Origin: Gemmatimonadota bacterium
GTDB lineage: Bacteria > Gemmatimonadota > Gemmatimonadetes > Longimicrobiales > Gaopeijiaceae
DNA length: 64,000 bases
Assembly (NCBI GenBank): GCA_015664885.1
Contig: DQPL01000131.1
Coordinates: 1-64,000 of the forward strand
Direction of reading: 5' to 3'
Positions 1 to 64,000 of the stretch are shown here, one piece after another. The notes beneath the pieces are model-generated. The model did no database searches. It had not been told where the DNA came from and worked only from the letters and a program-made list of their open reading frames with translations. The translations under genes were made by a program, and so were the position numbers. Numbering within the stretch: position 1 is the stretch's first letter; each line of letters starts with the position of its first letter.

Positions 1-73
1 TGCCGTGATCTACATGACCGATCGTTCCCACGTTTACGTGTGGCTTCGTTCGCTCAAATATCGCCTTGCCCAT
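1..73 (-). CDS. tuf: Elongation factor Tu, N-terminal fragment (runs off left edge)
   Basis: The reverse strand from an ATG at 73 encodes 24 residues beginning [16 protein letters not shown] and continuing into TIGHVDHG, the invariant start of EF-Tu with the beginning of its P-loop (GHVDHGKT). EF-Tu is the GTPase that delivers aminoacyl-tRNA to the ribosome. The rest lies beyond the left edge. It sits 51 bases after tRNA-Thr in a Tyr-Gly-Thr tRNA cluster, the order known upstream of tufB in many bacteria, so it is probably co-transcribed with those tRNAs. A weak purine stretch (AGAGAGA) precedes the ATG. Confidence 0.93.
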
Positions 74-105
74 CGCTGTCTCTCTGAGTCGGGTCGTGAT
101 TTTCT

Positions 106-123
106 GCTGCCGAACGCGGCAGC
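106..123 (-). other. Hairpin between tRNA-Thr and tuf
   Basis: GCTGCCG and CGGCAGC form a perfect 7-bp stem with a 4-base loop directly after the tRNA-Thr 3' end. No T-run follows on the minus strand, so it looks more like a processing or partial attenuation structure in a tRNA-tuf transcript than a full terminator. Confidence 0.5.
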
Positions 124-124
124 A

Positions 125-196
<72 letters not shown>

Positions 197-231
197 GCGC
201 ATCGTTCCTTTCCATCACCTGTTTCGCTGCA

Positions 232-305
232 AGCGGGAGACGGGACTCGAACCCGCGACCCTCAGCTTGGAAGGCTGATGCTCTAGCCAACTGAGCTACT
301 CCCGC
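232..305 (-). tRNA. tRNA-Gly (anticodon TCC)
   Basis: The acceptor GCGGGAG pairs with CTCCCGC, the anticodon stem TCAGC/GCTGA encloses loop CTTCCAA (anticodon TCC), and the T-loop is GGTTCGAGTCC. It is the middle member of the Tyr-Gly-Thr cluster and CCA is not encoded. Confidence 0.95.
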
Positions 306-346
306 AGCGCCTTCCCTGTCACTCTTTCTTTCAGCAAGACACGAAG

Positions 347-428
347 TGGTGGGGGGAGGATTCGAACCTCCGAAGGCTTAGCCAGCAGATTTACAGTCTG
401 CCCCGTTTGACCGCTTCGGTACCCCACC
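347..428 (-). tRNA. tRNA-Tyr (anticodon GTA)
   Basis: The acceptor GGTGGGG pairs with CCCCACC, and the anticodon stem CAGAC/ATCTG-side loop carries GTA. A long variable arm (class II tRNA, about 82 bases) and a GGTTCGAATCC T-arm are present. It is the first tRNA of the cluster upstream of tuf. Confidence 0.95.
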
Positions 429-496
429 GCTCTCGCACCCGAAGCGTCCCCTCGGGGCGCCCGACCGACCTTCCCGCACGACCTCCCAAATGCGGA

Positions 497-531
497 AAAG
501 AGCCGCCCCCAGACAACTGAGGCGGCCTTTT
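497..531 (-). terminator. GCCGCC/GGCGGC hairpin with flanking T-runs
   Basis: GCCGCC and GGCGGC pair around a 13-base loop. On the minus strand the stem is followed by TCTTTT, and on the plus strand by CTTTT, so it could terminate in either direction. It lies between the EF-G-like gene and the tRNA-Tyr/tuf cluster. It most simply ends the EF-G-like transcript, or attenuates one starting at the promoter-like site just upstream. Confidence 0.5.
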
Positions 532-546
532 ACGACCGAGCTTAAA

Positions 547-575
547 AAGCTAACTCGCGTCTCGGGGAGCGTAAA
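547..575 (-). promoter_or_regulatory. Candidate sigma-70-type promoter for the tRNA-tuf cluster
   Basis: On the minus strand TTTACG (-35-like) and TAGCTT (-10-like) are separated by exactly 17 bases, pointing towards tRNA-Tyr. The terminator-like hairpin lies between this site and the tRNAs, so if real the promoter would be attenuated. Recognition is by eye only. Confidence 0.3.
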
Positions 576-767
576 GGGCCAAAAAGCGCCTGATTGCACG
601 GGCAACGAAGACCGCGAAGCGGTCTACGTGTGAGCGAACGAACGCCCGCGCAGGAGCCTTAGCCCCCCGCGAACCAAGACCAAGCGCCCACACCCAGCAC
701 CCCCGGAAAAACCAGCTTCAGCCGAAGCGCGGCGAGTAGAGCCCGCGCGGCGGTGCCATCCCGAGAG
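576..767. other. Intergenic stretch, no gene recognised
   Basis: Together with the promoter and hairpin this forms a gap of about 340 bases between tRNA-Tyr and the EF-G-like gene. It contains one small perfect hairpin (GACCGC-GAA-GCGGTC at 610-624) and no coding signature. It is the 3' region of the EF-G-like gene on the minus strand. Confidence 0.5.
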
Positions 768-2843
768 CTAGTGAGCCTCCTCCTCCGCGCGTTCCGCCGC
801 AACCTTCTTGGCGATTTCCGGCGGCGCAGGCTCGTACCCGGCCAACTTCCTGCTGTGGCTGGCCCGCCCCTGCGTCATCGACCGTAGAGTCGCCGCATAC
901 TTGTACAGCTCGGACTCAGGCACGAGCGCGCGCACCGTGGTGCGGCCCTCCGCCGGATCCATGCCCTGGACCTTTCCTCGCCGCGACGTCAGGTCGCCCA
1001 TGATGTCGCCCAGGTACTCGTCCGGCGTGGTCACCGCGAGCTCGAGCACCGGCTCGAGCAACACCGGCTTACACCTTTCGGCAACCGTCCGCAGAGCGAC
1101 CGACCCGGCAAGCTTGAAGGCGATGTCGGACGAGTCGACGGCGTGGTACGAGCCGAAGTAGCATTCAGCGCTGAAGTCTACGAGCCGGTAGCCCGCGATG
1201 GCCCCCTTTGCCGAGGCTTCCTGAATACCGCGGTCGACCGATGGAATGAACTTGGTCGGGATCACGCCACCCTTGATCGAGTTGATGAACTCGTATCCCG
1301 CGCCGCGTGGCTTGGGCGCCAAGCGGATCCAGCAGTCCCCGAACTGGCCACGGCCGCCAGACTGTTTCTTGTGGCGACCCTGTCCTTCACCTTTCGCCGA
1401 GATCGTCTCACGGTACGCGATCTTGGGCCGCTCTGTCGTGACCTTCACCCCGTACTTGCGCGCCATTTTCTCGAACTGCACGTCGAGGTGGAGCTCACCG
1501 ACGCCTCGAGCGATGGTCTGATGCAGCTCGGCGTCGAACCTCGCGGAAAAGGTCGGATCTTCCTCGCGCAGCTTCGGAAGCACCTCGCCTAGCTTGTCCT
1601 CGTCGTTGCGCGTCTCCCCGACGATCGCCACTGCGATGTCCGCGCTCGGAAACTCGATCACATCCACCGGCAGGTTCTTGCCCGCGTCGTTGAGCGTGTC
1701 GTTCGTGTGTGTGTGCTTGAGCTTCGCGATCACGCCAATGTCTCCGGCATGCAACCTTAGTACCTCGTGCCGCTCCTTGCCCATCGGGATACTCAGGTGG
1801 TTGAGCTTCTCGCTCTGGCCGTCCGACGCATTCACGACCTCGGCGCCGTTGGCCACTGAGCCCGAGAAGATGCGGAAGTAAGACAACTCTCCGACGTGGG
1901 GTTCGGCCGCGGTCTTGAAGACCAGCGCAGCCAGGGGGCCGCTGTCGCTGGCTACCAGTTCCGTGTCTCCAACGACTTCCGCACCCGCCTCCGCCGGACT
2001 CGGGCAAAGCTCAACGATCTTCTTGAGCAGCGCTCGCATGCCATAGGTCTTCGGCGCGGCACCGCAAAACACTGGGAAGACCTCATTGCGTCCCATGCCA
2101 CGGGCCATCGCTTGGATCGCCTCTTCGCGCGAAATGTGACCACCCTCCAGATAGCTCTCCAGCAGTGACTCGTCCGTGGTCGCGAGCGTCTCCTGGAGCT
2201 CGGTCTCCCACTGAGCCTCCTTGTCCACCAATTCGGCTGGAATATCGGACTCGTCGTACTCGCCTGTGGTGGTGCCCGCCTTGTAGATGTGCGCCTTTTC
2301 ACTGAAGAGGTTGATGATGCCGGAAAAGTCCGCGCCTTCGCCGATGGGGATCTCCACCGGTAGCGCACCGTCGGCGAGCTTCTTGATCTGTTGGAAGACG
2401 CCATCGAAGTCGGCGTTGTCCTTGTCCATCATCGAAACGAAGAAGACCCGGGGGATGCCCCGGGCCACGCAGTATTCCCACACGCGCTCCGTGCCCACCT
2501 CGACGCCCGAGGTGGCGCTGACCACAATGATGGCGGCGTCGACGACTCTCACGGCCGCAAGCGTCTCGCCGGTGAAATCCAGATAGCCGGGAGTGTCGAG
2601 CAGGTTGATCTTCGTCCCCATGTGCTCGGCATACGCCGGCGTCAGCTGGATCGAGATCTCGTGAGCATGCTCTTCGGGCGAGTACATGGTGAGCGCGGTA
2701 CCGTCGTCCACGTTGCCGTGCCGCTTCGACGTGCCGGCGACGAAGCAGAGCGCGTCCACCAGGCTGGTCTTGCCAGCCCCTCCGTGGCCCAGGACCACAA
2801 CATTCCGGATGTGGTCCGTGGTGTATTCCTTGCCCGATGCCAT
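768..2843 (-). CDS. EF-G-2-like translational GTPase
   Basis: A 691-residue protein with full EF-G domain order: GTPase G-domain (P-loop GHGGAGKTS at residues 19-27, DTPG at 83-86), domain II, EF-G III/IV (GQGRHKKQSGGRGQFGD) and a C-terminal domain V (LGDIMGDLTSRRGKVQGM). The P-loop reads GHGGAGKT rather than AHIDAGKTT, and overall wording matches the EF-G-2/FusA2 paralogue class rather than canonical FusA. The G4 motif, normally NKMD, reads SMMD near residue 137, which is unusual for GTP-specific binding. EF-G paralogues act in translocation or ribosome-associated roles; the exact role here is not known. The start ATG is followed by ASGKEY, and an AGGGCTC stretch lies upstream. Confidence 0.9.
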   Translation of the reverse strand: MASGKEYTTDHIRNVVVLGHGGAGKTSLVDALCFVAGTSKRHGNVDDGTALTMYSPEEHAHEISIQLTPAYAEHMGTKINLLDTPGYLDFTGETLAAVRVVDAAIIVVSATSGVEVGTERVWEYCVARGIPRVFFVSMMDKDNADFDGVFQQIKKLADGALPVEIPIGEGADFSGIINLFSEKAHIYKAGTTTGEYDESDIPAELVDKEAQWETELQETLATTDESLLESYLEGGHISREEAIQAMARGMGRNEVFPVFCGAAPKTYGMRALLKKIVELCPSPAEAGAEVVGDTELVASDSGPLAALVFKTAAEPHVGELSYFRIFSGSVANGAEVVNASDGQSEKLNHLSIPMGKERHEVLRLHAGDIGVIAKLKHTHTNDTLNDAGKNLPVDVIEFPSADIAVAIVGETRNDEDKLGEVLPKLREEDPTFSARFDAELHQTIARGVGELHLDVQFEKMARKYGVKVTTERPKIAYRETISAKGEGQGRHKKQSGGRGQFGDCWIRLAPKPRGAGYEFINSIKGGVIPTKFIPSVDRGIQEASAKGAIAGYRLVDFSAECYFGSYHAVDSSDIAFKLAGSVALRTVAERCKPVLLEPVLELAVTTPDEYLGDIMGDLTSRRGKVQGMDPAEGRTTVRALVPESELYKYAATLRSMTQGRASHSRKLAGYEPAPPEIAKKVAAERAEEEAH

Positions 2844-2963
2844 GCAGAGCCCTCCGGCTTATCGATGATTCGAGGCCTCCCGCCACGTGGCGAGAGGCCC
2901 CGTTCTAGATCATTTGGGGACACGGATTCTAGAAGGGCCCCATAGCCCGGGCAAGGCGCCAGG

Positions 2964-3813
2964 TCAGCGCTTGGAGCGGAACGCGCTGCCCACGATCTCA
3001 GGGTCGAAAAGGCTGTCCTCGCCGGTGACCGCATACCGGTAAAGGGCGGCGGTGTATACACCCTTCAGAGCAGAGAAGAACAGCACGAGGAAGACGAAGC
3101 CGAGCACCGCAACGCCAAGCGCCGGGAAGACCGCACCCGCTGGCAAGATCGACGCGGTACTCGCGATCAGTACTGTTGAAACGAGCCCCCACGAGATGGC
3201 CGCCATCATGAACGCCCAACCCAGACCGAAGTTTCCAATCACCTGCTCTCCTCAGGTCTGCCTGAGCAGCGCAGCGCTCTCCTTCACCGCATCGATCGGA
3301 CCGATGTCCTTCGCCACCAGCACCGGGACCGTCAGATAGGTGGCGAGACTCCAGGTCATCCCGACGAAGCCGGAAATCAAGCGCCCAATGAATCCGGAGC
3401 GTTCGGAAATGAAGCGCAGCACCATACCAACCGTGGCCGCCAACGCGGCGTAGCCGAGAATCGCGCCCATGCGCTTTCCGGCAATGGCGAGATCGTCACT
3501 CACCGTCGGATCACCGCCATCGAGGCAAATGAGCGCCGCGCCAACCAACCAACGCCGCATTGAAAAAGAGGATGACCGTGGACTGCACGAGGGCAAAAAG
3601 GAAACCAACCGCGTACTCGAAGTAGCTGCTGCTGCCGTCCTCGGCCAAGGCCTCCCATCCGCCCGTCATGACCACGGGAGTGATGAAGCTCGCGGCGATG
3701 AGCACGGTCGCGACTCCCGACATGAGCGGGAACGCCATCAGCTCCTTGTCCATCCGCAACACGTTGGCGCTCGCCTTCACCAGCGCAAAGCTGTTCGAGA
3801 ATCTACCGGCCGT
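2964..3813 (-). pseudogene. DUF6159-type membrane protein, broken in three places
   Basis: Three open segments in transcription order read as one membrane protein: a start region (AGRFSNSFALVKASANVL, TM), a middle (GGDPTVSDDLAIAGKRMGAILGYA) and an end (VIGNFGLGWAFMMAA, TM). This matches the DUF6159 family as I know it. Lesions: (1) the codon expected to be ATG, 7 bases after an AGGAGGAG ribosome site, is ACG at 3813; (2) the plus-strand CCAACCAACCAAC run (3541-3553) carries one CCAA unit too many, shifting frame inside NAALVG/AAL; (3) the Trp codon before GEQVIGN is TGA at 3252-3254, in frame with both sides. Function is unknown. A TTG upstream (3831) could initiate the first piece. Confidence 0.75.
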
Positions 3814-3880
3814 CGGTTGTCTCCTCCTCAAGAGGGTTGGCGCACCTCAGAATACGGCGCGCCACCCGATGTTTCCTCGC

Positions 3881-6157
3881 CTAACGCCTCGCGTCTGCCT
3901 CCGCTTCCGTGGCGGCCAGCTCGCCCGTGGTGAGCTCCAGAACGAGTCGGTCGAGGTCGTAGATCTCGTCGAGCGCCTCAAGGATCGCGCGCACGTCCAC
4001 TGTGACCGAACGATTCTTTTCCGGCAGATAGATGTAGTCGCCCGGCAGGCTCTCCGCGTTACCGTCGAAGACGACGCCTACGACCTCCAGATCCCTATCC
4101 AGCACCGGTGAGCCCGAATTGCCACCGATGATATCGGCGGTCGAGATGAAGTTCATCGGGGTTCTGAGGTCGAGCGTCGACGGTGGGTCCAGCCAGCGAT
4201 CGGGTAGTGCCCAATCCTCTTTGCCCTCGTGCGAATAGTGCCGATCGTACAAGCCGTAGAACGTTGTGAAGATTGGAGCTACGGTGCCGTTGTATTCGTA
4301 TCCAGTCACGACACCGTCGGCGATACGCAGCGAAAAGGTTGCGTCGGGCGGAACGTCGGTCCCGTAGATCTCGAAGCGGGCACGCCCGAGTTCGGCGGCG
4401 AGCTCCTCTTCGAGAGGGCCCACCTCGACGTAGAGGGCGTTGAGCTCCAGGAACGCCGGCAGGAAGGCGATGACCGCCTGTACGGCTGCGTCCTGCGGAG
4501 TCGCACTTCCGTTCTGCAGCGCGGTGACCGCAATCGCGGAGTCGCTCAACATCGTACCCTGCACGATACGCTCTGCCACCTCAAGCGGAGTACGTCCTCG
4601 GAGCAGCGCGGCGACAGCCGCGTGGTCGGCGCCCAGATAGTCGCTCATCTCCGTGAACCGGTCGGCCATGAGCGCGGCGTCTAGATCCGGATGCATCTGG
4701 GGCGTCTCAATGACGTTCTCCATCATGTCTTCGATGTCTCCCGGCGGCGCCTGGTTCTGCCGCATCGCGATGACCTGCAGCGCAAAGAAGCCCCTGATGA
4801 GCGTGGAAGAGTCGAGATAGGGGTTGCCGAAGACCGAGAACGCCCCAATCACCGGTGCCGCGGCTCGCTTCTGCTCCTGGACCGCTGCCATGCGTTCGAT
4901 CAGATCCCCATACCGATCGCGCAGCTCGGGGTTTGCCTCGATGGCCGCCTGGAAGTCGCGCTCCGTGTCCTGCCGGCGCGCGATGATGATGGGGTCCTCC
5001 AGTCCCCGGATCTGCCCGTCGTAGGCCTCTTCGGAGTTGCCGAGGCTGAAGTATTCGTTGCGCAGATGGTGCTCTTCGGCCGCCTCGGGGTTGGCCCGGA
5101 TAAACGCTTGCAGCACGCGCATGCGGCGGCGGAACGTTTCCAGCATATACCGGTCCGAAACGTCCCGTCGGAATTCGAGCTCAGCCACGGTCTGGAGCCG
5201 GTGGGTTGAACCCGGGTTGCCCACGATGAAAATGGGGTCGCCTTCCTGGAGGCCGTCGGAGTCGAACGGAAAGTAGTTCTCGGTCGAGAGCGGATCCCCG
5301 TTGTCGTCGTATACGCGGAAGAGCGAGAAATCCAAATTGTAGCGCGGGAACGTGAAGTTATCCGGGTCGCCACCAAAGAATCCGATCTGTAACTCGGGAG
5401 CCATGACCAACTTGACGTTGGTGTACCGGCGAAAGACGTACGCCGACGTGCGTCCACCGTTGTACAAAGAGATCATCTCGACTTCGTAGCCCGAGTCTTC
5501 CCCACCCCGCTGCTCGAGGACGCCCGCCTCGATCTCTTCGAGCAGCGACTCGCGTACCTCGCTCCGCTCGCCGGCGCTGACCGCGTCGACCGCGGCATTC
5601 ACCTCCTCAGTGAAGTCGATGATCTCGACCAGCTGGTCGGCCTCGAAGTCCTCCACTGGACGTTCATCCGCGAGGTCGGTCGCCCGGAATCCATCGTCCA
5701 GCAGAGACTCGCCTTCGCCCGACACCTGAGTGACGAAGTCACGCGCACAGTGGTGATTCGTCAGCACGAGGCCGTTGGGTGATACGAACGACGCGGAGCA
5801 GCTTGGAATGCGCAGCGCACCGAGGCGAGCCCTCTCGAACCAAGCCTCGTCCGGCCGGAAGCCGTGCGTCCTCTCGATGTAGTCGGTGGGCGGGAACTCG
5901 AACGTCCACATCTTCCCCTGGTCGAACACGCCTGCTTGAACCGTGTCGAGATCCACTCCGAACACGAACGGAACGGGCGCCGCTTCTTGGTCTTGAGTAG
6001 TCGGCGGCTGCGCCGCGTCAGACTCTGCGTCCGTGGGTTCACTAGGCGGTGGCGGTGGCGGGGGAGGTGGAGCCGAGCCCCCGCAGGACGTGAAGACAAG
6101 CACACCAGCAAGCAACGGGACCCAACGTGAACCGATACTCGTCTCCCAAGACACCAT
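3881..6157 (-). CDS. S46 family dipeptidyl-peptidase (DPP7-like lipoprotein)
   Basis: A serine exopeptidase that removes dipeptides from peptide N-termini outside the cytoplasmic membrane. The chosen ATG (6157) has GGAGAGG five bases upstream and is followed by a lipoprotein-like signal ending VFTSC at residue 25 and then a run of ten prolines; a longer frame upstream lacks support. The catalytic His region is NGLVLTNHHCARD and the catalytic Ser region GGNSGSPVLD. From memory of the family, residue +18 after the Ser separates DPP7 (Gly) from DPP11 (Arg). Here it is Gly (VVFDGN), suggesting preference for hydrophobic P1 residues. Length (~758 aa) fits the family with a Pro-rich linker. It likely feeds peptides to the cell together with the other exported peptidases in this window. 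Confidence 0.92.
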   Translation of the reverse strand: MVSWETSIGSRWVPLLAGVLVFTSCGGSAPPPPPPPPPSEPTDAESDAAQPPTTQDQEAAPVPFVFGVDLDTVQAGVFDQGKMWTFEFPPTDYIERTHGFRPDEAWFERARLGALRIPSCSASFVSPNGLVLTNHHCARDFVTQVSGEGESLLDDGFRATDLADERPVEDFEADQLVEIIDFTEEVNAAVDAVSAGERSEVRESLLEEIEAGVLEQRGGEDSGYEVEMISLYNGGRTSAYVFRRYTNVKLVMAPELQIGFFGGDPDNFTFPRYNLDFSLFRVYDDNGDPLSTENYFPFDSDGLQEGDPIFIVGNPGSTHRLQTVAELEFRRDVSDRYMLETFRRRMRVLQAFIRANPEAAEEHHLRNEYFSLGNSEEAYDGQIRGLEDPIIIARRQDTERDFQAAIEANPELRDRYGDLIERMAAVQEQKRAAAPVIGAFSVFGNPYLDSSTLIRGFFALQVIAMRQNQAPPGDIEDMMENVIETPQMHPDLDAALMADRFTEMSDYLGADHAAVAALLRGRTPLEVAERIVQGTMLSDSAIAVTALQNGSATPQDAAVQAVIAFLPAFLELNALYVEVGPLEEELAAELGRARFEIYGTDVPPDATFSLRIADGVVTGYEYNGTVAPIFTTFYGLYDRHYSHEGKEDWALPDRWLDPPSTLDLRTPMNFISTADIIGGNSGSPVLDRDLEVVGVVFDGNAESLPGDYIYLPEKNRSVTVDVRAILEALDEIYDLDRLVLELTTGELAATEAEADARR

Positions 6158-6298
6158 GCCGACCTCTCCGGATCTCATCGGAAATACCGTGCCCCCGAGA
6201 AGGGCGGGGCCCGATAACCTCGCTGGCGACTTGAGAGGGAACAAGCAAGCGCGCGCGGGTTGCGAGAGCAGCGCGCCTCAGTCGCCATCGGCCAGCGC

Positions 6299-7150
6299 TT
6301 AGTTCGTGCGGTGCTTCTTCGAAACCTCGTCGAGCAGCTTGAGCTCGTCCGACGTGAGCGACGACATCCCGGTAGCCGAAATCTTGTCGAGCACGGCGTC
6401 GACTTTCTCGTAGAGCGCTGCGTCCTCTCGCGGTCGGCGCGACGAGCTGCCCGCACCCTTGAGCTCATCGGCGTTCTCGTCGCGAGGCACGATGGCGAGC
6501 CGGCGTGAACGCGTGGCGGCCTTCTTGATGCGGGCCAGCTGCCCACCCGGCCGCCAGTCAGATCTCAGATAGAGGAAGCCTGCGATAAGCCCGCCAAGAT
6601 GCGCGAAGTGGGCCGTTCCACCACCTGCTCCGGCGGCACCGCCCGAGCTCTGGAACGCGCTCAACGCGCTGAGCACGAAGAAGAACCCGACCAGGTACTT
6701 CGCTTTAACGGGGAAGATGCCCCAAACGTAGATCGGCACGTCCGGCCAGTTCATCGCGAACGCGAGCATGACGCCATACATCGCGGCCGAGGCACCGATG
6801 ACCATGTTCGGCAAGAAGAGGTAGCTTAGCGCCACGCCACCCAGGCCGCAGATCACATAAAAACGAAGGAACTCCCGTTCGCCCCAACGGCCCTCGAGCG
6901 GTGGCCCGAAGAAGAACAGGATGAGCATGTTGACGGCGAGATGCATCAAGTCGCCGTGAAGGAACATGTAGGTGATCGGGCCCCACGGGCGGAGAATGAT
7001 CCGCGTGGGCTGGAAGCCGAACCAGTCGAAAACGAAGCCCTGCCCGATGATCAGCGACAGGACGAAGACCGCCACATTGGCGATCATGAGGCGCTTCACC
7101 ATTGGGGTGATCGTGAAACTGAAGCCGAAGCTTCTGCTTGAATACGCCAT
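6299..7150 (-). CDS. Rhomboid-family intramembrane serine protease
   Basis: A 283-residue polytopic protein with about six membrane segments. The active site is in GASAAMYG (catalytic Ser; the usual GxSG Gly is Ala) and HFAHLGGLIAGF (catalytic His), with the HGDLMHLAVNM segment typical of rhomboids in an earlier helix. A cytoplasmic tail of about 80 residues (EDAALYEKVDAVLDKISATGMSSLTSDE) resembles the DUF6576 extension of bacterial rhomboids. It would cleave membrane-protein substrates within the bilayer; substrates are unknown. An AAGGACGAAG stretch precedes the ATG. Confidence 0.9.
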   Translation of the reverse strand: MAYSSRSFGFSFTITPMVKRLMIANVAVFVLSLIIGQGFVFDWFGFQPTRIILRPWGPITYMFLHGDLMHLAVNMLILFFFGPPLEGRWGEREFLRFYVICGLGGVALSYLFLPNMVIGASAAMYGVMLAFAMNWPDVPIYVWGIFPVKAKYLVGFFFVLSALSAFQSSGGAAGAGGGTAHFAHLGGLIAGFLYLRSDWRPGGQLARIKKAATRSRRLAIVPRDENADELKGAGSSSRRPREDAALYEKVDAVLDKISATGMSSLTSDELKLLDEVSKKHRTN

Positions 7151-7197
7151 CTTCGTCCTTCGACCTTCGTACGTCTAGCGGGATCTAATGCAAACCC

Positions 7198-8226
7198 CTA
7201 CCCAGTGGGCAGGTTCCTGTCGGCCCTTTTTCGTGCGGCCGCTAGCAACATGATGCGATCGCACAACTCCGGAAACTCTATGCCAGCGGCCCGCGCAGCC
7301 TTGGGAAGCAGACTGTTTGCCGTCATCCCGGGCAGCGCATTCGCTTCTAAGCACCAGGGCTGACCATCCTCGTCCACGATGAAGTCGACCCGGGAGTAGT
7401 CCCGCATGCGCAACGCGCGGTGCGCCGTGAGCGCGAGTTCTCCGAGTCGCTTCGCCAGCGTCTCGGGGATGTCAGCCGGGAAAATCTCCTGAGCCATATC
7501 AGGCTGATACTTGCACTCATAGTCAAAAATCTCGTGCTCGGGAATAATCTCCCCAACTGGTAGAGTCTCGGCGCCTAGTACGGCGACCGTTAGCTCTCGG
7601 CCGGAATGATATCGTTCGAACAGAACCACGTCGTCCCACCCGCGGCTCTCTTCGATCGCGCCAACCAGTTCAGCGCGGTCGTGGGCGAGGATCAGCCGTA
7701 GCGACGAGCCACCGCTCGACGCCTTCACGATCACCGGCAGACCGAGCGTCTCGACCACCTCGGCCTCCGAAGGCTGGCCAGTCATCCAATCAGGGGTTGG
7801 AACCCCCGCGTCTCTCAACAGGCGCTTGGACACCTCCTTGTCCATGGCCAAGGAGCAGCCGAGACGGTCGCTTCCGGTGTAGGTCACGCGAGCCGCGTCG
7901 AGCAGGGCCTGCAGGGTGCCGTCCTCTCCCGAGCCACCGTGAAGCGCCAAGAAGAAGACTTCGATGTCGTGGAGTGACGGGTCACGGGTAAGCGCGACGG
8001 TGTGGCGCTCATCGAGACGAGCCAGGTCGCTCGCACCGGGCGGCGCCGCGTCCACACCACCGCTCAGCAGGTGCGCCTCTTCCTCTCGGCTGAGCAGACC
8101 GTGCGTGGTGTCCACCGCGACGACCTCATGACCCGCCTCTCGAAGCGCATCAGCGACCTCGGCGCCAGACGAAAGCGAGACGTCGCGTTCGTCGGAGGTC
8201 CCGCCCATCAGGACCGCGACCCTCAT
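7198..8226 (-). CDS. ddl: D-alanine--D-alanine ligase
   Basis: An ATP-grasp ligase making D-Ala-D-Ala for peptidoglycan. The preferred start, MRVAVLMGGTSDERDVSL, is the diagnostic Ddl N-terminus and its ATG overlaps the upstream stop (ATGA), indicating translational coupling; a frame extending to 8298 reads inside the preceding gene. Further motifs are KASSGGSSL (ATP-grasp lysine loop), DEDGQPWCLEANALPGMT (metal/ATP site) and SLLPKAARAAGIEF. Length of 342 aa is normal. Its partner upstream is a CBS-type PLP enzyme. Confidence 0.95.
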   Translation of the reverse strand: MRVAVLMGGTSDERDVSLSSGAEVADALREAGHEVVAVDTTHGLLSREEEAHLLSGGVDAAPPGASDLARLDERHTVALTRDPSLHDIEVFFLALHGGSGEDGTLQALLDAARVTYTGSDRLGCSLAMDKEVSKRLLRDAGVPTPDWMTGQPSEAEVVETLGLPVIVKASSGGSSLRLILAHDRAELVGAIEESRGWDDVVLFERYHSGRELTVAVLGAETLPVGEIIPEHEIFDYECKYQPDMAQEIFPADIPETLAKRLGELALTAHRALRMRDYSRVDFIVDEDGQPWCLEANALPGMTANSLLPKAARAAGIEFPELCDRIMLLAAARKRADRNLPTG

Positions 8227-9608
8227 GCGGTCAGGGCGCGGATGACGTCGTAGCGCGTAATGATCCCCGAGAGGGACCCGTTCTCGCGAACGAGGCACGC
8301 CGCGTTCTCGCGCGTGAGCAAATGTCGAATCTCCTCGGAGTCGACATGGCCATCCACGACCGGAAAGGGCGAGCCCATGACGGTCTCAACCGGCCGGTCC
8401 AATAGCGACGGGTCTGCGATCACCTGAGCCATCAACCGGGTCTCGGTGACCGAACCCACGCACTCACCATCGAGCACGATCGGCAGTTGACCAATGTCAT
8501 GCGCCGTAATCGTGGAGAGGCCAATGCGAACCGAGGTAGTGGGCGCGACCACGATGAGCTCCGGAAGATCTCCTTCCTTGGCGTGCACCAACTCCGCGAC
8601 AGTCGAGCGCCGTGGCCGCTGCAAGAAGCCGTTGTCGCGCATCCAGTCGTCGTCGTACGCCTTGCTGAGGTAGCGCTCTCCCCAGTCGGGTAGCAGCGTG
8701 ACTACGAAGGCGTCCGGGTCGTCCAGCTCCTTCGCGACCTCGATCGCGGCATTCACCAGTAATCCGGAAGAGCCGCCCACGAACAGTCCCTCCTCCCGAG
8801 TCAGACGTCGGGCCATGCGAAACGCTGCACCGTCCTCGCCGGTCCTATATTCGTCGACCGTGTCGAGGTCCAGCGCGCCCGGGATCTTGTCGTTGCCGAC
8901 ACCCTCGACCTTGTACGGGCGTCCCTCGACCATTTCTCCTGTGTTGAAAAAGGGCGCGATCATCGAGCCCTCGGGATCGATCCCGATGATCCTCACCGAC
9001 GGATTCTTGGCCTTGAGGTAGCGGCTCACACCGGTGATCGTGCCTCCGGTGCCCGCCGAGGCTACGAAGTGGGTCACGCGCCCGTCGCTCTGCTCCCAGA
9101 TCTCCCGACCGGTGGTGTCATGATGCGCGTCGGGATTGGCCTTGTTGTAGAACTGGTCCGCCATCACCGCGCCCGGCGTCTCAGCCGCAATCGAGCGCGC
9201 CTGCTGCAGGTAGTGATCCGGATGGTCGGGCGGGACCGCGGTCGGCGTGATGATCACTTCAGCGCCGAAGGCCCTCAGCAGCTTGGCCTTCTCAGTGCTC
9301 ATCTTGTCCGGCATCGTGCAGATGCAGCGATACCCCTTGATAGATGCCGCCATCGCGAGCGCGAGGCCCGTGTTCCCGCCGGTTGCTTCGACGATCGTGC
9401 CACCGGGCTTGAGGGACCCGTCGCGTTCCGCGGCTTCTAGCATCGCGAGTCCAATGCGGTCCTTGATCGAGCCGCCGGGGTTCATGAACTCGCACTTCGC
9501 GTACAGCGGCGTGCGCGCGCCATCGGTAACAGACGATAGCCGGACCACAGGAGTCCAACCGATCAAGTCGAGCACCGAGTCGTACGGCTTTTGGTGTCGT
9601 TTGGACAT
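8223..9608 (-). CDS. PLP-dependent cystathionine beta-synthase with CBS domain pair
   Basis: A beta-family PLP enzyme. Residues 1-320 form the catalytic fold with the PLP lysine in GGSIKDRIG, the substrate loop EATGGNTG and the phosphate-binding SAGTGGTITG. Residues ~335-461 form two CBS domains (VRIGLSTITAHDIGQLPIV and ENAACLVRENGSLSGIITRYDVIRAL), typically regulatory. This matches cystathionine beta-synthase (serine + homocysteine to cystathionine), though O-acetylserine sulfhydrylase activity is possible in bacteria. It overlaps ddl by four bases. Confidence 0.92.
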   Translation of the reverse strand: MSKRHQKPYDSVLDLIGWTPVVRLSSVTDGARTPLYAKCEFMNPGGSIKDRIGLAMLEAAERDGSLKPGGTIVEATGGNTGLALAMAASIKGYRCICTMPDKMSTEKAKLLRAFGAEVIITPTAVPPDHPDHYLQQARSIAAETPGAVMADQFYNKANPDAHHDTTGREIWEQSDGRVTHFVASAGTGGTITGVSRYLKAKNPSVRIIGIDPEGSMIAPFFNTGEMVEGRPYKVEGVGNDKIPGALDLDTVDEYRTGEDGAAFRMARRLTREEGLFVGGSSGLLVNAAIEVAKELDDPDAFVVTLLPDWGERYLSKAYDDDWMRDNGFLQRPRRSTVAELVHAKEGDLPELIVVAPTTSVRIGLSTITAHDIGQLPIVLDGECVGSVTETRLMAQVIADPSLLDRPVETVMGSPFPVVDGHVDSEEIRHLLTRENAACLVRENGSLSGIITRYDVIRALTA

Positions 9609-9637
9609 TCAGCGATCGCGGAGCGGGCGGGGCAGGA

Positions 9638-10042
9638 TCATGCGTCCGTAGCTGGCAAGACACGTGCCGTATCGGGTCTGGGGCGCTTCGAGAAACGCAC
9701 CGGCACGGTTGCCCACACCTCAATGCGTTCACCGTCCCGGCGCGCGGGGCTGAAGCGGAGATCTCGGGCTCCGGCAACCGCCGCGGAATCGAAAGCCTCG
9801 TAGCCCGACGAGCCCACAACCTCCACCGAGTCCACCGTACCGGTATCCGAGACACGGACCCGCAGCATCGTCTGTCCCTCCATGTCCTGATCCCAGAGCT
9901 GGATCGGATAGTCGATGGGCACGGCCCCATAGAGCGGCGTCGGCTGCTCGATCTCGCCTTCACCTCCGCACGCGAGGCCCATGAGCAATGCAGCAGTGAC
10001 GCCGCCCTGCGCAGCCAGGTTCCTTCTAGGATTCTGCTTCAA
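9638..10042 (-). CDS. TonB C-terminal-domain lipoprotein
   Basis: A 134-residue protein starting with TTG whose codon overlaps the mutS stop (TTGA). The N-terminus is a signal with a lipobox-like LMGLAC followed by GGEGE. The rest, including MLRVRVSDTGTVDSVEVVGSSGYEAFDSAAVAGARDLRFSPAR, is the TonB/TolA C-terminal fold in which the last strand and YEAFDSAA helix are diagnostic. Lacking a membrane helix plus proline arm, it is unlikely to energise receptors like classical TonB; its job is unknown. Confidence 0.82.
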   Translation of the reverse strand: MKQNPRRNLAAQGGVTAALLMGLACGGEGEIEQPTPLYGAVPIDYPIQLWDQDMEGQTMLRVRVSDTGTVDSVEVVGSSGYEAFDSAAVAGARDLRFSPARRDGERIEVWATVPVRFSKRPRPDTARVLPATDA

Positions 10043-12651
10043 TCGTCACCGCCTGTCGCGTCCTTCCTCAACTCGTAGAGGAGCGCGAGAGCCTCTTTCG
10101 GGGTCAGGTTGTCGGGATCCAACGCACGCAAGCGACGCATGAGGGGGTGCTCCACTTGGAACATCGAGAGTTGATCGAGCGGAGCCTCCGAGCCGGGTCG
10201 GTGCACGCCGTAGCGGCCGAGACCCTCACCGCCGCTCGTATGTGTTCCCTCCAACTCTTCGAGAAGTTCCCGCGCGCGCTCGACGATCCCGTCTGGTAGT
10301 CCAGCCAGCCGAGCGACCTGGATCCCGTAGGAGCGATCGGCCCCTCCGTCCATGAGTCGCCGCAAGAACACGATGTCGTCCCCGACCTCCCGGACCGAGA
10401 CGTTCATGTTCTTCACGCCCTCCAACAGGTCGCCGAGTTGCGTCAGCTCGTGGTAGTGGGTCGCGAAGATCGTCTTGGCTCCGATCTTCTCGTGCAGATG
10501 CTCGGTGACCGACCACGCGATCGAGACCCCGTCGTAGGTCGAAGTGCCTCGACCGATCTCGTCGAGCAACACCAGGCTACGATCCGTGGCGCCGTGCACG
10601 ATCGACGCGGTCTCGCTCATCTCGACCATGAAAGTTGATTGCCCGCGGGCGAGGTTGTCCGAAGCTCCGACGCGGGTAAAGATGCGATCCGTGACCGGCA
10701 GGTTGGCCGCATCGGCGGGCACGAACGACCCAATCTGCGCGAGCAGTTGGATTAGACCGATCTGGCGCAGTAAGGTGCTCTTGCCCGCCATGTTGGGTCC
10801 GGTGAGCACCACGATCCAGCCCTCGTCCGTCAGCACTAGATCGTTGGGGATGAACTCTTCCCGGGGCATCATGGTCTCGACCACGGGGTGGCGGCTGCCA
10901 CGCACGGCCAAGTCGAAACCCGTGTGCACTATGGGGCGAACGTAGCCCTGCCGGGTCGCGACTTCGGCAAAAGTGCACAGCACGTCGGCCGTCGCGAGAC
11001 GGGCTCCGCTGTCCTGGAGTCGTGTGACCACTCCCCCGACGCGTGAACGCACCTCGGCGAAGAGTTCGGTCTCGAGCTGGATGATGCGGTCCTCTGCTCC
11101 GAAGACCTTCTCCTCCCACTCCTTCAGTTCGGGCGTAAAGTAACGCTCGGCGTTGGTCAGCGTCTGCTTACGCACGTAGTCGGCGGGGACCTTGGCCGTG
11201 TTCGCCTTGCTAACCTCCAGGTAGTACCCGAAGACCTTGTTGAAGCCGACTTTCAGCGTGGAAATACCGGTGCGCTCACGCTCGCGAACCTGAAGACTGG
11301 CAATGAATTGCCGGGCCCCGTCGCGGACGGAGCGCAGGTTGTCCAGCTCGTCCGACCATCCCTGACGGATCACGCCACCGTCTTGCAACGTCGCCGGCGG
11401 CTCGTCCGAGATCGCCCGCCCCAGCAAGTCGTGTACTTCCTCCAAGCAGTCCAACTCCCCGCAGACATCGGTGACCATCGCGGCATCGGCTTCAGCTCCG
11501 AGCGCCCGGATCGCGGGTAATCGCTCGAGCGAGCGCCTCAGTCCGAGCAAATCTCTCGGAGCCACTCGACCCGTGCCGATCTTTCCCGCCAGGCGCTCCA
11601 AATCCGTCACGTCCGAGAGCGCATTTCGCAGTTGCTCGCGCAGCTCCGGATGTTCCACGAAATCCCGCACCGCGTCCTGCCGCCGCCAGATCTCGTCGGG
11701 GAGCACGAGCGGCTCAAGAATCCAGCGCCGCAGAAGTCGCCCCCCCATCGCCGTCACCGAGAGGTCGAGCACATCGAGAAGTGTGCCACCCTCCTCCCCT
11801 CCCCGCAGCGGCTCGATCAGCTCGAGATTCCGACGCGTCATTTCATCGAGCAGCATGACACTTCCTGGACGGCGAAGACGCGGCGGCTGCAGGTGGGTCA
11901 CGCCACCGGGCCTGACTTCTTTCAAGTAGTGCACCAATGCGCCTGTGGCTCGAATGAGCGGCTCATCGCCGGGCTCGAACCCAAACCCGTCCAGCGACTG
12001 CAGCCGGTAGACGCGCAGGAGCTCATCAGTCGCCACGTCAGCCTCGAACATCCAGTCATCGCGGACGGTGCGCGGCACCACCGGAGCGGCGGCATCGAGC
12101 TCCTCTGCCTGCTCGAGCGAACGCGGCAACAACAATTCGGTTGGCTCGATCCGACCCAACTCAGCCCGCAGCTCGTGTGCGGGCACGACCTGCGCGGTGA
12201 ACTCGCCGGTCGAAACATCGAGCGCCGCAAGCGCAAAGACGTCTGCCGACGGCTTGAGCAGCGCCACGAGGAAATTGTTCTTGCGCGCAGTGAGCAGATT
12301 GTCCGCGAGCACAGTGCCCGGCGTCACAGTTTCTGTGACCTCGCGCTTCACGATGCCCGTCGCCAGCGCCGGGTCCTCGACCTGGTCGCAGATCGCTACT
12401 CGGCGACCGAGTCGGACCAGCTTCGACAGGTAGTCGTCGAGCGCCTTGACCGGTACTCCAGCCAGCGGGACCTTAGCCGCCGCACCATTATTTCTGAACG
12501 TGAGCGTGAGTCCCAGGAGGCGCGCGCCCTCCTCCGCATCGCTGTGGAAGAGCTCATAGAAGTCCCCCACGCGGATGAACAGTAGAGAGTCCGGGTGACG
12601 GGACTTTGCTGCCCGCCACTGCTGCATGAGAGGGGTGTCGTCTCCGGCCAT
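10039..12651 (-). CDS. mutS: DNA mismatch repair protein MutS
   Basis: Recognises mismatches and small loops and starts strand-specific repair with MutL. The chosen start is MAGDDTPLMQQW; the longer frame to 12717 lacks similarity. Visible parts: mismatch-binding domain I with the FYE motif (RVGDFYELF), core/clamp domains, Walker A GPNMAGKST, Walker B LVLLDEIGRGTST, and the ABC-ATPase His loop (FATHYHEL). At about 870 residues it is normal length with a terminal helix-turn-helix region. It is divergent from the secreted NTF2-like gene. Confidence 0.97.
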   Translation of the reverse strand: MAGDDTPLMQQWRAAKSRHPDSLLFIRVGDFYELFHSDAEEGARLLGLTLTFRNNGAAAKVPLAGVPVKALDDYLSKLVRLGRRVAICDQVEDPALATGIVKREVTETVTPGTVLADNLLTARKNNFLVALLKPSADVFALAALDVSTGEFTAQVVPAHELRAELGRIEPTELLLPRSLEQAEELDAAAPVVPRTVRDDWMFEADVATDELLRVYRLQSLDGFGFEPGDEPLIRATGALVHYLKEVRPGGVTHLQPPRLRRPGSVMLLDEMTRRNLELIEPLRGGEEGGTLLDVLDLSVTAMGGRLLRRWILEPLVLPDEIWRRQDAVRDFVEHPELREQLRNALSDVTDLERLAGKIGTGRVAPRDLLGLRRSLERLPAIRALGAEADAAMVTDVCGELDCLEEVHDLLGRAISDEPPATLQDGGVIRQGWSDELDNLRSVRDGARQFIASLQVRERERTGISTLKVGFNKVFGYYLEVSKANTAKVPADYVRKQTLTNAERYFTPELKEWEEKVFGAEDRIIQLETELFAEVRSRVGGVVTRLQDSGARLATADVLCTFAEVATRQGYVRPIVHTGFDLAVRGSRHPVVETMMPREEFIPNDLVLTDEGWIVVLTGPNMAGKSTLLRQIGLIQLLAQIGSFVPADAANLPVTDRIFTRVGASDNLARGQSTFMVEMSETASIVHGATDRSLVLLDEIGRGTSTYDGVSIAWSVTEHLHEKIGAKTIFATHYHELTQLGDLLEGVKNMNVSVREVGDDIVFLRRLMDGGADRSYGIQVARLAGLPDGIVERARELLEELEGTHTSGGEGLGRYGVHRPGSEAPLDQLSMFQVEHPLMRRLRALDPDNLTPKEALALLYELRKDATGGDD

Positions 12652-12763
12652 GTGTGAAGGTAGACTGGAGTGGCTCGGGCTCAAGTCGGTCGCGAAACAT
12701 CCCCGACCTCGACCCATACCTGATCAGGAACGTTCCGCCAACAGCAAACAACCTTGGGAGCCC

Positions 12764-13294
12764 ATGATGCGCCTCTCCGTCCTCATGCTCGTAACCGCCG
12801 GCCTGTGCGTCGCTGCTCCTTCGACCGCCTTCGGCCAGGCCGCGGATCCCGCGGATGTCGAGTCGATCGACGCCATCGTGGCAGCGGTCTACGACGTCAT
12901 CTCCGGTGACGCCGGAGAAGCCCGCGATTGGGACCGTTGGCGCTCGCTCTTCGCTGAGGGCGCGACGCTCAGCGCGGTCGTGGCCTCGAACGACGGCTAT
13001 CGCCGGGTGATCATGACGCCCGATAGCTACGTCGAGCGCAGTGGAGCTTCGCTTGAGGAAAACGGCTTCGTAGAGGCCGAGATCAACCGAGTCACCGAAG
13101 ACTACAGTATGATCGCTCACGCGTTCAGCACGTACGAGTCGTACCGGAGCCGCGCTGACGACGAACCGTTCACGCGCGGCATCAATTCGTTCCAGCTCAT
13201 GAAGGACGGCAGCCGCTGGTGGGTCGTCTCCATCTACTGGCAGGGCGAGGGCGCCGCCAATCCGATTCCGACGAAGTACCTGCCCGGCGGCTGA
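12764..13294 (+). CDS. Secreted NTF2/SnoaL-like protein
   Basis: A signal peptide (LMLVTAGLCVAAPSTAFGQA) precedes a ~150-residue domain with the alpha-plus-beta pattern of the NTF2-like superfamily: DAIVAAVYDVISGDAGEARDWDRW, LFAEGATLSAV, and the closing strands FQLMKDGSRWWVVSIYWQ. Two ATGs lie in tandem after GGGAG; either could start. No catalytic residues can be assigned; such periplasmic members are usually uncharacterised. The frame upstream into mutS is a chance extension. Confidence 0.82.
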   Translation: MMRLSVLMLVTAGLCVAAPSTAFGQAADPADVESIDAIVAAVYDVISGDAGEARDWDRWRSLFAEGATLSAVVASNDGYRRVIMTPDSYVERSGASLEENGFVEAEINRVTEDYSMIAHAFSTYESYRSRADDEPFTRGINSFQLMKDGSRWWVVSIYWQGEGAANPIPTKYLPGG

Positions 13295-13333
13295 GAAGGC
13301 CAGCGATTCGCCTAGAGGGCCCTGGTCGGCTCG

Positions 13334-14410
13334 CTAGGCCACCGGAGCCGTATCAGCACCCGCGGTCGATCGATCGATCGCGAACAGCTCCATCGATTCG
13401 CTCTTCCCGCGCAGCTCTGCGTCGCCGAGAGATCGCGCGCGCAGGTGATTCGGAAGGGTCAGCCCGTCCATCAGAGTAGCCGAGACGATGCATGACTCGC
13501 CGTGCTGCTTGCAGAGCCCCTGGATGCGCGATATCGCATTGAGGGCATCGCCGTGGAACGCGAGCTCGGTCTTGGCGAGCGCCACCCTTGTCGCGACTAC
13601 GGGCCCGCCGTGAAGCCCGGCGCGGAAGCGGGGCGTCTCTCCATAGATCCGCTCGTAGCGAGCGCTAGCCGACGCCAGCAGGTCCGTCATCGCGAAGAAG
13701 CACTCAACGCACGCCGCGTTCGCCAAGCCCTTCTCCAGAGGCCAACTGATCACGACCTCGTCGCCCACGTACTGGTACACCTGCCCGTGCCACGCAAGGA
13801 TTGCTTCCGCCACGTCTCTATAGCGGTCACCAATGAAGCGGCTGTAGGTGATGTCGCCGAGGCGCTCCGCAATAGAGGTCGAGCCCGCCAGGTCCGCGAA
13901 CAGGAAGACGCGGCTCTCCTCCACCGGAAAACGATACCTGCCGAGCAAGAAGTTGCGGATGTCCCCCGGGTTGTGGAGGTGCCGAACCTCAAGAAACGCC
14001 GTGCCCACGACCGCAACCATCATTGCGAGGACGAAGTCGCGCGCCACCGTGTCACCCGTCGCGTAGAGCCCCATGGACTCGAACGGGCCCGTGTCGGACG
14101 TAAGGGCGGTCCATCCTCCGTTGACGAGCACGAGCGCCGCCACGATCACGCCGGTGTAGAGCGCGATGCGCGCCCCGGTCACCCACAAATAGTGACGCCA
14201 GCGTAGCCGGCCAATGAAGACCCATTCCTCGCCAATGCCCGCGAAGATGCCAACCAGGATTCCGATCGCGACCCCGCGGGATACGGGAGGTAGTCGACTG
14301 CCAGGGGGGTCCATTTGGTGGACTAGAAGCCCCACCACCGCACCGATTGCGACGCCGGCCGCGACGAAACGGACCGTCGCACGCATCCGTTTGGCGACGA
14401 TGGCCCGCAA
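13334..14410 (-). CDS. Membrane-bound class III adenylate/guanylate cyclase
   Basis: About 358 residues. Four hydrophobic segments in the first ~140 residues are followed by a class III nucleotidyl cyclase domain: VFLFADLAGSTSIAERLGD (first metal Asp), YQYVGDEVVISW (second metal Asp), and RAGLHGGPVV. The C-terminus ELRGKSESMELFAI is the usual cyclase end. It would make a cyclic nucleotide second messenger; ATP versus GTP preference cannot be told. It follows the response regulator by about 10 bases, so it may belong to the same signalling operon. The start (TTG at 14410 or ATG at 14386) is uncertain. Confidence 0.88.
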   Translation of the reverse strand: MRAIVAKRMRATVRFVAAGVAIGAVVGLLVHQMDPPGSRLPPVSRGVAIGILVGIFAGIGEEWVFIGRLRWRHYLWVTGARIALYTGVIVAALVLVNGGWTALTSDTGPFESMGLYATGDTVARDFVLAMMVAVVGTAFLEVRHLHNPGDIRNFLLGRYRFPVEESRVFLFADLAGSTSIAERLGDITYSRFIGDRYRDVAEAILAWHGQVYQYVGDEVVISWPLEKGLANAACVECFFAMTDLLASASARYERIYGETPRFRAGLHGGPVVATRVALAKTELAFHGDALNAISRIQGLCKQHGESCIVSATLMDGLTLPNHLRARSLGDAELRGKSESMELFAIDRSTAGADTAPVA

Positions 14411-14420
14411 GAGAGGTCTT

Positions 14421-14984
14421 CTAGATCACGCCCACGCTGTACGCGAACGCGGCGAGGAAGGCGATCGCGGCGAAAAGAGCGCCCCACACCAGGAACTGAC
14501 GGAGCGTCACGCTGCCGGGATTGACGCCACTGACCGCGGTTGCTTCGAGGCTGCCGCTGCCGCGGCGGATTCCGGACAGCTCTTCCATGTTCTTGAGCAG
14601 GGAACGGAGCCGTTGCTCCAGCTCCGCGGGGTTCTCGGGCTTGGTGATGAAGTGGTTACTAACGAGTCCGTAACTTTGAGCGAGGTCTTCGTCGCGATCC
14701 GACGACGTCAGCAGCCCCACCGGAATGCGGCGGAACTCATCGTCACCTTTGATCACCTCGAGAACCTCGAGGCCGGTGCGACCCGGCATCTTGAGATCGA
14801 GCAGGATCAGGTCGGGCTCGAGGTCCTGCACCATCATGATGGCCTCGTCGCCGTGGCCAGCCCGGTGGACCTCGACGGGGATGCGACTGGCTCGCTCCAG
14901 GGCCATCTGGATCAAGAGGGCGTGATCGTCATTGTCCTCTGCAAGCAGAACACTCCAATGACGACGTTCTTGCTACCTCTTCAT
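14421..14984 (-). pseudogene. Response-regulator receiver with C-terminal membrane helix, TAG at codon 4
   Basis: The natural ATG (14984) overlaps the preceding stop as ATGA, but the frame reads Met-Lys-Arg-TAG (14973-14975). It then continues as QERRHWSVLLAEDNDDHALL, a perfect receiver start with the acidic EDNDD pocket. The phospho-acceptor Asp lies in LILLDLKMPG and the conserved Lys in FITKPEN. After the receiver comes a short linker and one membrane helix (FLVWGALFAAIAFLAAFAYSV), an unusual membrane-tethered output. No ATG, GTG or TTG lies between the TAG and the acidic pocket, so an intact receiver needs readthrough, a CTG start or a sequence error. Confidence 0.75.
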
Positions 14985-15856
14985 CCCCCGACGGGCTCCT
15001 CTTTTAGTGCGTCTCGCACGACTGCGGCGGTAAAGCCAAGAGCCGTCACACTTTGGAAAGAGACACTCGCCTTGGCGGATGAGTCAAATCGTCCGACACG
15101 CACATGCATCAGTCGACTGCCCTCGACGCGCACCAATCGTACGTCCAGGCCGGCTTCCGAGGCGCGCTCGAGCAGTGCTTCGGCCCGAGACTCGTCCAGG
15201 AACGCGCCCAACTGAACGGCGTAGGGGGCTTCGCTCCTGAGGGGCGCTACCGTGGGTTCCTGTGCAACGGGTGGTGGGGCGGTAGGAGTAGCATCCACAA
15301 TGGTAGGAGCAGCATCCACGACGGAGTCCGGGAGCGGCTGACCTCCCGTAGGCGGGACCTCACCCTCTTCGGGCTCGACCAGCTGGAAAACGGGTGGTGG
15401 GCCGGCAGTCGAGGCCCGCGCCATCCAGGCCTCAGCCTCTTCGAGCACGGGCGAGCCCGGATGGTCTCGCGTCAGGGAAGCCATATAGGTGCGAGCTCGC
15501 TCCCGGGCGCCCTGGGCTTCGGCGCCCTGGGCCAGCCTAAAAAGGGCTCGGTCTGCAAACGGCCCGCCCGGATACTCAATGACGAGTCGCCGGAAGTCGC
15601 GGGCCGCCTGTGCCGGATCGACGGTAAGCCGTCCACGCAGCCACAGACCGAGCTGAAGGTCCCGCCGGCTGGCGCCCAGACGTTCATTCTCCCACCACTC
15701 GAGCAGCATCGCACGGGCCTCTTCAGCGCGACCAGTGCTCGCGAACTCCTCCACCTGTCCGAGCGAGCGCTCCTGGGCCCAGATCCAGCCGGGCGAGGCC
15801 AGGCTCGTCAGGGTCAGCAGGACGACCGTCGTCGCGGTTCGGTTCAGATAGCTCAC
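14981..15856 (-). CDS. Secreted SPOR-domain protein with TPR-like region
   Basis: The GTG start (VSYLNRTATTVV) overlaps the holA stop (GTGA). A signal peptide ends near IWAQE, followed by a helical TPR-like region (RDFRRLVIEYPGGPFADRALFRLAQGAEAQG), a Pro-rich linker, and a C-terminal SPOR domain (YAVQLGAFLDESRAEALLERA ... RLMHVRVGRFDSSAKA). SPOR domains bind denuded septal peptidoglycan, so an envelope or cell-division role is likely. The tail overlaps the response regulator start. Confidence 0.88.
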   Translation of the reverse strand: MSYLNRTATTVVLLTLTSLASPGWIWAQERSLGQVEEFASTGRAEEARAMLLEWWENERLGASRRDLQLGLWLRGRLTVDPAQAARDFRRLVIEYPGGPFADRALFRLAQGAEAQGARERARTYMASLTRDHPGSPVLEEAEAWMARASTAGPPPVFQLVEPEEGEVPPTGGQPLPDSVVDAAPTIVDATPTAPPPVAQEPTVAPLRSEAPYAVQLGAFLDESRAEALLERASEAGLDVRLVRVEGSRLMHVRVGRFDSSAKASVSFQSVTALGFTAAVVRDALKEEPVGG

Positions 15857-16860
15857 GCCGCCCGCGCCTGCGCTCGCGCCATGGTGGCGAGTAGCCACTC
15901 CTCGACGAAATGCTCGTCCGTGTGAGGACTCGCCTTGAGCAGTCGATCGGCGCGCAGAAGGTCCGCGAGCGCTGCGTCGATCTCGTGGCGCGTCCATTGC
16001 TTCGCCTGCCGGGCAACGGTCTTGGCCAACCATTTCTGATGGGGGGGCAATGCTGCCTCGAGTTGGCTGGCGCCACCCTCGACCGCTATGCCGAGTCTCA
16101 ACAACTGCGTGGTCAGTCCAATCACAAGACCTACGCCCGACTCCCCCTGCCCCATCAGCACACCAAGCGTGGCCACCGCTTCTGCAAATCGCCGCTCGCC
16201 TACGAGGTCGAACCAGCGCCAGCGGTCCTGGGACGGCAAGCGTGTGCCCGCCGCCTCCACGTCGGCAGCCGATACCCGCGCGCGATCACCGACGAACTCC
16301 GCGAGCTTCTTCAACTCCTGGGACAGCACGCCGAGGTTGGTGCCTATGGCCGCCGCGAGAGCTTGCGCGGCATCGGCGTCGAAATCGACTGAGTGCGCCT
16401 CCTTGGCGCGCTCCATGAGCCACCCAGGCACGTCTGCCTCGGAGAACTCCTTGAACTCCACCGACTGTGCCACCTTCGCCAAGCTTCGGTAGAACTTCGC
16501 TTTCGAACCCTGAGGAACGGTGCAGCTCAAGATCAGTGCCAACCCGGGTGGCGGCTTCGCGACGACCGCAAGCAGCGCCTCGCGCGCGTGCTTGCTGCCC
16601 GCCAGGCCCTCGACCTCTCGGATCACGACGACCCTCCACTCCGCCATCATGGGCGGAGTCGCTAGGACCGACGCCATCGCCTCCGGATCGATTTCATTCC
16701 CCCGCAAGAGATCGAGATTGAAGTCGCGCGTCGCCTCCGCGAGGTGCACCGCAATCAGCGCGCGCACAGCCTCCTCTTTGCTGAAGAGGTCGTCGCCGTG
16801 CAAGTAGAACGCGCCGCCCACAGCGCGTGCCAACGCGGGGGGAAGTTCAGAGTTGCTCAC
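15853..16860 (-). CDS. holA: DNA polymerase III subunit delta
   Basis: 335 residues with the clamp-loader delta layout: N-terminal AAA-like domain (FYLHGDDLFSKEEAVRALI), the MAEWRVVVIREVEGL strand, a middle domain with SCTVPQGSKAKFYRSLAK, and the C-terminal collar (LRLGIAVEGGASQLEAALPPHQKWLAKTV). Delta opens the beta clamp during loading. It is translationally coupled to the SPOR protein gene. Confidence 0.93.
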   Translation of the reverse strand: MSNSELPPALARAVGGAFYLHGDDLFSKEEAVRALIAVHLAEATRDFNLDLLRGNEIDPEAMASVLATPPMMAEWRVVVIREVEGLAGSKHAREALLAVVAKPPPGLALILSCTVPQGSKAKFYRSLAKVAQSVEFKEFSEADVPGWLMERAKEAHSVDFDADAAQALAAAIGTNLGVLSQELKKLAEFVGDRARVSAADVEAAGTRLPSQDRWRWFDLVGERRFAEAVATLGVLMGQGESGVGLVIGLTTQLLRLGIAVEGGASQLEAALPPHQKWLAKTVARQAKQWTRHEIDAALADLLRADRLLKASPHTDEHFVEEWLLATMARAQARAA

Positions 16861-16895
16861 CCGGTCAATCTCGAGGGGAGAGGCGGTTCAGGGAA

Positions 16896-17450
16896 CTAGC
16901 GGTCTTGGTCGATCTGGGCTCTGCGCACTCTGCTGCGCTGCCGGTACCGCTGAGACAGCGGAGAATACTCGTAGAGCAGGCTTTGGTCCTCCCAGAGGCC
17001 ACGCTCGAAGTCGAAACCAGGTCTGGGCGACGCGCCACGCGGCATCGCGCTTACCGGACGTACAGGAAGCTGCACAGGAGGCTGGTTCACGACGATCGGC
17101 TCGAGCACGATCTCCGGAGCCCTTTGCCATAGCGTGGGCGACCACGCGATCACAGTGAACAAGAACGCCATGCCGACCACGGTCAATGCAGGGGTCGCCG
17201 AGGCAGCACCGTAGAGCGCCGCCTCGTCGTCTACGTGGTACAGGCGATGTTGCAGTCGGGGGCCGAAGTCCTCACTGAGCTCCGGCTCGGGAAGCGCGCG
17301 CAGCACCTCAGCGCCCTTCTCGACCACCGCCAGATATCGACTGCAAGAAGGGCAGGATTCCACATGTGCTTCAAAGCCACGCACATCCCCCTCGATGACG
17401 CTTGCGTCGAGGTGGTCGGTGAGTGCGCCGACGTAGTCCGAGCAGTTCAT
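16896..17450 (-). CDS. Zinc-finger anti-sigma factor (membrane)
   Basis: 184 residues. The N-terminal zf-HC2/ZAS motif is H-x3-C-x2-C (FEAHVESCPSC), followed by one membrane helix (PALTVVGMAFLFTVIAW) and a ~70-residue extracytoplasmic tail. Such proteins hold a cognate ECF sigma factor at the membrane. It lies directly downstream of the ECF sigma gene and is separated from it by a strong hairpin, so it is the probable partner. Confidence 0.88.
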   Translation of the reverse strand: MNCSDYVGALTDHLDASVIEGDVRGFEAHVESCPSCSRYLAVVEKGAEVLRALPEPELSEDFGPRLQHRLYHVDDEAALYGAASATPALTVVGMAFLFTVIAWSPTLWQRAPEIVLEPIVVNQPPVQLPVRPVSAMPRGASPRPGFDFERGLWEDQSLLYEYSPLSQRYRQRSRVRRAQIDQDR

Positions 17451-17494
17451 GGGGTCTGATACTGCGGGCGGACCGACCGAGTTCCATACACGTC

Positions 17495-17522
17495 GGCCCC
17501 GCCGGGCTTACCCGACGGGGCC
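17495..17522 (-). other. 12-bp-stem hairpin between ECF sigma and anti-sigma genes
   Basis: GGCCCCGTCGGG pairs with CCCGGCGGGGCC around a 4-base loop (one G-T pair). It lies in the intergenic gap of a sigma/anti-sigma operon and has no T-run, so it could lower anti-sigma expression relative to sigma by partial termination or mRNA processing. Confidence 0.5.
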
Positions 17523-17565
17523 GCCACCCCACCCAATCCCCTCACATCCACGTCAGCGTTCTACA

Positions 17566-18222
17566 TCAGTCGATCATCGGAGCGATGATCTGCGCGAAAT
17601 TGTTGCGCGCACGATTCAATCGACTCTTCACCGTCCCGAGTTTACAGCCGGTAATGTCCGCGATCTCGTCGTAGGTCTTCCCTTCCATCTCTCGAAGCAC
17701 GAACACGATTCTGTGGTGTTCCGGTAGTTGCTTCACGGCCTCCTCGACCTTGGCCCTGAGATGGCGCTTTCGGTAGAGATCGTCCGGCTTGTACTGCGTG
17801 TCTTCCCACTCCAACGGTCGATGGTCCGCATCCCAGTTCTTGATGATCGTCTGAAACAGGACCAGCGGATTTCGAGATCGGTTGCGCAACTCGTTCTTGG
17901 CGAGGTTGCTCGCGATCGTGTAGACCCACGTGGAAAACTTCTTCGACTGGTCGAATCGGTGTAGATGCCGGTACACCCTGACGAAAGTCTCTTGCACGAG
18001 ATCCTGCCCACGCTCCCGATCGCCGATGGTACGGTAGACGAAGTTCAGGAGCCTCTGATCGTAGCGGCGTACCAAGTCGCCGAACGCGCGCGCGTCCCCA
18101 TTGAGGGATGCCTCTACGACTTGAGAATCGTTGAGATCCCGCAGCTTCTGCCGATGCTCGCGCGCTTCGCCCGTGCCCGGCCGAGGCAATTCGACGATCT
18201 CTTTCTTGCGTGCCCTCGCCAC
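17566..18222 (-). CDS. ECF-family RNA polymerase sigma factor
   Basis: The GTG at 18222 is preceded by GGAGGT at six bases, which fixes the start; the longer frame to 18363 is unsupported. Region 2 spans DARAFGDLVRRYDQRLLNFVYRTIGDRERGQDL (given here as motif boundaries) with the conserved VQETFVRVYRHLHRFD. Region 4 has LPEHHRIVFVLREMEGKTYDEIADITGC and LGTVKSRLNRAR. The gene is followed by its likely anti-sigma. A sigma-54-like element lies upstream, hinting at layered control. Confidence 0.93.
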   Translation of the reverse strand: MARARKKEIVELPRPGTGEAREHRQKLRDLNDSQVVEASLNGDARAFGDLVRRYDQRLLNFVYRTIGDRERGQDLVQETFVRVYRHLHRFDQSKKFSTWVYTIASNLAKNELRNRSRNPLVLFQTIIKNWDADHRPLEWEDTQYKPDDLYRKRHLRAKVEEAVKQLPEHHRIVFVLREMEGKTYDEIADITGCKLGTVKSRLNRARNNFAQIIAPMID

Positions 18223-18288
18223 GTCGCCACCTCCGTCAGCTATGCTTCCGCCCAAATGGCAGGAAAACACCCATTCTCGCTCTCTTGC

Positions 18289-18304
18289 TGCACGGTCTGT
18301 GCCA
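18289..18304 (-). promoter_or_regulatory. Sigma-54-like -24/-12 element upstream of the ECF gene
   Basis: The minus strand reads TGGCACAGACCGTGCA, with GG and GC exactly 10 bases apart as in the sigma-54 consensus TGGCAC-N5-TTGCA, about 65 bases before the GTG. The same bases contain the inverted repeat GCAC-N5-GTGC, so an operator is the alternative. Confidence 0.35.
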
Positions 18305-18399
18305 AGACCGAGAAAGGCCACCGGCCTACTGATGACTGAGCGGCTTGGTGTTCCTGCGTCCACTCCATGGGACGCCGGAAGGGCCCCGAATGTGACAGA

Positions 18400-19761
18400 T
18401 TAAGGCGCTGAGACGACCTCGACCGGCCCCAGATCGAGGGACTCGAGTGGCGCCACGATCTCACCCGCGTCCCCAACCACGACCACCTGCACCTCCTGGG
18501 GTCGGATATGGACGCTCATCGCCGCCGCAACTTCGTCGGTGGTAACCGCCCGCAGTCGGTCCCGATACGTGTGGTAGTAGTCGTCCGGCAAGCCATATAC
18601 CACGAGCTGCGAGATGCGAGACGCGATCTGCCCGGCGGTCTCGAGCTGAAGTCCGAAGACCCCGGCCGCATAGTCACGCGCCGCTGCGACTTCTTCTTCG
18701 GTCGGTCCGCCTTCGACGAGCTGCACGAGCTCCTTCACGATCTCCCCCACGGCTGGCGCGGTCACATCTGTGCCCACTGAGGTCGAGACCGAGAACGGAC
18801 CGGGGCGGGAGCGAAAGCCGAAGCGCGAGCGTATACCGTACGTGAACCCGTTCTCCTCCCGAAGATTCAAGTTCAGCCGGCTGGTGAACGAGCCGCCGAA
18901 CAACAGGTTCCCCACCGACAACGAGAAGTAGTCGGGCGTCGCTCGGTCGGTGCCCACATGACCGATGCGCACCTCGGACTGCACGGATCCTTCGCGGTGC
19001 ACCACCCAAACTCGGCGTTCTCTGGTCACGGGATCGACCTGGAAGTCCTCAACCGCCGGAGGCGCGCCAGTCCAGGCTGCCAACCGATGGTTCGCCATAA
19101 TCTCGATCTCATCGGGATCGAGATCGCCCGCGACGATGAGCCCGCCGCCTTCGGGACGGTAGCACGACTCGGCGTAGTCGCTCAACAGCTCGCGCTTCAC
19201 CGGCGCGATCGACTCTTCGCTGCCATCCTGTGGACGTGCGTAGGGGATGCCCGCCACGAAGTACCGGCGGCTCGCTTCCATCGACGCGAGCGCTGCGGGA
19301 TCCATAGCACGTTGCCGGATCGCGGCCAACTGCTGCTCACGCGCCCGGTCTACCTCGTCTTCCGGAAATGCCGGCTCCAGTACGGCCTCGGCGAGCAGGG
19401 TCAGGGCCTGCTCGAGTCGGTCGGTCAGGCAGGACATCGAAACGCTCGTGCCCTCCCACCCCGTCGTCACACCGAGTCGAGCACCGATGCCTTCCAGCGC
19501 TTCCGCGAGCTCGGTGCCGCTGCGCTTTTGTGTGCCACCCTCGAGCGCGTCGCCCGTCAGGACGGCGAGACCCGCTCGCGACTCCACCAGTTGACTCTCG
19601 CCGGCTCGGAAGAAGAGGTTGGTACTCACTACGGGAAGGCGAGACAGCTTGCACACCCTGAGGTCGAGACCGTTCGACAATGTGCGGCGCTCGACGTCGG
19701 GGAAGTCGAACTTGCGGATCGAGCCGCTCTTAGGTTGCCGAGAACGATCGAGCGGGCTCAT
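18400..19761 (-). CDS. M16-family peptidase-like protein, non-catalytic partner
   Basis: 453 residues with the two-domain M16 (insulinase/pitrilysin) fold: VERRTLSNGLDLRVCKLSRLPVV at the start and the substrate-loop region NLNLREENGFTYGIRSRFGF in the second half. The zinc motif HxxEH is absent: the equivalent position reads LAVLTGDALEGGTQK. This is the expected state of the inactive subunit in heterodimeric M16B peptidases. It overlaps the upstream catalytic M16 gene by four bases. Confidence 0.9.
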   Translation of the reverse strand: MSPLDRSRQPKSGSIRKFDFPDVERRTLSNGLDLRVCKLSRLPVVSTNLFFRAGESQLVESRAGLAVLTGDALEGGTQKRSGTELAEALEGIGARLGVTTGWEGTSVSMSCLTDRLEQALTLLAEAVLEPAFPEDEVDRAREQQLAAIRQRAMDPAALASMEASRRYFVAGIPYARPQDGSEESIAPVKRELLSDYAESCYRPEGGGLIVAGDLDPDEIEIMANHRLAAWTGAPPAVEDFQVDPVTRERRVWVVHREGSVQSEVRIGHVGTDRATPDYFSLSVGNLLFGGSFTSRLNLNLREENGFTYGIRSRFGFRSRPGPFSVSTSVGTDVTAPAVGEIVKELVQLVEGGPTEEEVAAARDYAAGVFGLQLETAGQIASRISQLVVYGLPDDYYHTYRDRLRAVTTDEVAAAMSVHIRPQEVQVVVVGDAGEIVAPLESLDLGPVEVVSAP

Positions 19762-21035
19762 GCCTCCCCCTTCGGCTCATACGTCAGGACGGCTCGGTTG
19801 TCAGGGCCGAGTCGTTCTTTCGCAAAAGCTCGAATCTCGTCCACGGTGACGGCACGCAGTCTGTCCAACTCCGTATTCAGTCGGTTCGGATCGTCGAAAT
19901 AGAGCTCGAACATCGAGAGCAGGTCGGCTCGCTGGCTGACGCGTTCGAGTCCGCGCACCAGATCGGACTCGGTCAACGCGATCGCGCGCTCAACCTCGTG
20001 AACCTCCGCTTCGGCGAGCCCCTCGAGCTCCTCGGCCAGCGCCGCTTCCAGCTCCTCTGGAGAGGCACCCGGGTATCCAGTCGCCCACGCGAGCAGCATC
20101 GAGGCACCGGTGAGCAGCGGGAACGCGAACGTTACCACACCCTTCGCGACTCGGCGTTCGCGCACCAGCCGTCTATACAACCGTGACGCGCGTCCCATGC
20201 CGAGCAGCGCTCTAGACACCTCCGCCACGGCGAAGTCGTCCGAGGAATAGGGGGGAATCCGGAACGCCATGACCACCCGCGGAAGCGGTACATCGGCCAG
20301 CACGTGCTCGCGCACGGTTTCGCCGATCAGCGGATGGATGCGCAAGTCACCCGGCAGGGGTGGAATCGGCTGCCCGGGCTCGATTTCGCCGAAATACTTG
20401 TCCAGGAGCTGCAGGGCGGCGTCGCGCTCGAAATCGCCCGTGATCGTGACTACTGCATTGTTAGGCACGTAAAACGTCTTGAAGAATGACGCGACGTCAT
20501 CAAGCGTGGCAGCGTCGATGTCCTCCATCGACCCGATGACCGAATGGTGGTAGGGGTGCGCCTCGGGATAGACCAACGCCTGCAGCCGCTCGTCCCAATC
20601 GCCGTAGGGCTGATTGTCATAGCGCTGGCGCTTCTCGTTTTTCACCACGTCACGCTGATTGTCGAGCTTTTCCTGATCCATGGCCTCGACCATCCAGCCC
20701 ATTCGATCCGACTCCAGCCAGAGCGCAAGCTCCAGCTCGTGCGAGGGCACGGTCTCGAAGTAGTTCGTGCGGTCGTACCACGTCGAAGCATTGAGCGTGC
20801 CTCCGGCGCGTTCGATCAACTCGAAGTGCTTGTTCTTGGGCACGTGGGCCGAGCCCTGGAACATCATGTGCTCGAAGAGGTGGGCGAAGCCCGTCTTGCC
20901 GGTTGTTTCGTTCCGGGAACCGACACCGTACCAGAGGTTCACCGCGACGACCGGTACCGTGCGATCCTGCGAAAGCACGATCTTGAGGCCGTTGTCCAAA
21001 CTGTGGCGTTCGACTGGAATCGTGAGTTGGCTCAC
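19758..21035 (-). CDS. M16-family zinc peptidase, catalytic subunit
   Basis: The start is GTG at 21035 (VSQLTIPVERHSLDNGL) with AAAGGAG seven bases upstream; the frame to 21176 lacks similarity. It contains the inverted zinc motif HLFEH in GFAHLFEHMMFQGS, followed by the Asn-Ala-Ser substrate segment GGTLNASTWYDRTNY. The C-terminal M16 domain carries the usual RLYRRLVRERRVAKGV. About 425 aa. With the downstream inactive homologue it should form an M16B heterodimer degrading peptides or signal peptides. No signal sequence is seen, so it probably acts in the cytoplasm. Confidence 0.92.
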   Translation of the reverse strand: MSQLTIPVERHSLDNGLKIVLSQDRTVPVVAVNLWYGVGSRNETTGKTGFAHLFEHMMFQGSAHVPKNKHFELIERAGGTLNASTWYDRTNYFETVPSHELELALWLESDRMGWMVEAMDQEKLDNQRDVVKNEKRQRYDNQPYGDWDERLQALVYPEAHPYHHSVIGSMEDIDAATLDDVASFFKTFYVPNNAVVTITGDFERDAALQLLDKYFGEIEPGQPIPPLPGDLRIHPLIGETVREHVLADVPLPRVVMAFRIPPYSSDDFAVAEVSRALLGMGRASRLYRRLVRERRVAKGVVTFAFPLLTGASMLLAWATGYPGASPEELEAALAEELEGLAEAEVHEVERAIALTESDLVRGLERVSQRADLLSMFELYFDDPNRLNTELDRLRAVTVDEIRAFAKERLGPDNRAVLTYEPKGEA

Positions 21036-21084
21036 ATCAGGACTCCTTTGCGGCGCTCGACGGTAAAGCGCTTGATAGGCACCA

Positions 21085-21924
21085 TTAGGGACGCTCCCGC
21101 AGACGTACACGGAGTGCTTCAGGTTGGACGTCGTCCGATAGCAACGTCGCGGCAGCCTCGGGCCCGGCCTCCACATGTTCTGCTGCCGAGTCTACGAGCT
21201 CGAGGTCAAGTTCGAGGGCACGCATGCGAGCCCGCTCCAGCATCTCGTAGGAGACTCCGTCCAGGCCCGTTGCACAAGCGGCCAGAGCGGCCAGCAGCTG
21301 GGCTTCTACGTCCTCTGGTCTGAGTCGCGCACCCTCCAGCAACTCGCCAGCGGCCTCGTCGAGCCGATCGTCCTCGAGCAACACGAGTCCGTACAACACC
21401 CTCGTCCATCCGTCGCGGGGGTCGAGCCGGACGGCCTCGGCGAGCGAGCGGGCCGAGGGTCCTACCTGCCCGGAGAGCGCAAACGCGACCCCGAGCTCGT
21501 ACGCGATCTGAGAATCGGTCGGGTCGAGCTCACGCGCCGCCTCGAGCTGTTCGACGGCCCAGTCGTGGAACCCCTCCCTGGCCAAATACGCGCCGTAGAG
21601 CATGCGCGTGAGCGGCAGGTCGGGCGCGAGCAGCGCCGCGCTCTTCAGCGCTTCCATCGCGTCGGGATCGTCGAATAGCGCGACGCCGTTGCCCGCGGTG
21701 GCGAGCACGTACGGATCGTCGGGCTGAAGCTGCAGCGCCTTCTTGAAGCACTCGTACGCGAGGCCGGCGTTCCCCAGCTCACGCTCGGCCACGCCCAGTG
21801 CGCAGTGCAGCGACGCCTCGTCCCCAAAGTCGCCGAGCTGTTCGCGCAACAGCTCTGCGGCACTCACCCAGTCGCCGTCATCCGCCAGCGAGAGCGCACG
21901 CTGCAATAGCGTATCGAGGTCCAT
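21085..21924 (-). CDS. Tetratricopeptide-repeat protein
   Basis: 279 residues made almost entirely of TPR helices. Repeats can be seen at LHCALGVAERELGNAGLAYECFKKALQLQPDD, DWAVEQLEAARELDPTDSQIAYELGVAFALSG and SARSLAEAVRLDPRDGWTRVLYG (quoted as separate units). No signal peptide is present, so it is a cytoplasmic scaffold of unknown partner. The ATG overlaps the gpmI stop (TGATG), so the two are coupled. Confidence 0.85.
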   Translation of the reverse strand: MDLDTLLQRALSLADDGDWVSAAELLREQLGDFGDEASLHCALGVAERELGNAGLAYECFKKALQLQPDDPYVLATAGNGVALFDDPDAMEALKSAALLAPDLPLTRMLYGAYLAREGFHDWAVEQLEAARELDPTDSQIAYELGVAFALSGQVGPSARSLAEAVRLDPRDGWTRVLYGLVLLEDDRLDEAAGELLEGARLRPEDVEAQLLAALAACATGLDGVSYEMLERARMRALELDLELVDSAAEHVEAGPEAAATLLSDDVQPEALRVRLRERP

Positions 21925-23477
21925 CAGTCGAGATCTTCTCCCGCCGCCTCGGTGAGCAGGCTCGCTCCCGTCATCTGCGCCGGGGCGTCGATTCCCATCA
22001 GATCGAGCACGGTGGGCGCCACGTCCGCCAGCTTACCCGGTCCGCTGATGTGGCGTTCGAGACCCTGCGGATCGACCACCACGAAGTCGACGGGCTCAGT
22101 GGTGTGGGCGGTGTGCACGTTGCCCTCGGCGTCGATCATCATCTCGCAGTTGCCATGGTCGGCCGTGACGAGCGCCACCCACTCCGGGCTCTCGCCGATC
22201 GCGTCCAGCAGGTCCCCGAGGCAAGCGTCCACCGCCTCAACTGCGCAGCGAGCCGCGCTCACCCGGCCGGTATGACCGACCATATCCGGGTTTGCAAAGT
22301 TCACGAGGATGAAGTCGTACGTGCCCGACCGCATGCCTTCGAGCACCGCGTCCGCGACTCCGCGAGCGCTCATTTCCGGCTGCAGGTCATAGGTAGCGAC
22401 TTTGGGCGAGGGAACCAGCGTGCGGTCCTCGCCCTCGAACGGGGCCTCCTCGCCACCGTTGAAGAAGTAGGTCACGTGCGCGTACTTCTCGGTCTCGGCG
22501 ACCTTGAGCTGCATAAGACCTGCGTCGGCAAGCACCTGCGCAAGGCACGGCTTCACGTGCTCCGGTGAGAAGGCCACCGAAACGGGGAGGTCAGCCTCGT
22601 ACTCGGTCAATGTCACTACATCGACGGGCCGAGCGTGCGCGCGCTCGAAGCCGTCGAAGTCGGGGCGCGTGAGCGCCGCCGTCAGCTGCCGCATCCGATC
22701 CGAACGGAAGTTGAGAAGCAGGACCGCGTCGCGTTCCTCGACGCCGGCTTCCCCCACGCCCCGGATCCCGGTCGGCTCGACGAACTCGTCCGTGACACCC
22801 GCCCGGTAACTGTCTTGCAGCAGCTCCACACCGTCAGCCCACGCCCCCGCTTGACCTCCGACGATCAGGTCGAACGCGCGCCGGGTCCGGTCCCAGCGTT
22901 TGTCGCGGTCCATTGCCCAGTAGCGGCCGGTCACGGAAGCGATCGCCCAGCGATCGCTACGCGCACACAGCCGGTCCAGCGCTCCAACGAATTCGATGCC
23001 CCCCGTGGGTGAGGTGTCGCGCCCATCGGTGATGCAGTGCACATGCACCGGAAGATCTTCAGGCAGCAGGTCCATGACTGCGGCGAAGTGTCTGACGTGG
23101 CTGTGGACACCGCCGTCGGATACCAGCCCCGCCAGGTGTAACACGCCCCCGCGCTCGCGAAGCCCGGCGACGAGGGCGTCGAGCCCCAATCGCTCCCTCA
23201 AAGAGCCGTCCTCGATCGCGCGATCGACCCGCGCTATCGCCTGATACACGATGCGGCCCGCGCCCAGGTTGAGATGTCCGACTTCGCTGTTGCCCATCTG
23301 TCCTTCGGGCAAACCGACGTGCTCACCGGAGCACGCAAGCCGCGTGCGCGGATGGCGGTCGTACATCGAACGAAAGCGCGGCACGCTGGCAAGCTCGATC
23401 GCGTTGCCCTCGCTCGCGGGGCCTTCGAAGTCGGAATGGCCCCAGCCGTCGAGAATCACCAAGAGCACTTTTCTCAT
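21924..23477 (-). CDS. gpmI: 2,3-bisphosphoglycerate-independent phosphoglycerate mutase
   Basis: Interconverts 3- and 2-phosphoglycerate in glycolysis/gluconeogenesis using two Mn ions. 517 residues, standard length. Key sites: VLVILDGWGHSD (metal Asp), PEGQMGNSEVGHLNLGAGR (phospho-Ser), HVHCITDGRDTSP, LVNFANPDMVGHTGR and VTADHGNCE (metal His/Asp). It is the first gene of a minus-strand run that continues into the TPR and M16 genes. Confidence 0.96.
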   Translation of the reverse strand: MRKVLLVILDGWGHSDFEGPASEGNAIELASVPRFRSMYDRHPRTRLACSGEHVGLPEGQMGNSEVGHLNLGAGRIVYQAIARVDRAIEDGSLRERLGLDALVAGLRERGGVLHLAGLVSDGGVHSHVRHFAAVMDLLPEDLPVHVHCITDGRDTSPTGGIEFVGALDRLCARSDRWAIASVTGRYWAMDRDKRWDRTRRAFDLIVGGQAGAWADGVELLQDSYRAGVTDEFVEPTGIRGVGEAGVEERDAVLLLNFRSDRMRQLTAALTRPDFDGFERAHARPVDVVTLTEYEADLPVSVAFSPEHVKPCLAQVLADAGLMQLKVAETEKYAHVTYFFNGGEEAPFEGEDRTLVPSPKVATYDLQPEMSARGVADAVLEGMRSGTYDFILVNFANPDMVGHTGRVSAARCAVEAVDACLGDLLDAIGESPEWVALVTADHGNCEMMIDAEGNVHTAHTTEPVDFVVVDPQGLERHISGPGKLADVAPTVLDLMGIDAPAQMTGASLLTEAAGEDLD

Positions 23478-23595
23478 TCGGGAATCTAAATGCAGATAGC
23501 CTCTCAGTGACCCGCCAGACGATTGCCCGTTTACCTCACGTCCTGTCGTGAATAATCTGGTACCGGTTCACGACCTCAGTCAGGAGAAGTTTGCC

Positions 23596-24714
23596 GTGCG
23601 CTACACGCCCTTCCGCATGGAGCGGTACCAGTCGACCTACGAGCACCGGGTCCGCTACAACCTGTCCGAGAGCGGGGTGCACCCGCTGACGGTGGGTGAG
23701 CTGCTCGAAATCGCAGAGAGCGACGTCTCGGTGGACGAGATCCGTTTGGGGTATGGCCAATCCAACGGGTCGGACGGCTTGCGCGAGCTCATCGCCCAGC
23801 AGTATCCCGGTGCGACCGCAGCCTCAGTGCTGGTCACGGTCGGAGGTGCCGAGGCGAACTTCACGTGCTTCTGGCACCTATTCGAAACCGAAGGCAACGC
23901 CGCCGTCGTCCTACCCAACTACGGTCAGGTGCCCGGGCTACTGGAGTCCTTCCGCAGTCGGCTGTCGGCGGTGAACCTACTCGAGGAGAACGGTTGGCAG
24001 CCCGACCTCGACGCGCTCGAGCACGCGCTGGCGAATGGAGCGCGGTTCGTGCTGGTCACCAACCCCAACAATCCGACCGGCGCTGCGTTGACACGCGAGT
24101 CAATGGACGCGATCGCGGAGCTGACCGACAAGCACGGCGCCTGGATCATGGCCGACGAGGTCTACGCGGGTGCCGAGAACGGCGACGCAACGACGCCTTC
24201 GTTCTGGGGATGCCACGACCGCGTCCTCATCACCAACTCGCTGTCGAAGGCGTACGGGCTTCCCGGGCTCAGGCTGGGCTGGATCGTCGGCCCCTCAGAC
24301 CTCATCGGGGAACTGTGGGGACGAACCGACTACACGACCATCGCGCCCGCCAATGTCTCGGACGCGCTGGCGTGCGTCGCGCTCGAACCGCGTACGCGGG
24401 CGCGCATCCTGGAGAGGACGCGCGGAATCGTGCGCGCCAACCTGGGTCTGGTGGAGTCGTGGATGGCGGAGCAGGACGGGCGCTTCCGCTACCAGGCGCC
24501 CGATGCGGGCGCGATCTGCTACGCGCGCTACGACGCCTCGATCAACTCTACAGAATTCGCGGAGAAGCTTCGAATCGAAAAGGGCGTGCTCGTCGTGCCC
24601 GGCGACCACTTCGGTATGGACCACTACCTGCGCATCGGTTTCGGCAATCCGGAGGAGGAGCTGCGAGAGGCGCTGGGGCTGGTGCGGGAGGCGTTTGACG
24701 AGGTGACGGCCTAG
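23596..24714 (+). CDS. Class I/II PLP-dependent aminotransferase
   Basis: Fold-type I aminotransferase. I favour the GTG at 23596 (VRYTPFRMERYQS) because AGGAGA lies eight bases upstream; an earlier GTG at 23548 has no ribosome site. Motifs: LVTNPNNPTGAALT (substrate/PLP Asp-Asn region), IMADEVYAG (PLP Asp/Tyr) and ITNSLSKAYGLPGLRLGW (Schiff-base Lys). The C-terminus YLRIGFGN is normal. Substrate cannot be assigned; the sequence resembles the aspartate/capreomycidine-synthase-like branch. It stands alone and is divergent from gpmI. Confidence 0.92.
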   Translation: MRYTPFRMERYQSTYEHRVRYNLSESGVHPLTVGELLEIAESDVSVDEIRLGYGQSNGSDGLRELIAQQYPGATAASVLVTVGGAEANFTCFWHLFETEGNAAVVLPNYGQVPGLLESFRSRLSAVNLLEENGWQPDLDALEHALANGARFVLVTNPNNPTGAALTRESMDAIAELTDKHGAWIMADEVYAGAENGDATTPSFWGCHDRVLITNSLSKAYGLPGLRLGWIVGPSDLIGELWGRTDYTTIAPANVSDALACVALEPRTRARILERTRGIVRANLGLVESWMAEQDGRFRYQAPDAGAICYARYDASINSTEFAEKLRIEKGVLVVPGDHFGMDHYLRIGFGNPEEELREALGLVREAFDEVTA

Positions 24715-24763
24715 CAGATCACGCGGATCGAGGCCGAGTTGGAGACCGGTTTTGCCTCAATAA

Positions 24764-24816
24764 TGATGGCATTGTGTTCTTGCTCGTGTCCGTATTGATG
24801 ACATTGTATTCTTGCT
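24764..24816 (+). promoter_or_regulatory. Two 21-bp direct repeats upstream of padR
   Basis: TGATGGCATTGTGTTCTTGCT (24764-24784) and TGATGACATTGTATTCTTGC(T) (24796-24816) differ at two positions and start 32 bases apart, about three helical turns. They lie just upstream of the PadR ribosome site (GGAGGGG), so they are probably PadR autoregulatory sites or tandem promoter elements. Confidence 0.6.
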
Positions 24817-24859
24817 GACCCACTCGCTGGAACTCCGGCGGCGCACGAGCGGAGGGGAC

Positions 24860-25192
24860 ATGTCGAACGGCAACCTGGGCGACTTCGAGCAGATGGTACT
24901 GCTCGCCATCCTTCAGCTCGGCGAAGACGTGTACGGCGTGCCCATCGTGGAAGAGATCGAGCGCCGCACCGACCGTAGCGTGGCTCGCGCGGCCGTCTAC
25001 GTGACGTTACGCCGGCTCGAAAAGAAGGGACTTGTCGAGTCGTGGATGGGAGAGCCCTCGGAGGAGCGCGGCGGAAAGGCAAGGCGCCTAGTCCGGGTTC
25101 GGCCGGAGGGGCAGCGCCTTCTGCAGGGGTCACGCCGAGCGATGGAAGCGATGTGGCAGGGGCTCGACCCCGCCCACGGAGACGCGCCGTGA
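24860..25192 (+). CDS. PadR-family transcriptional regulator
   Basis: 110 residues from an ATG preceded by GGAGGGG. Winged helix: GDFEQMVLLAILQLGEDVYGVPIVEEIERR, then RAAVYVTLRRLEKKGLVESWMGE and a short GGKARRLVRVRPEGQRLLQ wing and tail. PadR proteins with this wording usually repress an adjacent ADOP-type ABC permease. The stop overlaps the permease start (GTGA). Confidence 0.92.
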   Translation: MSNGNLGDFEQMVLLAILQLGEDVYGVPIVEEIERRTDRSVARAAVYVTLRRLEKKGLVESWMGEPSEERGGKARRLVRVRPEGQRLLQGSRRAMEAMWQGLDPAHGDAP

Positions 25193-25749
25193 GCGCGCGC
25201 CGCCCACCGCGGGGCGCCAGTTGGTTGCTGCGGCGATTCGTGCCGGGAGACACGCGCGACAGGGTCTTGGGCGACCTCGAGGAAGTCTTCCACGAGCGTT
25301 CGCGTACCCGTGGCCACGGGAGCGCGGGCATTTGGTTCTGGCGCGAGGCGGTCTCGTTTTCCGTCCTGTTCGCGCTCGAGCGGGCAAGAGAGGCCGGTGT
25401 CGCACCGACCAGGGGCGTGGCACCCTCGTGGCTCGACGTGAAACTCGGTGGGCGCATGCTCGTGAAGAGCCCACTGCTCACGTTGACGGGCTGCGTCGCC
25501 ATCGCCACCGCCATCGGAATCAACGCTGGATTCCACGAGTTCGTGCGCATTTACTTCTCCGCCGCCACGCAGCTCGAATCCGATGACGGCGTCGTGAGGA
25601 TCAGCAATTACGATGTCGCGGGCGGGGGACAGGACCCGCGTATTCTCAAGGACCTTGCCAGGTGGCGTGACGGCCTGGAGACGGTCGAGCAGATCGGAGC
25701 CGCCCTGCGTTTGGACATGGGCCTCGTCCTGCAGGATCCAGCGGGCTGA
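25189..25749 (+). pseudogene. ADOP-family ABC transporter permease, truncated to N-terminus
   Basis: Starts with GTG overlapping the padR stop. It encodes the cytoplasmic prefix typical of ADOP permeases (LLRRFVPGDTRDRVLGDLEEVFHER), the WLDVKLGGRMLVKSPLLTLTG linker and the first membrane helix, then the start of the MacB-type periplasmic domain. It ends at residue 186 (LQDPAG, TGA), whereas full-length members run to about 800-900 residues. The remaining helices and second permease unit are missing. Confidence 0.8.
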
Positions 25750-25820
25750 GGCACCTCTAGCCCCCCCCGGACCCCCGCCCTACCATCGTCGTCTTCGCGA
25801 CATCAACCGGTGCGGACACC

Positions 25821-27584
25821 ATGATCCCTCGGACTCTCACTACGGTCCTCGCTGCGCTACTGACCGTTGCCGGCCTCTTCCTGGCTCCTGCGATTTCGGC
25901 CCAGGACCGCGGCCCATTCGACCTGCTGATCCAGGGCGGGCGCGTCCTGGACGGAACGGGCAACCCGTGGTTCCAGGCCGACATCGGCGTACGCGATGGC
26001 CGCATCGTGGCCATCGGCCGCTTGCAAGGCGCGCGCGCCGACCGTGTCGTGGACGCGCGCGGGCTCTACGTCTCACCCGGGTTCATCGACATCCATTCTC
26101 ACGCCGACGACGGCAACCGGCGTATCGGCGGAGCGACGATCCGCACCAACCAAGTCGAACGCAAAGCGGCGCCCAACGTGGTGTCTCAGGGCGTGACGAC
26201 CGTGGTGGTGAACCACGACGGGCGCTCTCCCTGGCCGATCAGCGATCAACGCTCGCTTCTGGAAACCCAGGGAGTCGGGCCCAATGTCATGATGATGGTC
26301 GGCCACGGCACGGTCCGCCGTCAGGTTATGGGCGACGACTTCCAGCGGCCCGCGACCCCCGACGAGATCCTGCAAATGCGGTCTCTCGTGCGACGAGCGT
26401 TGGCAGAAGGAGCAGTCGGCATGTCGGCCGGTCTCGAGTACGTGCCCGGGCGGTGGAGCACCACAGACGAAGTCGCCGAGCTGGCTGAGGAGCTCGTCGC
26501 CTACGACGCGGTCTACATCTCCCACGAGCGCTCCGAAGGCGCCGACCCCATGTGGTACTGGCCGAGCCAGGACGAGCCGGGGCCACCGACGCTTCAGGAC
26601 GCGATCATGGAGACCATCGAGATCGGCCGCCGAAGCGGCGCGCGCGTGGTGGCCTCGCACATCAAGGCCAAGGGCGCCCACTACTGGGGCTCGAGCGGTT
26701 CGGCCATCCAGCTCATCCAGCGGGCGAGAGACGAAGGCGTGCGCATCTTCGCCGATCAGTACCCGTACGCCACCAGCGGCTCGGACGGTAACACAGTGCT
26801 CATCCCGCGCTGGGCGCTTACCGATCCGGCCGGCCGCCCGGGCTCCGGCGCAGGCTCAGCCGACGAGAATCGGCGCCCACCCGCCGACGTCCTGCGCGAC
26901 AACCTCGCGGACTCGGAAACGGAAACGATGATCCGTCGGGACATCGCGCACGAGATCCGGCGTCGCGGCGGCGCCGAGCGCGTGATGATCATGGACTATC
27001 CCGACGAAGACTTCATCGGCAAAACGTTGCGGGAGGTCGCGGACCTGCGAGGACAATCCGACATGGTGCAGATGGCGATCGACCTCCAGCTCGAAGGCGA
27101 CCCCGACCGGCGTGGCGGAGGCCGCATGCGCGGCTTCTCCATGTCCGAGATCGACGTCGAGGCCTACGCCGCCCAGCCCTGGGTGGCGACCGCATCGGAC
27201 GGCGGCATCGCGGTTCCATCAGACGGGTCCGTACACCCGCGCTTCTACGGCACCTTCCCGCGCAAGATCAGGCAATACGCGCTGACCGCCGGGGCCCTCT
27301 CCGTGGAGGCCGCGATCCGCTCGCAGACGTCGCTACCCGCGCGTATCATGGGTCTCAACGATCGCGGCGAGATCCGCGAGGGGTACTGGGCAGACCTGGT
27401 CGTCTTCGACATGGAGACGATCGCCGACCGCGCGACCGTCTTCGATCCGCACCAGCACGCCGCGGGGATCCACCAGGTCATCGTCAACGGCGAGTTCGTC
27501 GTCGAGGGCGGTGAGATCCTGTACTCGTTACCAGGCAAAGTGATCACCTCGCGCCGAGATGGCGCGCCAATCTCGGAACAGTGA
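25821..27584 (+). CDS. Secreted D-aminoacylase-like amidohydrolase
   Basis: 587 residues with a signal peptide ending at ISAQD. The amidohydrolase barrel follows: ILIQGGRVLDGTG-type strand (here LLIQGGRVLDGTGNPWF), the metal pair IDIHSHADD, KAKGAHYW (metal His region near SHIKAKG), and ASDGGIAVP near the C-terminus with the catalytic Asp. The closing REGYWADLVVFD is standard for the D-aminoacylase/N-acyl-D-amino-acid deacylase group. It probably hydrolyses N-acylated amino acids or peptides outside the membrane. It is separate from the decayed permease. Confidence 0.9.
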   Translation: MIPRTLTTVLAALLTVAGLFLAPAISAQDRGPFDLLIQGGRVLDGTGNPWFQADIGVRDGRIVAIGRLQGARADRVVDARGLYVSPGFIDIHSHADDGNRRIGGATIRTNQVERKAAPNVVSQGVTTVVVNHDGRSPWPISDQRSLLETQGVGPNVMMMVGHGTVRRQVMGDDFQRPATPDEILQMRSLVRRALAEGAVGMSAGLEYVPGRWSTTDEVAELAEELVAYDAVYISHERSEGADPMWYWPSQDEPGPPTLQDAIMETIEIGRRSGARVVASHIKAKGAHYWGSSGSAIQLIQRARDEGVRIFADQYPYATSGSDGNTVLIPRWALTDPAGRPGSGAGSADENRRPPADVLRDNLADSETETMIRRDIAHEIRRRGGAERVMIMDYPDEDFIGKTLREVADLRGQSDMVQMAIDLQLEGDPDRRGGGRMRGFSMSEIDVEAYAAQPWVATASDGGIAVPSDGSVHPRFYGTFPRKIRQYALTAGALSVEAAIRSQTSLPARIMGLNDRGEIREGYWADLVVFDMETIADRATVFDPHQHAAGIHQVIVNGEFVVEGGEILYSLPGKVITSRRDGAPISEQ

Positions 27585-27626
27585 ATGAACGATTCGAGGC
27601 TGACTTTTAGCTGACGAAGAGTCCAA

Positions 27627-28007
27627 ATGCCGAAGGACGCCCTCCACGAAATCGAGCTGCTGATCCGCTCGAGATAAGGTCTGATCTACCTCGACACGCC
27701 CGAGGAAGACCGTGCCAACGTGCTGCTCCGGCACGTCGCAGATCGATTGGGCGTGCCGCTGTTCACATGGACGCGATCGCAGGGCCTTTCCCGCGCCGAC
27801 CTCGGCGACATGATCTACGAGAGCCCTGATGCGAAGGCGGTACAGCACGTCATCGCTTCCCGACAGGACGCGGTATACCACTTCCGCTCCTTCGCGCACA
27901 CGCTCACGGGCAACGACCTGCTCACCTCGCTCGTGCGCGACGCCACGCCACGCGCAGCCTGGAGCAACTCAGGGGCGCCATCGTGCTCACCGGGGAAGGC
28001 ATAGACC
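27627..28007 (+). pseudogene. N-terminal part of Ycf46-like AAA ATPase, broken
   Basis: The ATG starts MPKDALHEIELLIRSR and then hits TAA (27675-27677) where Ycf46-like proteins have Tyr. In frame it continues GLIYLDTPEEDRANVLLRHVADRLG. A frameshift near 27946-27960 moves coding to the frame LEQLRGAIVLTGEGIDL, and an extra T near 28006-28010 returns it to the frame of the next segment. So this 5' third carries one nonsense and two compensating indels, while the ATPase core downstream stays open. Confidence 0.72.
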
Positions 28008-29120
28008 TTGCCCGGGCCACTCAAGGAGTTGGCGGCGCACGTCACGCTACCGGGGCCATCGGACGAAGAATTCCGCGGGCTGCTGGCGGCAATCGTGCAG
28101 GACATCTCCAAGGCGCAACATGTCGACGTCGGTCTCTCTCGTGAGGAGACGACGCACCTCATCCAGCACCTCTCGGGCCTCACGCTCATGGAGGCCGAGA
28201 AGATCCTCACCAAGGCGATCATCGAAGACGGAGCGCTCTCTTCGAAGGACATCGAGCACTTCATCGAAGCAAAGCGCCGCGTGGTCGAGCGAGAAGGTCT
28301 GCTCGAGTACTACCCGGCGAGCAAGACCATGGCGAGCGTCGCTGACCTGGTCACGCTCAAGGCGTGGCTCGCCAAGCGAAAAGCCGTGGTCAAGGACTCC
28401 GAACGCGCCGAGCAATTCGGGTTGACCTTTCCGCGCGGGGTGCTCTTACTCGGGGTGCCCGGATGCGGCAAGAGCCTCTCCGCCAAGGCTGTGGCGTCAG
28501 AGTGGGAGCTGCCGTTGCTGAAGCTCGATCCCTCGAATCTCTACAACAAGTACATCGGTGAGAGCGAGCGCAACTTCAAGCGAGCGATGCGCGCGGCGGA
28601 GCGCATGGCGCCGGTCGTGCTCTGGGTCGACGAGCTCGAGAAGGCGTTTGCCTCGGGCGGCGGAGAGGACGGAGGCGTCACGCAGCGGATCCTCGGCAGC
28701 TTCTTGTCCTGGATGCAAGAACGACAGGCGGACGTCTTCGTAGTGGCTACTGCGAATGACATCCAGGCGCTGCCTCCCGAGTTCCTTCGCAAAGGCCACT
28801 TCGACGAGATCTTTTTCGTCGACCTGCCCGACACGGAGACACGCGAGCAAACCTTCCAGATCCATCTCGACTCCCGCGGCCACGACGCGGGCGGCTTCGA
28901 TCTGGTGACGCTCGCCGAGCAGACGGAGGGCTTCAGCGGCTCGGAGATCGAAGAGGTCGTGGTCTCGGCACTCTACACCGCTTTTTCGAACGAGGGCGCA
29001 CTCGATACGGAGGCGTTGGCCTTCGAGATCACGGCGACCAAACCGCTATCGGTCACCATGGCTGAGAAGATTCAGAAGATGCGGGATTGGGCTAAGGAAC
29101 ACGCGGTGAGAGCGAATTGA
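28008..29120 (+). CDS. Ycf46-like AAA+ ATPase core
   Basis: 370 residues from a TTG. The helical region SREETTHLIQHLSGLTLMEAEKILTKAI is typical of Ycf46 proteins. The AAA+ module follows: Walker A GVPGCGKS, the NKYIGESERNFKRAM pore/sensor region, Walker B VLWVDELEKAF, sensor ATANDIQALPPEF and a C-terminal lid. The full protein should begin at 27627 but the upstream part is disrupted. Whether this open frame is translated alone is uncertain, as TTG lacks a clear ribosome site. In cyanobacteria Ycf46 is linked to photosynthesis regulation; here its role is unknown. Confidence 0.82.
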   Translation: MPGPLKELAAHVTLPGPSDEEFRGLLAAIVQDISKAQHVDVGLSREETTHLIQHLSGLTLMEAEKILTKAIIEDGALSSKDIEHFIEAKRRVVEREGLLEYYPASKTMASVADLVTLKAWLAKRKAVVKDSERAEQFGLTFPRGVLLLGVPGCGKSLSAKAVASEWELPLLKLDPSNLYNKYIGESERNFKRAMRAAERMAPVVLWVDELEKAFASGGGEDGGVTQRILGSFLSWMQERQADVFVVATANDIQALPPEFLRKGHFDEIFFVDLPDTETREQTFQIHLDSRGHDAGGFDLVTLAEQTEGFSGSEIEEVVVSALYTAFSNEGALDTEALAFEITATKPLSVTMAEKIQKMRDWAKEHAVRAN

Positions 29121-29147
29121 CGAATAGAGACTAGGGTCCCGACATCG

Positions 29148-29804
29148 TTACCCGCACTCGACCAGCCCAGGGTCGTCCTCACTCACCCGGTTCACCCGGG
29201 TGGAGACCGCGTGTGCTGCGAACGTGCCCGCTGGCGCCGGCCGCAGCAGCGCGAGCAGCGTGCTCTCGTCGGTGGTCCGCGCCAGCCATGAGTCACGGTC
29301 GCGAGCATCTACCACGACCGGCATGCGATCGTGTACGGGTGCAGTGTCCTCGTTCGCATCCGTGGTCAGAATCGCGAATGTAAACCGAGGGTCGAAGCCC
29401 GGGCGGGACCACGACTCCCAGATTCCGGCGAAGGAGAGCACGCCGCCGTCCGGCGCATGGAACCAGTGAGGCACCTTCCCCGCCGCCGTGCGCTTCCACT
29501 CGTAGAAACCGTCCGCGGGCACGAGGCATCGTCGCCGTTGAAAAGCCTCGCGGAACGACGGTTTGCTCGCCACGGACTCGCAGCGCGCGTTGATCAACCC
29601 CGACTTGGGCGTGTCCACCCACGACGGCACCAGCCCCCATGTGAGCTGGCCGATGCGGCGTCCCTGCCGGTCCTCCGCTACGACGGGAGCCTGCTGGCCG
29701 GGTGCGATGTTGTATCGGGCGACGCATTCGAAGGTCAGCGAGGGAACGTCAAAGGCCTCGATGAGCGCCTCTTCATCGGTGCCAAGCGTGTAGCGCCCAC
29801 ACAC
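29148..29804 (-). CDS. SRAP (HMCES/YedK-type) abasic-site protein
   Basis: 218 residues beginning MCGRY, with Cys2 becoming the new N-terminus after Met removal. Further motifs: RYNIAPGQQAPVV (Asn of the active site), NARCESVASKPSFREAF, GFYEWKR (Glu) and APVHDRMPVVV (His). SRAP proteins crosslink to abasic sites in single-stranded DNA and shield them. Length is normal; the start codon is GTG. It stands alone. Confidence 0.95.
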   Translation of the reverse strand: MCGRYTLGTDEEALIEAFDVPSLTFECVARYNIAPGQQAPVVAEDRQGRRIGQLTWGLVPSWVDTPKSGLINARCESVASKPSFREAFQRRRCLVPADGFYEWKRTAAGKVPHWFHAPDGGVLSFAGIWESWSRPGFDPRFTFAILTTDANEDTAPVHDRMPVVVDARDRDSWLARTTDESTLLALLRPAPAGTFAAHAVSTRVNRVSEDDPGLVECG

Positions 29805-29883
29805 CTGCTAGGGCGCTCCCCGGGGGCCAACCATAGTCACTCCACGAATATGGCCATGTCCTCTATCGACTTCTTGCCTTCTG

Positions 29884-30423
29884 CTATCGGAGCAACTCGC
29901 CGTATAGCTGCACGAACGAGTCTGTGGAGCCCGCCCGTGAGAGAACCTCCGCGGGCGGTACGCCCAGAGTCTCGGCGAGCAGGCGCACGTTGACCAAAGC
30001 CACGATCTCCCCCGGGGCGAGCCGGATCTCACGCCAGCGGCTGGTGGGCAGATCACGGAACTTCTGGTAGACCGAGGTCAGTGGGCCCGCCGCGGTCTGG
30101 GCGGGAACGGGAACGTGCAGCTCTGGAGCACCGACACCGTACGTCTCTGCCAGACGAGACCAGCTCTCTCCCCCGCGGCGCAGCGCGACTAGAGCCTCGG
30201 GCAACACACCAGCACGTTGCGCAATGAACAGGATCACGGGGATCTCGTCGGGGGGCAGACTCCAGTCGCGAAGGATCTCAAGCTCGAACGACGGCACGTC
30301 GAAGAACTCTCCGACGGCTCGGAAGTACACCTCCTGAGCCGCCTCAGGCTCCTGTGCCTCGGCCCCAGCAACGGCCAGCGCCAGAGCGACCCACACCACC
30401 GCGGTACGTCGGATCGTGCCCAC
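29884..30423 (-). CDS. Secreted protein of unknown function
   Basis: I choose the GTG at 30423 because GGGAGG lies five bases upstream and a clear signal peptide follows (TAVVWVALALAVAGAEAQE); the longer frame to 30816 covers the opposite gene. The ~150-residue mature part is mainly helical (AVGEFFDVPSFELEILRDW, IPVILFIAQRAGVLPEALVALRRGG) and ends with RLLAETLGVPPAEVLSRAG. I recognise no family. It is divergent from the STAS-like gene. Confidence 0.72.
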   Translation of the reverse strand: MGTIRRTAVVWVALALAVAGAEAQEPEAAQEVYFRAVGEFFDVPSFELEILRDWSLPPDEIPVILFIAQRAGVLPEALVALRRGGESWSRLAETYGVGAPELHVPVPAQTAAGPLTSVYQKFRDLPTSRWREIRLAPGEIVALVNVRLLAETLGVPPAEVLSRAGSTDSFVQLYGELLR

Positions 30424-30567
30424 ACCATCCTCCCACGAAAATCGAGGCTCCCGCTCAATCATGTGTCCAATACACGAATCGGGCCAGAGGCGGGCGCATC
30501 GTGCCATCGCGGTGTCCCACCGGACCCGCAAAATTGCGTCATCATGACAGGCCGTTCGGCTTTGGGG

Positions 30568-30583
30568 TGGCACGACTCTTGAA
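30568..30583 (+). promoter_or_regulatory. Sigma-54-like element upstream of the STAS-like gene
   Basis: TGGCACGACTCTTGAA matches the sigma-54 -24 element perfectly (TGGCACG) and most of the -12 (TTGAA against TTGCA), with correct spacing, 58 bases before the ATG. The GA in place of GC weakens it. Confidence 0.3.
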
Positions 30584-30640
30584 CTATCAAGCCCCCGCAG
30601 CCTCGGTGGACGAGGGGTACGAACTATACGGGAGGCAGCT

Positions 30641-30937
30641 ATGAGACAGGACGAGAAGGATAAAAGAGACGGGAGTGACCAGCCGAGAGCGGCGGAAGAG
30701 CGCCTGCAAACACGGCAGGAAGTATCCAGTTCGTATGAAGACGTCGTCTTCGACTTTACAGGGCTCCGAAAGCCGGATGTAGCGGATCTCGCCCTAATTT
30801 TCACGGCACGCCTCAAGAGCCCAGTCCATCAAAGCGTCTGGGTGCGCGCGATCGACCCTGGCACCGCACGCGTGCTGCGCGCACTCGGCCTGGACCACCT
30901 CTTCCGGGCGTACCCGGGCTCGAGCGTGATGAACTAG
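30641..30937 (+). CDS. STAS-domain-like protein lacking the phospho-serine motif
   Basis: 98 residues with GGGAGG upstream. A charged N-terminal tail (~30 aa) is followed by a STAS-like fold: YEDVVFDFTGLRKPDVADLALI, then the characteristic end TARVLRALGLDHLFRAYPGS, which mirrors the LLELLGLDxLFxxYPS ending of anti-anti-sigma proteins. The phosphorylatable D-S-S-G motif is replaced by KPDVADL, so kinase-controlled partner switching is unlikely. A terminator-like hairpin follows. Confidence 0.65.
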   Translation: MRQDEKDKRDGSDQPRAAEERLQTRQEVSSSYEDVVFDFTGLRKPDVADLALIFTARLKSPVHQSVWVRAIDPGTARVLRALGLDHLFRAYPGSSVMN

Positions 30938-30961
30938 TCTCAGCTGCACGCTGAATTGAAC

Positions 30962-30993
30962 ATGCCCCGGGGCGCACAAGCGCTCCGGGGCAT
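30962..30993 (+). terminator. 13-bp hairpin after the STAS-like gene
   Basis: ATGCCCCGGGGCG pairs with CGCTCCGGGGCAT (one G-T pair) around a 6-base loop, followed by TCTCG. It separates the STAS-like gene from the convergent leucine dehydrogenase gene and may serve both. Confidence 0.6.
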
Positions 30994-31051
30994 TCTCGTG
31001 CAGCGAGAAGCGTCCTCGAGAGAGGACGAATCACGACCGGGAGGGCAGGGA

Positions 31052-32125
31052 TTAGTCCTTGTTCTTGGCGTTCTGCAAGACTCGCTCGACCCGCCGCGCG
31101 GCGGAGTTCAGGGGCGACTCCCCTGCTGCGACAGCCTCGGCGAAGATTTCGTCCAGCATGTCGCCGATGCCCCGCACCCGGCGATCGAGCTCGGCTACAT
31201 TGCGCTGCCCCTGATGGATGAGCGTAAACGCCAACGCGCCGCCCCCGTTCACCACGTAGTCCGGCGCATACAAGATGCCACGCTCGGCGAGCGCATCAGC
31301 GTCCGCGTTCGATTCGAGTTGGTTATTGGCTGAGCCCACCACCATGTCGCAGCGCAAACTCGGTATGGTGCCCGGATTGAGGGTCGCGCCGACGGCGCAG
31401 GGCGCATACACGTCGCACTCGGTCTGGTACACGTTGTCCTGGGTCACCACGCTGCCACCGATCTCCACGGAAACCGCGAACGCGAGGTTTTGGTCGAGAT
31501 CGCACAGGAGCACCGTGCCGCCTGCCTTGGAGATCATGCGCGCTAACGGCCCACCAACGTCCCCGACTCCTTGCACGAGCACCGTGCGGTCGCTCAGTGA
31601 GTCAGTGCCATGCCGGTGGCGCAACGCCGAGCGGATCCCGGCAAACACGCCTCGGGCCGTGAACGGCCCGGGATCGGATGGAGCGCCCTCGATGCCGTGA
31701 ATACCCACTACGTGCTTGGAGACATCCGCCACCACACGCATGTCCTCGGGCGTAGTGCCCAGATCCTCGCCCGTACCATAGGCGCCATCGAGCGTATTGA
31801 GGAGCTCGCCGAAGCGATGGAGCAGGCCTCGTCGGTCTGCACCGCTGAGCGGCCCCGGGATCGCGAGCACCGACTTACCACCTCCGCAGGGCAGATCCAG
31901 CGCCGCCCACTTGTGCGTCATGCCTCGTGCGAGACGCATAGCGTCGCGAAGCCCATCCTCAGGGCACGCGTACGTTTTCATCCGGCAGCCACCAACCATC
32001 GGACCGAGGGTGTCATCGTGCAGCGCGATGAAGATCCAGGACCCAGTTAGCTCGTCGTGCTTGACTACCACGCCTGACCCGTCCCAAGCCTCGATCAGTT
32101 CGAGGAAGCTCTGCTCGTGTGCCAC
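31052..32125 (-). CDS. Leucine/valine-type amino-acid dehydrogenase
   Basis: 357 residues of the Glu/Leu/Phe/Val dehydrogenase family. The N-terminal domain has GCRMKTYACPEDGLRDAMRLARGMTHKWA (split here by motif) with the catalytic Lys in LDLPCGGGKSVL, and the segment GTGEDLGTTPEDM. The NAD domain is VQGVGDVGGPLA. Length and wording fit leucine/branched-chain dehydrogenase, which converts branched-chain amino acids to keto acids with ammonia release. The start is GTG. It lies last in the minus-strand run from the VIT/VWA gene, 22 bases after the M28 peptidase. Confidence 0.9.
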   Translation of the reverse strand: MAHEQSFLELIEAWDGSGVVVKHDELTGSWIFIALHDDTLGPMVGGCRMKTYACPEDGLRDAMRLARGMTHKWAALDLPCGGGKSVLAIPGPLSGADRRGLLHRFGELLNTLDGAYGTGEDLGTTPEDMRVVADVSKHVVGIHGIEGAPSDPGPFTARGVFAGIRSALRHRHGTDSLSDRTVLVQGVGDVGGPLARMISKAGGTVLLCDLDQNLAFAVSVEIGGSVVTQDNVYQTECDVYAPCAVGATLNPGTIPSLRCDMVVGSANNQLESNADADALAERGILYAPDYVVNGGGALAFTLIHQGQRNVAELDRRVRGIGDMLDEIFAEAVAAGESPLNSAARRVERVLQNAKNKD

Positions 32126-32147
32126 AGCTTATGCCGGTGCTTTCTGC

Positions 32148-33665
32148 TCAGCCGTCTGAGACGATTCTGGCGTAGCTCTCCGGATTCCACTTCGGTCGCT
32201 CCGGCGCGTTCCCGATGTCGACACCGAGGTAGAAGACCAGCCGCGCGATCCTCGCCGCCTTCTCGGCATCGATGCGATCGGGCTCGTCGTCCCGACCGTG
32301 GTAGTCTTCATGCGTACCGTTGAAGAAGAACAGGATCGGCACGCCCTTGCGCGCGAAATTGTAGTGATCGGACCGAAAATAGAACCGCTCGTCAGGCCAG
32401 ATGTCGTCGATGGCCGTCATGCGTAGCTCCGGATGGTCGCCATTCACTCGATTGAGGGTCTGACCCAAATCCGAGTGTTCCTTTCCGATCGCCACGATCG
32501 TGTCCGGCCAGTTTCGGCCGACCATGTCGGTGTTGAGGTTCGCCACGAGCTGCTCGATCGGTACCGTCGGATTGTCCGCGAACCACTCGCTGCCCCAGAG
32601 GCCCTTCTCTTCACCGCTGACCAGGAGGAACACCATGGAGCGCTTCGGCGGCGACGGTAACGCGACCATCGCCTCGGCGATCTCGACTACGGCGATGGTG
32701 CCGGACGCGTCGTCATCCGCACCGTTGAAGATGGAGTCGCCATTCGCGTCGGGGCTGCCCATACCCACATGATCCATGTGCCCCGAGAAGACGACGTACT
32801 CGTCCTTCAATTCGGGGTCACTTCCGTCGAGGATCGCCACGACGTTCGGAGCGCTGATCATCTGCTCGCGAAGATTGATGCTGAGTGTGATATCGAGCCC
32901 ATCTAAAGATTGGACCACAGCGCCTGCAGCCGCGCGCGCGCGCAGCGTAGCTAGTTCTGCACCATGAGCCTCGACCAGACGTGCCAAGGACGATAGTCGG
33001 ATCGTCAGGCTGGGCACCGGTGACGCACGGCGGGCCTGCTCGCCCCATCCCTTGCGCACCGACGGGCGCATCGCGCGAGCCACCCCTGCATCCCACTCCT
33101 GGTCACCGGCATCGGTCGCGATCATGATCGAGAGCGCACCTGCAGAGCTGATACCGGCGAACTCTCGCCTACTCAGGCTCGGGGACGTCTCGGTCGGCAC
33201 GAACACCACGTGTTTCCCGCGTAGCGCCCCGTCTGCAGTCGCGGCTTCGAGGTCGAGCGTGCCGGAAACGATCGCGAGACCGCCGCTGGCTTGGGCGGAC
33301 GAGGCGCGGCGCCCAGGCAGCAGATCCTCCCCAAACACGAGCCGGACACCGCCTCCCGTCAGCGTCGACGCGCCGGCATCGACTACGACCCGCGTGAGCG
33401 GATACTGCTGAATGAAGCCGCCGTCCTCGGCTCCGCCACGAAGGCCCATGCGCCGGAATTCGGACGCGATCCATTCTGCGGTCTTGTCCAGACCGAGACT
33501 CGGAGTGTCTCGGCCTTGCATAGAGTCATGCGCGATGACTCCCACACGCCAGGCATAGTCGTCTGGGGTGATGGTGGCGGCCGCCTGCTCCAGCCCCGGT
33601 TGTTGGGCGGCTAGCGCCATGGGGACTGCGAGCACAAGAAGGGCACGGCAGAGATTCTGTGTCAT
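32148..33665 (-). CDS. Secreted M28-family zinc aminopeptidase
   Basis: The ATG at 33665 (MTQNLCRALLVLAVPMALAAQQ) starts a signal peptide; the longer frame is unsupported. A protease-associated-type insert precedes the M28 core with all metal ligands: SGHMDHVG (His), NGADDDASG (bridging Asp), SGEEKGLWGS (catalytic Glu pair), NTDMVGR (Asp) and RSDHYNFARKG (His). About 505 aa. It would release N-terminal amino acids from peptides in the periplasm or outside. It follows the anti-sigma gene by about 40 bases. Confidence 0.93.
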   Translation of the reverse strand: MTQNLCRALLVLAVPMALAAQQPGLEQAAATITPDDYAWRVGVIAHDSMQGRDTPSLGLDKTAEWIASEFRRMGLRGGAEDGGFIQQYPLTRVVVDAGASTLTGGGVRLVFGEDLLPGRRASSAQASGGLAIVSGTLDLEAATADGALRGKHVVFVPTETSPSLSRREFAGISSAGALSIMIATDAGDQEWDAGVARAMRPSVRKGWGEQARRASPVPSLTIRLSSLARLVEAHGAELATLRARAAAGAVVQSLDGLDITLSINLREQMISAPNVVAILDGSDPELKDEYVVFSGHMDHVGMGSPDANGDSIFNGADDDASGTIAVVEIAEAMVALPSPPKRSMVFLLVSGEEKGLWGSEWFADNPTVPIEQLVANLNTDMVGRNWPDTIVAIGKEHSDLGQTLNRVNGDHPELRMTAIDDIWPDERFYFRSDHYNFARKGVPILFFFNGTHEDYHGRDDEPDRIDAEKAARIARLVFYLGVDIGNAPERPKWNPESYARIVSDG

Positions 33666-33705
33666 TGGGCCGCCAGAAGAATGTTGTCGAACGGGACCGC
33701 AGAAA

Positions 33706-34980
33706 CTACCGGTTCGCGTCCAGACGCTCCAGCAAGACCTCGAGCTCCTGCTTCGAACGCGGCGCCCGCATGACCAGCCACTCACCGTTTCTGAAGGCGG
33801 CGTGCTGTACAATGCCGTCCTGCTCGGCCGCAGCCAGATCGCCAGGCACCACGCCTTCCGGCAGATGCAGGAGCTCCAAGGTGTCCACCTGAGTCAGACG
33901 CTGGAGCGTACGTAGGCCTCCCGCGGCCGGACCCTCCTCGATGTTCTCGAGACTAATGAGCTCGAATCCTGGGACCACCAACTGACCCTCGGCCCCGCCT
34001 CGACGCGCGGACGGGCGCCGCTCTCGCGGTCGCAGCGATGCGTCACTGGTCGAGAACGCGGGTGCGGCCGCCGCACGGCTCGCACTCGCCATGGCGACCC
34101 GTCCGCGCCGAGCCACACGCCCTTCATCCAAGTCTTCGTTCGCGAAGCGAATCGCCCGCACGGCGGGCACGGAGAGCCCGCCCGAGAGCCGCTTCGTCGT
34201 GGCCGCAACCGAGGTGAGGTCCAGTAACGAGCTCGCGAGCGGCTGCTGCGCGGGCACGCCCAGGAGCCTATCCTGGAGCGTGACGACGTCCAGGGCCACG
34301 AGCTTCTCGAGCGGCAGTGCTCGGAGCAGCTCCGCGGCCAACGGATCGCCGCTGTCGACTTCCGCGACCACCGACCCGGCACTCGACACCTCCACGTCCC
34401 CATCGGCAGGCGCTTTAAGTACCGACCTTTCGGTCGAAATCGCGATGACGGAATTCGGCAACCGCCGCTCCCGCGGCGCAGAGGCCGCCCGATCGGCACG
34501 AGCGTCGCTCTGCTGCACGGCCTGCCTCAACAAGTCATTGGCGGACGCGTCCAGGACAGTTGCTGGGCCCGCTTCGGCCGGCAGCGGCTCGAGCCAGGGC
34601 ACGTTCGGTCCATCGATGGCATCCATCGTGCCCAGCGGGATCACTTGATCGCCGCGCAGGGCGTAGCCCGCGCCGATCGCCAGAATGACAGAAGCGGCCC
34701 ATCCCATGCGGTGGATGCGCCTACCACGGGACGCCCGCGGAGGGCTCGTCGCCTCAGCACGCAACCGTAACTCCTCGAGCGGCGGTAGCTCGACCTCGGG
34801 CAGCGGGCCGGCAAGGATGGCCAAAGTCTGCTCACGGATGCCCTGCTCTTCCTCCAGAAGCGCGCGACACTCGGGACACGCAGCGAGGTGCTCGCGGATC
34901 GCCCTCGCGTCACCCGACGGCAGCTCATCGAGAGCGCCGTCCAGATAGGCGTGCAGAATGCCCTGGTCAACGTGCGACAT
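33706..34980 (-). CDS. Large zinc-finger anti-sigma factor
   Basis: 424 residues. The N-terminal zf-HC2 module (HLAACPECRALLEEEQG: H-x3-C-x2-C) is followed by one membrane helix (MGWAASVILAIGAGYALRG). A long ~290-residue outer domain follows, ending in a compact segment (LRTLQRLTQVDTLELLHLPEGVVPGDL ... GEWLVMRAPRSKQELEVLLERL, quoted in parts). The outer region is much larger than usual for ZAS proteins and could be a sensor. The gene start overlaps the ECF sigma gene end by 14 bases, making it the cognate regulator. Confidence 0.85.
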   Translation of the reverse strand: MSHVDQGILHAYLDGALDELPSGDARAIREHLAACPECRALLEEEQGIREQTLAILAGPLPEVELPPLEELRLRAEATSPPRASRGRRIHRMGWAASVILAIGAGYALRGDQVIPLGTMDAIDGPNVPWLEPLPAEAGPATVLDASANDLLRQAVQQSDARADRAASAPRERRLPNSVIAISTERSVLKAPADGDVEVSSAGSVVAEVDSGDPLAAELLRALPLEKLVALDVVTLQDRLLGVPAQQPLASSLLDLTSVAATTKRLSGGLSVPAVRAIRFANEDLDEGRVARRGRVAMASASRAAAAPAFSTSDASLRPRERRPSARRGGAEGQLVVPGFELISLENIEEGPAAGGLRTLQRLTQVDTLELLHLPEGVVPGDLAAAEQDGIVQHAAFRNGEWLVMRAPRSKQELEVLLERLDANR

Positions 34981-35473
34981 CGACGAGCTCCTTGTTGCTG
35001 TACGCTTCTGCCAAGCGACGACGTGCGCGCGCGAGGGTCGTGCCCACCGCGCCTACGGCCAGCTTCGCCTGCCGAGCGATCTCCGTATAACTCTGTCCCG
35101 CGTCCCACAGGAGCAGGACCTCTCTATCTCGTTCGCTGAGCGCGTCCAATGCGTCCCGGACCTGACCCATACGCTCACGCTCCTCCAATTCACGCGCAGG
35201 ATCCGGCATGGATTTTTGTCGATCCTCGGTCTCACTCTTGAGGAGGGTGAGGTGGCGTTTCCGCCGGATCGCCGTGCGAGCTTCGTCACGCGCGAGGTTC
35301 GACGCGACCTGGAAAAGCCATGCTCGCGGCTGCTTAGGCTCGTGGCGAAGAGCCCTTACGAACGCTTCTTGAGCTAGATCCTGCGCTCGCTCCAAGTCCC
35401 AAACCTTGCGGTGTAAGAACCGCACAAGGTCCGGGAACGTGCTGCGATACACTTCCGTCCAGTCTGCGCTCAC
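34967..35473 (-). CDS. ECF-family RNA polymerase sigma factor
   Basis: 168 residues. Region 2: VYRSTFPDLVRFLHRKVWDLERAQDLAQEAF; region 4: LSERDREVLLLWDAGQSYTEIARQ and VGTTLARARRRLAEAY (each quoted as separate short pieces). The GTG start overlaps the stop of the VIT/VWA gene (GTGA), and the end overlaps its anti-sigma, so the three are one translationally coupled unit. Confidence 0.92.
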   Translation of the reverse strand: MSADWTEVYRSTFPDLVRFLHRKVWDLERAQDLAQEAFVRALRHEPKQPRAWLFQVASNLARDEARTAIRRKRHLTLLKSETEDRQKSMPDPARELEERERMGQVRDALDALSERDREVLLLWDAGQSYTEIARQAKLAVGAVGTTLARARRRLAEAYSNKELVDVAR

Positions 35474-37749
35474 GGTGTGCTCCCTGCGACCCGGAACCGT
35501 TGCACGAGCTCATCCATCGTCGTGTCAGTCAGCTCCTCTATTCCTTCATCGGATATGCGAAAGCTCACATTGGCCCCCGCAATCAATACCTGATCCAACT
35601 CCTTCAATACCGGAGCAATCTCCGGCAACGCCGCGACCAGTTGGAAATATACTGCACTGAACGCCTTTACCTCGATCACGGCCTGGTCTTCACTGTGCGC
35701 CTCGTCGGTCCACACTGCGCCGTCCAGCGTGAAAACTCTGCCCGCCAGGACGCGTGTGTTCTCCCGCCGCTCCCGGAGCGAGGAATCCAGCTCCGCGTCG
35801 AACGCCCGCATTTCGTTCACGGAGGTGAGCACGCGACGGGCGCGCGCGGCTGCTGCCTGTCGCACCGCGGCCTGGCCGCTGGCGCGCGTGGCGGTCACTC
35901 GAACAACCTGATCTCGTACTCCGACGGTCCGAGCAGCAACTCCCGCCGGCATCGCCGACGGCATCTTGCGCGCCGAGAGGACCAAGTCCACAGCGGCAGC
36001 CGGCTCTTGCACGAGGTACGACGTGTAGCGAGTGGGAAGTCCGTAGCGCAGCGCGAGGTCGCGGATCTGTTCGATCAGAGAAGCCGTCTCACCCTCGGTC
36101 CAGAGTTGCCGCTCCAGGTGCCCGAGCTTGCGCGACGCCCAAAGCCGAGGGATGTAGGAGTCGGCCGCTCTCGCCTCGGGGAAACGCAGCTCGGTGCTGA
36201 ACTCGAGCGCGTTGCTGCCCCGCACGCCGTCGACCGAGATCTGCCCTAGGCCATCACCCTTGAAGCGCCCGAAGAGCACGAGCTCCTGCCCGGCGAACAC
36301 GTCGGGCAGACGCGTGGGATACACCTCCACCAAGCGGTGCGGCCCCCCGTCGAGCTCCAGGTCGGTCAGAACGGGGTACCGGATCTTGGCAGCGAGCAAT
36401 CCGACTACGCGCTCGACACTCTCGCCCGGTTGGATGTAATCCGTGCTGCCACGGCCTGCCTCACCCAAGCGATCGAGCAAATGTGTGTTTACGTCGTGGC
36501 CAACGCCGAAGGCGAAAACACGCGCGTGGTCCGCTTGACGCTCAGCCTGGTCCGCGAGTCGCTCCGGAGACCGTTCACCGGCAGACGGCAGCCCGTCCGT
36601 CATGAAGACCACGATGGGCAGGCGCTCCCCCGGGCTGCGCAAGCGAAACGCCTCGGTCAAGGCGGCTCCGATGTCGGTGCCGCCGTTCGCAACGAGCTCG
36701 TCGACCCACTCACGGCCGCGCGCGACCTCGTGCCCGGTCGCGTCGCGCCAGCCCCGGCTGTAGATGCGCACGGCGTTCGAGAACGAGATGAGCCGGAATC
36801 GATCATCCCGGTCGAGCGAGGCCAGGAGTTGATGGACCGCCTGCTTGGCCTGGTGGATCTTGTCGCCCGACATCGAACCGGAGACGTCGAGCACCACGGT
36901 CACGTCCCGGGGCACGGCTTCACCGCTGACTCGTCCCGGAGTCAGGGTGAGCATGAAATAGCCGTCTTCCCCGACGGGCCGATGCGTCGCAACGGAGAGC
37001 GCGAGCTCATTGTCGGCAAACGGAAAGAAGACGGAGAACCGCCCCAGCACTTCCTCTTCCATCGTCACGACCATGGCATTGCCATGCCGTCTGACGTCGA
37101 TCTCGTGGGTGGGCGAAAACGGCTCCAGGAACCGCGAGGCGTCGGCGACGTCGATCTCGAAGGACATGTCGACCGCAACCGGCATGGTCCGCCCCCCGGG
37201 TGAGTCGTCGCCCACGATGCCGGGCGTCCTTTGAACTGCACCGGCGTACTCGAGCTGCAGAGCGTTGCCCGCGCGCGGCAGGACCTGTGTGTAGCGCAGC
37301 GTGACCTTTCGCTCTTGTCCGGGCTCGATTGGGAACACGCGAGCGCGCAACAGACCGTGTCCGGCGAGCTCGATGAGCGCGGGGTCCCCGCGGCGACGAA
37401 CGATGCCCTGATAAATCGCCCGAGCTTCATCGGCATCCATGATCTCGCCGAGTAGCTCGGTGTCGCCTTGGAAGAGCGAGAAGCTTTGGAAGACGGCCTC
37501 TCCCGGTAGAGGGTAGAGATAGTCACCCTCTGCGATCCCGTCGCCATCGTTCAGGAACCACTCCGAGACCTCGACTGATGCCACCCGCCCCTCGACGCGA
37601 ATGCTGACGGTGCTGCGCGTCTTTTCGACCGAGAAGCCACCGCGCAGGATGCGAGGTTCGATCCAGCCCTGCGCCGCGAGAGACGACGCACCGAACATGA
37701 GTACAGCGAGCACACCCATCACCGTTCGTTCCCAGCACTTTGCTCGCAT
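35470..37749 (-). CDS. Secreted VIT and von Willebrand A domain protein
   Basis: The ATG at 37749 has GGGAGGT five bases upstream, and a signal peptide ends near SLAAQGW. The VIT domain covers about residues 40-170 (VEVSEWFLNDGDGIAEGDYLYPLP, EARAIYQGIVRRRGDPALIE). A VWA domain carries an intact MIDAS (VVLDVSGSMSGDK, DxSxS; then the Thr and Asp in NGGTDIGAAL and FMTDGLPSAGE). A long C-terminal helical region follows (ARKMPSAMPAGVAARTVG). It resembles the inter-alpha-trypsin-inhibitor/marine sortase-target type but has no sortase LPxTG signal at the end. It is coupled to the ECF sigma and anti-sigma genes. Confidence 0.9.
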   Translation of the reverse strand: MRAKCWERTVMGVLAVLMFGASSLAAQGWIEPRILRGGFSVEKTRSTVSIRVEGRVASVEVSEWFLNDGDGIAEGDYLYPLPGEAVFQSFSLFQGDTELLGEIMDADEARAIYQGIVRRRGDPALIELAGHGLLRARVFPIEPGQERKVTLRYTQVLPRAGNALQLEYAGAVQRTPGIVGDDSPGGRTMPVAVDMSFEIDVADASRFLEPFSPTHEIDVRRHGNAMVVTMEEEVLGRFSVFFPFADNELALSVATHRPVGEDGYFMLTLTPGRVSGEAVPRDVTVVLDVSGSMSGDKIHQAKQAVHQLLASLDRDDRFRLISFSNAVRIYSRGWRDATGHEVARGREWVDELVANGGTDIGAALTEAFRLRSPGERLPIVVFMTDGLPSAGERSPERLADQAERQADHARVFAFGVGHDVNTHLLDRLGEAGRGSTDYIQPGESVERVVGLLAAKIRYPVLTDLELDGGPHRLVEVYPTRLPDVFAGQELVLFGRFKGDGLGQISVDGVRGSNALEFSTELRFPEARAADSYIPRLWASRKLGHLERQLWTEGETASLIEQIRDLALRYGLPTRYTSYLVQEPAAAVDLVLSARKMPSAMPAGVAARTVGVRDQVVRVTATRASGQAAVRQAAAARARRVLTSVNEMRAFDAELDSSLRERRENTRVLAGRVFTLDGAVWTDEAHSEDQAVIEVKAFSAVYFQLVAALPEIAPVLKELDQVLIAGANVSFRISDEGIEELTDTTMDELVQRFRVAGSTP

Positions 37750-37874
37750 CGCGCACCTCCCGTCCGTTTGGTTCCTTCGCCCTGTTTGACGCACGAAGCA
37801 TGCCCCCTTGCACACACCAAAGTGGTGTTGCCTCATTCCGTGTCCGCATATCGGCCAATCGTGGAGGTAGGACC

Positions 37875-39008
37875 GTGAAGATCGTGGTACTTGGTGGCGG
37901 GCGAGTCGGAAACGCCATCGTGCGTGATTTGGCCGCGGAAGAAGACTTTTCGGTACTCGTCGTCGATGTCGACCCGGTCGCGGTCGAACGCCTGACCGAG
38001 CACGGAGCCGACGGTGTGGTCGCGGACCTATCGGACCCGGAAACGGTGTCGAAGGCGGTCGCGGGCGCTGACCTGGTCGTGAGTGCGGTGCCGGGATTCA
38101 TGGGCTATGCGACGGTCGAGCGTGTCCTCCAGGAAGGACACCCCGTCGTGGATATCTCCTTCTTCCGCGAAGACGCATTCGGGCTAGACGAGCTCGCGAA
38201 GGAAGCCGGCGTCCCCTGCCTCGTGGACTGCGGCGTCTCACCGGGGCTGAGCAACATGATCCTGGGCAGACTCGAAGAGCACCTCGACGAGACCTACACC
38301 TACCGGTGTCTCGTCGGTGGACTTCCCGTTGAACGTGCGTGGCCATGGGAGTACAAAGCGGCGTTCAGCCCAGGGGACGTGATTCAGATCTACATGAAGC
38401 CGGCCCGCCTGCGCCGGGAAGGCGTCCAGGTCACGCTACCCGCGCTCTCGGAGGTCGAACTCGTCGAATTCGCGGGGCTCGGCACCCTGGAGGCCTTCAA
38501 CACAGACGGCCTGCGCTCGTTGCTCAAGACTTCCAAGACACCCGAGATGGTCGAGAAGACCATGCGCTACCCGGGACACGCCGAGAAAATGCGGATGCTC
38601 AAGGAGGCTGGATTCTTCTCCACCGACAGTATCCTGGTAGCGTCCGGCGAAGCGAAGCCACGCGATGTAACGGCCGCGCTGCTCATCGGAGCTTGGCAGT
38701 TCGATGAGGGCGAGCCCGACCTGACGGTGATGCGCATCGTGATCGAAGGCTCGAAGGACGACGTCGCGCTTCGCCACACGTACAACATGCTCGACTATTA
38801 CAACACGGACACCGAGACGTCGTCGATGGCGCGCACTACGGGATACACATGCACCGGCATGGCGCGCCTGGTCGCTCGCGGGCTATGGACCGAACCCGGC
38901 GTGGCTCCGCCGGAGGTGGTAGGGCGCAACGCGGAGTGCTTCGACTCCGTGATCAAGCACCTCGAGGAGCGCAACGTCCAGATCTTCCGGACCGTGGACG
39001 AGCTGTAG
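37875..39008 (+). CDS. Saccharopine dehydrogenase-family NAD(P) oxidoreductase
   Basis: The start is GTG at 37875 (VKIVVLGGGRVGNAIVRDL) with GGAGGT six bases upstream. The Rossmann motif GGGRVGNA, a second segment VVDISFFREDAFGLDELAKEAG, and the substrate region VDCGVSPGLSNMILGRL follow the saccharopine-dehydrogenase/LYS9-like family. About 377 aa. Members act in lysine metabolism or as carboxy-diaminopimelate-type reductases; the exact substrate cannot be called. It is divergent from the VIT/VWA operon. Confidence 0.88.
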   Translation: MKIVVLGGGRVGNAIVRDLAAEEDFSVLVVDVDPVAVERLTEHGADGVVADLSDPETVSKAVAGADLVVSAVPGFMGYATVERVLQEGHPVVDISFFREDAFGLDELAKEAGVPCLVDCGVSPGLSNMILGRLEEHLDETYTYRCLVGGLPVERAWPWEYKAAFSPGDVIQIYMKPARLRREGVQVTLPALSEVELVEFAGLGTLEAFNTDGLRSLLKTSKTPEMVEKTMRYPGHAEKMRMLKEAGFFSTDSILVASGEAKPRDVTAALLIGAWQFDEGEPDLTVMRIVIEGSKDDVALRHTYNMLDYYNTDTETSSMARTTGYTCTGMARLVARGLWTEPGVAPPEVVGRNAECFDSVIKHLEERNVQIFRTVDEL

Positions 39009-39009
39009 G

Positions 39010-40596
39010 TCACCTACCTGGAGCCGCCACCCTGAGGACAGGGAACAGTCCCTGCTCGATCTGCTCATCGAGGATTGCCCACGCGACGAATCCATCGTCC
39101 GAGCGCGGCTCGAGCAACGTGAACGCCAAGCGCCCCAGAGGCTGATCGACGGAGACATAAGCGGTACCCGCCGGAAACGTGTGCATCGTCGGGACCCACT
39201 CCCCGTAGATGGTACGCTCGGTGCGGCCCTGGAACTCGCGGCCGGCGACTGTCGTCGAGTCGATCACGAACCGCTCGACGGACAACTCGCGCTCGGTAGC
39301 GTACCGCACCACCGTGATGCCATGCGCCTCTAGACGCTCGATCGCAGCCTCCGCATCAGGCAGCACGTAGTAGGCCTCGGGCGCGACGGATGTCTCGGTA
39401 GGTGCGAAGGTACCGTACTCGTACATGCGAGTCGGATTCGCGACGTCTCGGCGTAGCAGGATGATTTGTCCGGTGCTGGGATGGCGCTGCTGCTCGACCT
39501 CACCCATGAGGATTGTCACCTCCTGGGCAGAGCGCTGCGGCTGCGCACGAGTCGCGAGCTCGGTACCGACGACAGGCACGCGATCCGCGGCCTCCACGAT
39601 CTGGCGAATCTCAGCAGCGTTCTGCTGCGCATAGTCGAGGATCTCCTCGACGAACCACAGTGTGGCGCGCACCCGGTCCTCGAAACTCGCATACGCGTAG
39701 GCCTCACTGAGGATCGCAATGCGGTTCCTGAGCCCGACATAGTTGTTATTGAAGCGAGGACGGTGGTCGAAGGTGCGCCACGCGGCGTCCCCACCACCAC
39801 GCCCCCCCGTGTTGCCGTAGTAGTAGTAATCCCAGCCGTGCTTCTCCTTGATGCGGCGGCTCACCTCGGGCAGCCAGCGATCGCGCAGAAGAGAGTCGAT
39901 CGAGGCAGGCGTGTTCGGGTGCAAGGGCGGCGAGTAGGTCAGATAGTACGCGTGCCGAGTCCCGTTGGTGGTGTGCAAATCCACCGTGACATGAGGGTCG
40001 TATGCGTTCATCATCGCCACCAGACTTCGGGCCTCGGGCGAATCGAGCTTCGTGTGATCGCGATTGAGGTCGAGGCCCTGCGCGTTGGGCCGCTGTCCCA
40101 TGCCACCGATGGGGCCGTGTTGGCGCGGACGATTGTTCAGCGAAACGCGCTCGTTCCCGTCCGCGTTGTAGATCGGCGCGATGAGCAATATCAGTTCGTC
40201 GGTCCAAGTCGGGTAGTCGCCCGTCGCGAACCGTCGCAGCAGGATGAGCAAGGCTTCTTTGCCACAAACTTCGCCCGCATGGATGTTGCCCTGCACGTAG
40301 ACCCGGGTCTTGCCCGTAGCGAGCACTGCTTCCGCGCTGGCGTCCGAAGCGCCGATGACCAGCAACGGCAGGGACCGGCCCTCGTTCGTATATCCGAAGG
40401 AGGTGAGATGGATGTCCGGGGACAGATCGGCGAGTCGCTCGGACAACTCCATGACCTCGTCGTAGGAGCTGGTCTCCCGGAACTCGGTGCGTTCCGCGCG
40501 CGTGAGCAGGTCGTTGAAGGCCTGCCCCGGCAGAGGAGCCGCGGCGATGAGGGAAACGAGAACGAGCTTCGTGAAAGCGTTCCGGGCGGCGGACAT
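39010..40596 (-). CDS. Secreted M14-family zinc carboxypeptidase
   Basis: The ATG at 40596 (MSAARNAFTKLVLVSLIAAAP) has GGAAGAG nearby and a signal peptide. Zinc site: GNIHAGEVCGKEALL (HxxE) and VTVDLHTTNGTRH (His). Substrate Arg/Asn lie in GLDLNRDHTKL, and the catalytic Glu is probably in ILSEAYAYASF. The C-terminal ~170 residues form an extra beta-rich domain. About 528 aa. It should trim C-terminal residues or peptidoglycan/peptides outside the cell, complementing the M28 and S46 enzymes. It is convergent with the saccharopine-family gene. Confidence 0.9.
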   Translation of the reverse strand: MSAARNAFTKLVLVSLIAAAPLPGQAFNDLLTRAERTEFRETSSYDEVMELSERLADLSPDIHLTSFGYTNEGRSLPLLVIGASDASAEAVLATGKTRVYVQGNIHAGEVCGKEALLILLRRFATGDYPTWTDELILLIAPIYNADGNERVSLNNRPRQHGPIGGMGQRPNAQGLDLNRDHTKLDSPEARSLVAMMNAYDPHVTVDLHTTNGTRHAYYLTYSPPLHPNTPASIDSLLRDRWLPEVSRRIKEKHGWDYYYYGNTGGRGGGDAAWRTFDHRPRFNNNYVGLRNRIAILSEAYAYASFEDRVRATLWFVEEILDYAQQNAAEIRQIVEAADRVPVVGTELATRAQPQRSAQEVTILMGEVEQQRHPSTGQIILLRRDVANPTRMYEYGTFAPTETSVAPEAYYVLPDAEAAIERLEAHGITVVRYATERELSVERFVIDSTTVAGREFQGRTERTIYGEWVPTMHTFPAGTAYVSVDQPLGRLAFTLLEPRSDDGFVAWAILDEQIEQGLFPVLRVAAPGR

Positions 40597-40675
40597 CTGC
40601 ACTCTTCCGGCAACGTGGAATGGGTATGCGGAAGCGCAACCTACCCTCGTCCTCGTTAGCTGGCCACGAGTACAC

Positions 40676-40707
40676 GAAGAGGCCCGGGGTCTCCCCCGGG
40701 CCTCTTC
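40676..40707 (-). terminator. Perfect 14-bp hairpin between the MarR operon and M14 gene
   Basis: GAAGAGGCCCGGGG pairs perfectly with CCCCGGGCCTCTTC around TCTC. It follows the DUF3052 chimera stop on the minus strand and precedes the M14 peptidase start, so it probably ends the MarR operon. Confidence 0.7.
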
Positions 40708-40752
40708 CATCCCTACCACAGCCGCCCGTTCTGGCGGGCGCACCGCAATCGA

Positions 40753-41142
40753 CTAGGCGACGTCGAAGCCTGCCTCTTCCAGGGCATGCTTCTGAGCCTG
40801 GTCCTCGCTGACCACCTGGCCATCGAACAGATGGACAGAGCGGTCGGCCATGTGTGCGTAGCGCGGATCGTGCGTCACCATGCAGATCGTCGCGCCCTCG
40901 GGGTGGAGGCGTGCGTGCGCACGGTCGAATCGGCTCTGGAGCTCGGCCTCGGTACGTACGAACGCCACCAGCACGTCGAACGGCCCCTTGGCGCGTACGT
41001 CGCTCCGGATCCGGACGCCTGATGGAAGCGGCACCAATAGTTTGGAGAAGTGCTGCGGCGCGGCGATGGCGGCCGCCATGCTACCATCCTTGATGGCGAG
41101 CTTCTTGGGGAGCGGAGTACCAGAGTACCCGGCCGGTGTCAT
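40753..41142 (-). CDS. Chimeric ORF: DUF3052 N-terminus fused to ABC-ATPase tail
   Basis: Residues 1 to about 78 match DUF3052 proteins (MTPAGYSGTPLPKKLAIKDG, AKGPFDVLVAFVRTEAELQSRF). From about residue 80 it switches to the extreme end of a MacB/LolD-type ABC ATPase, including the H-loop (EGATICMVTHDPRYAHMADR and SVHLFDGQVV). Neither half is complete: the ATPase lacks Walker A, signature and Walker B. Its ATG overlaps the MarR stop (ATGA). It looks like an in-frame fusion produced by a deletion. Whether it is functional is unknown. Confidence 0.72.
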   Translation of the reverse strand: MTPAGYSGTPLPKKLAIKDGSMAAAIAAPQHFSKLLVPLPSGVRIRSDVRAKGPFDVLVAFVRTEAELQSRFDRAHARLHPEGATICMVTHDPRYAHMADRSVHLFDGQVVSEDQAQKHALEEAGFDVA

Positions 41143-41618
41143 GACACCTCTCCTTCGACCACGGCCTCGAGGTAGGCCTGGCCCCGGCGGATCACGGAGT
41201 CGGCCGCTTCGGAGAGAAGCACCAGGCCGCGAATAGCTTCACGGCGCGTGCCGGGAGCCATCGCGAGCAGCATGCGGTCCACGCGCTCGGGATCGAGTAC
41301 TGTCCACGCAGAACGCATGCGCTCGCCCGACTCGGTGAGCAGTACGTTCATCACCCGGCGGTCGGCAGGGTCGCGCTGCCGGGATATGTACCCCGCATTC
41401 TCAAGGCGCGTCAGGTTGAGCGACATCGTAGAAGCCGTGACACCAAGGTGATCGGCGAGCTCTCCCACCATCGTGGGGTCCATCGAATCCAGATGGCTCA
41501 GGATGCTCGCCTGGTGTGCGCTCAGGACCCTGCCGTCCACCGGATCCCGCACGTGCCGTGTATGACAGGCGAAATAGATGCGCGGATAGGCGCTTAGCAG
41601 CGTCTGCACATCCGACAT
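41139..41618 (-). CDS. MarR-family transcriptional regulator
   Basis: 159 residues from an ATG preceded by AGGAGGT. The winged helix has SAHQASILSHLDSMDPTMVGELADHLGV, TASTMSLNLTRLENAGYISRQRDPADRRV (quoted as two parts) and a dimerising C-terminal helix. It overlaps the DUF3052-ABC chimera by four bases and probably represses its own operon through the inverted repeat ~85 bases upstream. Confidence 0.92.
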   Translation of the reverse strand: MSDVQTLLSAYPRIYFACHTRHVRDPVDGRVLSAHQASILSHLDSMDPTMVGELADHLGVTASTMSLNLTRLENAGYISRQRDPADRRVMNVLLTESGERMRSAWTVLDPERVDRMLLAMAPGTRREAIRGLVLLSEAADSVIRRGQAYLEAVVEGEVS

Positions 41619-41702
41619 GGCACCTCCTAGACGTACCCGACCCGGCGAGACCGTCGCACGGGCCTGACTCGGACAATTTGGCTTGGCCTCATGATAAGTA
41701 TT

Positions 41703-41719
41703 TTGATTCGTCAAATCAA
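41703..41719 (-). promoter_or_regulatory. MarR-type inverted repeat operator
   Basis: TTGATT and AATCAA form a perfect 6-bp inverted repeat with a 5-base spacer, a typical MarR operator size. It sits in an AT-rich patch (minus strand TTGATTTGACGAATCAA) where a -35 TTGATT and -10 TACTTAT could fit, about 85 bases upstream of the marR start. Confidence 0.55.
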
Positions 41720-41730
41720 TATGTATGACT

Positions 41731-41762
41731 GTTCGAACGGACAAGATCGGCGTTCGAACGGA
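41731..41762. repeat. Phased direct repeat GTTCGAACGGA x2
   Basis: GTTCGAACGGA occurs twice, at 41731-41741 and 41752-41762, start to start 21 bases (two helical turns). Each copy contains the palindrome TTCGAA. It adjoins the MarR operator and could bind a second regulator or a MarR dimer pair. Confidence 0.5.
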
Positions 41763-41800
41763 TCAGAATCGCGAGTCCCGGTCGATTCCTGGTGAATCCA

Positions 41801-41831
41801 GAGAAAGGCCCCCGACTCAGCGTCGGGGACC
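41801..41831 (-). terminator. Rho-independent terminator after ADOP remnant
   Basis: On the minus strand GGTCCCCGAC pairs with GTCGGGGGCC (one G-T), followed by TTTCTC. It lies 30 bases after the stop of the permease fragment. Confidence 0.6.
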
Positions 41832-41861
41832 TCTGCCATCTGGTAGGGGCTTCAGCCGCGC

Positions 41862-42190
41862 TCAGTCGTAGCGCAACGCGGTTTGCGGGCTGACGGTGCT
41901 CGCCCGGCGCGCGGGCACGTAACAGGCGAATGCCGCCACCACCGTGAGCACACTCGTGACCGCCACATAGGTGACAGGATCACGCGGGCTGATGCCGTAC
42001 AAAAGACTCGCCAGGACCTGTGCAGTGGCCAGCGCGCCAATGACGCCCAAGGCGATCGACACGAAAACGAGCACCATGCCCTGACCTACGACCAACTTCA
42101 GGATCGTCGATTGCTCGGCGCCCAACGCCATACGGATCCCAATCTCCTGTGTGCGTTGCGCAACCGAGTACGAGAGCACCCCGTATATGC
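41862..42190 (-). pseudogene. ADOP/FtsX permease, C-terminal remnant
   Basis: About 110 residues match the last permease unit of ADOP/MacB-type transporters: GIYGVLSYSVAQRTQEIGIRMALGA, then ILKLVVGQGMVLVF, LASLLYGISPRDP and the closing CYVPARRASTVSPQTALRYD (quoted in parts). Similarity stops abruptly near 42190, where the upstream frame (NKLPSPNHC) is unrelated. It lacks the N-terminal ~85 per cent of the family. An intact terminator follows. It is an orphan scrap next to terC. Confidence 0.8.
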
Positions 42191-42278
42191 CGGTGGCGCG
42201 GCAATGGTTCGGACTTGGTAGCTTGTTCACCCCGGCGCATTGGCCGGAAGCCGCCTTTCACCCCATCCGACGCAAGAC

Positions 42279-43037
42279 ATGGATTGGATCAACAGCCCCG
42301 AGGCTTGGATAGCCCTGCTCACACTCACGGCGCTCGAGATCGTCCTGGGCATCGACAACATCATCTTCGTCGCGATCCTGGCGGAGCGCGTGAAGAAGGA
42401 GTCGCGCGCGAAGGCTCGTCAGATCGGTCTGACCATCGCTGTGGGAGTGCGCGTGCTCTTGCTCTTCTCGATCGTCTGGATCATGGGGCTGACTGAGACG
42501 CTCTTCTCAATCCTGCGGCACGAGTTCTCCGGTCGTGATCTAATCCTGATAAGCGGCGGGATCTTTCTGTTGTTCAAGTCGACGCGCGAGATCCACGGCA
42601 AGCTGGAGGGCGACGTAGTAGAGCAAGATGGGTCCGTGAAGCTCTCCTCAATGGCTTCGGTGCTGTTCCAGATCGCACTGCTCGACATCGTCTTCTCGCT
42701 CGATTCGGTGATCACCGCGGTCGGCGTGGCCGACGAGCTCGCGGTGATGGTCATCGCGGTGGTTGTCGCTGGCGCGTTCATGGTCGTCGCCGCCAACAGC
42801 GTGAGTCGCTTCGTGAACGCTCACCCGACGCTCAAAATGCTCGCGCTCTCCTTCCTGTTGCTCATCGGCATGGCGCTGGTCGCCGACGGCATGGGACAGG
42901 AGATACACAAGGGCTACATCTACTTCGCGATGGGCTTCTCCATTTTCGTGGAGATGCTCAACCTTCGCATCAAAGCGAAGAAGGCGCCGGTGCACCTACG
43001 CGGTCCTAGCCTGCCGGACTCCGAGGAAGCAACCTAG
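42279..43037 (+). CDS. TerC-family membrane protein
   Basis: About 252 residues with seven or so membrane segments. The diagnostic TerC motifs LTALEIVLGIDNIIFVAIL and ALLDIVFSLDSVITAVG each hold the paired acidic residues of the proposed metal-binding site. The start at MDWINSPEAW is favoured over a longer frame. TerC proteins (tellurite resistance, Alx/MntX-like) are thought to export Mn or assist metallation of exoenzymes. Confidence 0.93.
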   Translation: MDWINSPEAWIALLTLTALEIVLGIDNIIFVAILAERVKKESRAKARQIGLTIAVGVRVLLLFSIVWIMGLTETLFSILRHEFSGRDLILISGGIFLLFKSTREIHGKLEGDVVEQDGSVKLSSMASVLFQIALLDIVFSLDSVITAVGVADELAVMVIAVVVAGAFMVVAANSVSRFVNAHPTLKMLALSFLLLIGMALVADGMGQEIHKGYIYFAMGFSIFVEMLNLRIKAKKAPVHLRGPSLPDSEEAT

Positions 43038-43069
43038 CCGCGCAGCTTCCCCGGACCCCACAGGAAGTT

Positions 43070-43654
43070 CTACGCGCCCTGGACTCCCACCGAGCCGTCG
43101 CTCGAGACGTTGAAGTAGAGCCACATGCCGGAGAAAGAGTGCCCGGTGATGTAACAGACGATCCAGTAGTCTCCCGCGGTCTCGGCGACGAACGTGACGG
43201 CCTCGGTCTCGCCCGGCATGGTGCTGTCGACCATCGAAGCGGGGTTCTCCGTGATCGCCCCATCGAACACCGTGACGGCCTCCACAACGCCACCGAACGG
43301 CGGCGGATCGGCCGAGATCCCCAGGCTATGGGCCATCACGGGATCGTCGTTGACGAGGTCGATGGTGATCGTATATCCGACCGGCACCGTGATCGCCTGT
43401 CCGCCATGCTGGGCGTCGTTGTAGTGCCAAGGGGGCGTCCCGCCTGCGGTGAGGGTCATGTGGACCGTCTGCGCATCGGCATCGACGTGAAACCAGTCCG
43501 GCATGGTCAGCGGGCCCGTGGGAGCCACCGGCGCCGACACGGTTGCAGCGGGGGCCGCTACGGCAGGAGCGGAGTCAGCGGCGCCCTCAGCGGGCTCACC
43601 ACCACCACACGCGACCGCGAAGGCGAGGGCCGGAAATATCGAAAAACGCTTCAT
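43070..43654 (-). CDS. Sulfocyanin-like blue-copper lipoprotein
   Basis: 194 residues. The N-terminus is a lipoprotein signal (ALAFAVACGGG), followed by an Ala/Pro linker and a cupredoxin domain. Type-1 copper ligands are His in MAHSLGIS, Cys in YWIVCYITGH, His in GHSFSGM and the Met just after. The C-terminal wording (ITGHSFSGMWLYFNVS) resembles sulfocyanin (SoxE-type). It would shuttle electrons outside the membrane. No terminal oxidase or bc1 gene is in the window. The promoter abuts the start codon, suggesting a leaderless transcript. Confidence 0.88.
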   Translation of the reverse strand: MKRFSIFPALAFAVACGGGEPAEGAADSAPAVAAPAATVSAPVAPTGPLTMPDWFHVDADAQTVHMTLTAGGTPPWHYNDAQHGGQAITVPVGYTITIDLVNDDPVMAHSLGISADPPPFGGVVEAVTVFDGAITENPASMVDSTMPGETEAVTFVAETAGDYWIVCYITGHSFSGMWLYFNVSSDGSVGVQGA

Positions 43655-43659
43655 CGTTG

Positions 43660-43688
43660 GTTATAGTCCTGTGGGAGAATCACGACAA
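43660..43688 (-). promoter_or_regulatory. Promoter of the cupredoxin gene, placed for a leaderless mRNA
   Basis: Minus strand: TTGTCG (-35) and TATAAC (-10) with a 17-base spacer. The -10 ends only five bases before the ATG, so transcription would begin at or near the start codon. An AGGA lies too far away to be a normal ribosome site. Confidence 0.5.
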
Positions 43689-43717
43689 CGGATAAAGTTA
43701 CAGCGATCAATGAACCG

Positions 43718-43737
43718 GGGTATCCGGCGAAATACCC
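43718..43737. promoter_or_regulatory. GGGTAT-N8-ATACCC inverted repeat
   Basis: A perfect 6-bp inverted repeat (GGGTAT / ATACCC), flanked by further partial matches (CCG...CGG). It lies between the cupredoxin promoter and the lipoprotein-leader remnant and could be an operator. Confidence 0.35.
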
Positions 43738-43783
43738 ACCGGGACAGCACCCACTTCGGTCGGGGTCGATGAGGGAGGGCGGC

Positions 43784-43876
43784 ATGCATCGTAAGAGCCC
43801 AAGTGCCCTGTTGTTGGGTGGGTTGGTCACCTTGGCCTTGCTTGCATTCGGATGCACCGGCCGCCGCCGCACTCGC
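43784..43876 (+). pseudogene. Orphan lipoprotein signal sequence (5' gene remnant)
   Basis: An ATG preceded by GGGAGGGCGG encodes MHRKSPSALLLGGLVTLALL followed by AFGC, a textbook lipoprotein signal with lipobox. It then runs into the antisense of the MarR gene with no recognisable protein. Most likely the rest of a lipoprotein gene was lost by deletion against the marR end. Confidence 0.5.
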
Positions 43877-44371
43877 CTACGTGCCGGCGTGCGCCCGAAT
43901 GCGGTCCAAGTAGTCAACGAGCCGGGACAGTTCGGTTTCGTCCAAGGGGCCGTGCAAGAAGTCGTCCAAGGCATTCACAGGCTCGTCGAGCGGTTCGATG
44001 AGCGCGAGGCCCTCTTCGGTGATCTTACACCAAACACGCCGACGATCCTCGGTACAGCGCTTGCGCGCGACCCAGCCCTTTCTCTCCATGCGGTCGATCA
44101 GGCGCGTGACGCCAGGCGTGCGTTCGATCATGCGCTCACCGATGGTCAGCGTCGGCAATCCCTCTTTTCCCGCACCGCGTAGGATTCGCAGCACGTTGTA
44201 CTGCTGGAGCGTGACGCCTCCCGCTTCCAGGACCGCCGAGGTCCGTCGCTTGAGATCGTCAGCGGCGCGGACGAGACCCAGGTACACCTCCTGATTCCGG
44301 GTCCGGAACGGTTTCTGCTGCTTTATGTCCTCGCCAATCGAGGGTGGACGCGTCACTAAGCCTTCGCTCAT
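43877..44371 (-). CDS. MarR-family transcriptional regulator
   Basis: About 164 residues. The start at MSEGLVTRPPS is chosen because GGAGTAGGAGC lies just upstream. The winged-helix core is VTLQQYNVLRILRGAGKEGLPTLTIGERM, then RTPGVTRLIDRMERKGWVARKR (recognition helix) and CTEDRRRVWCKITEEG (wing); each is quoted as a separate piece. A C-terminal dimerisation helix follows. It likely binds the CTGTC-TTTC-GACAG palindrome upstream. Confidence 0.9.
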   Translation of the reverse strand: MSEGLVTRPPSIGEDIKQQKPFRTRNQEVYLGLVRAADDLKRRTSAVLEAGGVTLQQYNVLRILRGAGKEGLPTLTIGERMIERTPGVTRLIDRMERKGWVARKRCTEDRRRVWCKITEEGLALIEPLDEPVNALDDFLHGPLDETELSRLVDYLDRIRAHAGT

Positions 44372-44403
44372 TGCTCCTACTCCACTCATTGCCAAAGCAT
44401 AAT

Positions 44404-44417
44404 CTGTCTTTCGACAG
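44404..44417 (-). promoter_or_regulatory. CTGTC-N4-GACAG palindrome upstream of marR
   Basis: A perfect 5-bp inverted repeat around TTTC, 33 bases before the marR ATG, next to TATGCT which could be a -10. It is a likely MarR autoregulatory site. Confidence 0.5.
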
Positions 44418-44576
44418 GTTCGGCACGGAGGTTTAGCCGTGTTGGCGAAATCCCACTTCGATGTCGGGTGAGTGCACCCATTGTGCGGTGCGGCATGGGG
44501 GCATGGCAACCGGGCGAGTGGCGGGGGAACTTGGTAGCTTCGGATGCTGCTCGTCCGGACCCTCAGCCCGAAGCCC

Positions 44577-44813
44577 ATGCGCGACCGTCCCTACGCCTTC
44601 CTTCGGATCGGTGATCGCTGGATCAACATGGCGATGGTCACCGACATCGAGGACCACGGCGACGAGCTCGTGGTGTTCATGTCGGCTGATATGGCCCAGC
44701 TCGCCGGCCGAAATAGTCCGAACCCGATCGACGTGGCGAGACGCTACATCGTCGCCGACCCAGCGGCGGTCGAGAAGCTACGCGTCTGGCTGCGGCTGAA
44801 CGACGAGGAGTAA
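44577..44813 (+). CDS. Small conserved-looking protein of unknown function
   Basis: About 78 residues (MRDRPYAFLRIGDRWINMAM ... ADPAAVEKLRVWLRLNDEE). The composition is that of a real soluble domain: two short strands, then DIEDHGDELVVFMSADMAQL and a C-terminal helix. No family recognised. An ATG at 44544 is an alternative start. It is convergent with the DinB-like gene. Confidence 0.6.
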   Translation: MRDRPYAFLRIGDRWINMAMVTDIEDHGDELVVFMSADMAQLAGRNSPNPIDVARRYIVADPAAVEKLRVWLRLNDEE

Positions 44814-44815
44814 CC

Positions 44816-45310
44816 TCACTCGCTGAGGGCCTCCACCTCCGGCTCGGTGAGCCCATAAAGCGGTGGCGCTGCAACGCCCATCTGGCCGAGTACGGAGTAG
44901 AGCTGACCACGGTGGTGGATCTCGTGCTCGATCATCAGGCGTAACCATTTCCACGCGCGCATCTCGACACCGCCGACCGTGGCGACCTTCGCCTTGAGCT
45001 GATCGTTGCTGAGGCCCGCGATGATGCGAGCTGTCTCGTCCTGCATCGAGTGGAGATAGTCCAGAACGCCAGACTTGCCCTCGGCCAGGTCGCTGCCATG
45101 TCCCGCATATCGGGAAGGGAGGCCTAGCACGTTCTCCGCCCATATCCAGCGCTCCGTGGCGGCAATGTGGCGCAAGAGGTCGCCGGGGCTGAAGCGCCCA
45201 TCACCCGGTGACCACTCGACGCGATCCTCGGGTACACACGCCGCTACCGCGAGCGTGCGACGTCGAACACTCTCGTAGTATTTCAGGAACGACGCAGTGT
45301 CTCTGATCTC
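44816..45310 (-). CDS. DinB-family protein
   Basis: About 164 residues; the GTG at 45310 has GGAGG at six bases and is preferred. The DinB four-helix fold is visible with the three His positions: DLLRHIAATERWIW, and the closing RLMIEHEIHHRGQLYSVLGQ. DinB-like proteins are metal-binding helical bundles, often thiol-dependent hydrolases or transferases. Substrate unknown. Confidence 0.88.
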   Translation of the reverse strand, partial: EIRDTASFLKYYESVRRRTLAVAACVPEDRVEWSPGDGRFSPGDLLRHIAATERWIWAENVLGLPSRYAGHGSDLAEGKSGVLDYLHSMQDETARIIAGLSNDQLKAKVATVGGVEMRAWKWLRLMIEHEIHHRGQLYSVLGQMGVAAPPLYGLTEPEVEALSE

Positions 45311-45396
45311 CACGATCACCCTCCGTGAAGTGGCCAGGCCGGACAGTACACCGTACGATCGGCCAGGCAACCCACGCACCTGGAAGGAGAAGCACG

Positions 45397-46329
45397 ATGA
45401 AGCGCCTCGCCCTGCTACTGATCATTGCAGCGTCGGTCGCCCAGCCGCTAGCGGCGCAGAACACGACACTGCCGCCGATCGAAAAAGTGAAGAACTTCTT
45501 GCCGCACATGACGCGGCCCGACGTGGAGAGTCTGCTCACGAGAAGCGACATGGTCATCATCCCCGTCGCATCGCTGGAGCAGCACGGAACACACCTCCCC
45601 ATAGGCACCGACTACCTGAACGGCGTGGAGCGCGCGAAGCTCGTAGCGCAGCGTGTCGACGTGCTCGTCGCGCCCATTCTCCTGCCCGGACAGTCCCCTT
45701 ACCATATGGAGTTCGCCGGCACCGTGACGCTGCCGTCCTCGCTCATACAGGAGGTCTACGTCGAGGCTGCCAAGAGCCTGACGCGTCACGGGTTCAAGCG
45801 CTTCCTAATCCTGAACGCCCACGGCGGCAACCGAGCAATCACGACATTCATTGTCGATCGCATCAACCAGGAGACCGGGGGCATCGCTGTCGATCTCGGC
45901 GCGGTCCTGGGCCCGTTCACGGACCGAGAGCCGGCCAGCGCGCTGCCCCGCCCCGCGCAGCCTGTGTTCGACCGTCACGGCGGAACCAGCGAGACGTCGA
46001 ACTCACTCTACCTGATTCCCCAATTGGTCGACCTCGACGGCGTTACTGCCGCCGAGCTGACGCTCCCGCCACACATGGAGCGTATGCTGCCCGAAGTGGT
46101 GGCAGGCGACCCCACCGCGCTCGTCGTCTTCCTGGCTGAAGGGCTGAAGGACGAAGCCACCGGCAAAGGCACCTCGGCCGCGCAGATGTCGACCACCGGG
46201 GTGTGGGGTGTGCGGGACCCAGCCGAGGCCACGTTGGAGCGAGGCCGCGTCAGCGCCGAAAGCTTCGTCGACGCAGCCGCGGCGTTCATTGAACGTTGGA
46301 ACGAACTCAGGCCGCCCGGCACCGGATGA
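45397..46329 (+). CDS. Secreted creatininase-family amidohydrolase
   Basis: 310 residues from an ATG preceded by GGAGAAG, with a signal peptide ending at PLAAQN. Metal ligands typical of the family: Glu/His in VASLEQHGTHLP, Asp in IGTDYLN, His in NAHGGNRAI and Glu in RHGGTSETSNS. The family cleaves ring amides of small molecules (creatinine, formamides). An exported member is less usual. Confidence 0.9.
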   Translation: MKRLALLLIIAASVAQPLAAQNTTLPPIEKVKNFLPHMTRPDVESLLTRSDMVIIPVASLEQHGTHLPIGTDYLNGVERAKLVAQRVDVLVAPILLPGQSPYHMEFAGTVTLPSSLIQEVYVEAAKSLTRHGFKRFLILNAHGGNRAITTFIVDRINQETGGIAVDLGAVLGPFTDREPASALPRPAQPVFDRHGGTSETSNSLYLIPQLVDLDGVTAAELTLPPHMERMLPEVVAGDPTALVVFLAEGLKDEATGKGTSAAQMSTTGVWGVRDPAEATLERGRVSAESFVDAAAAFIERWNELRPPGTG

Positions 46330-46375
46330 GTCGGTCCCACACGAGCATGGCCATGCCCCGCCAGATGATCTTATC

Positions 46376-46388
46376 TGTCTTGGAGACA
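46376..46388 (+). promoter_or_regulatory. TGTCT-N3-AGACA palindrome upstream of padR
   Basis: A perfect 5-bp inverted repeat about 45 bases before the second padR gene, overlapping a -10-like CATAATC. It is a likely PadR operator and differs from the direct repeats upstream of the first padR. Confidence 0.5.
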
Positions 46389-46430
46389 TAATCTATCCTG
46401 CAGACTCACTGCAAGAACAAGGGCGCAACC

Positions 46431-46763
46431 ATGACGCGGAGGAACTCGCTGGGTGAGTTCGAGCAAATTCTGTTGCTCGCGATCCTCCGGCTGAAGGATG
46501 GCGCATTCGGCACACCGATCGCCAGCGAGCTCGAGGTGCGGGCTGGCCGTGCGGTCTCGCGCGGAGCTCTTTACTCCAGCCTCGATCGCTTGGAGAAGAA
46601 GGGATACCTGCGCTGGGAAATCGGCGCGGCGTCGTCGGAGCGCGGTGGCCAGCCGAAGCGGTGCTTCGAAGTCACTCCGGCGGGCGTCGACGCTCTTCAG
46701 CAGGCGCACGAGGCGTAGCTCGCCATGACGGACGGGCTCGAAGACGTGCTGCGACGGACCTGA
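46431..46763 (+). CDS. PadR-family regulator with an in-frame TAG near its end
   Basis: Winged helix: GEFEQILLLAILRLKDGAFG, SRGALYSSLDRLEKKGYLRW, a GGQPKRCFEVTPAG wing. The frame stops with TAG at 46716-46718 after QQAHEA, but in-frame codons continue LAMTDGLEDVLRRT to TGA, which is the usual PadR ending. So the last 14 residues are cut off. The DNA-binding part is intact, so it may still work. It precedes an ADOP permease remnant. Confidence 0.82.
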
Positions 46764-46799
46764 CATGCCAGTGAGTAGTCCTCCGGGCGTTACCGAATC

Positions 46800-47483
46800 G
46801 GCCCCGCTTCGCGGCCGATACAACCGACTGGCAGATGGTCGTGGGCGTTGTGGAGGACGTGCGCGACGCGGACCTTCGCCAAGAAGCGCGCGGTGTCGTG
46901 TACCTTCCGTTCGTCGGCCGAAACGGCGCAGACGACTGGTTCGTGGGCTCTCCCGCCTATACGATCCGAGCCGCCAACGCCGCGTCGTTGATGCCCGTCG
47001 TCCGGGATGTGATTCGTCGCAGGGATCCATCGCTCCCGATCTATGCGATGCAGACCATGGATGACGTGGTGGCGGAATCCGTGGCTCGACTATCGTTCAC
47101 GATGCTCGCGCTCGGGATCTCGGCCCTCATGGCGCTCATTCTCGGTGCTGTCGGGCTATACGGGGTGCTTTCCTACCTCGTCAGCCAACGCACGCAGAGA
47201 GATCGGCATGCGCCTCGCGCTAGGCGCGGAGCCCGCCCAGGTGCGCCGAATGGTGGTGACGCAGGGCGCCAAGCTGGCTTCGGTCGGCATGCTGGGGGGA
47301 CTCATCGCATCGGTCGGGCTGACCCGCTTGCTGCAGGGCCTGCTTTACGGCACCGAACCACTGGACCCAGGAACTTTCGCGGCCATGGCGACGGTGATGA
47401 TGCTCGTCGGCTTGCTGGCGAGCTATGTGCCAGCGCGCAGAGCCTCGGCAGTCGACCCGCTGGAGTCGATGCGGATGGAGTAG
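46800..47483 (+). pseudogene. ADOP permease remnant with frameshift
   Basis: The first frame encodes the second periplasmic domain and helix (MVVGVVEDVRDADLRQEARG, VYLPFVGRN, LGAVGLYGVLSYLVSQRTQ). A one-base loss in the AGAGAGA run near 47199 moves it to another frame (REIGMRLALGAEPAQVRRMV ... SYVPARRASAVDPLESMRME). Only the last third of an ADOP protein is present, and everything 5' is missing. It follows padR as in complete ADOP modules. Confidence 0.78.
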
Positions 47484-47494
47484 TCGGTGTGTCC

Positions 47495-47986
47495 TTAAAG
47501 CAGGAGGCCCACCCCCACCGCGGCGATGACCGCCACAGACACCGCGATCTTGAGCGCGACCGCGGCGGTGCGGGCGAACAACATGCCCCACCCGACCTTG
47601 GCCGACGTCTTGAGAGAGAGCGTTTCGACGTAGGTCACGAGCCCGGCGCCGATGAAAGTGCCCAAGAACGCTGTGATCATGGGCCCGATGATTGGGACGG
47701 GCACACCCACGAAGAGGCCCACCATGCCACCCAGTACCGCTCCCCAGAACGCCTTTCGAGATCCGCCGTACGCGTCGCCGAACTTCTTCAGCACAGCGAA
47801 CTCGCCTACCTCGGTGATGAGAGCGACCCCCGCGACGACGAGCGCGAACGTCCAGGACAGGCTGCCGAACAGAGCTAGCCCCATCGTGATGGCGACGATG
47901 AGCCACAGCCCCGGAAGGCCCAGCGGGATCAGGACCAGGCAGGCCAGCATGACCAGGACGACTACGATGGAAAGAAGGACGCTCAT
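47495..47986 (-). CDS. DUF456 membrane protein
   Basis: 163 residues with four or five hydrophobic segments and the family signature VPVPIIGPMITAFLGTFIGAG preceded by a glycine-rich GSRKAFWGAVLGGMVG. The role is unknown. The convergent 3' end nearly touches the ADOP remnant (11 bases). Confidence 0.88.
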   Translation of the reverse strand: MSVLLSIVVVLVMLACLVLIPLGLPGLWLIVAITMGLALFGSLSWTFALVVAGVALITEVGEFAVLKKFGDAYGGSRKAFWGAVLGGMVGLFVGVPVPIIGPMITAFLGTFIGAGLVTYVETLSLKTSAKVGWGMLFARTAAVALKIAVSVAVIAAVGVGLLL

Positions 47987-48161
47987 GTCGTTGACCGTGA
48001 AGGAAATCCGAGCCTCAACTGAATACTACCGGTTTGGAGGGCACCGGGATTCGCCTGCAGTACGGATGTGCTGGTCACGAACCTAGCGGGCCGGGGCCAT
48101 ATCCCTTGGGATAGCTGCGAGATAACTTCGGCCGCCCCTTCAACACGGCTGAGGCAGAGAC

Positions 48162-49328
48162 ATGGATCGACGGACACTGCTGAAGACTGGCGGCACCGGG
48201 CTGATGGGGCTGCTGGGCCTGGGTCTCGGAGCTTGTTCACGTACGTCGGGGCTCTCCTCTCTGTCTCCGCGACTCCGGCTCACGCCGGTCAACGCGTCTT
48301 GGGATCGTGTGATCCGGACTACGGTGGGGCTGCGACCCTACCGGGCGTCGGGGTTCGTCCTTCGCGCCCAGCGTCTCGACGGCAAGACGCTGATCCACAA
48401 CTACGGCCACGGCGGCTCGGGGATGTCGCTCTCCTGGGGCACGGCATCGATGGCCGCGGACATCGCGGTGCAGGAGGACGAGAGGCGCGCAGCGGTGATC
48501 GGGTGCGGGGTGGTGGGGCTGACGACGGCGCGACAGCTACAGCGGCGCGGCTTCAACGTGACCATCTACGCCATGAGCGTGCCGCCAGACACGACCTCGA
48601 ACATGTCTCTCGCCGCATGGACCCCCACGTCCGGACTCGTGGACCGAAGCCGCCGCACCGCCGCGTGGGACGCTCAGCTCCGGCAGGCCGCACGCATCGC
48701 CTATCGACAGCTGCAACTGCTCATCGGTCCCGAGTACGGAGTTTCCTGGATCGACTCCTACGCTTTGCGGGAGACGGTACCGTCCGGGGGCGGTCGGAAC
48801 GCGGCGCCCGACCCGCTCTTGCCGCTCGAGCTGCGGACCGGCTCCACGTTGCTCGGTCCGGGCGAGCACCCGTTCCCCACTCGGTACGCGACGGCGGGCA
48901 CGACGCTGCGCATCGAGCCGTCCATCTATCTGGATGCCCTGGTCCGCGACTTCCTGCGCTTCGAGGGTCGCATCGTCATCAGGAAGTTCGATACCCCGCG
49001 CGACCTGGCGGGGCTCGACGAGCAGACCGTGGTGAACTGCACTGGACTCGGATCGCACGATCTATTCGGCGATCGCGAACTCACTCCGTTGAAGGGTCAG
49101 CTGACGGTACTCGTGCCGCAACAGGACGTGAACTACGCGACGTTCGGAGGTCTCCCTGGCGCCGGTGGCTTCATCCACATGCAACCGAGAAGCGACGGCA
49201 TCGCGCTGGGAGGGACGTCGGAGGAGGGCGAATGGTCGCTCGACCCGGACGAGGAGGCTCGCAGACGCATCGTCGGCGCGCACGTGCGAATCTTCGACGC
49301 GATGCGTGGGGCTCCGTTCGCGGACTAG
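48162..49328 (+). CDS. D-amino-acid-oxidase-like flavoprotein with permuted motif order
   Basis: 388 residues. An N-terminal RR motif (MDRRTLLKTGG) and lipobox-like LGACS suggest Tat export as a lipoprotein. Near residue 55-95 is the motif VGLRPYRASGFVLRAQR...LIHNYGHGGSGMSLSWG, which in D-amino-acid oxidases is the C-terminal FAD/substrate region. Only after it comes the FAD Rossmann motif AAVIGCGVVGLTTARQLQRRG (near residue 110) and the substrate half, ending GALGGTSEEGEWSL-like. So the fold appears circularly permuted. FAD-dependent oxidation of amino or imino groups is likely. Confidence 0.8.
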   Translation: MDRRTLLKTGGTGLMGLLGLGLGACSRTSGLSSLSPRLRLTPVNASWDRVIRTTVGLRPYRASGFVLRAQRLDGKTLIHNYGHGGSGMSLSWGTASMAADIAVQEDERRAAVIGCGVVGLTTARQLQRRGFNVTIYAMSVPPDTTSNMSLAAWTPTSGLVDRSRRTAAWDAQLRQAARIAYRQLQLLIGPEYGVSWIDSYALRETVPSGGGRNAAPDPLLPLELRTGSTLLGPGEHPFPTRYATAGTTLRIEPSIYLDALVRDFLRFEGRIVIRKFDTPRDLAGLDEQTVVNCTGLGSHDLFGDRELTPLKGQLTVLVPQQDVNYATFGGLPGAGGFIHMQPRSDGIALGGTSEEGEWSLDPDEEARRRIVGAHVRIFDAMRGAPFAD

Positions 49329-49344
49329 CCAAGCAGCTGCTAAA

Positions 49345-50067
49345 CCGCGTGACCCTCTCTCCTGTGCGTGCGACGAGGCGTGTCACGGTGAGCCCCATGA
49401 CCGCCCGGCCCTGGTCATCGACCTGGAAGCCGAGGCTCGAAAACGGAACGCGCACCTCGACGAACCATCCCTCATCGGTGATGACGGTCTCCGCGTCCCA
49501 AAACGTGTCCCAACTGCCGTTGAGAACCGTGCCGTCGTCCGACACCAGGAGGTCGAAGCGCATCGCGGCGGCATTAACGCCGAACCACTTCGCGTTCTGG
49601 TTGTCGTTGAAGGCGTCGACATAGATCGCGACTGCGTCGTCGCCATTCCAACGGTCGCGATATAGCGAATTGATGCGGATCCCGCTGGGGTCCTCGTCGT
49701 AGAACCAGCCCGCCGCGTATAGATAGCGGTCGTCATAGGCGACCTTGATTACCGTGCGCTGTGCGGGAGTCCCACGAAACGTCGGGAAGTACATCGTGAG
49801 CGGAAGCGGCTCGACCTGGTCCCAAGCAGCCTCCGTCGGTGAGCCATCGATGTCCACCTCGCTCGTCAGGCGAGTGAGGTCCATGGGTGGGGCGGCTTGG
49901 GCCGCGACCACTGTCGGGGTGAGGCAAGCGGCTAGTAGGAAGGCGCCGAGGCATCGCGTGCTGGATGGCGCGGCCCACGCCACACTCCATCCCGCACTCC
50001 ATCTCGCGCTCCATCCGGCGGGCCATCTCGCACTCCGTCCGGCGCTCCGTGTCCATTCCCTTCCCAT
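49345..50067 (-). pseudogene. CBM9/DUF5916-type protein, truncated after N-terminal domain
   Basis: From an ATG preceded by GGGAGG, a signal region is followed by the CBM9-like domain of DUF5916 proteins: SEVDIDGSPTEAAWDQV, VAYDDRYLYAAGWFYDEDP, DDAVAIYVDAFNDNQNA and FEVRVPFSSLGF. Similarity stops at GERVTRF (~residue 242); the frame then runs antisense into the flavoprotein gene. Complete relatives are ~750 residues with a beta-barrel after this domain (see the later DUF5916 gene). The leader contains degenerate ~12-base tandem repeats giving a Trp-rich stretch. Confidence 0.75.
49975..50045 (-). repeat. Degenerate ~12-base tandem repeats in the CBM9 leader
   Basis: On the minus strand units such as CGGATGGAGCGC, GAGATGGAGTGC and GGGATGGAGTGT follow one another. 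They encode a repetitive Ser-Ala/Gly-Arg-Trp stretch at the start of the truncated CBM9 gene. This pattern can expand or contract by slippage. Confidence 0.55.
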
Positions 50068-50220
50068 TCGATCCCCTCCCTCCCGAGTCCATGCTTTCGT
50101 CGAGGGAAGGCTAGTTGTGGAGGAATGGGGCTAGGGGCTGGATTCGACCAATGGTGGAGGGGTGCGGATGAACGGGGGCCGCGGGGGGGGGCGGTGGTCA
50201 GGCTCGCCGGGCCGCCCCGC

Positions 50221-51012
50221 CTACCGACGTCGCCGAGCCTGCCCCGACACCGTCTCGATCAACAGAACGCCGTTCTCGCCCAATGCACCGTAGACGAGGC
50301 GGCCCTCCATGCGGGTGACGTACCGAATCGACGCCACCACCTCGGGATGGAGTTGCGACACTTCCTCCCCTGTCGCTTGCAAGCCGTCGATGAGCATCAA
50401 CGCGCAACCGGACCCCTCCGCTAGCGAAGTCGTCGATCGAGTGCTCAACAGGCACAACGTCTGTCCGGTCCCCATCATGTCATGCACGCGGACGCCCGGG
50501 AAACGCGCCCGGATCATGTCGGTGATGTAGCCGTACCGTTGCTTGTACTTCTCCAGCAGGTCGCCCCCGATGAAGTCGTAGCGCGTGCCGAAGGAGCGGT
50601 ACTCGAGCACGGTGTTCCCCAATACCTCCACCTGCACACCTTCGATTTGAATCGGGGCTGCATCGAGCTTCACCGCCAGAACTTCATCCGGGACAAACTC
50701 GATGTACTGCTCCAGAGTCTCGTAGCCGAGCGCATAGACGCCGAGTTCATGCGGCCCCACAGGCACGTTCGGGATCTCGAAATACCCCAGCTCGTCGGTG
50801 CGCGTGATCCTCCAGAGGTCGTGGAGTGTTACCAAAACGCCCGAAAGTGGGTGCCCGTCGAAGGTCGAGAGAACCTCCCCGCGCACCGTGATGGAGTCGA
50901 CCGACTCACCCGACTCCTCCTGGGCGTGCACGGGTACAGCAGCCCAGAGCACCAGCGCACTCACGCAGCAGAAAAGATCAGAGACTCGCATCAGCATCGA
51001 CCTACGGGTCAT
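50221..51012 (-). CDS. Secreted carboxypeptidase-regulatory-like/TonB-plug-like protein
   Basis: About 263 residues from MTRRSMLMRVSD, with a signal peptide (LFCCVSALVLWAAVPVHAQE). A carboxypeptidase-regulatory-like beta domain comes first (RGEVLSTFDGHPLSGVLVTL ... YFEIPNVPVGPHELGVYALGYE). A TonB-plug-like domain follows (DMIRARFPGVRV, CALMLIDGLQATGEEVSQL, VASIRYVTRMEGRLVYGALG). No outer-membrane barrel follows, so it is a plug without a receptor, a form common in these phyla. Function unknown. Confidence 0.8.
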   Translation of the reverse strand: MTRRSMLMRVSDLFCCVSALVLWAAVPVHAQEESGESVDSITVRGEVLSTFDGHPLSGVLVTLHDLWRITRTDELGYFEIPNVPVGPHELGVYALGYETLEQYIEFVPDEVLAVKLDAAPIQIEGVQVEVLGNTVLEYRSFGTRYDFIGGDLLEKYKQRYGYITDMIRARFPGVRVHDMMGTGQTLCLLSTRSTTSLAEGSGCALMLIDGLQATGEEVSQLHPEVVASIRYVTRMEGRLVYGALGENGVLLIETVSGQARRRR

Positions 51013-51065
51013 GAAGTTCGGGGCCGGGCTACCAGGTACCATACGGTCGAGGCCCGCGTTCCGTA

Positions 51066-51869
51066 CTAGTCCAGCTCGATCCCCAACGCCCCGGCACTCC
51101 TCAAGCGATGATCCGAGGTGAAGATCCGGCCATACGCGAGCATCGTGACGCCGAACGTCGCGGTGGACACGGTCGCCGCAATCATGAAGACGATCATGAT
51201 TTGGTACCGGACCGCATCCCCTGGCGCGGCACCGGCCAGGATCTGCCCCGTCATCATCCCGGGCAGGCTGACGATCCCCATGACCAGCATGGAGTTCACG
51301 GTCGGAATCAAGCCTACGCGTAGCGCCTCGCGCACCTCGTCCCGCGCCGCTTCCCACCGTGTGGCGCCCAGCGCGAGAAAGCCCTCGACCCGAGTGCGGT
51401 CACGCAGCACGCCGGTGAGGAAGCGATCGAGCCCCAATGAAATCCCGGTGAGGGCATTGCCGAGCAACATCCCCAACAGAGGGATCACGTATTGGGGATC
51501 CCACAGCGGCGTCGGCCGGAGGATTCCGAGCACGGAGACGCCGGTGACCAGAAAGGCCGTCGTTACGATGACGACCACCGAGTCCAGATAAGCGGCGGGG
51601 AACCTGATCGAGGTCCGGCGAACGGCCGTGACACCCGCCACCACACCCATCAGGAGTCCCAACACGAGGACCGCGGGGCCGTTGGCGGAATCGAACACCC
51701 ACTCGAGCACTAGGCCCAAGAGGACGAGCTGCACCACCATGCGTGTGCCGGCAACGAGCAAGCGCCGTCCCATACCGAGCCGCAGAACCGCGGAGAGCAC
51801 CAGGTTGGCAATGAGCAGCGACGCCGCAATGAGCAAGGACGGCCAGGAAACATCGATGTACGCGTTCAC
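51066..51869 (-). CDS. FetB/YbbM-type ABC transporter permease
   Basis: 267 residues with six or seven hydrophobic helices. The GTG start overlaps the ATPase stop (GTGA). Family wording: LLVAGTRMVVQLVLLGLVL, PLLGMLLGNALTGISLGLDR, GATRWEAARDEVREALRVG and VSLPGMMTGQILAGAAPGDA (each separate). In E. coli FetAB exports iron; this pair is probably a metal or related exporter. Confidence 0.9.
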   Translation of the reverse strand: MNAYIDVSWPSLLIAASLLIANLVLSAVLRLGMGRRLLVAGTRMVVQLVLLGLVLEWVFDSANGPAVLVLGLLMGVVAGVTAVRRTSIRFPAAYLDSVVVIVTTAFLVTGVSVLGILRPTPLWDPQYVIPLLGMLLGNALTGISLGLDRFLTGVLRDRTRVEGFLALGATRWEAARDEVREALRVGLIPTVNSMLVMGIVSLPGMMTGQILAGAAPGDAVRYQIMIVFMIAATVSTATFGVTMLAYGRIFTSDHRLRSAGALGIELD

Positions 51870-52534
51870 GATGCGCTGCCCAAGTCGATGGAGGGTCCAC
51901 GGCGCACTCGCTGGACCTGCGCCTGGTCGTGGCTTGTCCAGAGCACCGCTCGATCTCCTGCATCCACCCATTCGAGCACCACCTTCTCGACGCACTCGGT
52001 GGCTTCGGCGTCGAGGTGGGCGGTGGGCTCGTCGAGAAGCAGTACCTCCGGCTCCAGGAGCAGAGCCCGCACGAGTCCGACAATCTGGCCCTCGCCCCCG
52101 GAAAGAACCGACGCCCGCTGACCCAAGAATTCCACCGACTTTCCGAGTCGAGAGAGCAGTGCAGCAGCCGTGCCGTCCCCAGTGATGCGCCCCGCGTTGA
52201 TATCGAATCGCAGCGGCAGCTCGAGGTTCTCTTGCACGGTGCCGGGAATGAGAACCGGCTGCTGTTGCACGTACATCACCCTCGCCCGAAACCGCGGACG
52301 GTCCTGGTCGAGCACGGGATGCCCGCGATGGTGAACCCGTCCCTCGTCGGGACAATCGAGGCCGCATAACGTGCGCAGCAGCAGCGACTTACCGGTACCT
52401 GAAGGGCCTGTGAGAACCGCTCGATCCCCAGCGGCCAGGTTCACGTCCAACTCGCGCCAGATCCAGCCGTTGTCGAGGCGGCACCCGATGTTTTCCGCTG
52501 TCAGAATGGGCGCTTGGTCCACAGGAGGTGCCAC
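51866..52534 (-). CDS. FetA/YbbL-type ABC transporter ATPase
   Basis: 222 residues. Walker A GPSGTGKS, Q-loop MYVQQQPV, signature LSGGEGQIVGLVRAL (LSGGE), Walker B VLLLDEPTAHLD and H-loop LWTSHDQAQ are all present. The start codon is GTG. It precedes and is coupled to the permease gene. Confidence 0.92.
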   Translation of the reverse strand: MAPPVDQAPILTAENIGCRLDNGWIWRELDVNLAAGDRAVLTGPSGTGKSLLLRTLCGLDCPDEGRVHHRGHPVLDQDRPRFRARVMYVQQQPVLIPGTVQENLELPLRFDINAGRITGDGTAAALLSRLGKSVEFLGQRASVLSGGEGQIVGLVRALLLEPEVLLLDEPTAHLDAEATECVEKVVLEWVDAGDRAVLWTSHDQAQVQRVRRGPSIDLGSAS

Positions 52535-52618
52535 ATGCGCTCCGATGAAGGGTAATCGCAGTCGACTGCACCGCGTATTGTACCGATTATTCGGGGCCCT
52601 GCCCTCTCTCTGCGACGT

Positions 52619-54874
52619 ATGAGACCTTCCACACCTCTAGTGATAGGCGCCCTTGCTGTTCTGACGACCGGCGCCGCGGCTGCGCAGGCGCCGCCGGGCG
52701 CAGGCGCCGGCTATCCGATAGATCCGGTCTCGGTGCCCCGCCCCGCGCTCGCGGCGCTGCGAATCAGCGACGGGATCAGCATCGACGGCGTGCTCGATGA
52801 AGCCGTGTGGAGCCAGGCGGACACCTCCACCGGCACCTGGATTCAAGTAACGCCCGCGCCGGGCATGCCTGCTACCGAACCGACATCGGTGCGCATCCTC
52901 TATGACGAGGGCAACTTGTACATCGGAGCGCGTCTCTACGACTCCGACACCGGGCACCTGTACGTGCCAGGTCTGGAGCCCGACTTCGACACACCGAGTT
53001 CCGACCTGTTCGGCATCGCCTTCGACTCCTACCACGATGGTCAAAGCGGATTCGTCTTCGCCGTGAACCCTGCGGGCGCGCTCTACGACGCTCAGACCTT
53101 CAACGACGGGCGCGACGTCCTCCCAGCCTGGGAAGGCATCGCGGACATCCGCACGTCCGTGAGCGAGGACAGCTGGTTCGTCGAGATGTCGATCCCTTTC
53201 GCGACGCTTCGCTTCAATCCTGTCGAAGGCGATCAGGTCTGGGGCCTCAACTTCTTCCGGAGAATTCGCCGCAACAACGAGGACGCAATGTGGGCTCCGG
53301 TGCCTCTGCAGTACCGGGTCTACAAATTCTCGATGTCCGGAACCCTGGAAGGGCTCACCGGCCTCCCAAGAGCCAGAAACCTGTGGGTGAAACCGTACGC
53401 GCTCGCGAGCCGGCTCGACGGATCCCGTCAGCCGGTAACGAACACCGCTCGCGACGTGGGCCTCGACGTGAAATGGGGCATCACGCCTCGCATGACGCTC
53501 GACCTGACTGCCAATACCGACTTCAGCCAGGTCGAGGTCGATGCCGAACAGGTGAACCTGACTCGTTTCAGCCTCTTCTTCCCTGAGAAGCGGGACTTCT
53601 TCCTGGAGAACGAGGGCACCTTCGCGTTCCAAGACGTGTCGATCCGGAACTTCCGCACTGGCTCCTCCTCGAGGAGCTTTCGACTCTTCCACTCCCGCAG
53701 AATCGGCCTCTCTCCCACTCGTGAAGTGCTGCCGATCCTGGGAGGCGCCCGCCTCACCGGTCGCGTCGGCGAGCGCTTCGAGGTCGGCTTCCTGGAGATG
53801 CAAACGCGAGAGCTCGGAGGATCAGATGGGGGCAACTCGCTCGCTGCCGAGAATTTCGCAGTGGGTCGCGTGAAGGCACACCTGTCGGGAGGCTCATCGA
53901 TCGGAGCGATGTTCGTGAGCCGACAGGAAACAGGGACGGGATCGACGACCGCCGACTACAACCGCGCCTATGGCGTGGATGGGACGTTCAATCTCTTCCA
54001 GAATTTGGTGCTTTCAGCCTACGCCGCGGGCACCGACGAACGCTCACCGCTTGGGGAGCAAACGAGCGCGACGATGCTGCAAGCCGCGTGGCGAAGCGAC
54101 ATCGTCAACGTCTCGGGCCTCTACAAGAACGTGGGGGACGGGTTCAACCCCGGCGTCGGCTTCGTAGACCGGCGTGGAGTGAACCGGTACTTCGGAACGG
54201 TCGGCGTCCACCCGAAGTTGCGGCGGCGGGGCGTGTTGGAGATCAACCCGATGCTCGACGTCGACTTCTTCACAACCCTGCAAGGCTCGGTCGAGTCGCG
54301 CTCGATCACCCCCCGGCTCAACATCAGATTCATGAACGGTGGATCTGTGAGCTTCAACTACGCCGATCGATACGAGCGCCTGTTCGAGGCCACCTCGATC
54401 GCGGGCGCGGCGGTTTCCGCGGGGACCTACGAGTGGCGGGAGTCCTCAATCCGTTATTCCGCCCCAGCGAGCGAAGTGCTCTCCGGATCGTTCTCCCTGA
54501 GCGGCGGCGACTTCTACGACGGGCGCCGGACGTCGGTGTCGGGTCGCATGAAGTTCCGCCCGAACGAGCACTTCTCCCTCGACCTCGCGGCGCAGCACAA
54601 CGACCTCGAATTGGCGGGGACCGACTTCACGGCCGATTTGTTCAGCGCTCGACTCCGCTACGCCCGCGATACTCGGACCTTCGTGATGGGCTTCGTGCAG
54701 TACAACGAAGCCACTGAAGAACTGATTACGAACCTCCGCTTCAACCTCATCCACGCGCCGCTCTCGGACTTCTTCCTCGTCTTCACCGAAAGGCGGTCCC
54801 TGGTCGATGGCATCACCAATGCGGTGCTGGAGCGCGGCATTACGCTGAAGGGGACGAAGCTGCTGGCGTTCTGA
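52619..54874 (+). CDS. CBM9/DUF5916 secreted outer-membrane-type protein
   Basis: 751 residues with a signal peptide (LVIGALAVLTTGAAAAQA). The N-terminal CBM9-like domain has ISIDGVLDEAVWSQAD, VRILYDEGNLYIGARLYDSD and SDLFGIAFDSYHDGQ. The DUF5916 region starts VWGLNFFRRIRRNNEDAMW and contains NTDFSQVEVDAEQVNLTRF and FFPEKRDFFLENEG, then a long beta-strand-rich barrel to the C-terminus. It is probably an outer-membrane protein binding polysaccharide or peptide, often near exported peptidases. It is the intact relative of the truncated gene at 49345-50067. Confidence 0.9.
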   Translation: MRPSTPLVIGALAVLTTGAAAAQAPPGAGAGYPIDPVSVPRPALAALRISDGISIDGVLDEAVWSQADTSTGTWIQVTPAPGMPATEPTSVRILYDEGNLYIGARLYDSDTGHLYVPGLEPDFDTPSSDLFGIAFDSYHDGQSGFVFAVNPAGALYDAQTFNDGRDVLPAWEGIADIRTSVSEDSWFVEMSIPFATLRFNPVEGDQVWGLNFFRRIRRNNEDAMWAPVPLQYRVYKFSMSGTLEGLTGLPRARNLWVKPYALASRLDGSRQPVTNTARDVGLDVKWGITPRMTLDLTANTDFSQVEVDAEQVNLTRFSLFFPEKRDFFLENEGTFAFQDVSIRNFRTGSSSRSFRLFHSRRIGLSPTREVLPILGGARLTGRVGERFEVGFLEMQTRELGGSDGGNSLAAENFAVGRVKAHLSGGSSIGAMFVSRQETGTGSTTADYNRAYGVDGTFNLFQNLVLSAYAAGTDERSPLGEQTSATMLQAAWRSDIVNVSGLYKNVGDGFNPGVGFVDRRGVNRYFGTVGVHPKLRRRGVLEINPMLDVDFFTTLQGSVESRSITPRLNIRFMNGGSVSFNYADRYERLFEATSIAGAAVSAGTYEWRESSIRYSAPASEVLSGSFSLSGGDFYDGRRTSVSGRMKFRPNEHFSLDLAAQHNDLELAGTDFTADLFSARLRYARDTRTFVMGFVQYNEATEELITNLRFNLIHAPLSDFFLVFTERRSLVDGITNAVLERGITLKGTKLLAF

Positions 54875-54927
54875 GGGCGCCGGTGGGCGGATTTCGGCAT
54901 CGCCCGCAGCCGGCCGCGCTCGACTCT

Positions 54928-55680
54928 CTACCGAGCGGCGCCGTCCCGGCAGCTGTTGTCGAGCCCCTGTGGACTGCCCGTAGCGGCCTGTCCTCGCGCA
55001 ATGGCGATCTGAGCCGCTGTGAGTTCTGTGGCCGTCGACGGATCACGCGGCGTGGGGGAAGCTGCCCCACCCCCTGCGCCTCCGCCTGCCCCTCGACGCT
55101 GTCCCTGCGCCGGCCCTCCTCGCATCAGGTTGTTGGGCGACCCGGAATCGTGCCGCAGGCACAACGAGTGCCCCAGCTCGTGCGCGAGGATCGTCGCATG
55201 CATCTGCCCGCGCGGGTTGAGCTCCGACCACAGGACCTGTCGACGCTCGGGGAAGAACACGCCTCCAGCGGGGACCGGGAACTCCCGGATCACACAGACA
55301 TTCCATGCCCCTCGGAGCCACTGATCCTCTGGGCACACCTCAAGCAGGATAGACCTGAATCGGCCCCGTCCGGATCGCCCTGTCTCCCTCGCTGCGGGGA
55401 ACGCCTCCTCATTTTGGGCCTGCTCACGAAGCACGGACTCGACGTCCCACCTGATGCCCGCCTGCTGCCATACGGCGTTGACCTCGACAAAGACTTGGCG
55501 GATCTCGTCCCCGGTGAGGGTCGAGTTGAGCTCAGGAGTCGTGCCGGAGGTAAGCAAGTGCACGCGCACGGGGAGTACGAGCAATTCGGCCTCGGACTGC
55601 CAGGCGCCGCTCACCGGTGGCGGGGCGAGCGCGAGGGCCACCATGGCGGTCCCGATCAACGTACGGGTAGAGCGCGTCAT
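54928..55680 (-). CDS. Secreted metzincin-type zinc protease
   Basis: 250 residues with a signal peptide (MVALALAPPPVSGAWQ). The metzincin site ILAHELGHSLCLRHDSG (HExxHxxGxxH-like; here HELGHSLCLRH) is followed by the Met-turn NNLMRGG. A Gly/Ala-rich low-complexity stretch (GQRRGAGGGAGGGAASP) lies after the site. The fold resembles matrixin or astacin-type secreted proteases. Convergent with the DUF5916 gene. Confidence 0.85.
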   Translation of the reverse strand: MTRSTRTLIGTAMVALALAPPPVSGAWQSEAELLVLPVRVHLLTSGTTPELNSTLTGDEIRQVFVEVNAVWQQAGIRWDVESVLREQAQNEEAFPAARETGRSGRGRFRSILLEVCPEDQWLRGAWNVCVIREFPVPAGGVFFPERRQVLWSELNPRGQMHATILAHELGHSLCLRHDSGSPNNLMRGGPAQGQRRGAGGGAGGGAASPTPRDPSTATELTAAQIAIARGQAATGSPQGLDNSCRDGAAR

Positions 55681-55705
55681 GAGGTCGCCCCGCTAGTACC
55701 GCTGG

Positions 55706-56836
55706 CTAGGAGATCGGCTTGGGCGCGACCGTGATCGTCAATTCCTTGTCCGCATAGACCGCGCCATCATCGGCCCGTCCGCGCAGGATGTAGGTGCCAG
55801 GCTCATCGAAGGTGACTTGCACGACCCACCGGTCATCCTCCGGCGTAGCCGGCGCCTGCCAGAACGGTGACCACGGGGAGTTCATCCACGCTCGCGAGTC
55901 CTCCCAGGGCTTGATCTGGATGGGCGCAAACGTCGAATGGTTCTCGCCACGGTAAATGAACCAAGTGAAGTGGAGGCCCACGCTCTTGTTGACGGTGACG
56001 CGATTCGGTTCGTTGAGCGCGCGCTGGAGGGCTCGTAGGGCGGCGGCGGTCTCTTCATCTACTTCTTCTTCCTCCTCAGCGGCATCATCGGAGGAGTCCT
56101 CATCCGCGTCACCTGCCACGGAACCAGGTTCAGCGTCAGACGCGTCCGCTTCCGAGTCTGCGGCTTCCTCCGCCTCCGGGCCTCCCGCCGCTGCCGAATC
56201 TGCCGCGGCAGCGGAATCCGCCGCTGCCCTCGCCGCGGCCGCCCGTGCACGGCGAGCCGCACCCGTGATCGGAAGCCCATCGTCGGTCACGCGCGCCACC
56301 AGCGTAACGGACTGGCCGACCACTGCCTGCAACTCGAGCGCGCCTTCGATCTCGATCATCGGTGCGACGTTCGAGCGTGTCTCAGGGTCGCTGCGCCCCG
56401 CACCGAGCGCGCCGGTCTCCGACGCGATCACCATGTTGTCGATCAACAGGTCTTGGCGAAGCGTCGCGTAGGCCACCTTGGTCACGCCCTGGTGCTTCAG
56501 CGTCCAAACCAGCTCCTGATCGCCGAAATCTGCCGGGACCCGGACCTTGAAGATGAATCGGTTCCTTCGCGGGAGAAAATGCGTGGGCTGACCGACATCC
56601 ACTTCTCCGGGCGAGAAGAAATTGTCCGGGCCGACGGGGATGTCGAGCTCTTCCGACCAGTTCCGATTCATGTATCCGAAGAGCAGGCTGTACGAGCCAT
56701 CGGCGTTCACCTCGAACCCCTCGTATGCCGGAGAGACCGTCTGCCCCTGCGTATACGTCAGTTGCGCGTCGGCACCCTCATAGGTGAGCAGCGCCGCAGT
56801 CAGAACGAGCAGGCAGCGGAGGAATCTTGACGGCAT
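55706..56836 (-). CDS. Secreted partner of the cytochrome c/monooxygenase-like protein, unknown function
   Basis: 376 residues with a signal peptide ending at GADAQL. The N-terminal domain has a repeated wording I associate with genes next to such cytochromes (SPAYEGFEVNADGSYSLLFG, YMNRNWSEELDIPVGP, QPTHFLPRRNRFIFKVRVP). A ~110-residue Ala/Glu/Asp-rich low-complexity insert follows. A C-terminal beta domain closes it (GLHFTWFIYRGENHSTFAP, WVVQVTFDEPGTYILRGRADD). Function unknown. It starts 5 bases after the cytochrome gene stop, so the pair is one operon. Confidence 0.75.
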   Translation of the reverse strand: MPSRFLRCLLVLTAALLTYEGADAQLTYTQGQTVSPAYEGFEVNADGSYSLLFGYMNRNWSEELDIPVGPDNFFSPGEVDVGQPTHFLPRRNRFIFKVRVPADFGDQELVWTLKHQGVTKVAYATLRQDLLIDNMVIASETGALGAGRSDPETRSNVAPMIEIEGALELQAVVGQSVTLVARVTDDGLPITGAARRARAAAARAAADSAAAADSAAAGGPEAEEAADSEADASDAEPGSVAGDADEDSSDDAAEEEEEVDEETAAALRALQRALNEPNRVTVNKSVGLHFTWFIYRGENHSTFAPIQIKPWEDSRAWMNSPWSPFWQAPATPEDDRWVVQVTFDEPGTYILRGRADDGAVYADKELTITVAPKPIS

Positions 56837-56841
56837 GTGGC

Positions 56842-58326
56842 CTACCGCCCCGGCTCGTTACCAACGCCTACGTCGTCCTGCTCGACCACGGGGGACGGCA
56901 CGTCAATCGTATGCATGCACAGCGGACAGCCAATCACATGACTGTTCTTGTTGAGGTCGAAGCGTTCAATCCGGCCCGCCATCTCTTCTATGAACTGTTC
57001 GTCCGACATCCTCACGCGCATGCCGAGGTCGATGAACATGTTGGCCACCGACCGGTTACCCGAGCCCTGCCAGTTCCTCGGGTCCGGGATGTTCGTGTTG
57101 TTCGGCGTGTTGTCCATGTAGCCGACGATGTGCAGGATCGTGCCCTTGGGCAGCAGCGGCTGGTAGCCGTCCTCGTACGCGTACCCGCGCACCCAGTTGT
57201 GGTCGTAGCCGACGCAGCTGAGCGTCTCGACGTTATAGCCCCAGATGGCCTCCAGGCACATGCGTTCGCCGGGCGCGTGCAAGTGCGGCTCGAAGGTGAT
57301 GATCTTTGTGTGCTGCTCCAGCACCTCGTACGCGTGCAGTTCCTGACCGGCTTCCATGGCCTCGATGTCGATGTCCATGGCGTTGCCCAGGGCGACAGCC
57401 GCTCGGCGGTACTTGGGCTCGTAGCCCTCCTCATGGAACCTGAAACCGATGACCAACTTACTCGTCGTATTGCGGCCGCTCGAGTGTAAGTGGACCGAGT
57501 TGGAGACTACGCTCGAGCCCGCTCTCAGCAGCCTGCCACCCTCGGGGTCGAAGACGTCCGCGTTTCGACCGACTTCGTGCACGGGCCAACCAACAGCTCC
57601 ACCGGAGCCGAACGTGGTCTGCGTCGGATCCTCGCTGTCTGCGAGAACCCGCGTGCTCCAGATCATGTGGTGGAAGATGTAGCGGCCACCGACGGTTTCG
57701 CGGCCGGTATCCGTGGGATCGATGTCATTGACCTCCCGGATCTCTACCGACTTCACGTAGCGGTCCTCTTCCAGCGGGATCGGTACGCTCCTGATCTCAC
57801 CCCACCAGTCGGGGGACCCGGCCTCCATGAAGATCTCCTCGGTCTCTACGATCAGATCCGGCTCACCGGCGGTCCAGAATTGGCTGTCGTCGAAGACGAG
57901 CGCTATTGGCAGGTCCGCGGGATCTCCCTCCGGCGCACCGTTGTCCGCCCACATGGCGATGGCCGCCAGCTCTTCATCGCTCAAGGACGGATCGTATTTG
58001 TAGTGCTGGATGCCGATGTCCTTCTCCATGTACCACGGTGGCATCGCACCGGCGCGATCGCGGATCGCGGTCTTCTCCTTGATGCGGCTCGCCCAGCGCC
58101 GGACCTGTCGATAGGTCACGAGTGGCATGGGCGCCACGCCCGCGGGCCGATGGCAGTTCTGACAGCTGCGTTGGAGAATGGGCGCTATGTCTCGGCTGAA
58201 CGTGACCTCGTCCGACGAACTCTGTTGAGCCTCGACCACCTGTGGAAGCGCGAGAGCGAAGATGGCGGCGGCAAGCGCAGCCGATCCCGGAAAGTGGTTC
58301 AGCCCGATCTTCATGGCATGCGTCAT
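56842..58326 (-). CDS. Cytochrome c fused to copper monooxygenase-like domain
   Basis: 494 residues from an ATG after GGAGGTGCAGGAA, with a signal peptide. A c-type heme site CQNCH is at residues 55-59, with Met ligand candidates in VAPMPLV. The region after ~residue 170 has His pairs typical of type II/PHM-DBM copper monooxygenases: GRYIFHHMIWST, VVSNSVHLHSSGRN and FEPHLHAPGERM. This suggests electrons reach copper centres from the attached heme. It may hydroxylate a small substrate outside the membrane. It is co-transcribed with the unknown secreted protein. Confidence 0.8.
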   Translation of the reverse strand: MTHAMKIGLNHFPGSAALAAAIFALALPQVVEAQQSSSDEVTFSRDIAPILQRSCQNCHRPAGVAPMPLVTYRQVRRWASRIKEKTAIRDRAGAMPPWYMEKDIGIQHYKYDPSLSDEELAAIAMWADNGAPEGDPADLPIALVFDDSQFWTAGEPDLIVETEEIFMEAGSPDWWGEIRSVPIPLEEDRYVKSVEIREVNDIDPTDTGRETVGGRYIFHHMIWSTRVLADSEDPTQTTFGSGGAVGWPVHEVGRNADVFDPEGGRLLRAGSSVVSNSVHLHSSGRNTTSKLVIGFRFHEEGYEPKYRRAAVALGNAMDIDIEAMEAGQELHAYEVLEQHTKIITFEPHLHAPGERMCLEAIWGYNVETLSCVGYDHNWVRGYAYEDGYQPLLPKGTILHIVGYMDNTPNNTNIPDPRNWQGSGNRSVANMFIDLGMRVRMSDEQFIEEMAGRIERFDLNKNSHVIGCPLCMHTIDVPSPVVEQDDVGVGNEPGR

Positions 58327-58498
58327 TTCCTGCACCTCCGGAGGACAGACGACGAAAGCTCGGCATCGCAGTACATACCTACTTAAAATTACGGTGGGTG
58401 CGGCAAGGGTGTCAAAGCGTCGAAGGGCCTGAGGCAGTCTGAAGCTTGTCCGCCGATGGGGGAACACCTACCCTCCTTCTTCCTCTTCGGCGTTGGTT

Positions 58499-58765
58499 AT
58501 GCGCTTCTTCTAGAAACTGCTCGCACTGGTTGCGGGACTCGCGGTCTCGGTTCTGGTCGTGTCATCCGCGACGTTCTTCCTGACGACGCAAGGGCACCTC
58601 ATAAGCCGCGTGGCGCGCGGTGATCCTCCGATCACCTTCGGCGTCGGCATGAATAGCGGCAGTGCGGTCGCCGGCGGCCTCGGCTCGGACACACATCTCG
58701 AGTACACGGTTGTCGGCAACGCCGTGAACATCGCGGCCCGGTTGTGCAGCGAAGCGGAGGCCGGT
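58499..58765 (+). pseudogene. Adenylate/guanylate cyclase remnant
   Basis: The frame from the ATG reads MRFF, then TAG at 58511-58513, then KLLALVAGLAVSVLVVSSAT (a membrane helix). It then jumps to FGVGMNSGSAVAGGLGS and LEYTVVGNAVNIAARLCSEAEAG, the end of a class III cyclase core. The catalytic aspartates, most of the domain and any sensor are missing. It reads into the kinase gene on the other strand. Deleted and nonsense-bearing. Confidence 0.75.
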
Positions 58766-59709
58766 CAGTCCACTTGCAACTCCCCCAATACGTCGCGCAT
58801 GTGCGCCGGCCTCCCGTCCGGGTCCTTCGCCAAGCATCGCATGCAAAGCTGCTCCAGGCGTTCCGGAACCTCCAGCTCGGTGAGGGTCGAAGGCTTGGGT
58901 GGCTCCACCTTCAACGTCTTATGCACGATTTCGTCGACGGTGAGGCCCTCGGAGGGCATGTGGCCCGACAGGATCTCATAAAGAATCGCTCCCAGGCTGT
59001 ACGTATCCGTGCGGTAGTCGATCCCCGGATCCATCGTGATCTGTTCAGGCGACATGTAGGCCACCGTGCCTTGCAGTCGACTCTGACCGGTAAGCGACAA
59101 ATCCTCGTCGTCGATGGAAGCGTCGGGCAGCGTCGGCTGGGCCTGAGTCCCGTCGGGGTGCCAAACCTTCGCCATGCCCCAGTCCAGGAGCAGCACTTCG
59201 CCGAACGGACCGACCAAGATGTTGGCAGGCTTCAAGTCTCGGTGGGCAACGCCATGCGTGTGGGCATACTCGAGCGCCTGGCCGATTTGAACGAGTACCT
59301 CGACGAGCTTCGAGAGCTCGTGCCGCTCCCCGCGATCCACCAACTCTCGCAGCGTGTACCCGTGTACGTACTTCATGGTGAAGTAGTAGTGGCCGGACCG
59401 GTCACGCCCGAGCTCATACGTCGGAATGGTATTGGGGTGCTGCAGCATCGCAGTCACGCGAGCCTCGCGCAGAAGGCGCTGCTGTTCGATAGGGTCGTCC
59501 GCCAGTTCCTCGCGCAGGCTCTTGTAGCAGATCGTTCGAGACAGCTGGAGGTCCTTACACACCTGGATGATCGACTTACCGCCGCGCGCGATCGTCTTGA
59601 AGTATGCATACCGCAGCCGAGTATCGACCCTGCCAGGCAGCGGTCGGTCGGTGTCCTCGATGTATACCGACGCGTAGTCCTCTTTGGGCGGTTCCGGGAA
59701 CTGGACCAT
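58765..59709 (-). CDS. Serine/threonine protein kinase
   Basis: 314 residues from MVQFPEPPKED. The catalytic loop is HRDLKPANIL, the metal motif is DWG (LLLDWGMAKV) instead of DFG, and the activation-segment end is GTVAYMSPEQ. The P-loop region is atypical (IARGGKSIIQVCKDL) with Lys in ICYKSL as candidate for the ATP lysine. No membrane helix or sensor is attached, so it is a soluble kinase. The remnant of a cyclase gene abuts its 3' end. The DWG form is common in these bacteria. Confidence 0.88.
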   Translation of the reverse strand: MVQFPEPPKEDYASVYIEDTDRPLPGRVDTRLRYAYFKTIARGGKSIIQVCKDLQLSRTICYKSLREELADDPIEQQRLLREARVTAMLQHPNTIPTYELGRDRSGHYYFTMKYVHGYTLRELVDRGERHELSKLVEVLVQIGQALEYAHTHGVAHRDLKPANILVGPFGEVLLLDWGMAKVWHPDGTQAQPTLPDASIDDEDLSLTGQSRLQGTVAYMSPEQITMDPGIDYRTDTYSLGAILYEILSGHMPSEGLTVDEIVHKTLKVEPPKPSTLTELEVPERLEQLCMRCLAKDPDGRPAHMRDVLGELQVD

Positions 59710-59945
59710 GGTCTCGGCTCGGCGCTGGCGGGCTCTGGGGGGAGACGTACCCGACCGGCGAGCACGACTGTGTCCTGGAAAGATCGGGGCAGAGGCGCGG
59801 TAGCCCAACCGCACGCGCCCGGCAGGATGGAGCTGCGGTCGCTTCGCATCCTCGCTCCTCTCGCGGAACTGCCTTAGTGCCCTTCCGTCGGCGCTTCGGC
59901 CGCTCGAATCGAACCAAAGCCACCAAGTCTACGTCGCCCGCACCA

Positions 59946-59980
59946 AGAGACCCCTGGAGCCGGTGGCCCCAGGGGTCTCT
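59946..59980 (-). terminator. Perfect 12-bp hairpin after tRNA-Arg
   Basis: AGAGACCCCTGG pairs perfectly with CCAGGGGTCTCT around an 11-base loop, four bases after the tRNA-Arg 3' end on the minus strand. The T-run is weak (TCTTGG), but position and stem suggest a tRNA terminator. Confidence 0.65.
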
Positions 59981-59983
59981 AAG

Positions 59984-60057
<74 letters not shown>

Positions 60058-60129
60058 AACACGACGAAGAAGATAGTCTCGGGGTCGGCCTGTTGGTAGG
60101 CGGATTTGAGGGTTTTCACCGACTCGCGC

Positions 60130-60897
60130 TCAGCCCTTCTTACTCTTATTGCTCTTCGCGGATTTCCCGCTCTTGCCCGACTTGCACGACTTGCCTGACT
60201 TGGCCGACTTGCAGCGTCGGATGACGATTCCGCCCATGGCGACCGCGTTGCCTCCGCCGCCGAAGCGAAGGTCGTCCAGCACATCGAGTGACTGATCGGG
60301 CCTGAAGAAAAACCGAGCGTAGAACATGCCGCTTGGATCCTGGCTGCTTGCCCGGACGAGGACCTGCTCACAACCACCATCCGTATACGCACCGGGAGGC
60401 GAGGCGCCGAAGCCGACGATCAGGCCCCCGCCGGGGAACGTGAAACGTCCCTCGACAGTGCAAATCAGCTCGTAGTCGTTCGCTACGGTATCGCCCCGCG
60501 GATTCAGTGGTCCCTGGGTGTCGGATACCACTTGAGTCCACCCGGACGCCGCAAAAATGCCCTGGCTAGCCACATTGATGTCGTCAATGACCGCCACGGC
60601 GGGGTTCACGTTCGCGGTGGCAAAGTAAATATTGCGCCGCACATCGACGTCGTTCTCCCTACCCAAATCGAACGCGATCTTGCTTCCCCGCTTCACCGTA
60701 AACGCGGGCACATTGCGGCAGATGAATCCGGTGAAACCGAAATGGTCGTTGTCGCCGAACGGGATGCAGTTGCCTATGACTCCTGGGGAGGCTGGAGTGA
60801 CATCGAAGGATCCGGGCCCCAGATGGCTACCGTGGCTGGGCACGGTATGGGCTCGGCAGAACCCTTGCGGCCCGGCCCATGCTTGGACATGCTGCAC
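60130..60897 (-). CDS. Unknown protein with Lys-Ser triplet repeat tail
   Basis: 255 residues as an open frame from GTG. The body is beta-rich (AFTVKRGSKIAFDLGRENDV, VEGRFTFPGGGLIVGFGASP, GMFYARFFFRPDQSLDVLDD) and has four Cys. The C-terminus is a positively charged repeat, KSAKSGKSCKSGKSGKSAKS and beyond, ending NKSKKG. No signal peptide is visible, so the true start may be lost or the gene truncated where it meets the permease promoter region. No family recognised. Confidence 0.62.
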   Translation of the reverse strand: MQHVQAWAGPQGFCRAHTVPSHGSHLGPGSFDVTPASPGVIGNCIPFGDNDHFGFTGFICRNVPAFTVKRGSKIAFDLGRENDVDVRRNIYFATANVNPAVAVIDDINVASQGIFAASGWTQVVSDTQGPLNPRGDTVANDYELICTVEGRFTFPGGGLIVGFGASPPGAYTDGGCEQVLVRASSQDPSGMFYARFFFRPDQSLDVLDDLRFGGGGNAVAMGGIVIRRCKSAKSGKSCKSGKSGKSAKSNKSKKG

Positions 60898-60942
60898 ACG
60901 GGTTAGCGAGGCACGCCGAAGGCGCCGCCGGGAGTAAACAAC

Positions 60943-62157
60943 ATGCTGTTACTCGAAGTTCTTATGGTGTCGATGGGTGCGATCCGCGCCAACATGTTGC
61001 GATCGGTGCTCACTACGCTGGGCATCGTGATCGGCATAGCCGCCGTTATCACGATGGTCGCACTCGGTGAGGGCGCCCAGCAGAGCGTCCAGGAACAGAT
61101 CAACCGGCTGGGTACGACCGTGCTGACGATCCGACCCGGACAGCAACATATGCACGGCGTTTCGCGCGGCGACACTCGCATGTTCATCGATGACGCGATG
61201 GTGCTGAGGGACGGTACCAACGGACTCCTGACCGTCTCGCCCGAGCAGAGCTCGCGCATGCAGATCACTTACCAGCGCTGGAACTCGAGGAACCAGGTGA
61301 TGGGCGTCTGGCCCGAGTACTTCGAGATTTACGACCACGGCCTCGTCGCAGGGCGCTTCTTCACCCAGGGCGAAGTGCGAGGCCGTCGGCGGGTCGTTGT
61401 TCTCGGACACAGCATCCCGGATGCGCTCGGGGAGACGCCGGCCGAGCTTCTGATCGGCCAGACGATCCAGGTGCGTGGCATCCCGTTCGAAGTGATCGGC
61501 GTGCTGACGGAGAAGGGCGACGCGGCTTGGGTGCGACCGGACGATCAGATCTTCGTGCCACAATCGACCGCTCAGTACCGGGTCATGGGTGGGCGGGACC
61601 GCCTGAGCGCGATCTATGCAGCAACGGCCACGGCCGACGAGCTCGATGTGGCCTACTCGGAGATCGACCGCCTCCTGCGCCGGGAACACCGGATTCCCCC
61701 GGGCGACGACGCTGACTTTAACATCAGCAACTCCGCGGATCTGCTCGCTACGTTCAACGAGACGGGCCAGACCTTCACGCTGCTGCTCGCGGGAATCGCT
61801 GCCGTTAGCCTGCTCGTGGGCGGCATCGGCATCATGAACATCATGTTGGTGTCGGTGACGGAGCGTACCCGCGAGATCGGGATTCGAAAGGCGCTGGGCG
61901 CGACCAAGCGAGCCATCTTGGCGCAGTTCCTGGTAGAAGCGCTCTTCCTATGCACACTCGGTGGCTTCCTGGGGGTAGCCGCCGGTTATGGTGCGTCGGA
62001 AATCATGACGCAGGTCGCCGGATGGGATACCGCCATCCGGTTCGATGCGGTGATTACCGCACTCGTCTTCTCGGCGGCTGTCGGCTTGTTCTTCGGGATC
62101 TGGCCAGCCCGACGGGCTTCCATCCTGGACCCGATCGACGCGCTGGGATACGAATAG
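60943..62157 (+). CDS. MacB-type ABC transporter permease without an adjacent ATPase
   Basis: 404 residues with GGGAG upstream. The N-terminal helix (LRSVLTTLGIVIGIAAVITMVA), a large periplasmic domain, and the three C-terminal helices with VGGIGIMNIMLVSVTERTREIGIRKALGAT and WPARRASILDPIDALGYE (given as separate pieces) define the MacB/FtsX permease. MacB proteins normally carry an N-terminal ATPase or have a separate LolD-like ATPase nearby; none is present here. It may use a partner elsewhere. Confidence 0.9.
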   Translation: MLLLEVLMVSMGAIRANMLRSVLTTLGIVIGIAAVITMVALGEGAQQSVQEQINRLGTTVLTIRPGQQHMHGVSRGDTRMFIDDAMVLRDGTNGLLTVSPEQSSRMQITYQRWNSRNQVMGVWPEYFEIYDHGLVAGRFFTQGEVRGRRRVVVLGHSIPDALGETPAELLIGQTIQVRGIPFEVIGVLTEKGDAAWVRPDDQIFVPQSTAQYRVMGGRDRLSAIYAATATADELDVAYSEIDRLLRREHRIPPGDDADFNISNSADLLATFNETGQTFTLLLAGIAAVSLLVGGIGIMNIMLVSVTERTREIGIRKALGATKRAILAQFLVEALFLCTLGGFLGVAAGYGASEIMTQVAGWDTAIRFDAVITALVFSAAVGLFFGIWPARRASILDPIDALGYE

Positions 62158-62171
62158 GCCGCAACGGTCGA

Positions 62172-62235
62172 CGCCCGCCGCTTTCGCGACGGGCGCGGTA
62201 ACAGCTCCCCGTCCGCCGCTTCGCGGCAGACGGGG
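62172..62235. terminator. Two tandem hairpins between the permease gene and rnpB
   Basis: CGCCCGCCGC/GCGACGGGCG (62172-62195, one mismatch) and CCCCGTCCGCCGC/GCGGCAGACGGGG (62207-62235, one mismatch) lie in the convergent gap after the permease stop and abut the rnpB 3' end. They probably stop transcription from both sides. No long T-run. Confidence 0.5.
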
Positions 62236-62237
62236 TA

Positions 62238-62596
<359 letters not shown>

Positions 62597-62623
62597 AGAG
62601 GAATGCTAATGCGCGGGCACGGG

Positions 62624-63031
62624 TCAGGTAAGAGCGCGCAACGCGTCGATGGGCTTCTTGGCGGGGATGGGTGACCGCCGGAAGTCCTTCGCATTCCGAG
62701 TGACGATGAACTCCGCCCCACACGCACGAGCGGCGGCGACCTGCATCGCGTCCTCGAAGTCCCGCATGGAGAGTGATGTGGCGTACCGCAGCGATTCGGT
62801 CTCCGTCGGGGCGACGGTCACGAAATCGGTCAGGCCTTCGATGAAGTCCTTGGCGGCTGCACCGCCTCGCACAGGTCTGACGAAGTAGTAGAAGTTCGAG
62901 AGCGTGTGCCAGGCCACAAAGGCGCGCCGAGGCGCATGCTCCAAGTAGTCGAGTAGCTCCGCCGCAGCATCGACGTGCGGAGCACGGTCCAGCGCTACAT
63001 CGATCAGCACATCGGTATCGAGCAGAATCAC
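62624..63031 (-). CDS. PIN-domain toxin (VapC-type)
   Basis: 135 residues. PIN acidic residues: DTDVLIDVALD (Asp, Asp), the Glu in TETESLRYA, and Asp in MRDFEDAMQVAAA followed by FIVTRNAKDF. It is a nuclease toxin of the type that cleaves tRNA or other RNA. Its ATG overlaps the antitoxin stop (ATGA), so the pair is coupled. Confidence 0.9.
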   Translation of the reverse strand: MILLDTDVLIDVALDRAPHVDAAAELLDYLEHAPRRAFVAWHTLSNFYYFVRPVRGGAAAKDFIEGLTDFVTVAPTETESLRYATSLSMRDFEDAMQVAAARACGAEFIVTRNAKDFRRSPIPAKKPIDALRALT

Positions 63032-63249
63032 AAGTACTTCTGCGCGAGTGCCCGGTAGAGTCGGTCGTCCGTGTCGGCGGCCTCGAACCGGCCTCTCCAG
63101 CGCGCCGAAAAGGACGGCGACTCGTCACTCGACATCTCTCGAAGCGAGTCTTCGATGAGCGAGGACAACGACACGCCGCGGCCCCGCGCATACCGCTTCG
63201 CACGGGGAAGCAACTCGGAGTCGACTGTGATGGTGAGTTTCGTTTTCAT
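63028..63249 (-). CDS. Ribbon-helix-helix antitoxin (DUF6364-like)
   Basis: 73 residues. The N-terminus KTKLTITVDSELLPRAKRYA forms the strand-helix-helix of an RHH DNA-binding domain, and SLSSLIEDSLREM the second helix; the C-terminal part would wrap the toxin. The ATG lies directly against the operator arm and no ribosome site precedes it, so it may be translated from a leaderless or weakly initiated mRNA. Expected to repress its own operon. Confidence 0.88.
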   Translation of the reverse strand: MKTKLTITVDSELLPRAKRYARGRGVSLSSLIEDSLREMSSDESPSFSARWRGRFEAADTDDRLYRALAQKYL

Positions 63250-63289
63250 GTTATACGTATACGTGTCTTTTCAATAGTATACGTATAAC
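63250..63289 (-). promoter_or_regulatory. 13-bp inverted-repeat operator of the toxin-antitoxin operon
   Basis: GTTATACGTATAC (63250-63262) and GTATACGTATAAC (63277-63289) are perfect inverted repeats with a 14-base spacer. Each arm contains the palindrome TATACGTATA, so there are two identical sites 26 bases apart. The arm next to the antitoxin starts one base from its ATG. TATACT in the right arm can be read as a -10. Confidence 0.85.
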
Positions 63290-63345
63290 CTCCCCACCCC
63301 GCCAACCCTCGCTTCCCCCCTACCCCGCCCCTATCCTCCCCCGCC

Positions 63346-64000
63346 ATGAAATCGCCCGAGTACGACCTCGACGCGGTGCGGAGCCAGATCCCGATCCTGC
63401 GCACGCACATCCCGATGAACAACTGCTCGCAGGCGCCGCAGTGCTCGGCCACGCGCGCGGCGGCGGACGCGTACCTGACTTCCTGGAATGAAGCGGGCAT
63501 GGACTGGGATGCGTGGATCGGCGAGGTCGACGCGGCGCGTGCGGAGTTCGCGGCCTTCGTGGGCGCACAGGCTGGCGATGTGGCCATCGCCACGTCGGTT
63601 TCCCAGGCTACCGCGAGCATCGCGAGTGGCCTCGACTTCACCGGCACTCGCCGCGGCGTGGTGGCGAGCGGCGGAGAATTCCCGACCGTGGGGCACGTAT
63701 GGCTCGCCCAGGAACGCTTCGGTGCCGAAGTGAGCTGGGTCCCCGTGCGCGACGGCATGATCCACCTCGAAGACTATGCGTCGGCGATCCGAGAAGAGAC
63801 GCTCGTGGTGTCCGCCTGCCGGGGCTATTACCAGACCGGCTTCAAGCAGGACATCGGGGCCATCGCGGAGCTAGCCCACGAGCATGGTGCACTGCTCTAC
63901 GTGGACGCGTATCAGACGCTGGGCTCCGAAACCTTCGACGCGCCATCGAGCGGTGCCGACTTCGTGGCCTCGGGCTGTCTCAAGTTCCTCATGGGCATCC
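63346..64000 (+). CDS. Class V PLP-dependent aminotransferase, 5' part (runs off right edge)
   Basis: 218 codons are visible from an ATG: MKSPEYDLDAVRSQIPILRT, then NNCSQAPQCSATRAAAD and YQTGFKQDIGAIAELAH. The PLP region LLYVDAYQTLG (Asp-x-x-Gln) and SGCLKFLMGI with the Schiff-base Lys identify a class V (selenocysteine lyase/cysteine desulfurase-like) fold. The C-terminal domain is outside the window. No stop is reached. Confidence 0.9.
   Translation, partial: MKSPEYDLDAVRSQIPILRTHIPMNNCSQAPQCSATRAAADAYLTSWNEAGMDWDAWIGEVDAARAEFAAFVGAQAGDVAIATSVSQATASIASGLDFTGTRRGVVASGGEFPTVGHVWLAQERFGAEVSWVPVRDGMIHLEDYASAIREETLVVSACRGYYQTGFKQDIGAIAELAHEHGALLYVDAYQTLGSETFDAPSSGADFVASGCLKFLMGI

Follow-up and report, generated by a model that had tools for sequence, protein, structure and literature searches.

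In a Gemmatimonadota bacterium (GCA_015664885.1), two adjacent genes probably encode a periplasmic or secreted copper monooxygenase of the PHM fold that is wired to a c-type heme and works with an obligate partner. The window analysed here is the whole stretch of 64,000 nucleotides from contig DQPL01000131.1 (positions 1 to 64,000), and both genes, hereafter A and B, lie on its minus strand.

Two adjacent genes for exported proteins

The features of the two genes are as follows.

56842..58326, minus: gene A, 494 aa, exported c-heme plus PHM/DBM-fold protein (ORF and translation)
58228..58326, minus: predicted signal peptide of A, residues 1-33 (...VVEA/Q), by eye from sequence
58150..58164, minus: c-heme motif C55-Q-N-C58-H59 of A, in 115 of 116 homologues, the remaining one being truncated
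58042..58044, minus: Met95 of A (MPPW), invariant in 71 sequences
57667..57672, minus: H219-H220 of A, counterpart of PHM CuH ligands H107-H108, invariant
57484..57492, minus: H279-L-H281 of A, H279 corresponding to PHM H172 as third CuH ligand; H279 invariant, H281 89%
57277..57285, minus: H348-L-H350 of A, counterpart of PHM CuM ligands H242-x-H244, invariant
57037..57039, minus: Met430 of A, counterpart of PHM CuM ligand M314, in 70 of 71 sequences, the remaining one having a gap
56917..57258, minus: four-cysteine signature of A, C357, C371 and C467-x-x-C470, specific to the near clade
55706..56836, minus: gene B, 376 aa, exported partner with two Ig-like beta domains (translation and AlphaFold2 model)
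56462..56755, minus: conserved N-terminal domain of B, residues 28-125, with N59, G69, N72, Q83, R91 and W111 invariant
55979..56275, minus: acidic Ala/Glu/Asp insert of B (residues 188-286), which interrupts the second Ig-like domain and has low pLDDT at about 229-250

We placed the start of gene A at the ATG at 58326, which has GGAGG about 10 bases upstream, in preference to a longer and less likely ORF opening with GTG at 58467. The ATG of gene B follows at 56836, leaving five bases (56837-56841) after the stop of A, as the original prediction had stated; the export that it assigned to B likewise agrees with a signal peptide (...ADA/Q) seen by eye.

The c-type heme that had been proposed from the CQNCH motif maps to residues 55-59 and is conserved across the homologues. 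Both the CXXCH and the distal methionine of a class I cytochrome c are present and conserved, and by analogy with these cytochromes Met95 is likely the second axial heme ligand. Residues 47-98 gave a weak match to Cytochrome_CBB3, the Pfam cytochrome c models remaining below cut-off for the window protein. The first 90 residues of A also resemble hydrazine synthase alpha-type cytochrome c domains, the heme domain being all that the two share.

The model of B (AlphaFold2 pLDDT 86) returned only weak Ig-type matches in Foldseek. Its acidic insert had been described as disordered and rich in Ala and Glu; it is indeed present, with low pLDDT in its central part, but it is no defining trait of the partner. 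Its length is 99 aa in the window and ranges from 3 to 99 among homologues, with a median of 50, so that it is best seen as a variable loop. Since some homologues retain only three residues, a role for the insert as a functional element of B was ruled out, and the insert is lineage-specific.

Predicted fold and copper ligands of A

The AlphaFold2 model of A (pLDDT 83, pTM 0.80, from a 71-row alignment) was compared with the PDB by Foldseek, and ranks 1-31 were all PHM or DBH (best E 4.5e-10, probability 1.00). TM to target reached up to 0.64, and the superposition was loose, with an rmsd of 4.4-7 Å for most PHM matches. The six ligand positions are essentially invariant in 71-116 homologues, down to about 25-35% overall identity. 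This conservation, together with a fold match that is independent of the motif, places the signal of the A family far beyond chance. The ligand groups of A are separated by 59, 69 and 80 residues, a PHM-like spacing, the values for rat PHM being 64, 70 and 70.

The original prediction had listed three His pairs of the PHM/DBM copper type. All three are there (H219-H220, H279-x-H281 and H348-x-H350), but H281 is kept in only 89% of sequences and is not a constant ligand, and the sixth ligand, M430, which is kept in 97% or more, was absent from the earlier list. The predicted copper site is thereby refined, and structure prediction, which had been named as the check on it, gave the PHM/DBM match with its six conserved positions.

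In contrast to the fold, sequence profiles were largely silent at curated cut-offs, where none ties window A to PHM; the tie is made by fold and ligands. Neither A nor B was above cut-off in Pfam and NCBIfam. With the two Pfam models of the PHM core, PF01082 and PF03712 (Cu2_monooxygen and Cu2_monoox_C), window A was unmatched and 4 of 71 relatives matched weakly, and PHM was absent from the PDB matches when A and B were searched by sequence, singly or as profiles. The genome nevertheless has a paralogue, alignable with A, that lies above the Pfam cut-off for Cu2_monoox_C over residues 375-479, where the HxH (388, 390) and Met (471/472) of this paralogue are located.

Compared with PHM, the first domain of PAM, A has the same double beta-sandwich fold, the same order of ligands (HH, H, HxH, M) at similar spacing, and is exported. 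It differs by its N-terminal c-heme domain, its bacterial origin, its massive paralogy and its obligate partner B, as well as by the lack of a conserved equivalent of Arg240 and of recognition by the two Pfam models. With DBM/DBH, A shares the catalytic fold and the six ligands, and in both cases an extra beta-sandwich lies beside the core, namely DOMON in DBH and B, in trans, here; unlike the former, however, B gave no DOMON match in the fold search. Where DBH uses ascorbate, A is proposed to use its c-heme.

Window A belongs to a near clade with a support of 100 and a long stem, which comprises Gemmatimonadota, Gammaproteobacteria and one Acidobacteriota sequence. The four cysteines of the signature, which include a C-terminal CPLC motif, are all-or-none across the A family: all four occur in 55/55 near-clade sequences and all four are absent in the 16/16 others. 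They probably form periplasmic disulfides, a metal site being a conceivable alternative.

Pairing, spread and gene neighbourhood

Relatives are encoded on 523 stretches of a GTDB-based collection, of which the best 80 were taken for detail. An A match was present in 43 of the 98 related genomes searched, and many-copy genomes hold 12-29 matches each, some of these being pieces of one gene. The family is expanded in Gammaproteobacteria, Gemmatimonadota and Acidobacteriota, and the bacteria with repeated pairs belong to several phyla and are for the most part uncultured; a search of a plasmid collection gave no match. A complete chromosome of Pseudohongiella type carries a tandem array of four A-like genes, with one B (L201:3505-10337). 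A literature search that covered few subscription journals returned no description of this bacterial A-B family.

Adjacency was counted in 14 other genomes, those reached through loci with A relatives. B lies immediately downstream of near-clade A in 43/43 cases and is adjacent to divergent A in 34/36 (15 downstream, 19 upstream, 2 neither). That the two genes stay adjacent although their order is reversed argues strongly for a joint function. The distance matrices of A and B correlate over 81 near-clade pairs (r=0.93), a value attained in 0/999 permutations. The recurrence of the pair that had been suspected in Acidobacteriota and Gemmatimonadota thus holds across phyla and extends to Gammaproteobacteria. 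No A-B fusion proteins were found in 152 loci, the A and B ORFs forming two unlinked clusters.

The pairing has limits within the family. The genome that contains the window has 12 A genes with an adjoining B, and its four A genes of greatest divergence lack one. In a third branch of longer proteins (22 in the same 14 genomes) B is adjacent in 0/22. This branch consists of redoxin-cytochrome c-A-like fusions of 575-600 aa from the same bacteria, which are related to A by sequence at about 30% over the heme and copper halves but differ from it by an N-terminal AhpC/TSA domain. Gammaproteobacterial examples of these fusions without B (L199:3384-5120, 11284-13050 and 13182-14915, and L200) lie in clusters that also encode CstA, a HupE/UreJ-like protein and two NHL propellers.

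No gene was found beside all A-B pairs, nor one shared by them that would name a substrate. In 44 gammaproteobacterial loci one A-B pair lies just after infB-rbfA-truB-rpsO-pnp, a linkage that we set aside as functional evidence, as it is probably inherited synteny. In the window, a small exported metzincin-like protein (HELGHSLCLRH; weak Pfam matches only) is encoded at 54928-55680 on the minus strand, 25 bases after B; an operon with A-B was rejected because this gene does not adjoin A-B in those orthologous loci that were compared. A DUF5916 protein with a CBM9-like N-terminus, at 52619-54874 on the plus strand, is divergent to the adjoining A-B operon.

Proposed function and alternatives

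For the A-B pair the analysis shows the architecture, the conserved ligands, the predicted fold, the pairing, the co-evolution and the expansion, while we infer metal loading, an electron path, an oxygenase reaction, a contact between the two proteins and a class of substrates. Electrons of the respiratory chain would pass through a soluble cytochrome c pool to the c-heme of A and from there to CuH (H219, H220, H279), while CuM (H348, H350, M430) would be the site of O2 activation and substrate hydroxylation. The PHM and DBM of animals require ascorbate, a compound that bacteria do not generally make, and the c-heme of A would replace it. B would be an obligate, co-evolving partner bound to A, most likely as a stabilising or substrate-presenting subunit, and the paralogous pairs of each genome would most likely differ in the small organic compounds that they attack.

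PHM being the closest fold, A could be a true bacterial PHM that hydroxylates the alpha-carbon of glycine-extended peptides or N-acylglycines, with amidation completed by a separate PAL-like beta-propeller. Genes for PAL-like NHL beta-propellers do recur near A genes (L156, L163, L202, L205; G100:C127:72737-76271), and several gammaproteobacterial genomes have, for one A-B subfamily, first A, then B, then the PAL-like gene on a single strand, G100 having the same arrangement. Within 6 kb of near-clade A, 8 such genes were observed against 1.7 expected, and within 3 kb of A of all branches 11 against 2.9, in a comparison that covered this one secreted gene family; these counts are not independent, since several of the loci are orthologous, and the window itself has no PAL-like gene. 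The best PDB match of the propellers, over the N-terminal part, is rat PAL (E 3e-16), but they have His in place of the catalytic Tyr654 and, as judged by eye, no third zinc His. In PHM, moreover, Arg240, two residues before the HxH, binds the carboxylate of the substrate, whereas the corresponding position in A is E346 in the window and, over the family, Glu in 55/71, Gln in 10/71 and Arg in only 3/71, which makes peptide amidation unlikely. We therefore regard a true PHM as quite unlikely and the propellers as a lead rather than as evidence of amidation.

It is also unlikely, if a little less so, that A is a PHM-fold redox protein without oxygenase activity, such as an oxidase, a reductase of small inorganic compounds or a copper/oxygen sensor, with heme and copper relaying electrons. 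PHM-fold proteins without a known reaction do exist, and no substrate or pathway gene lies consistently beside the pair; however, all six ligands are kept, including the CuM methionine that PHM needs for monooxygenation, and a dozen or more paralogues are easier to reconcile with diversified substrates than with a single housekeeping redox function. As for B, copper enzymes often have neighbouring metallochaperones and 5/71 B members weakly match YtkA-like, which would suit a copper-delivery chaperone rather than a structural or substrate-presenting subunit. Against this, no Cys of B is conserved and none of its His or Met residues is invariant (H86 89%, M56 77%, M135 58%), and one chaperone per paralogue would be unusual, so that such a role seems very improbable.

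The heme-wired monooxygenase with its obligate partner is the reading that we retain. Neither of the two outcomes named as refuting the original prediction, a lack of conserved pairing or of predicted copper sites, was observed, and that prediction is in large part upheld. More speculatively, the pairs may form a class, so far undescribed, of copper monooxygenases that have two components, receive electrons through a heme and need no ascorbate. Genomes of Gemmatimonadota and marine Gammaproteobacteria would carry a dozen or more such pairs, which would oxidise many organic compounds, and one subfamily or more would act together with a PAL-like propeller in a two-step bond cleavage in the style of PHM and PAL; as a whole, this tentative picture is rather more doubtful than the oxygenase itself. 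If the c-heme of A is fused to a catalytic core, it would show how PHM/DBM chemistry can run on the respiratory chain. If the members of the family are oxygenases, the 20 or more copies of A that a genome of these uncultured bacteria may hold would amount to a large oxidative capacity, unannotated because neither window protein reaches the Pfam or NCBIfam cut-offs.
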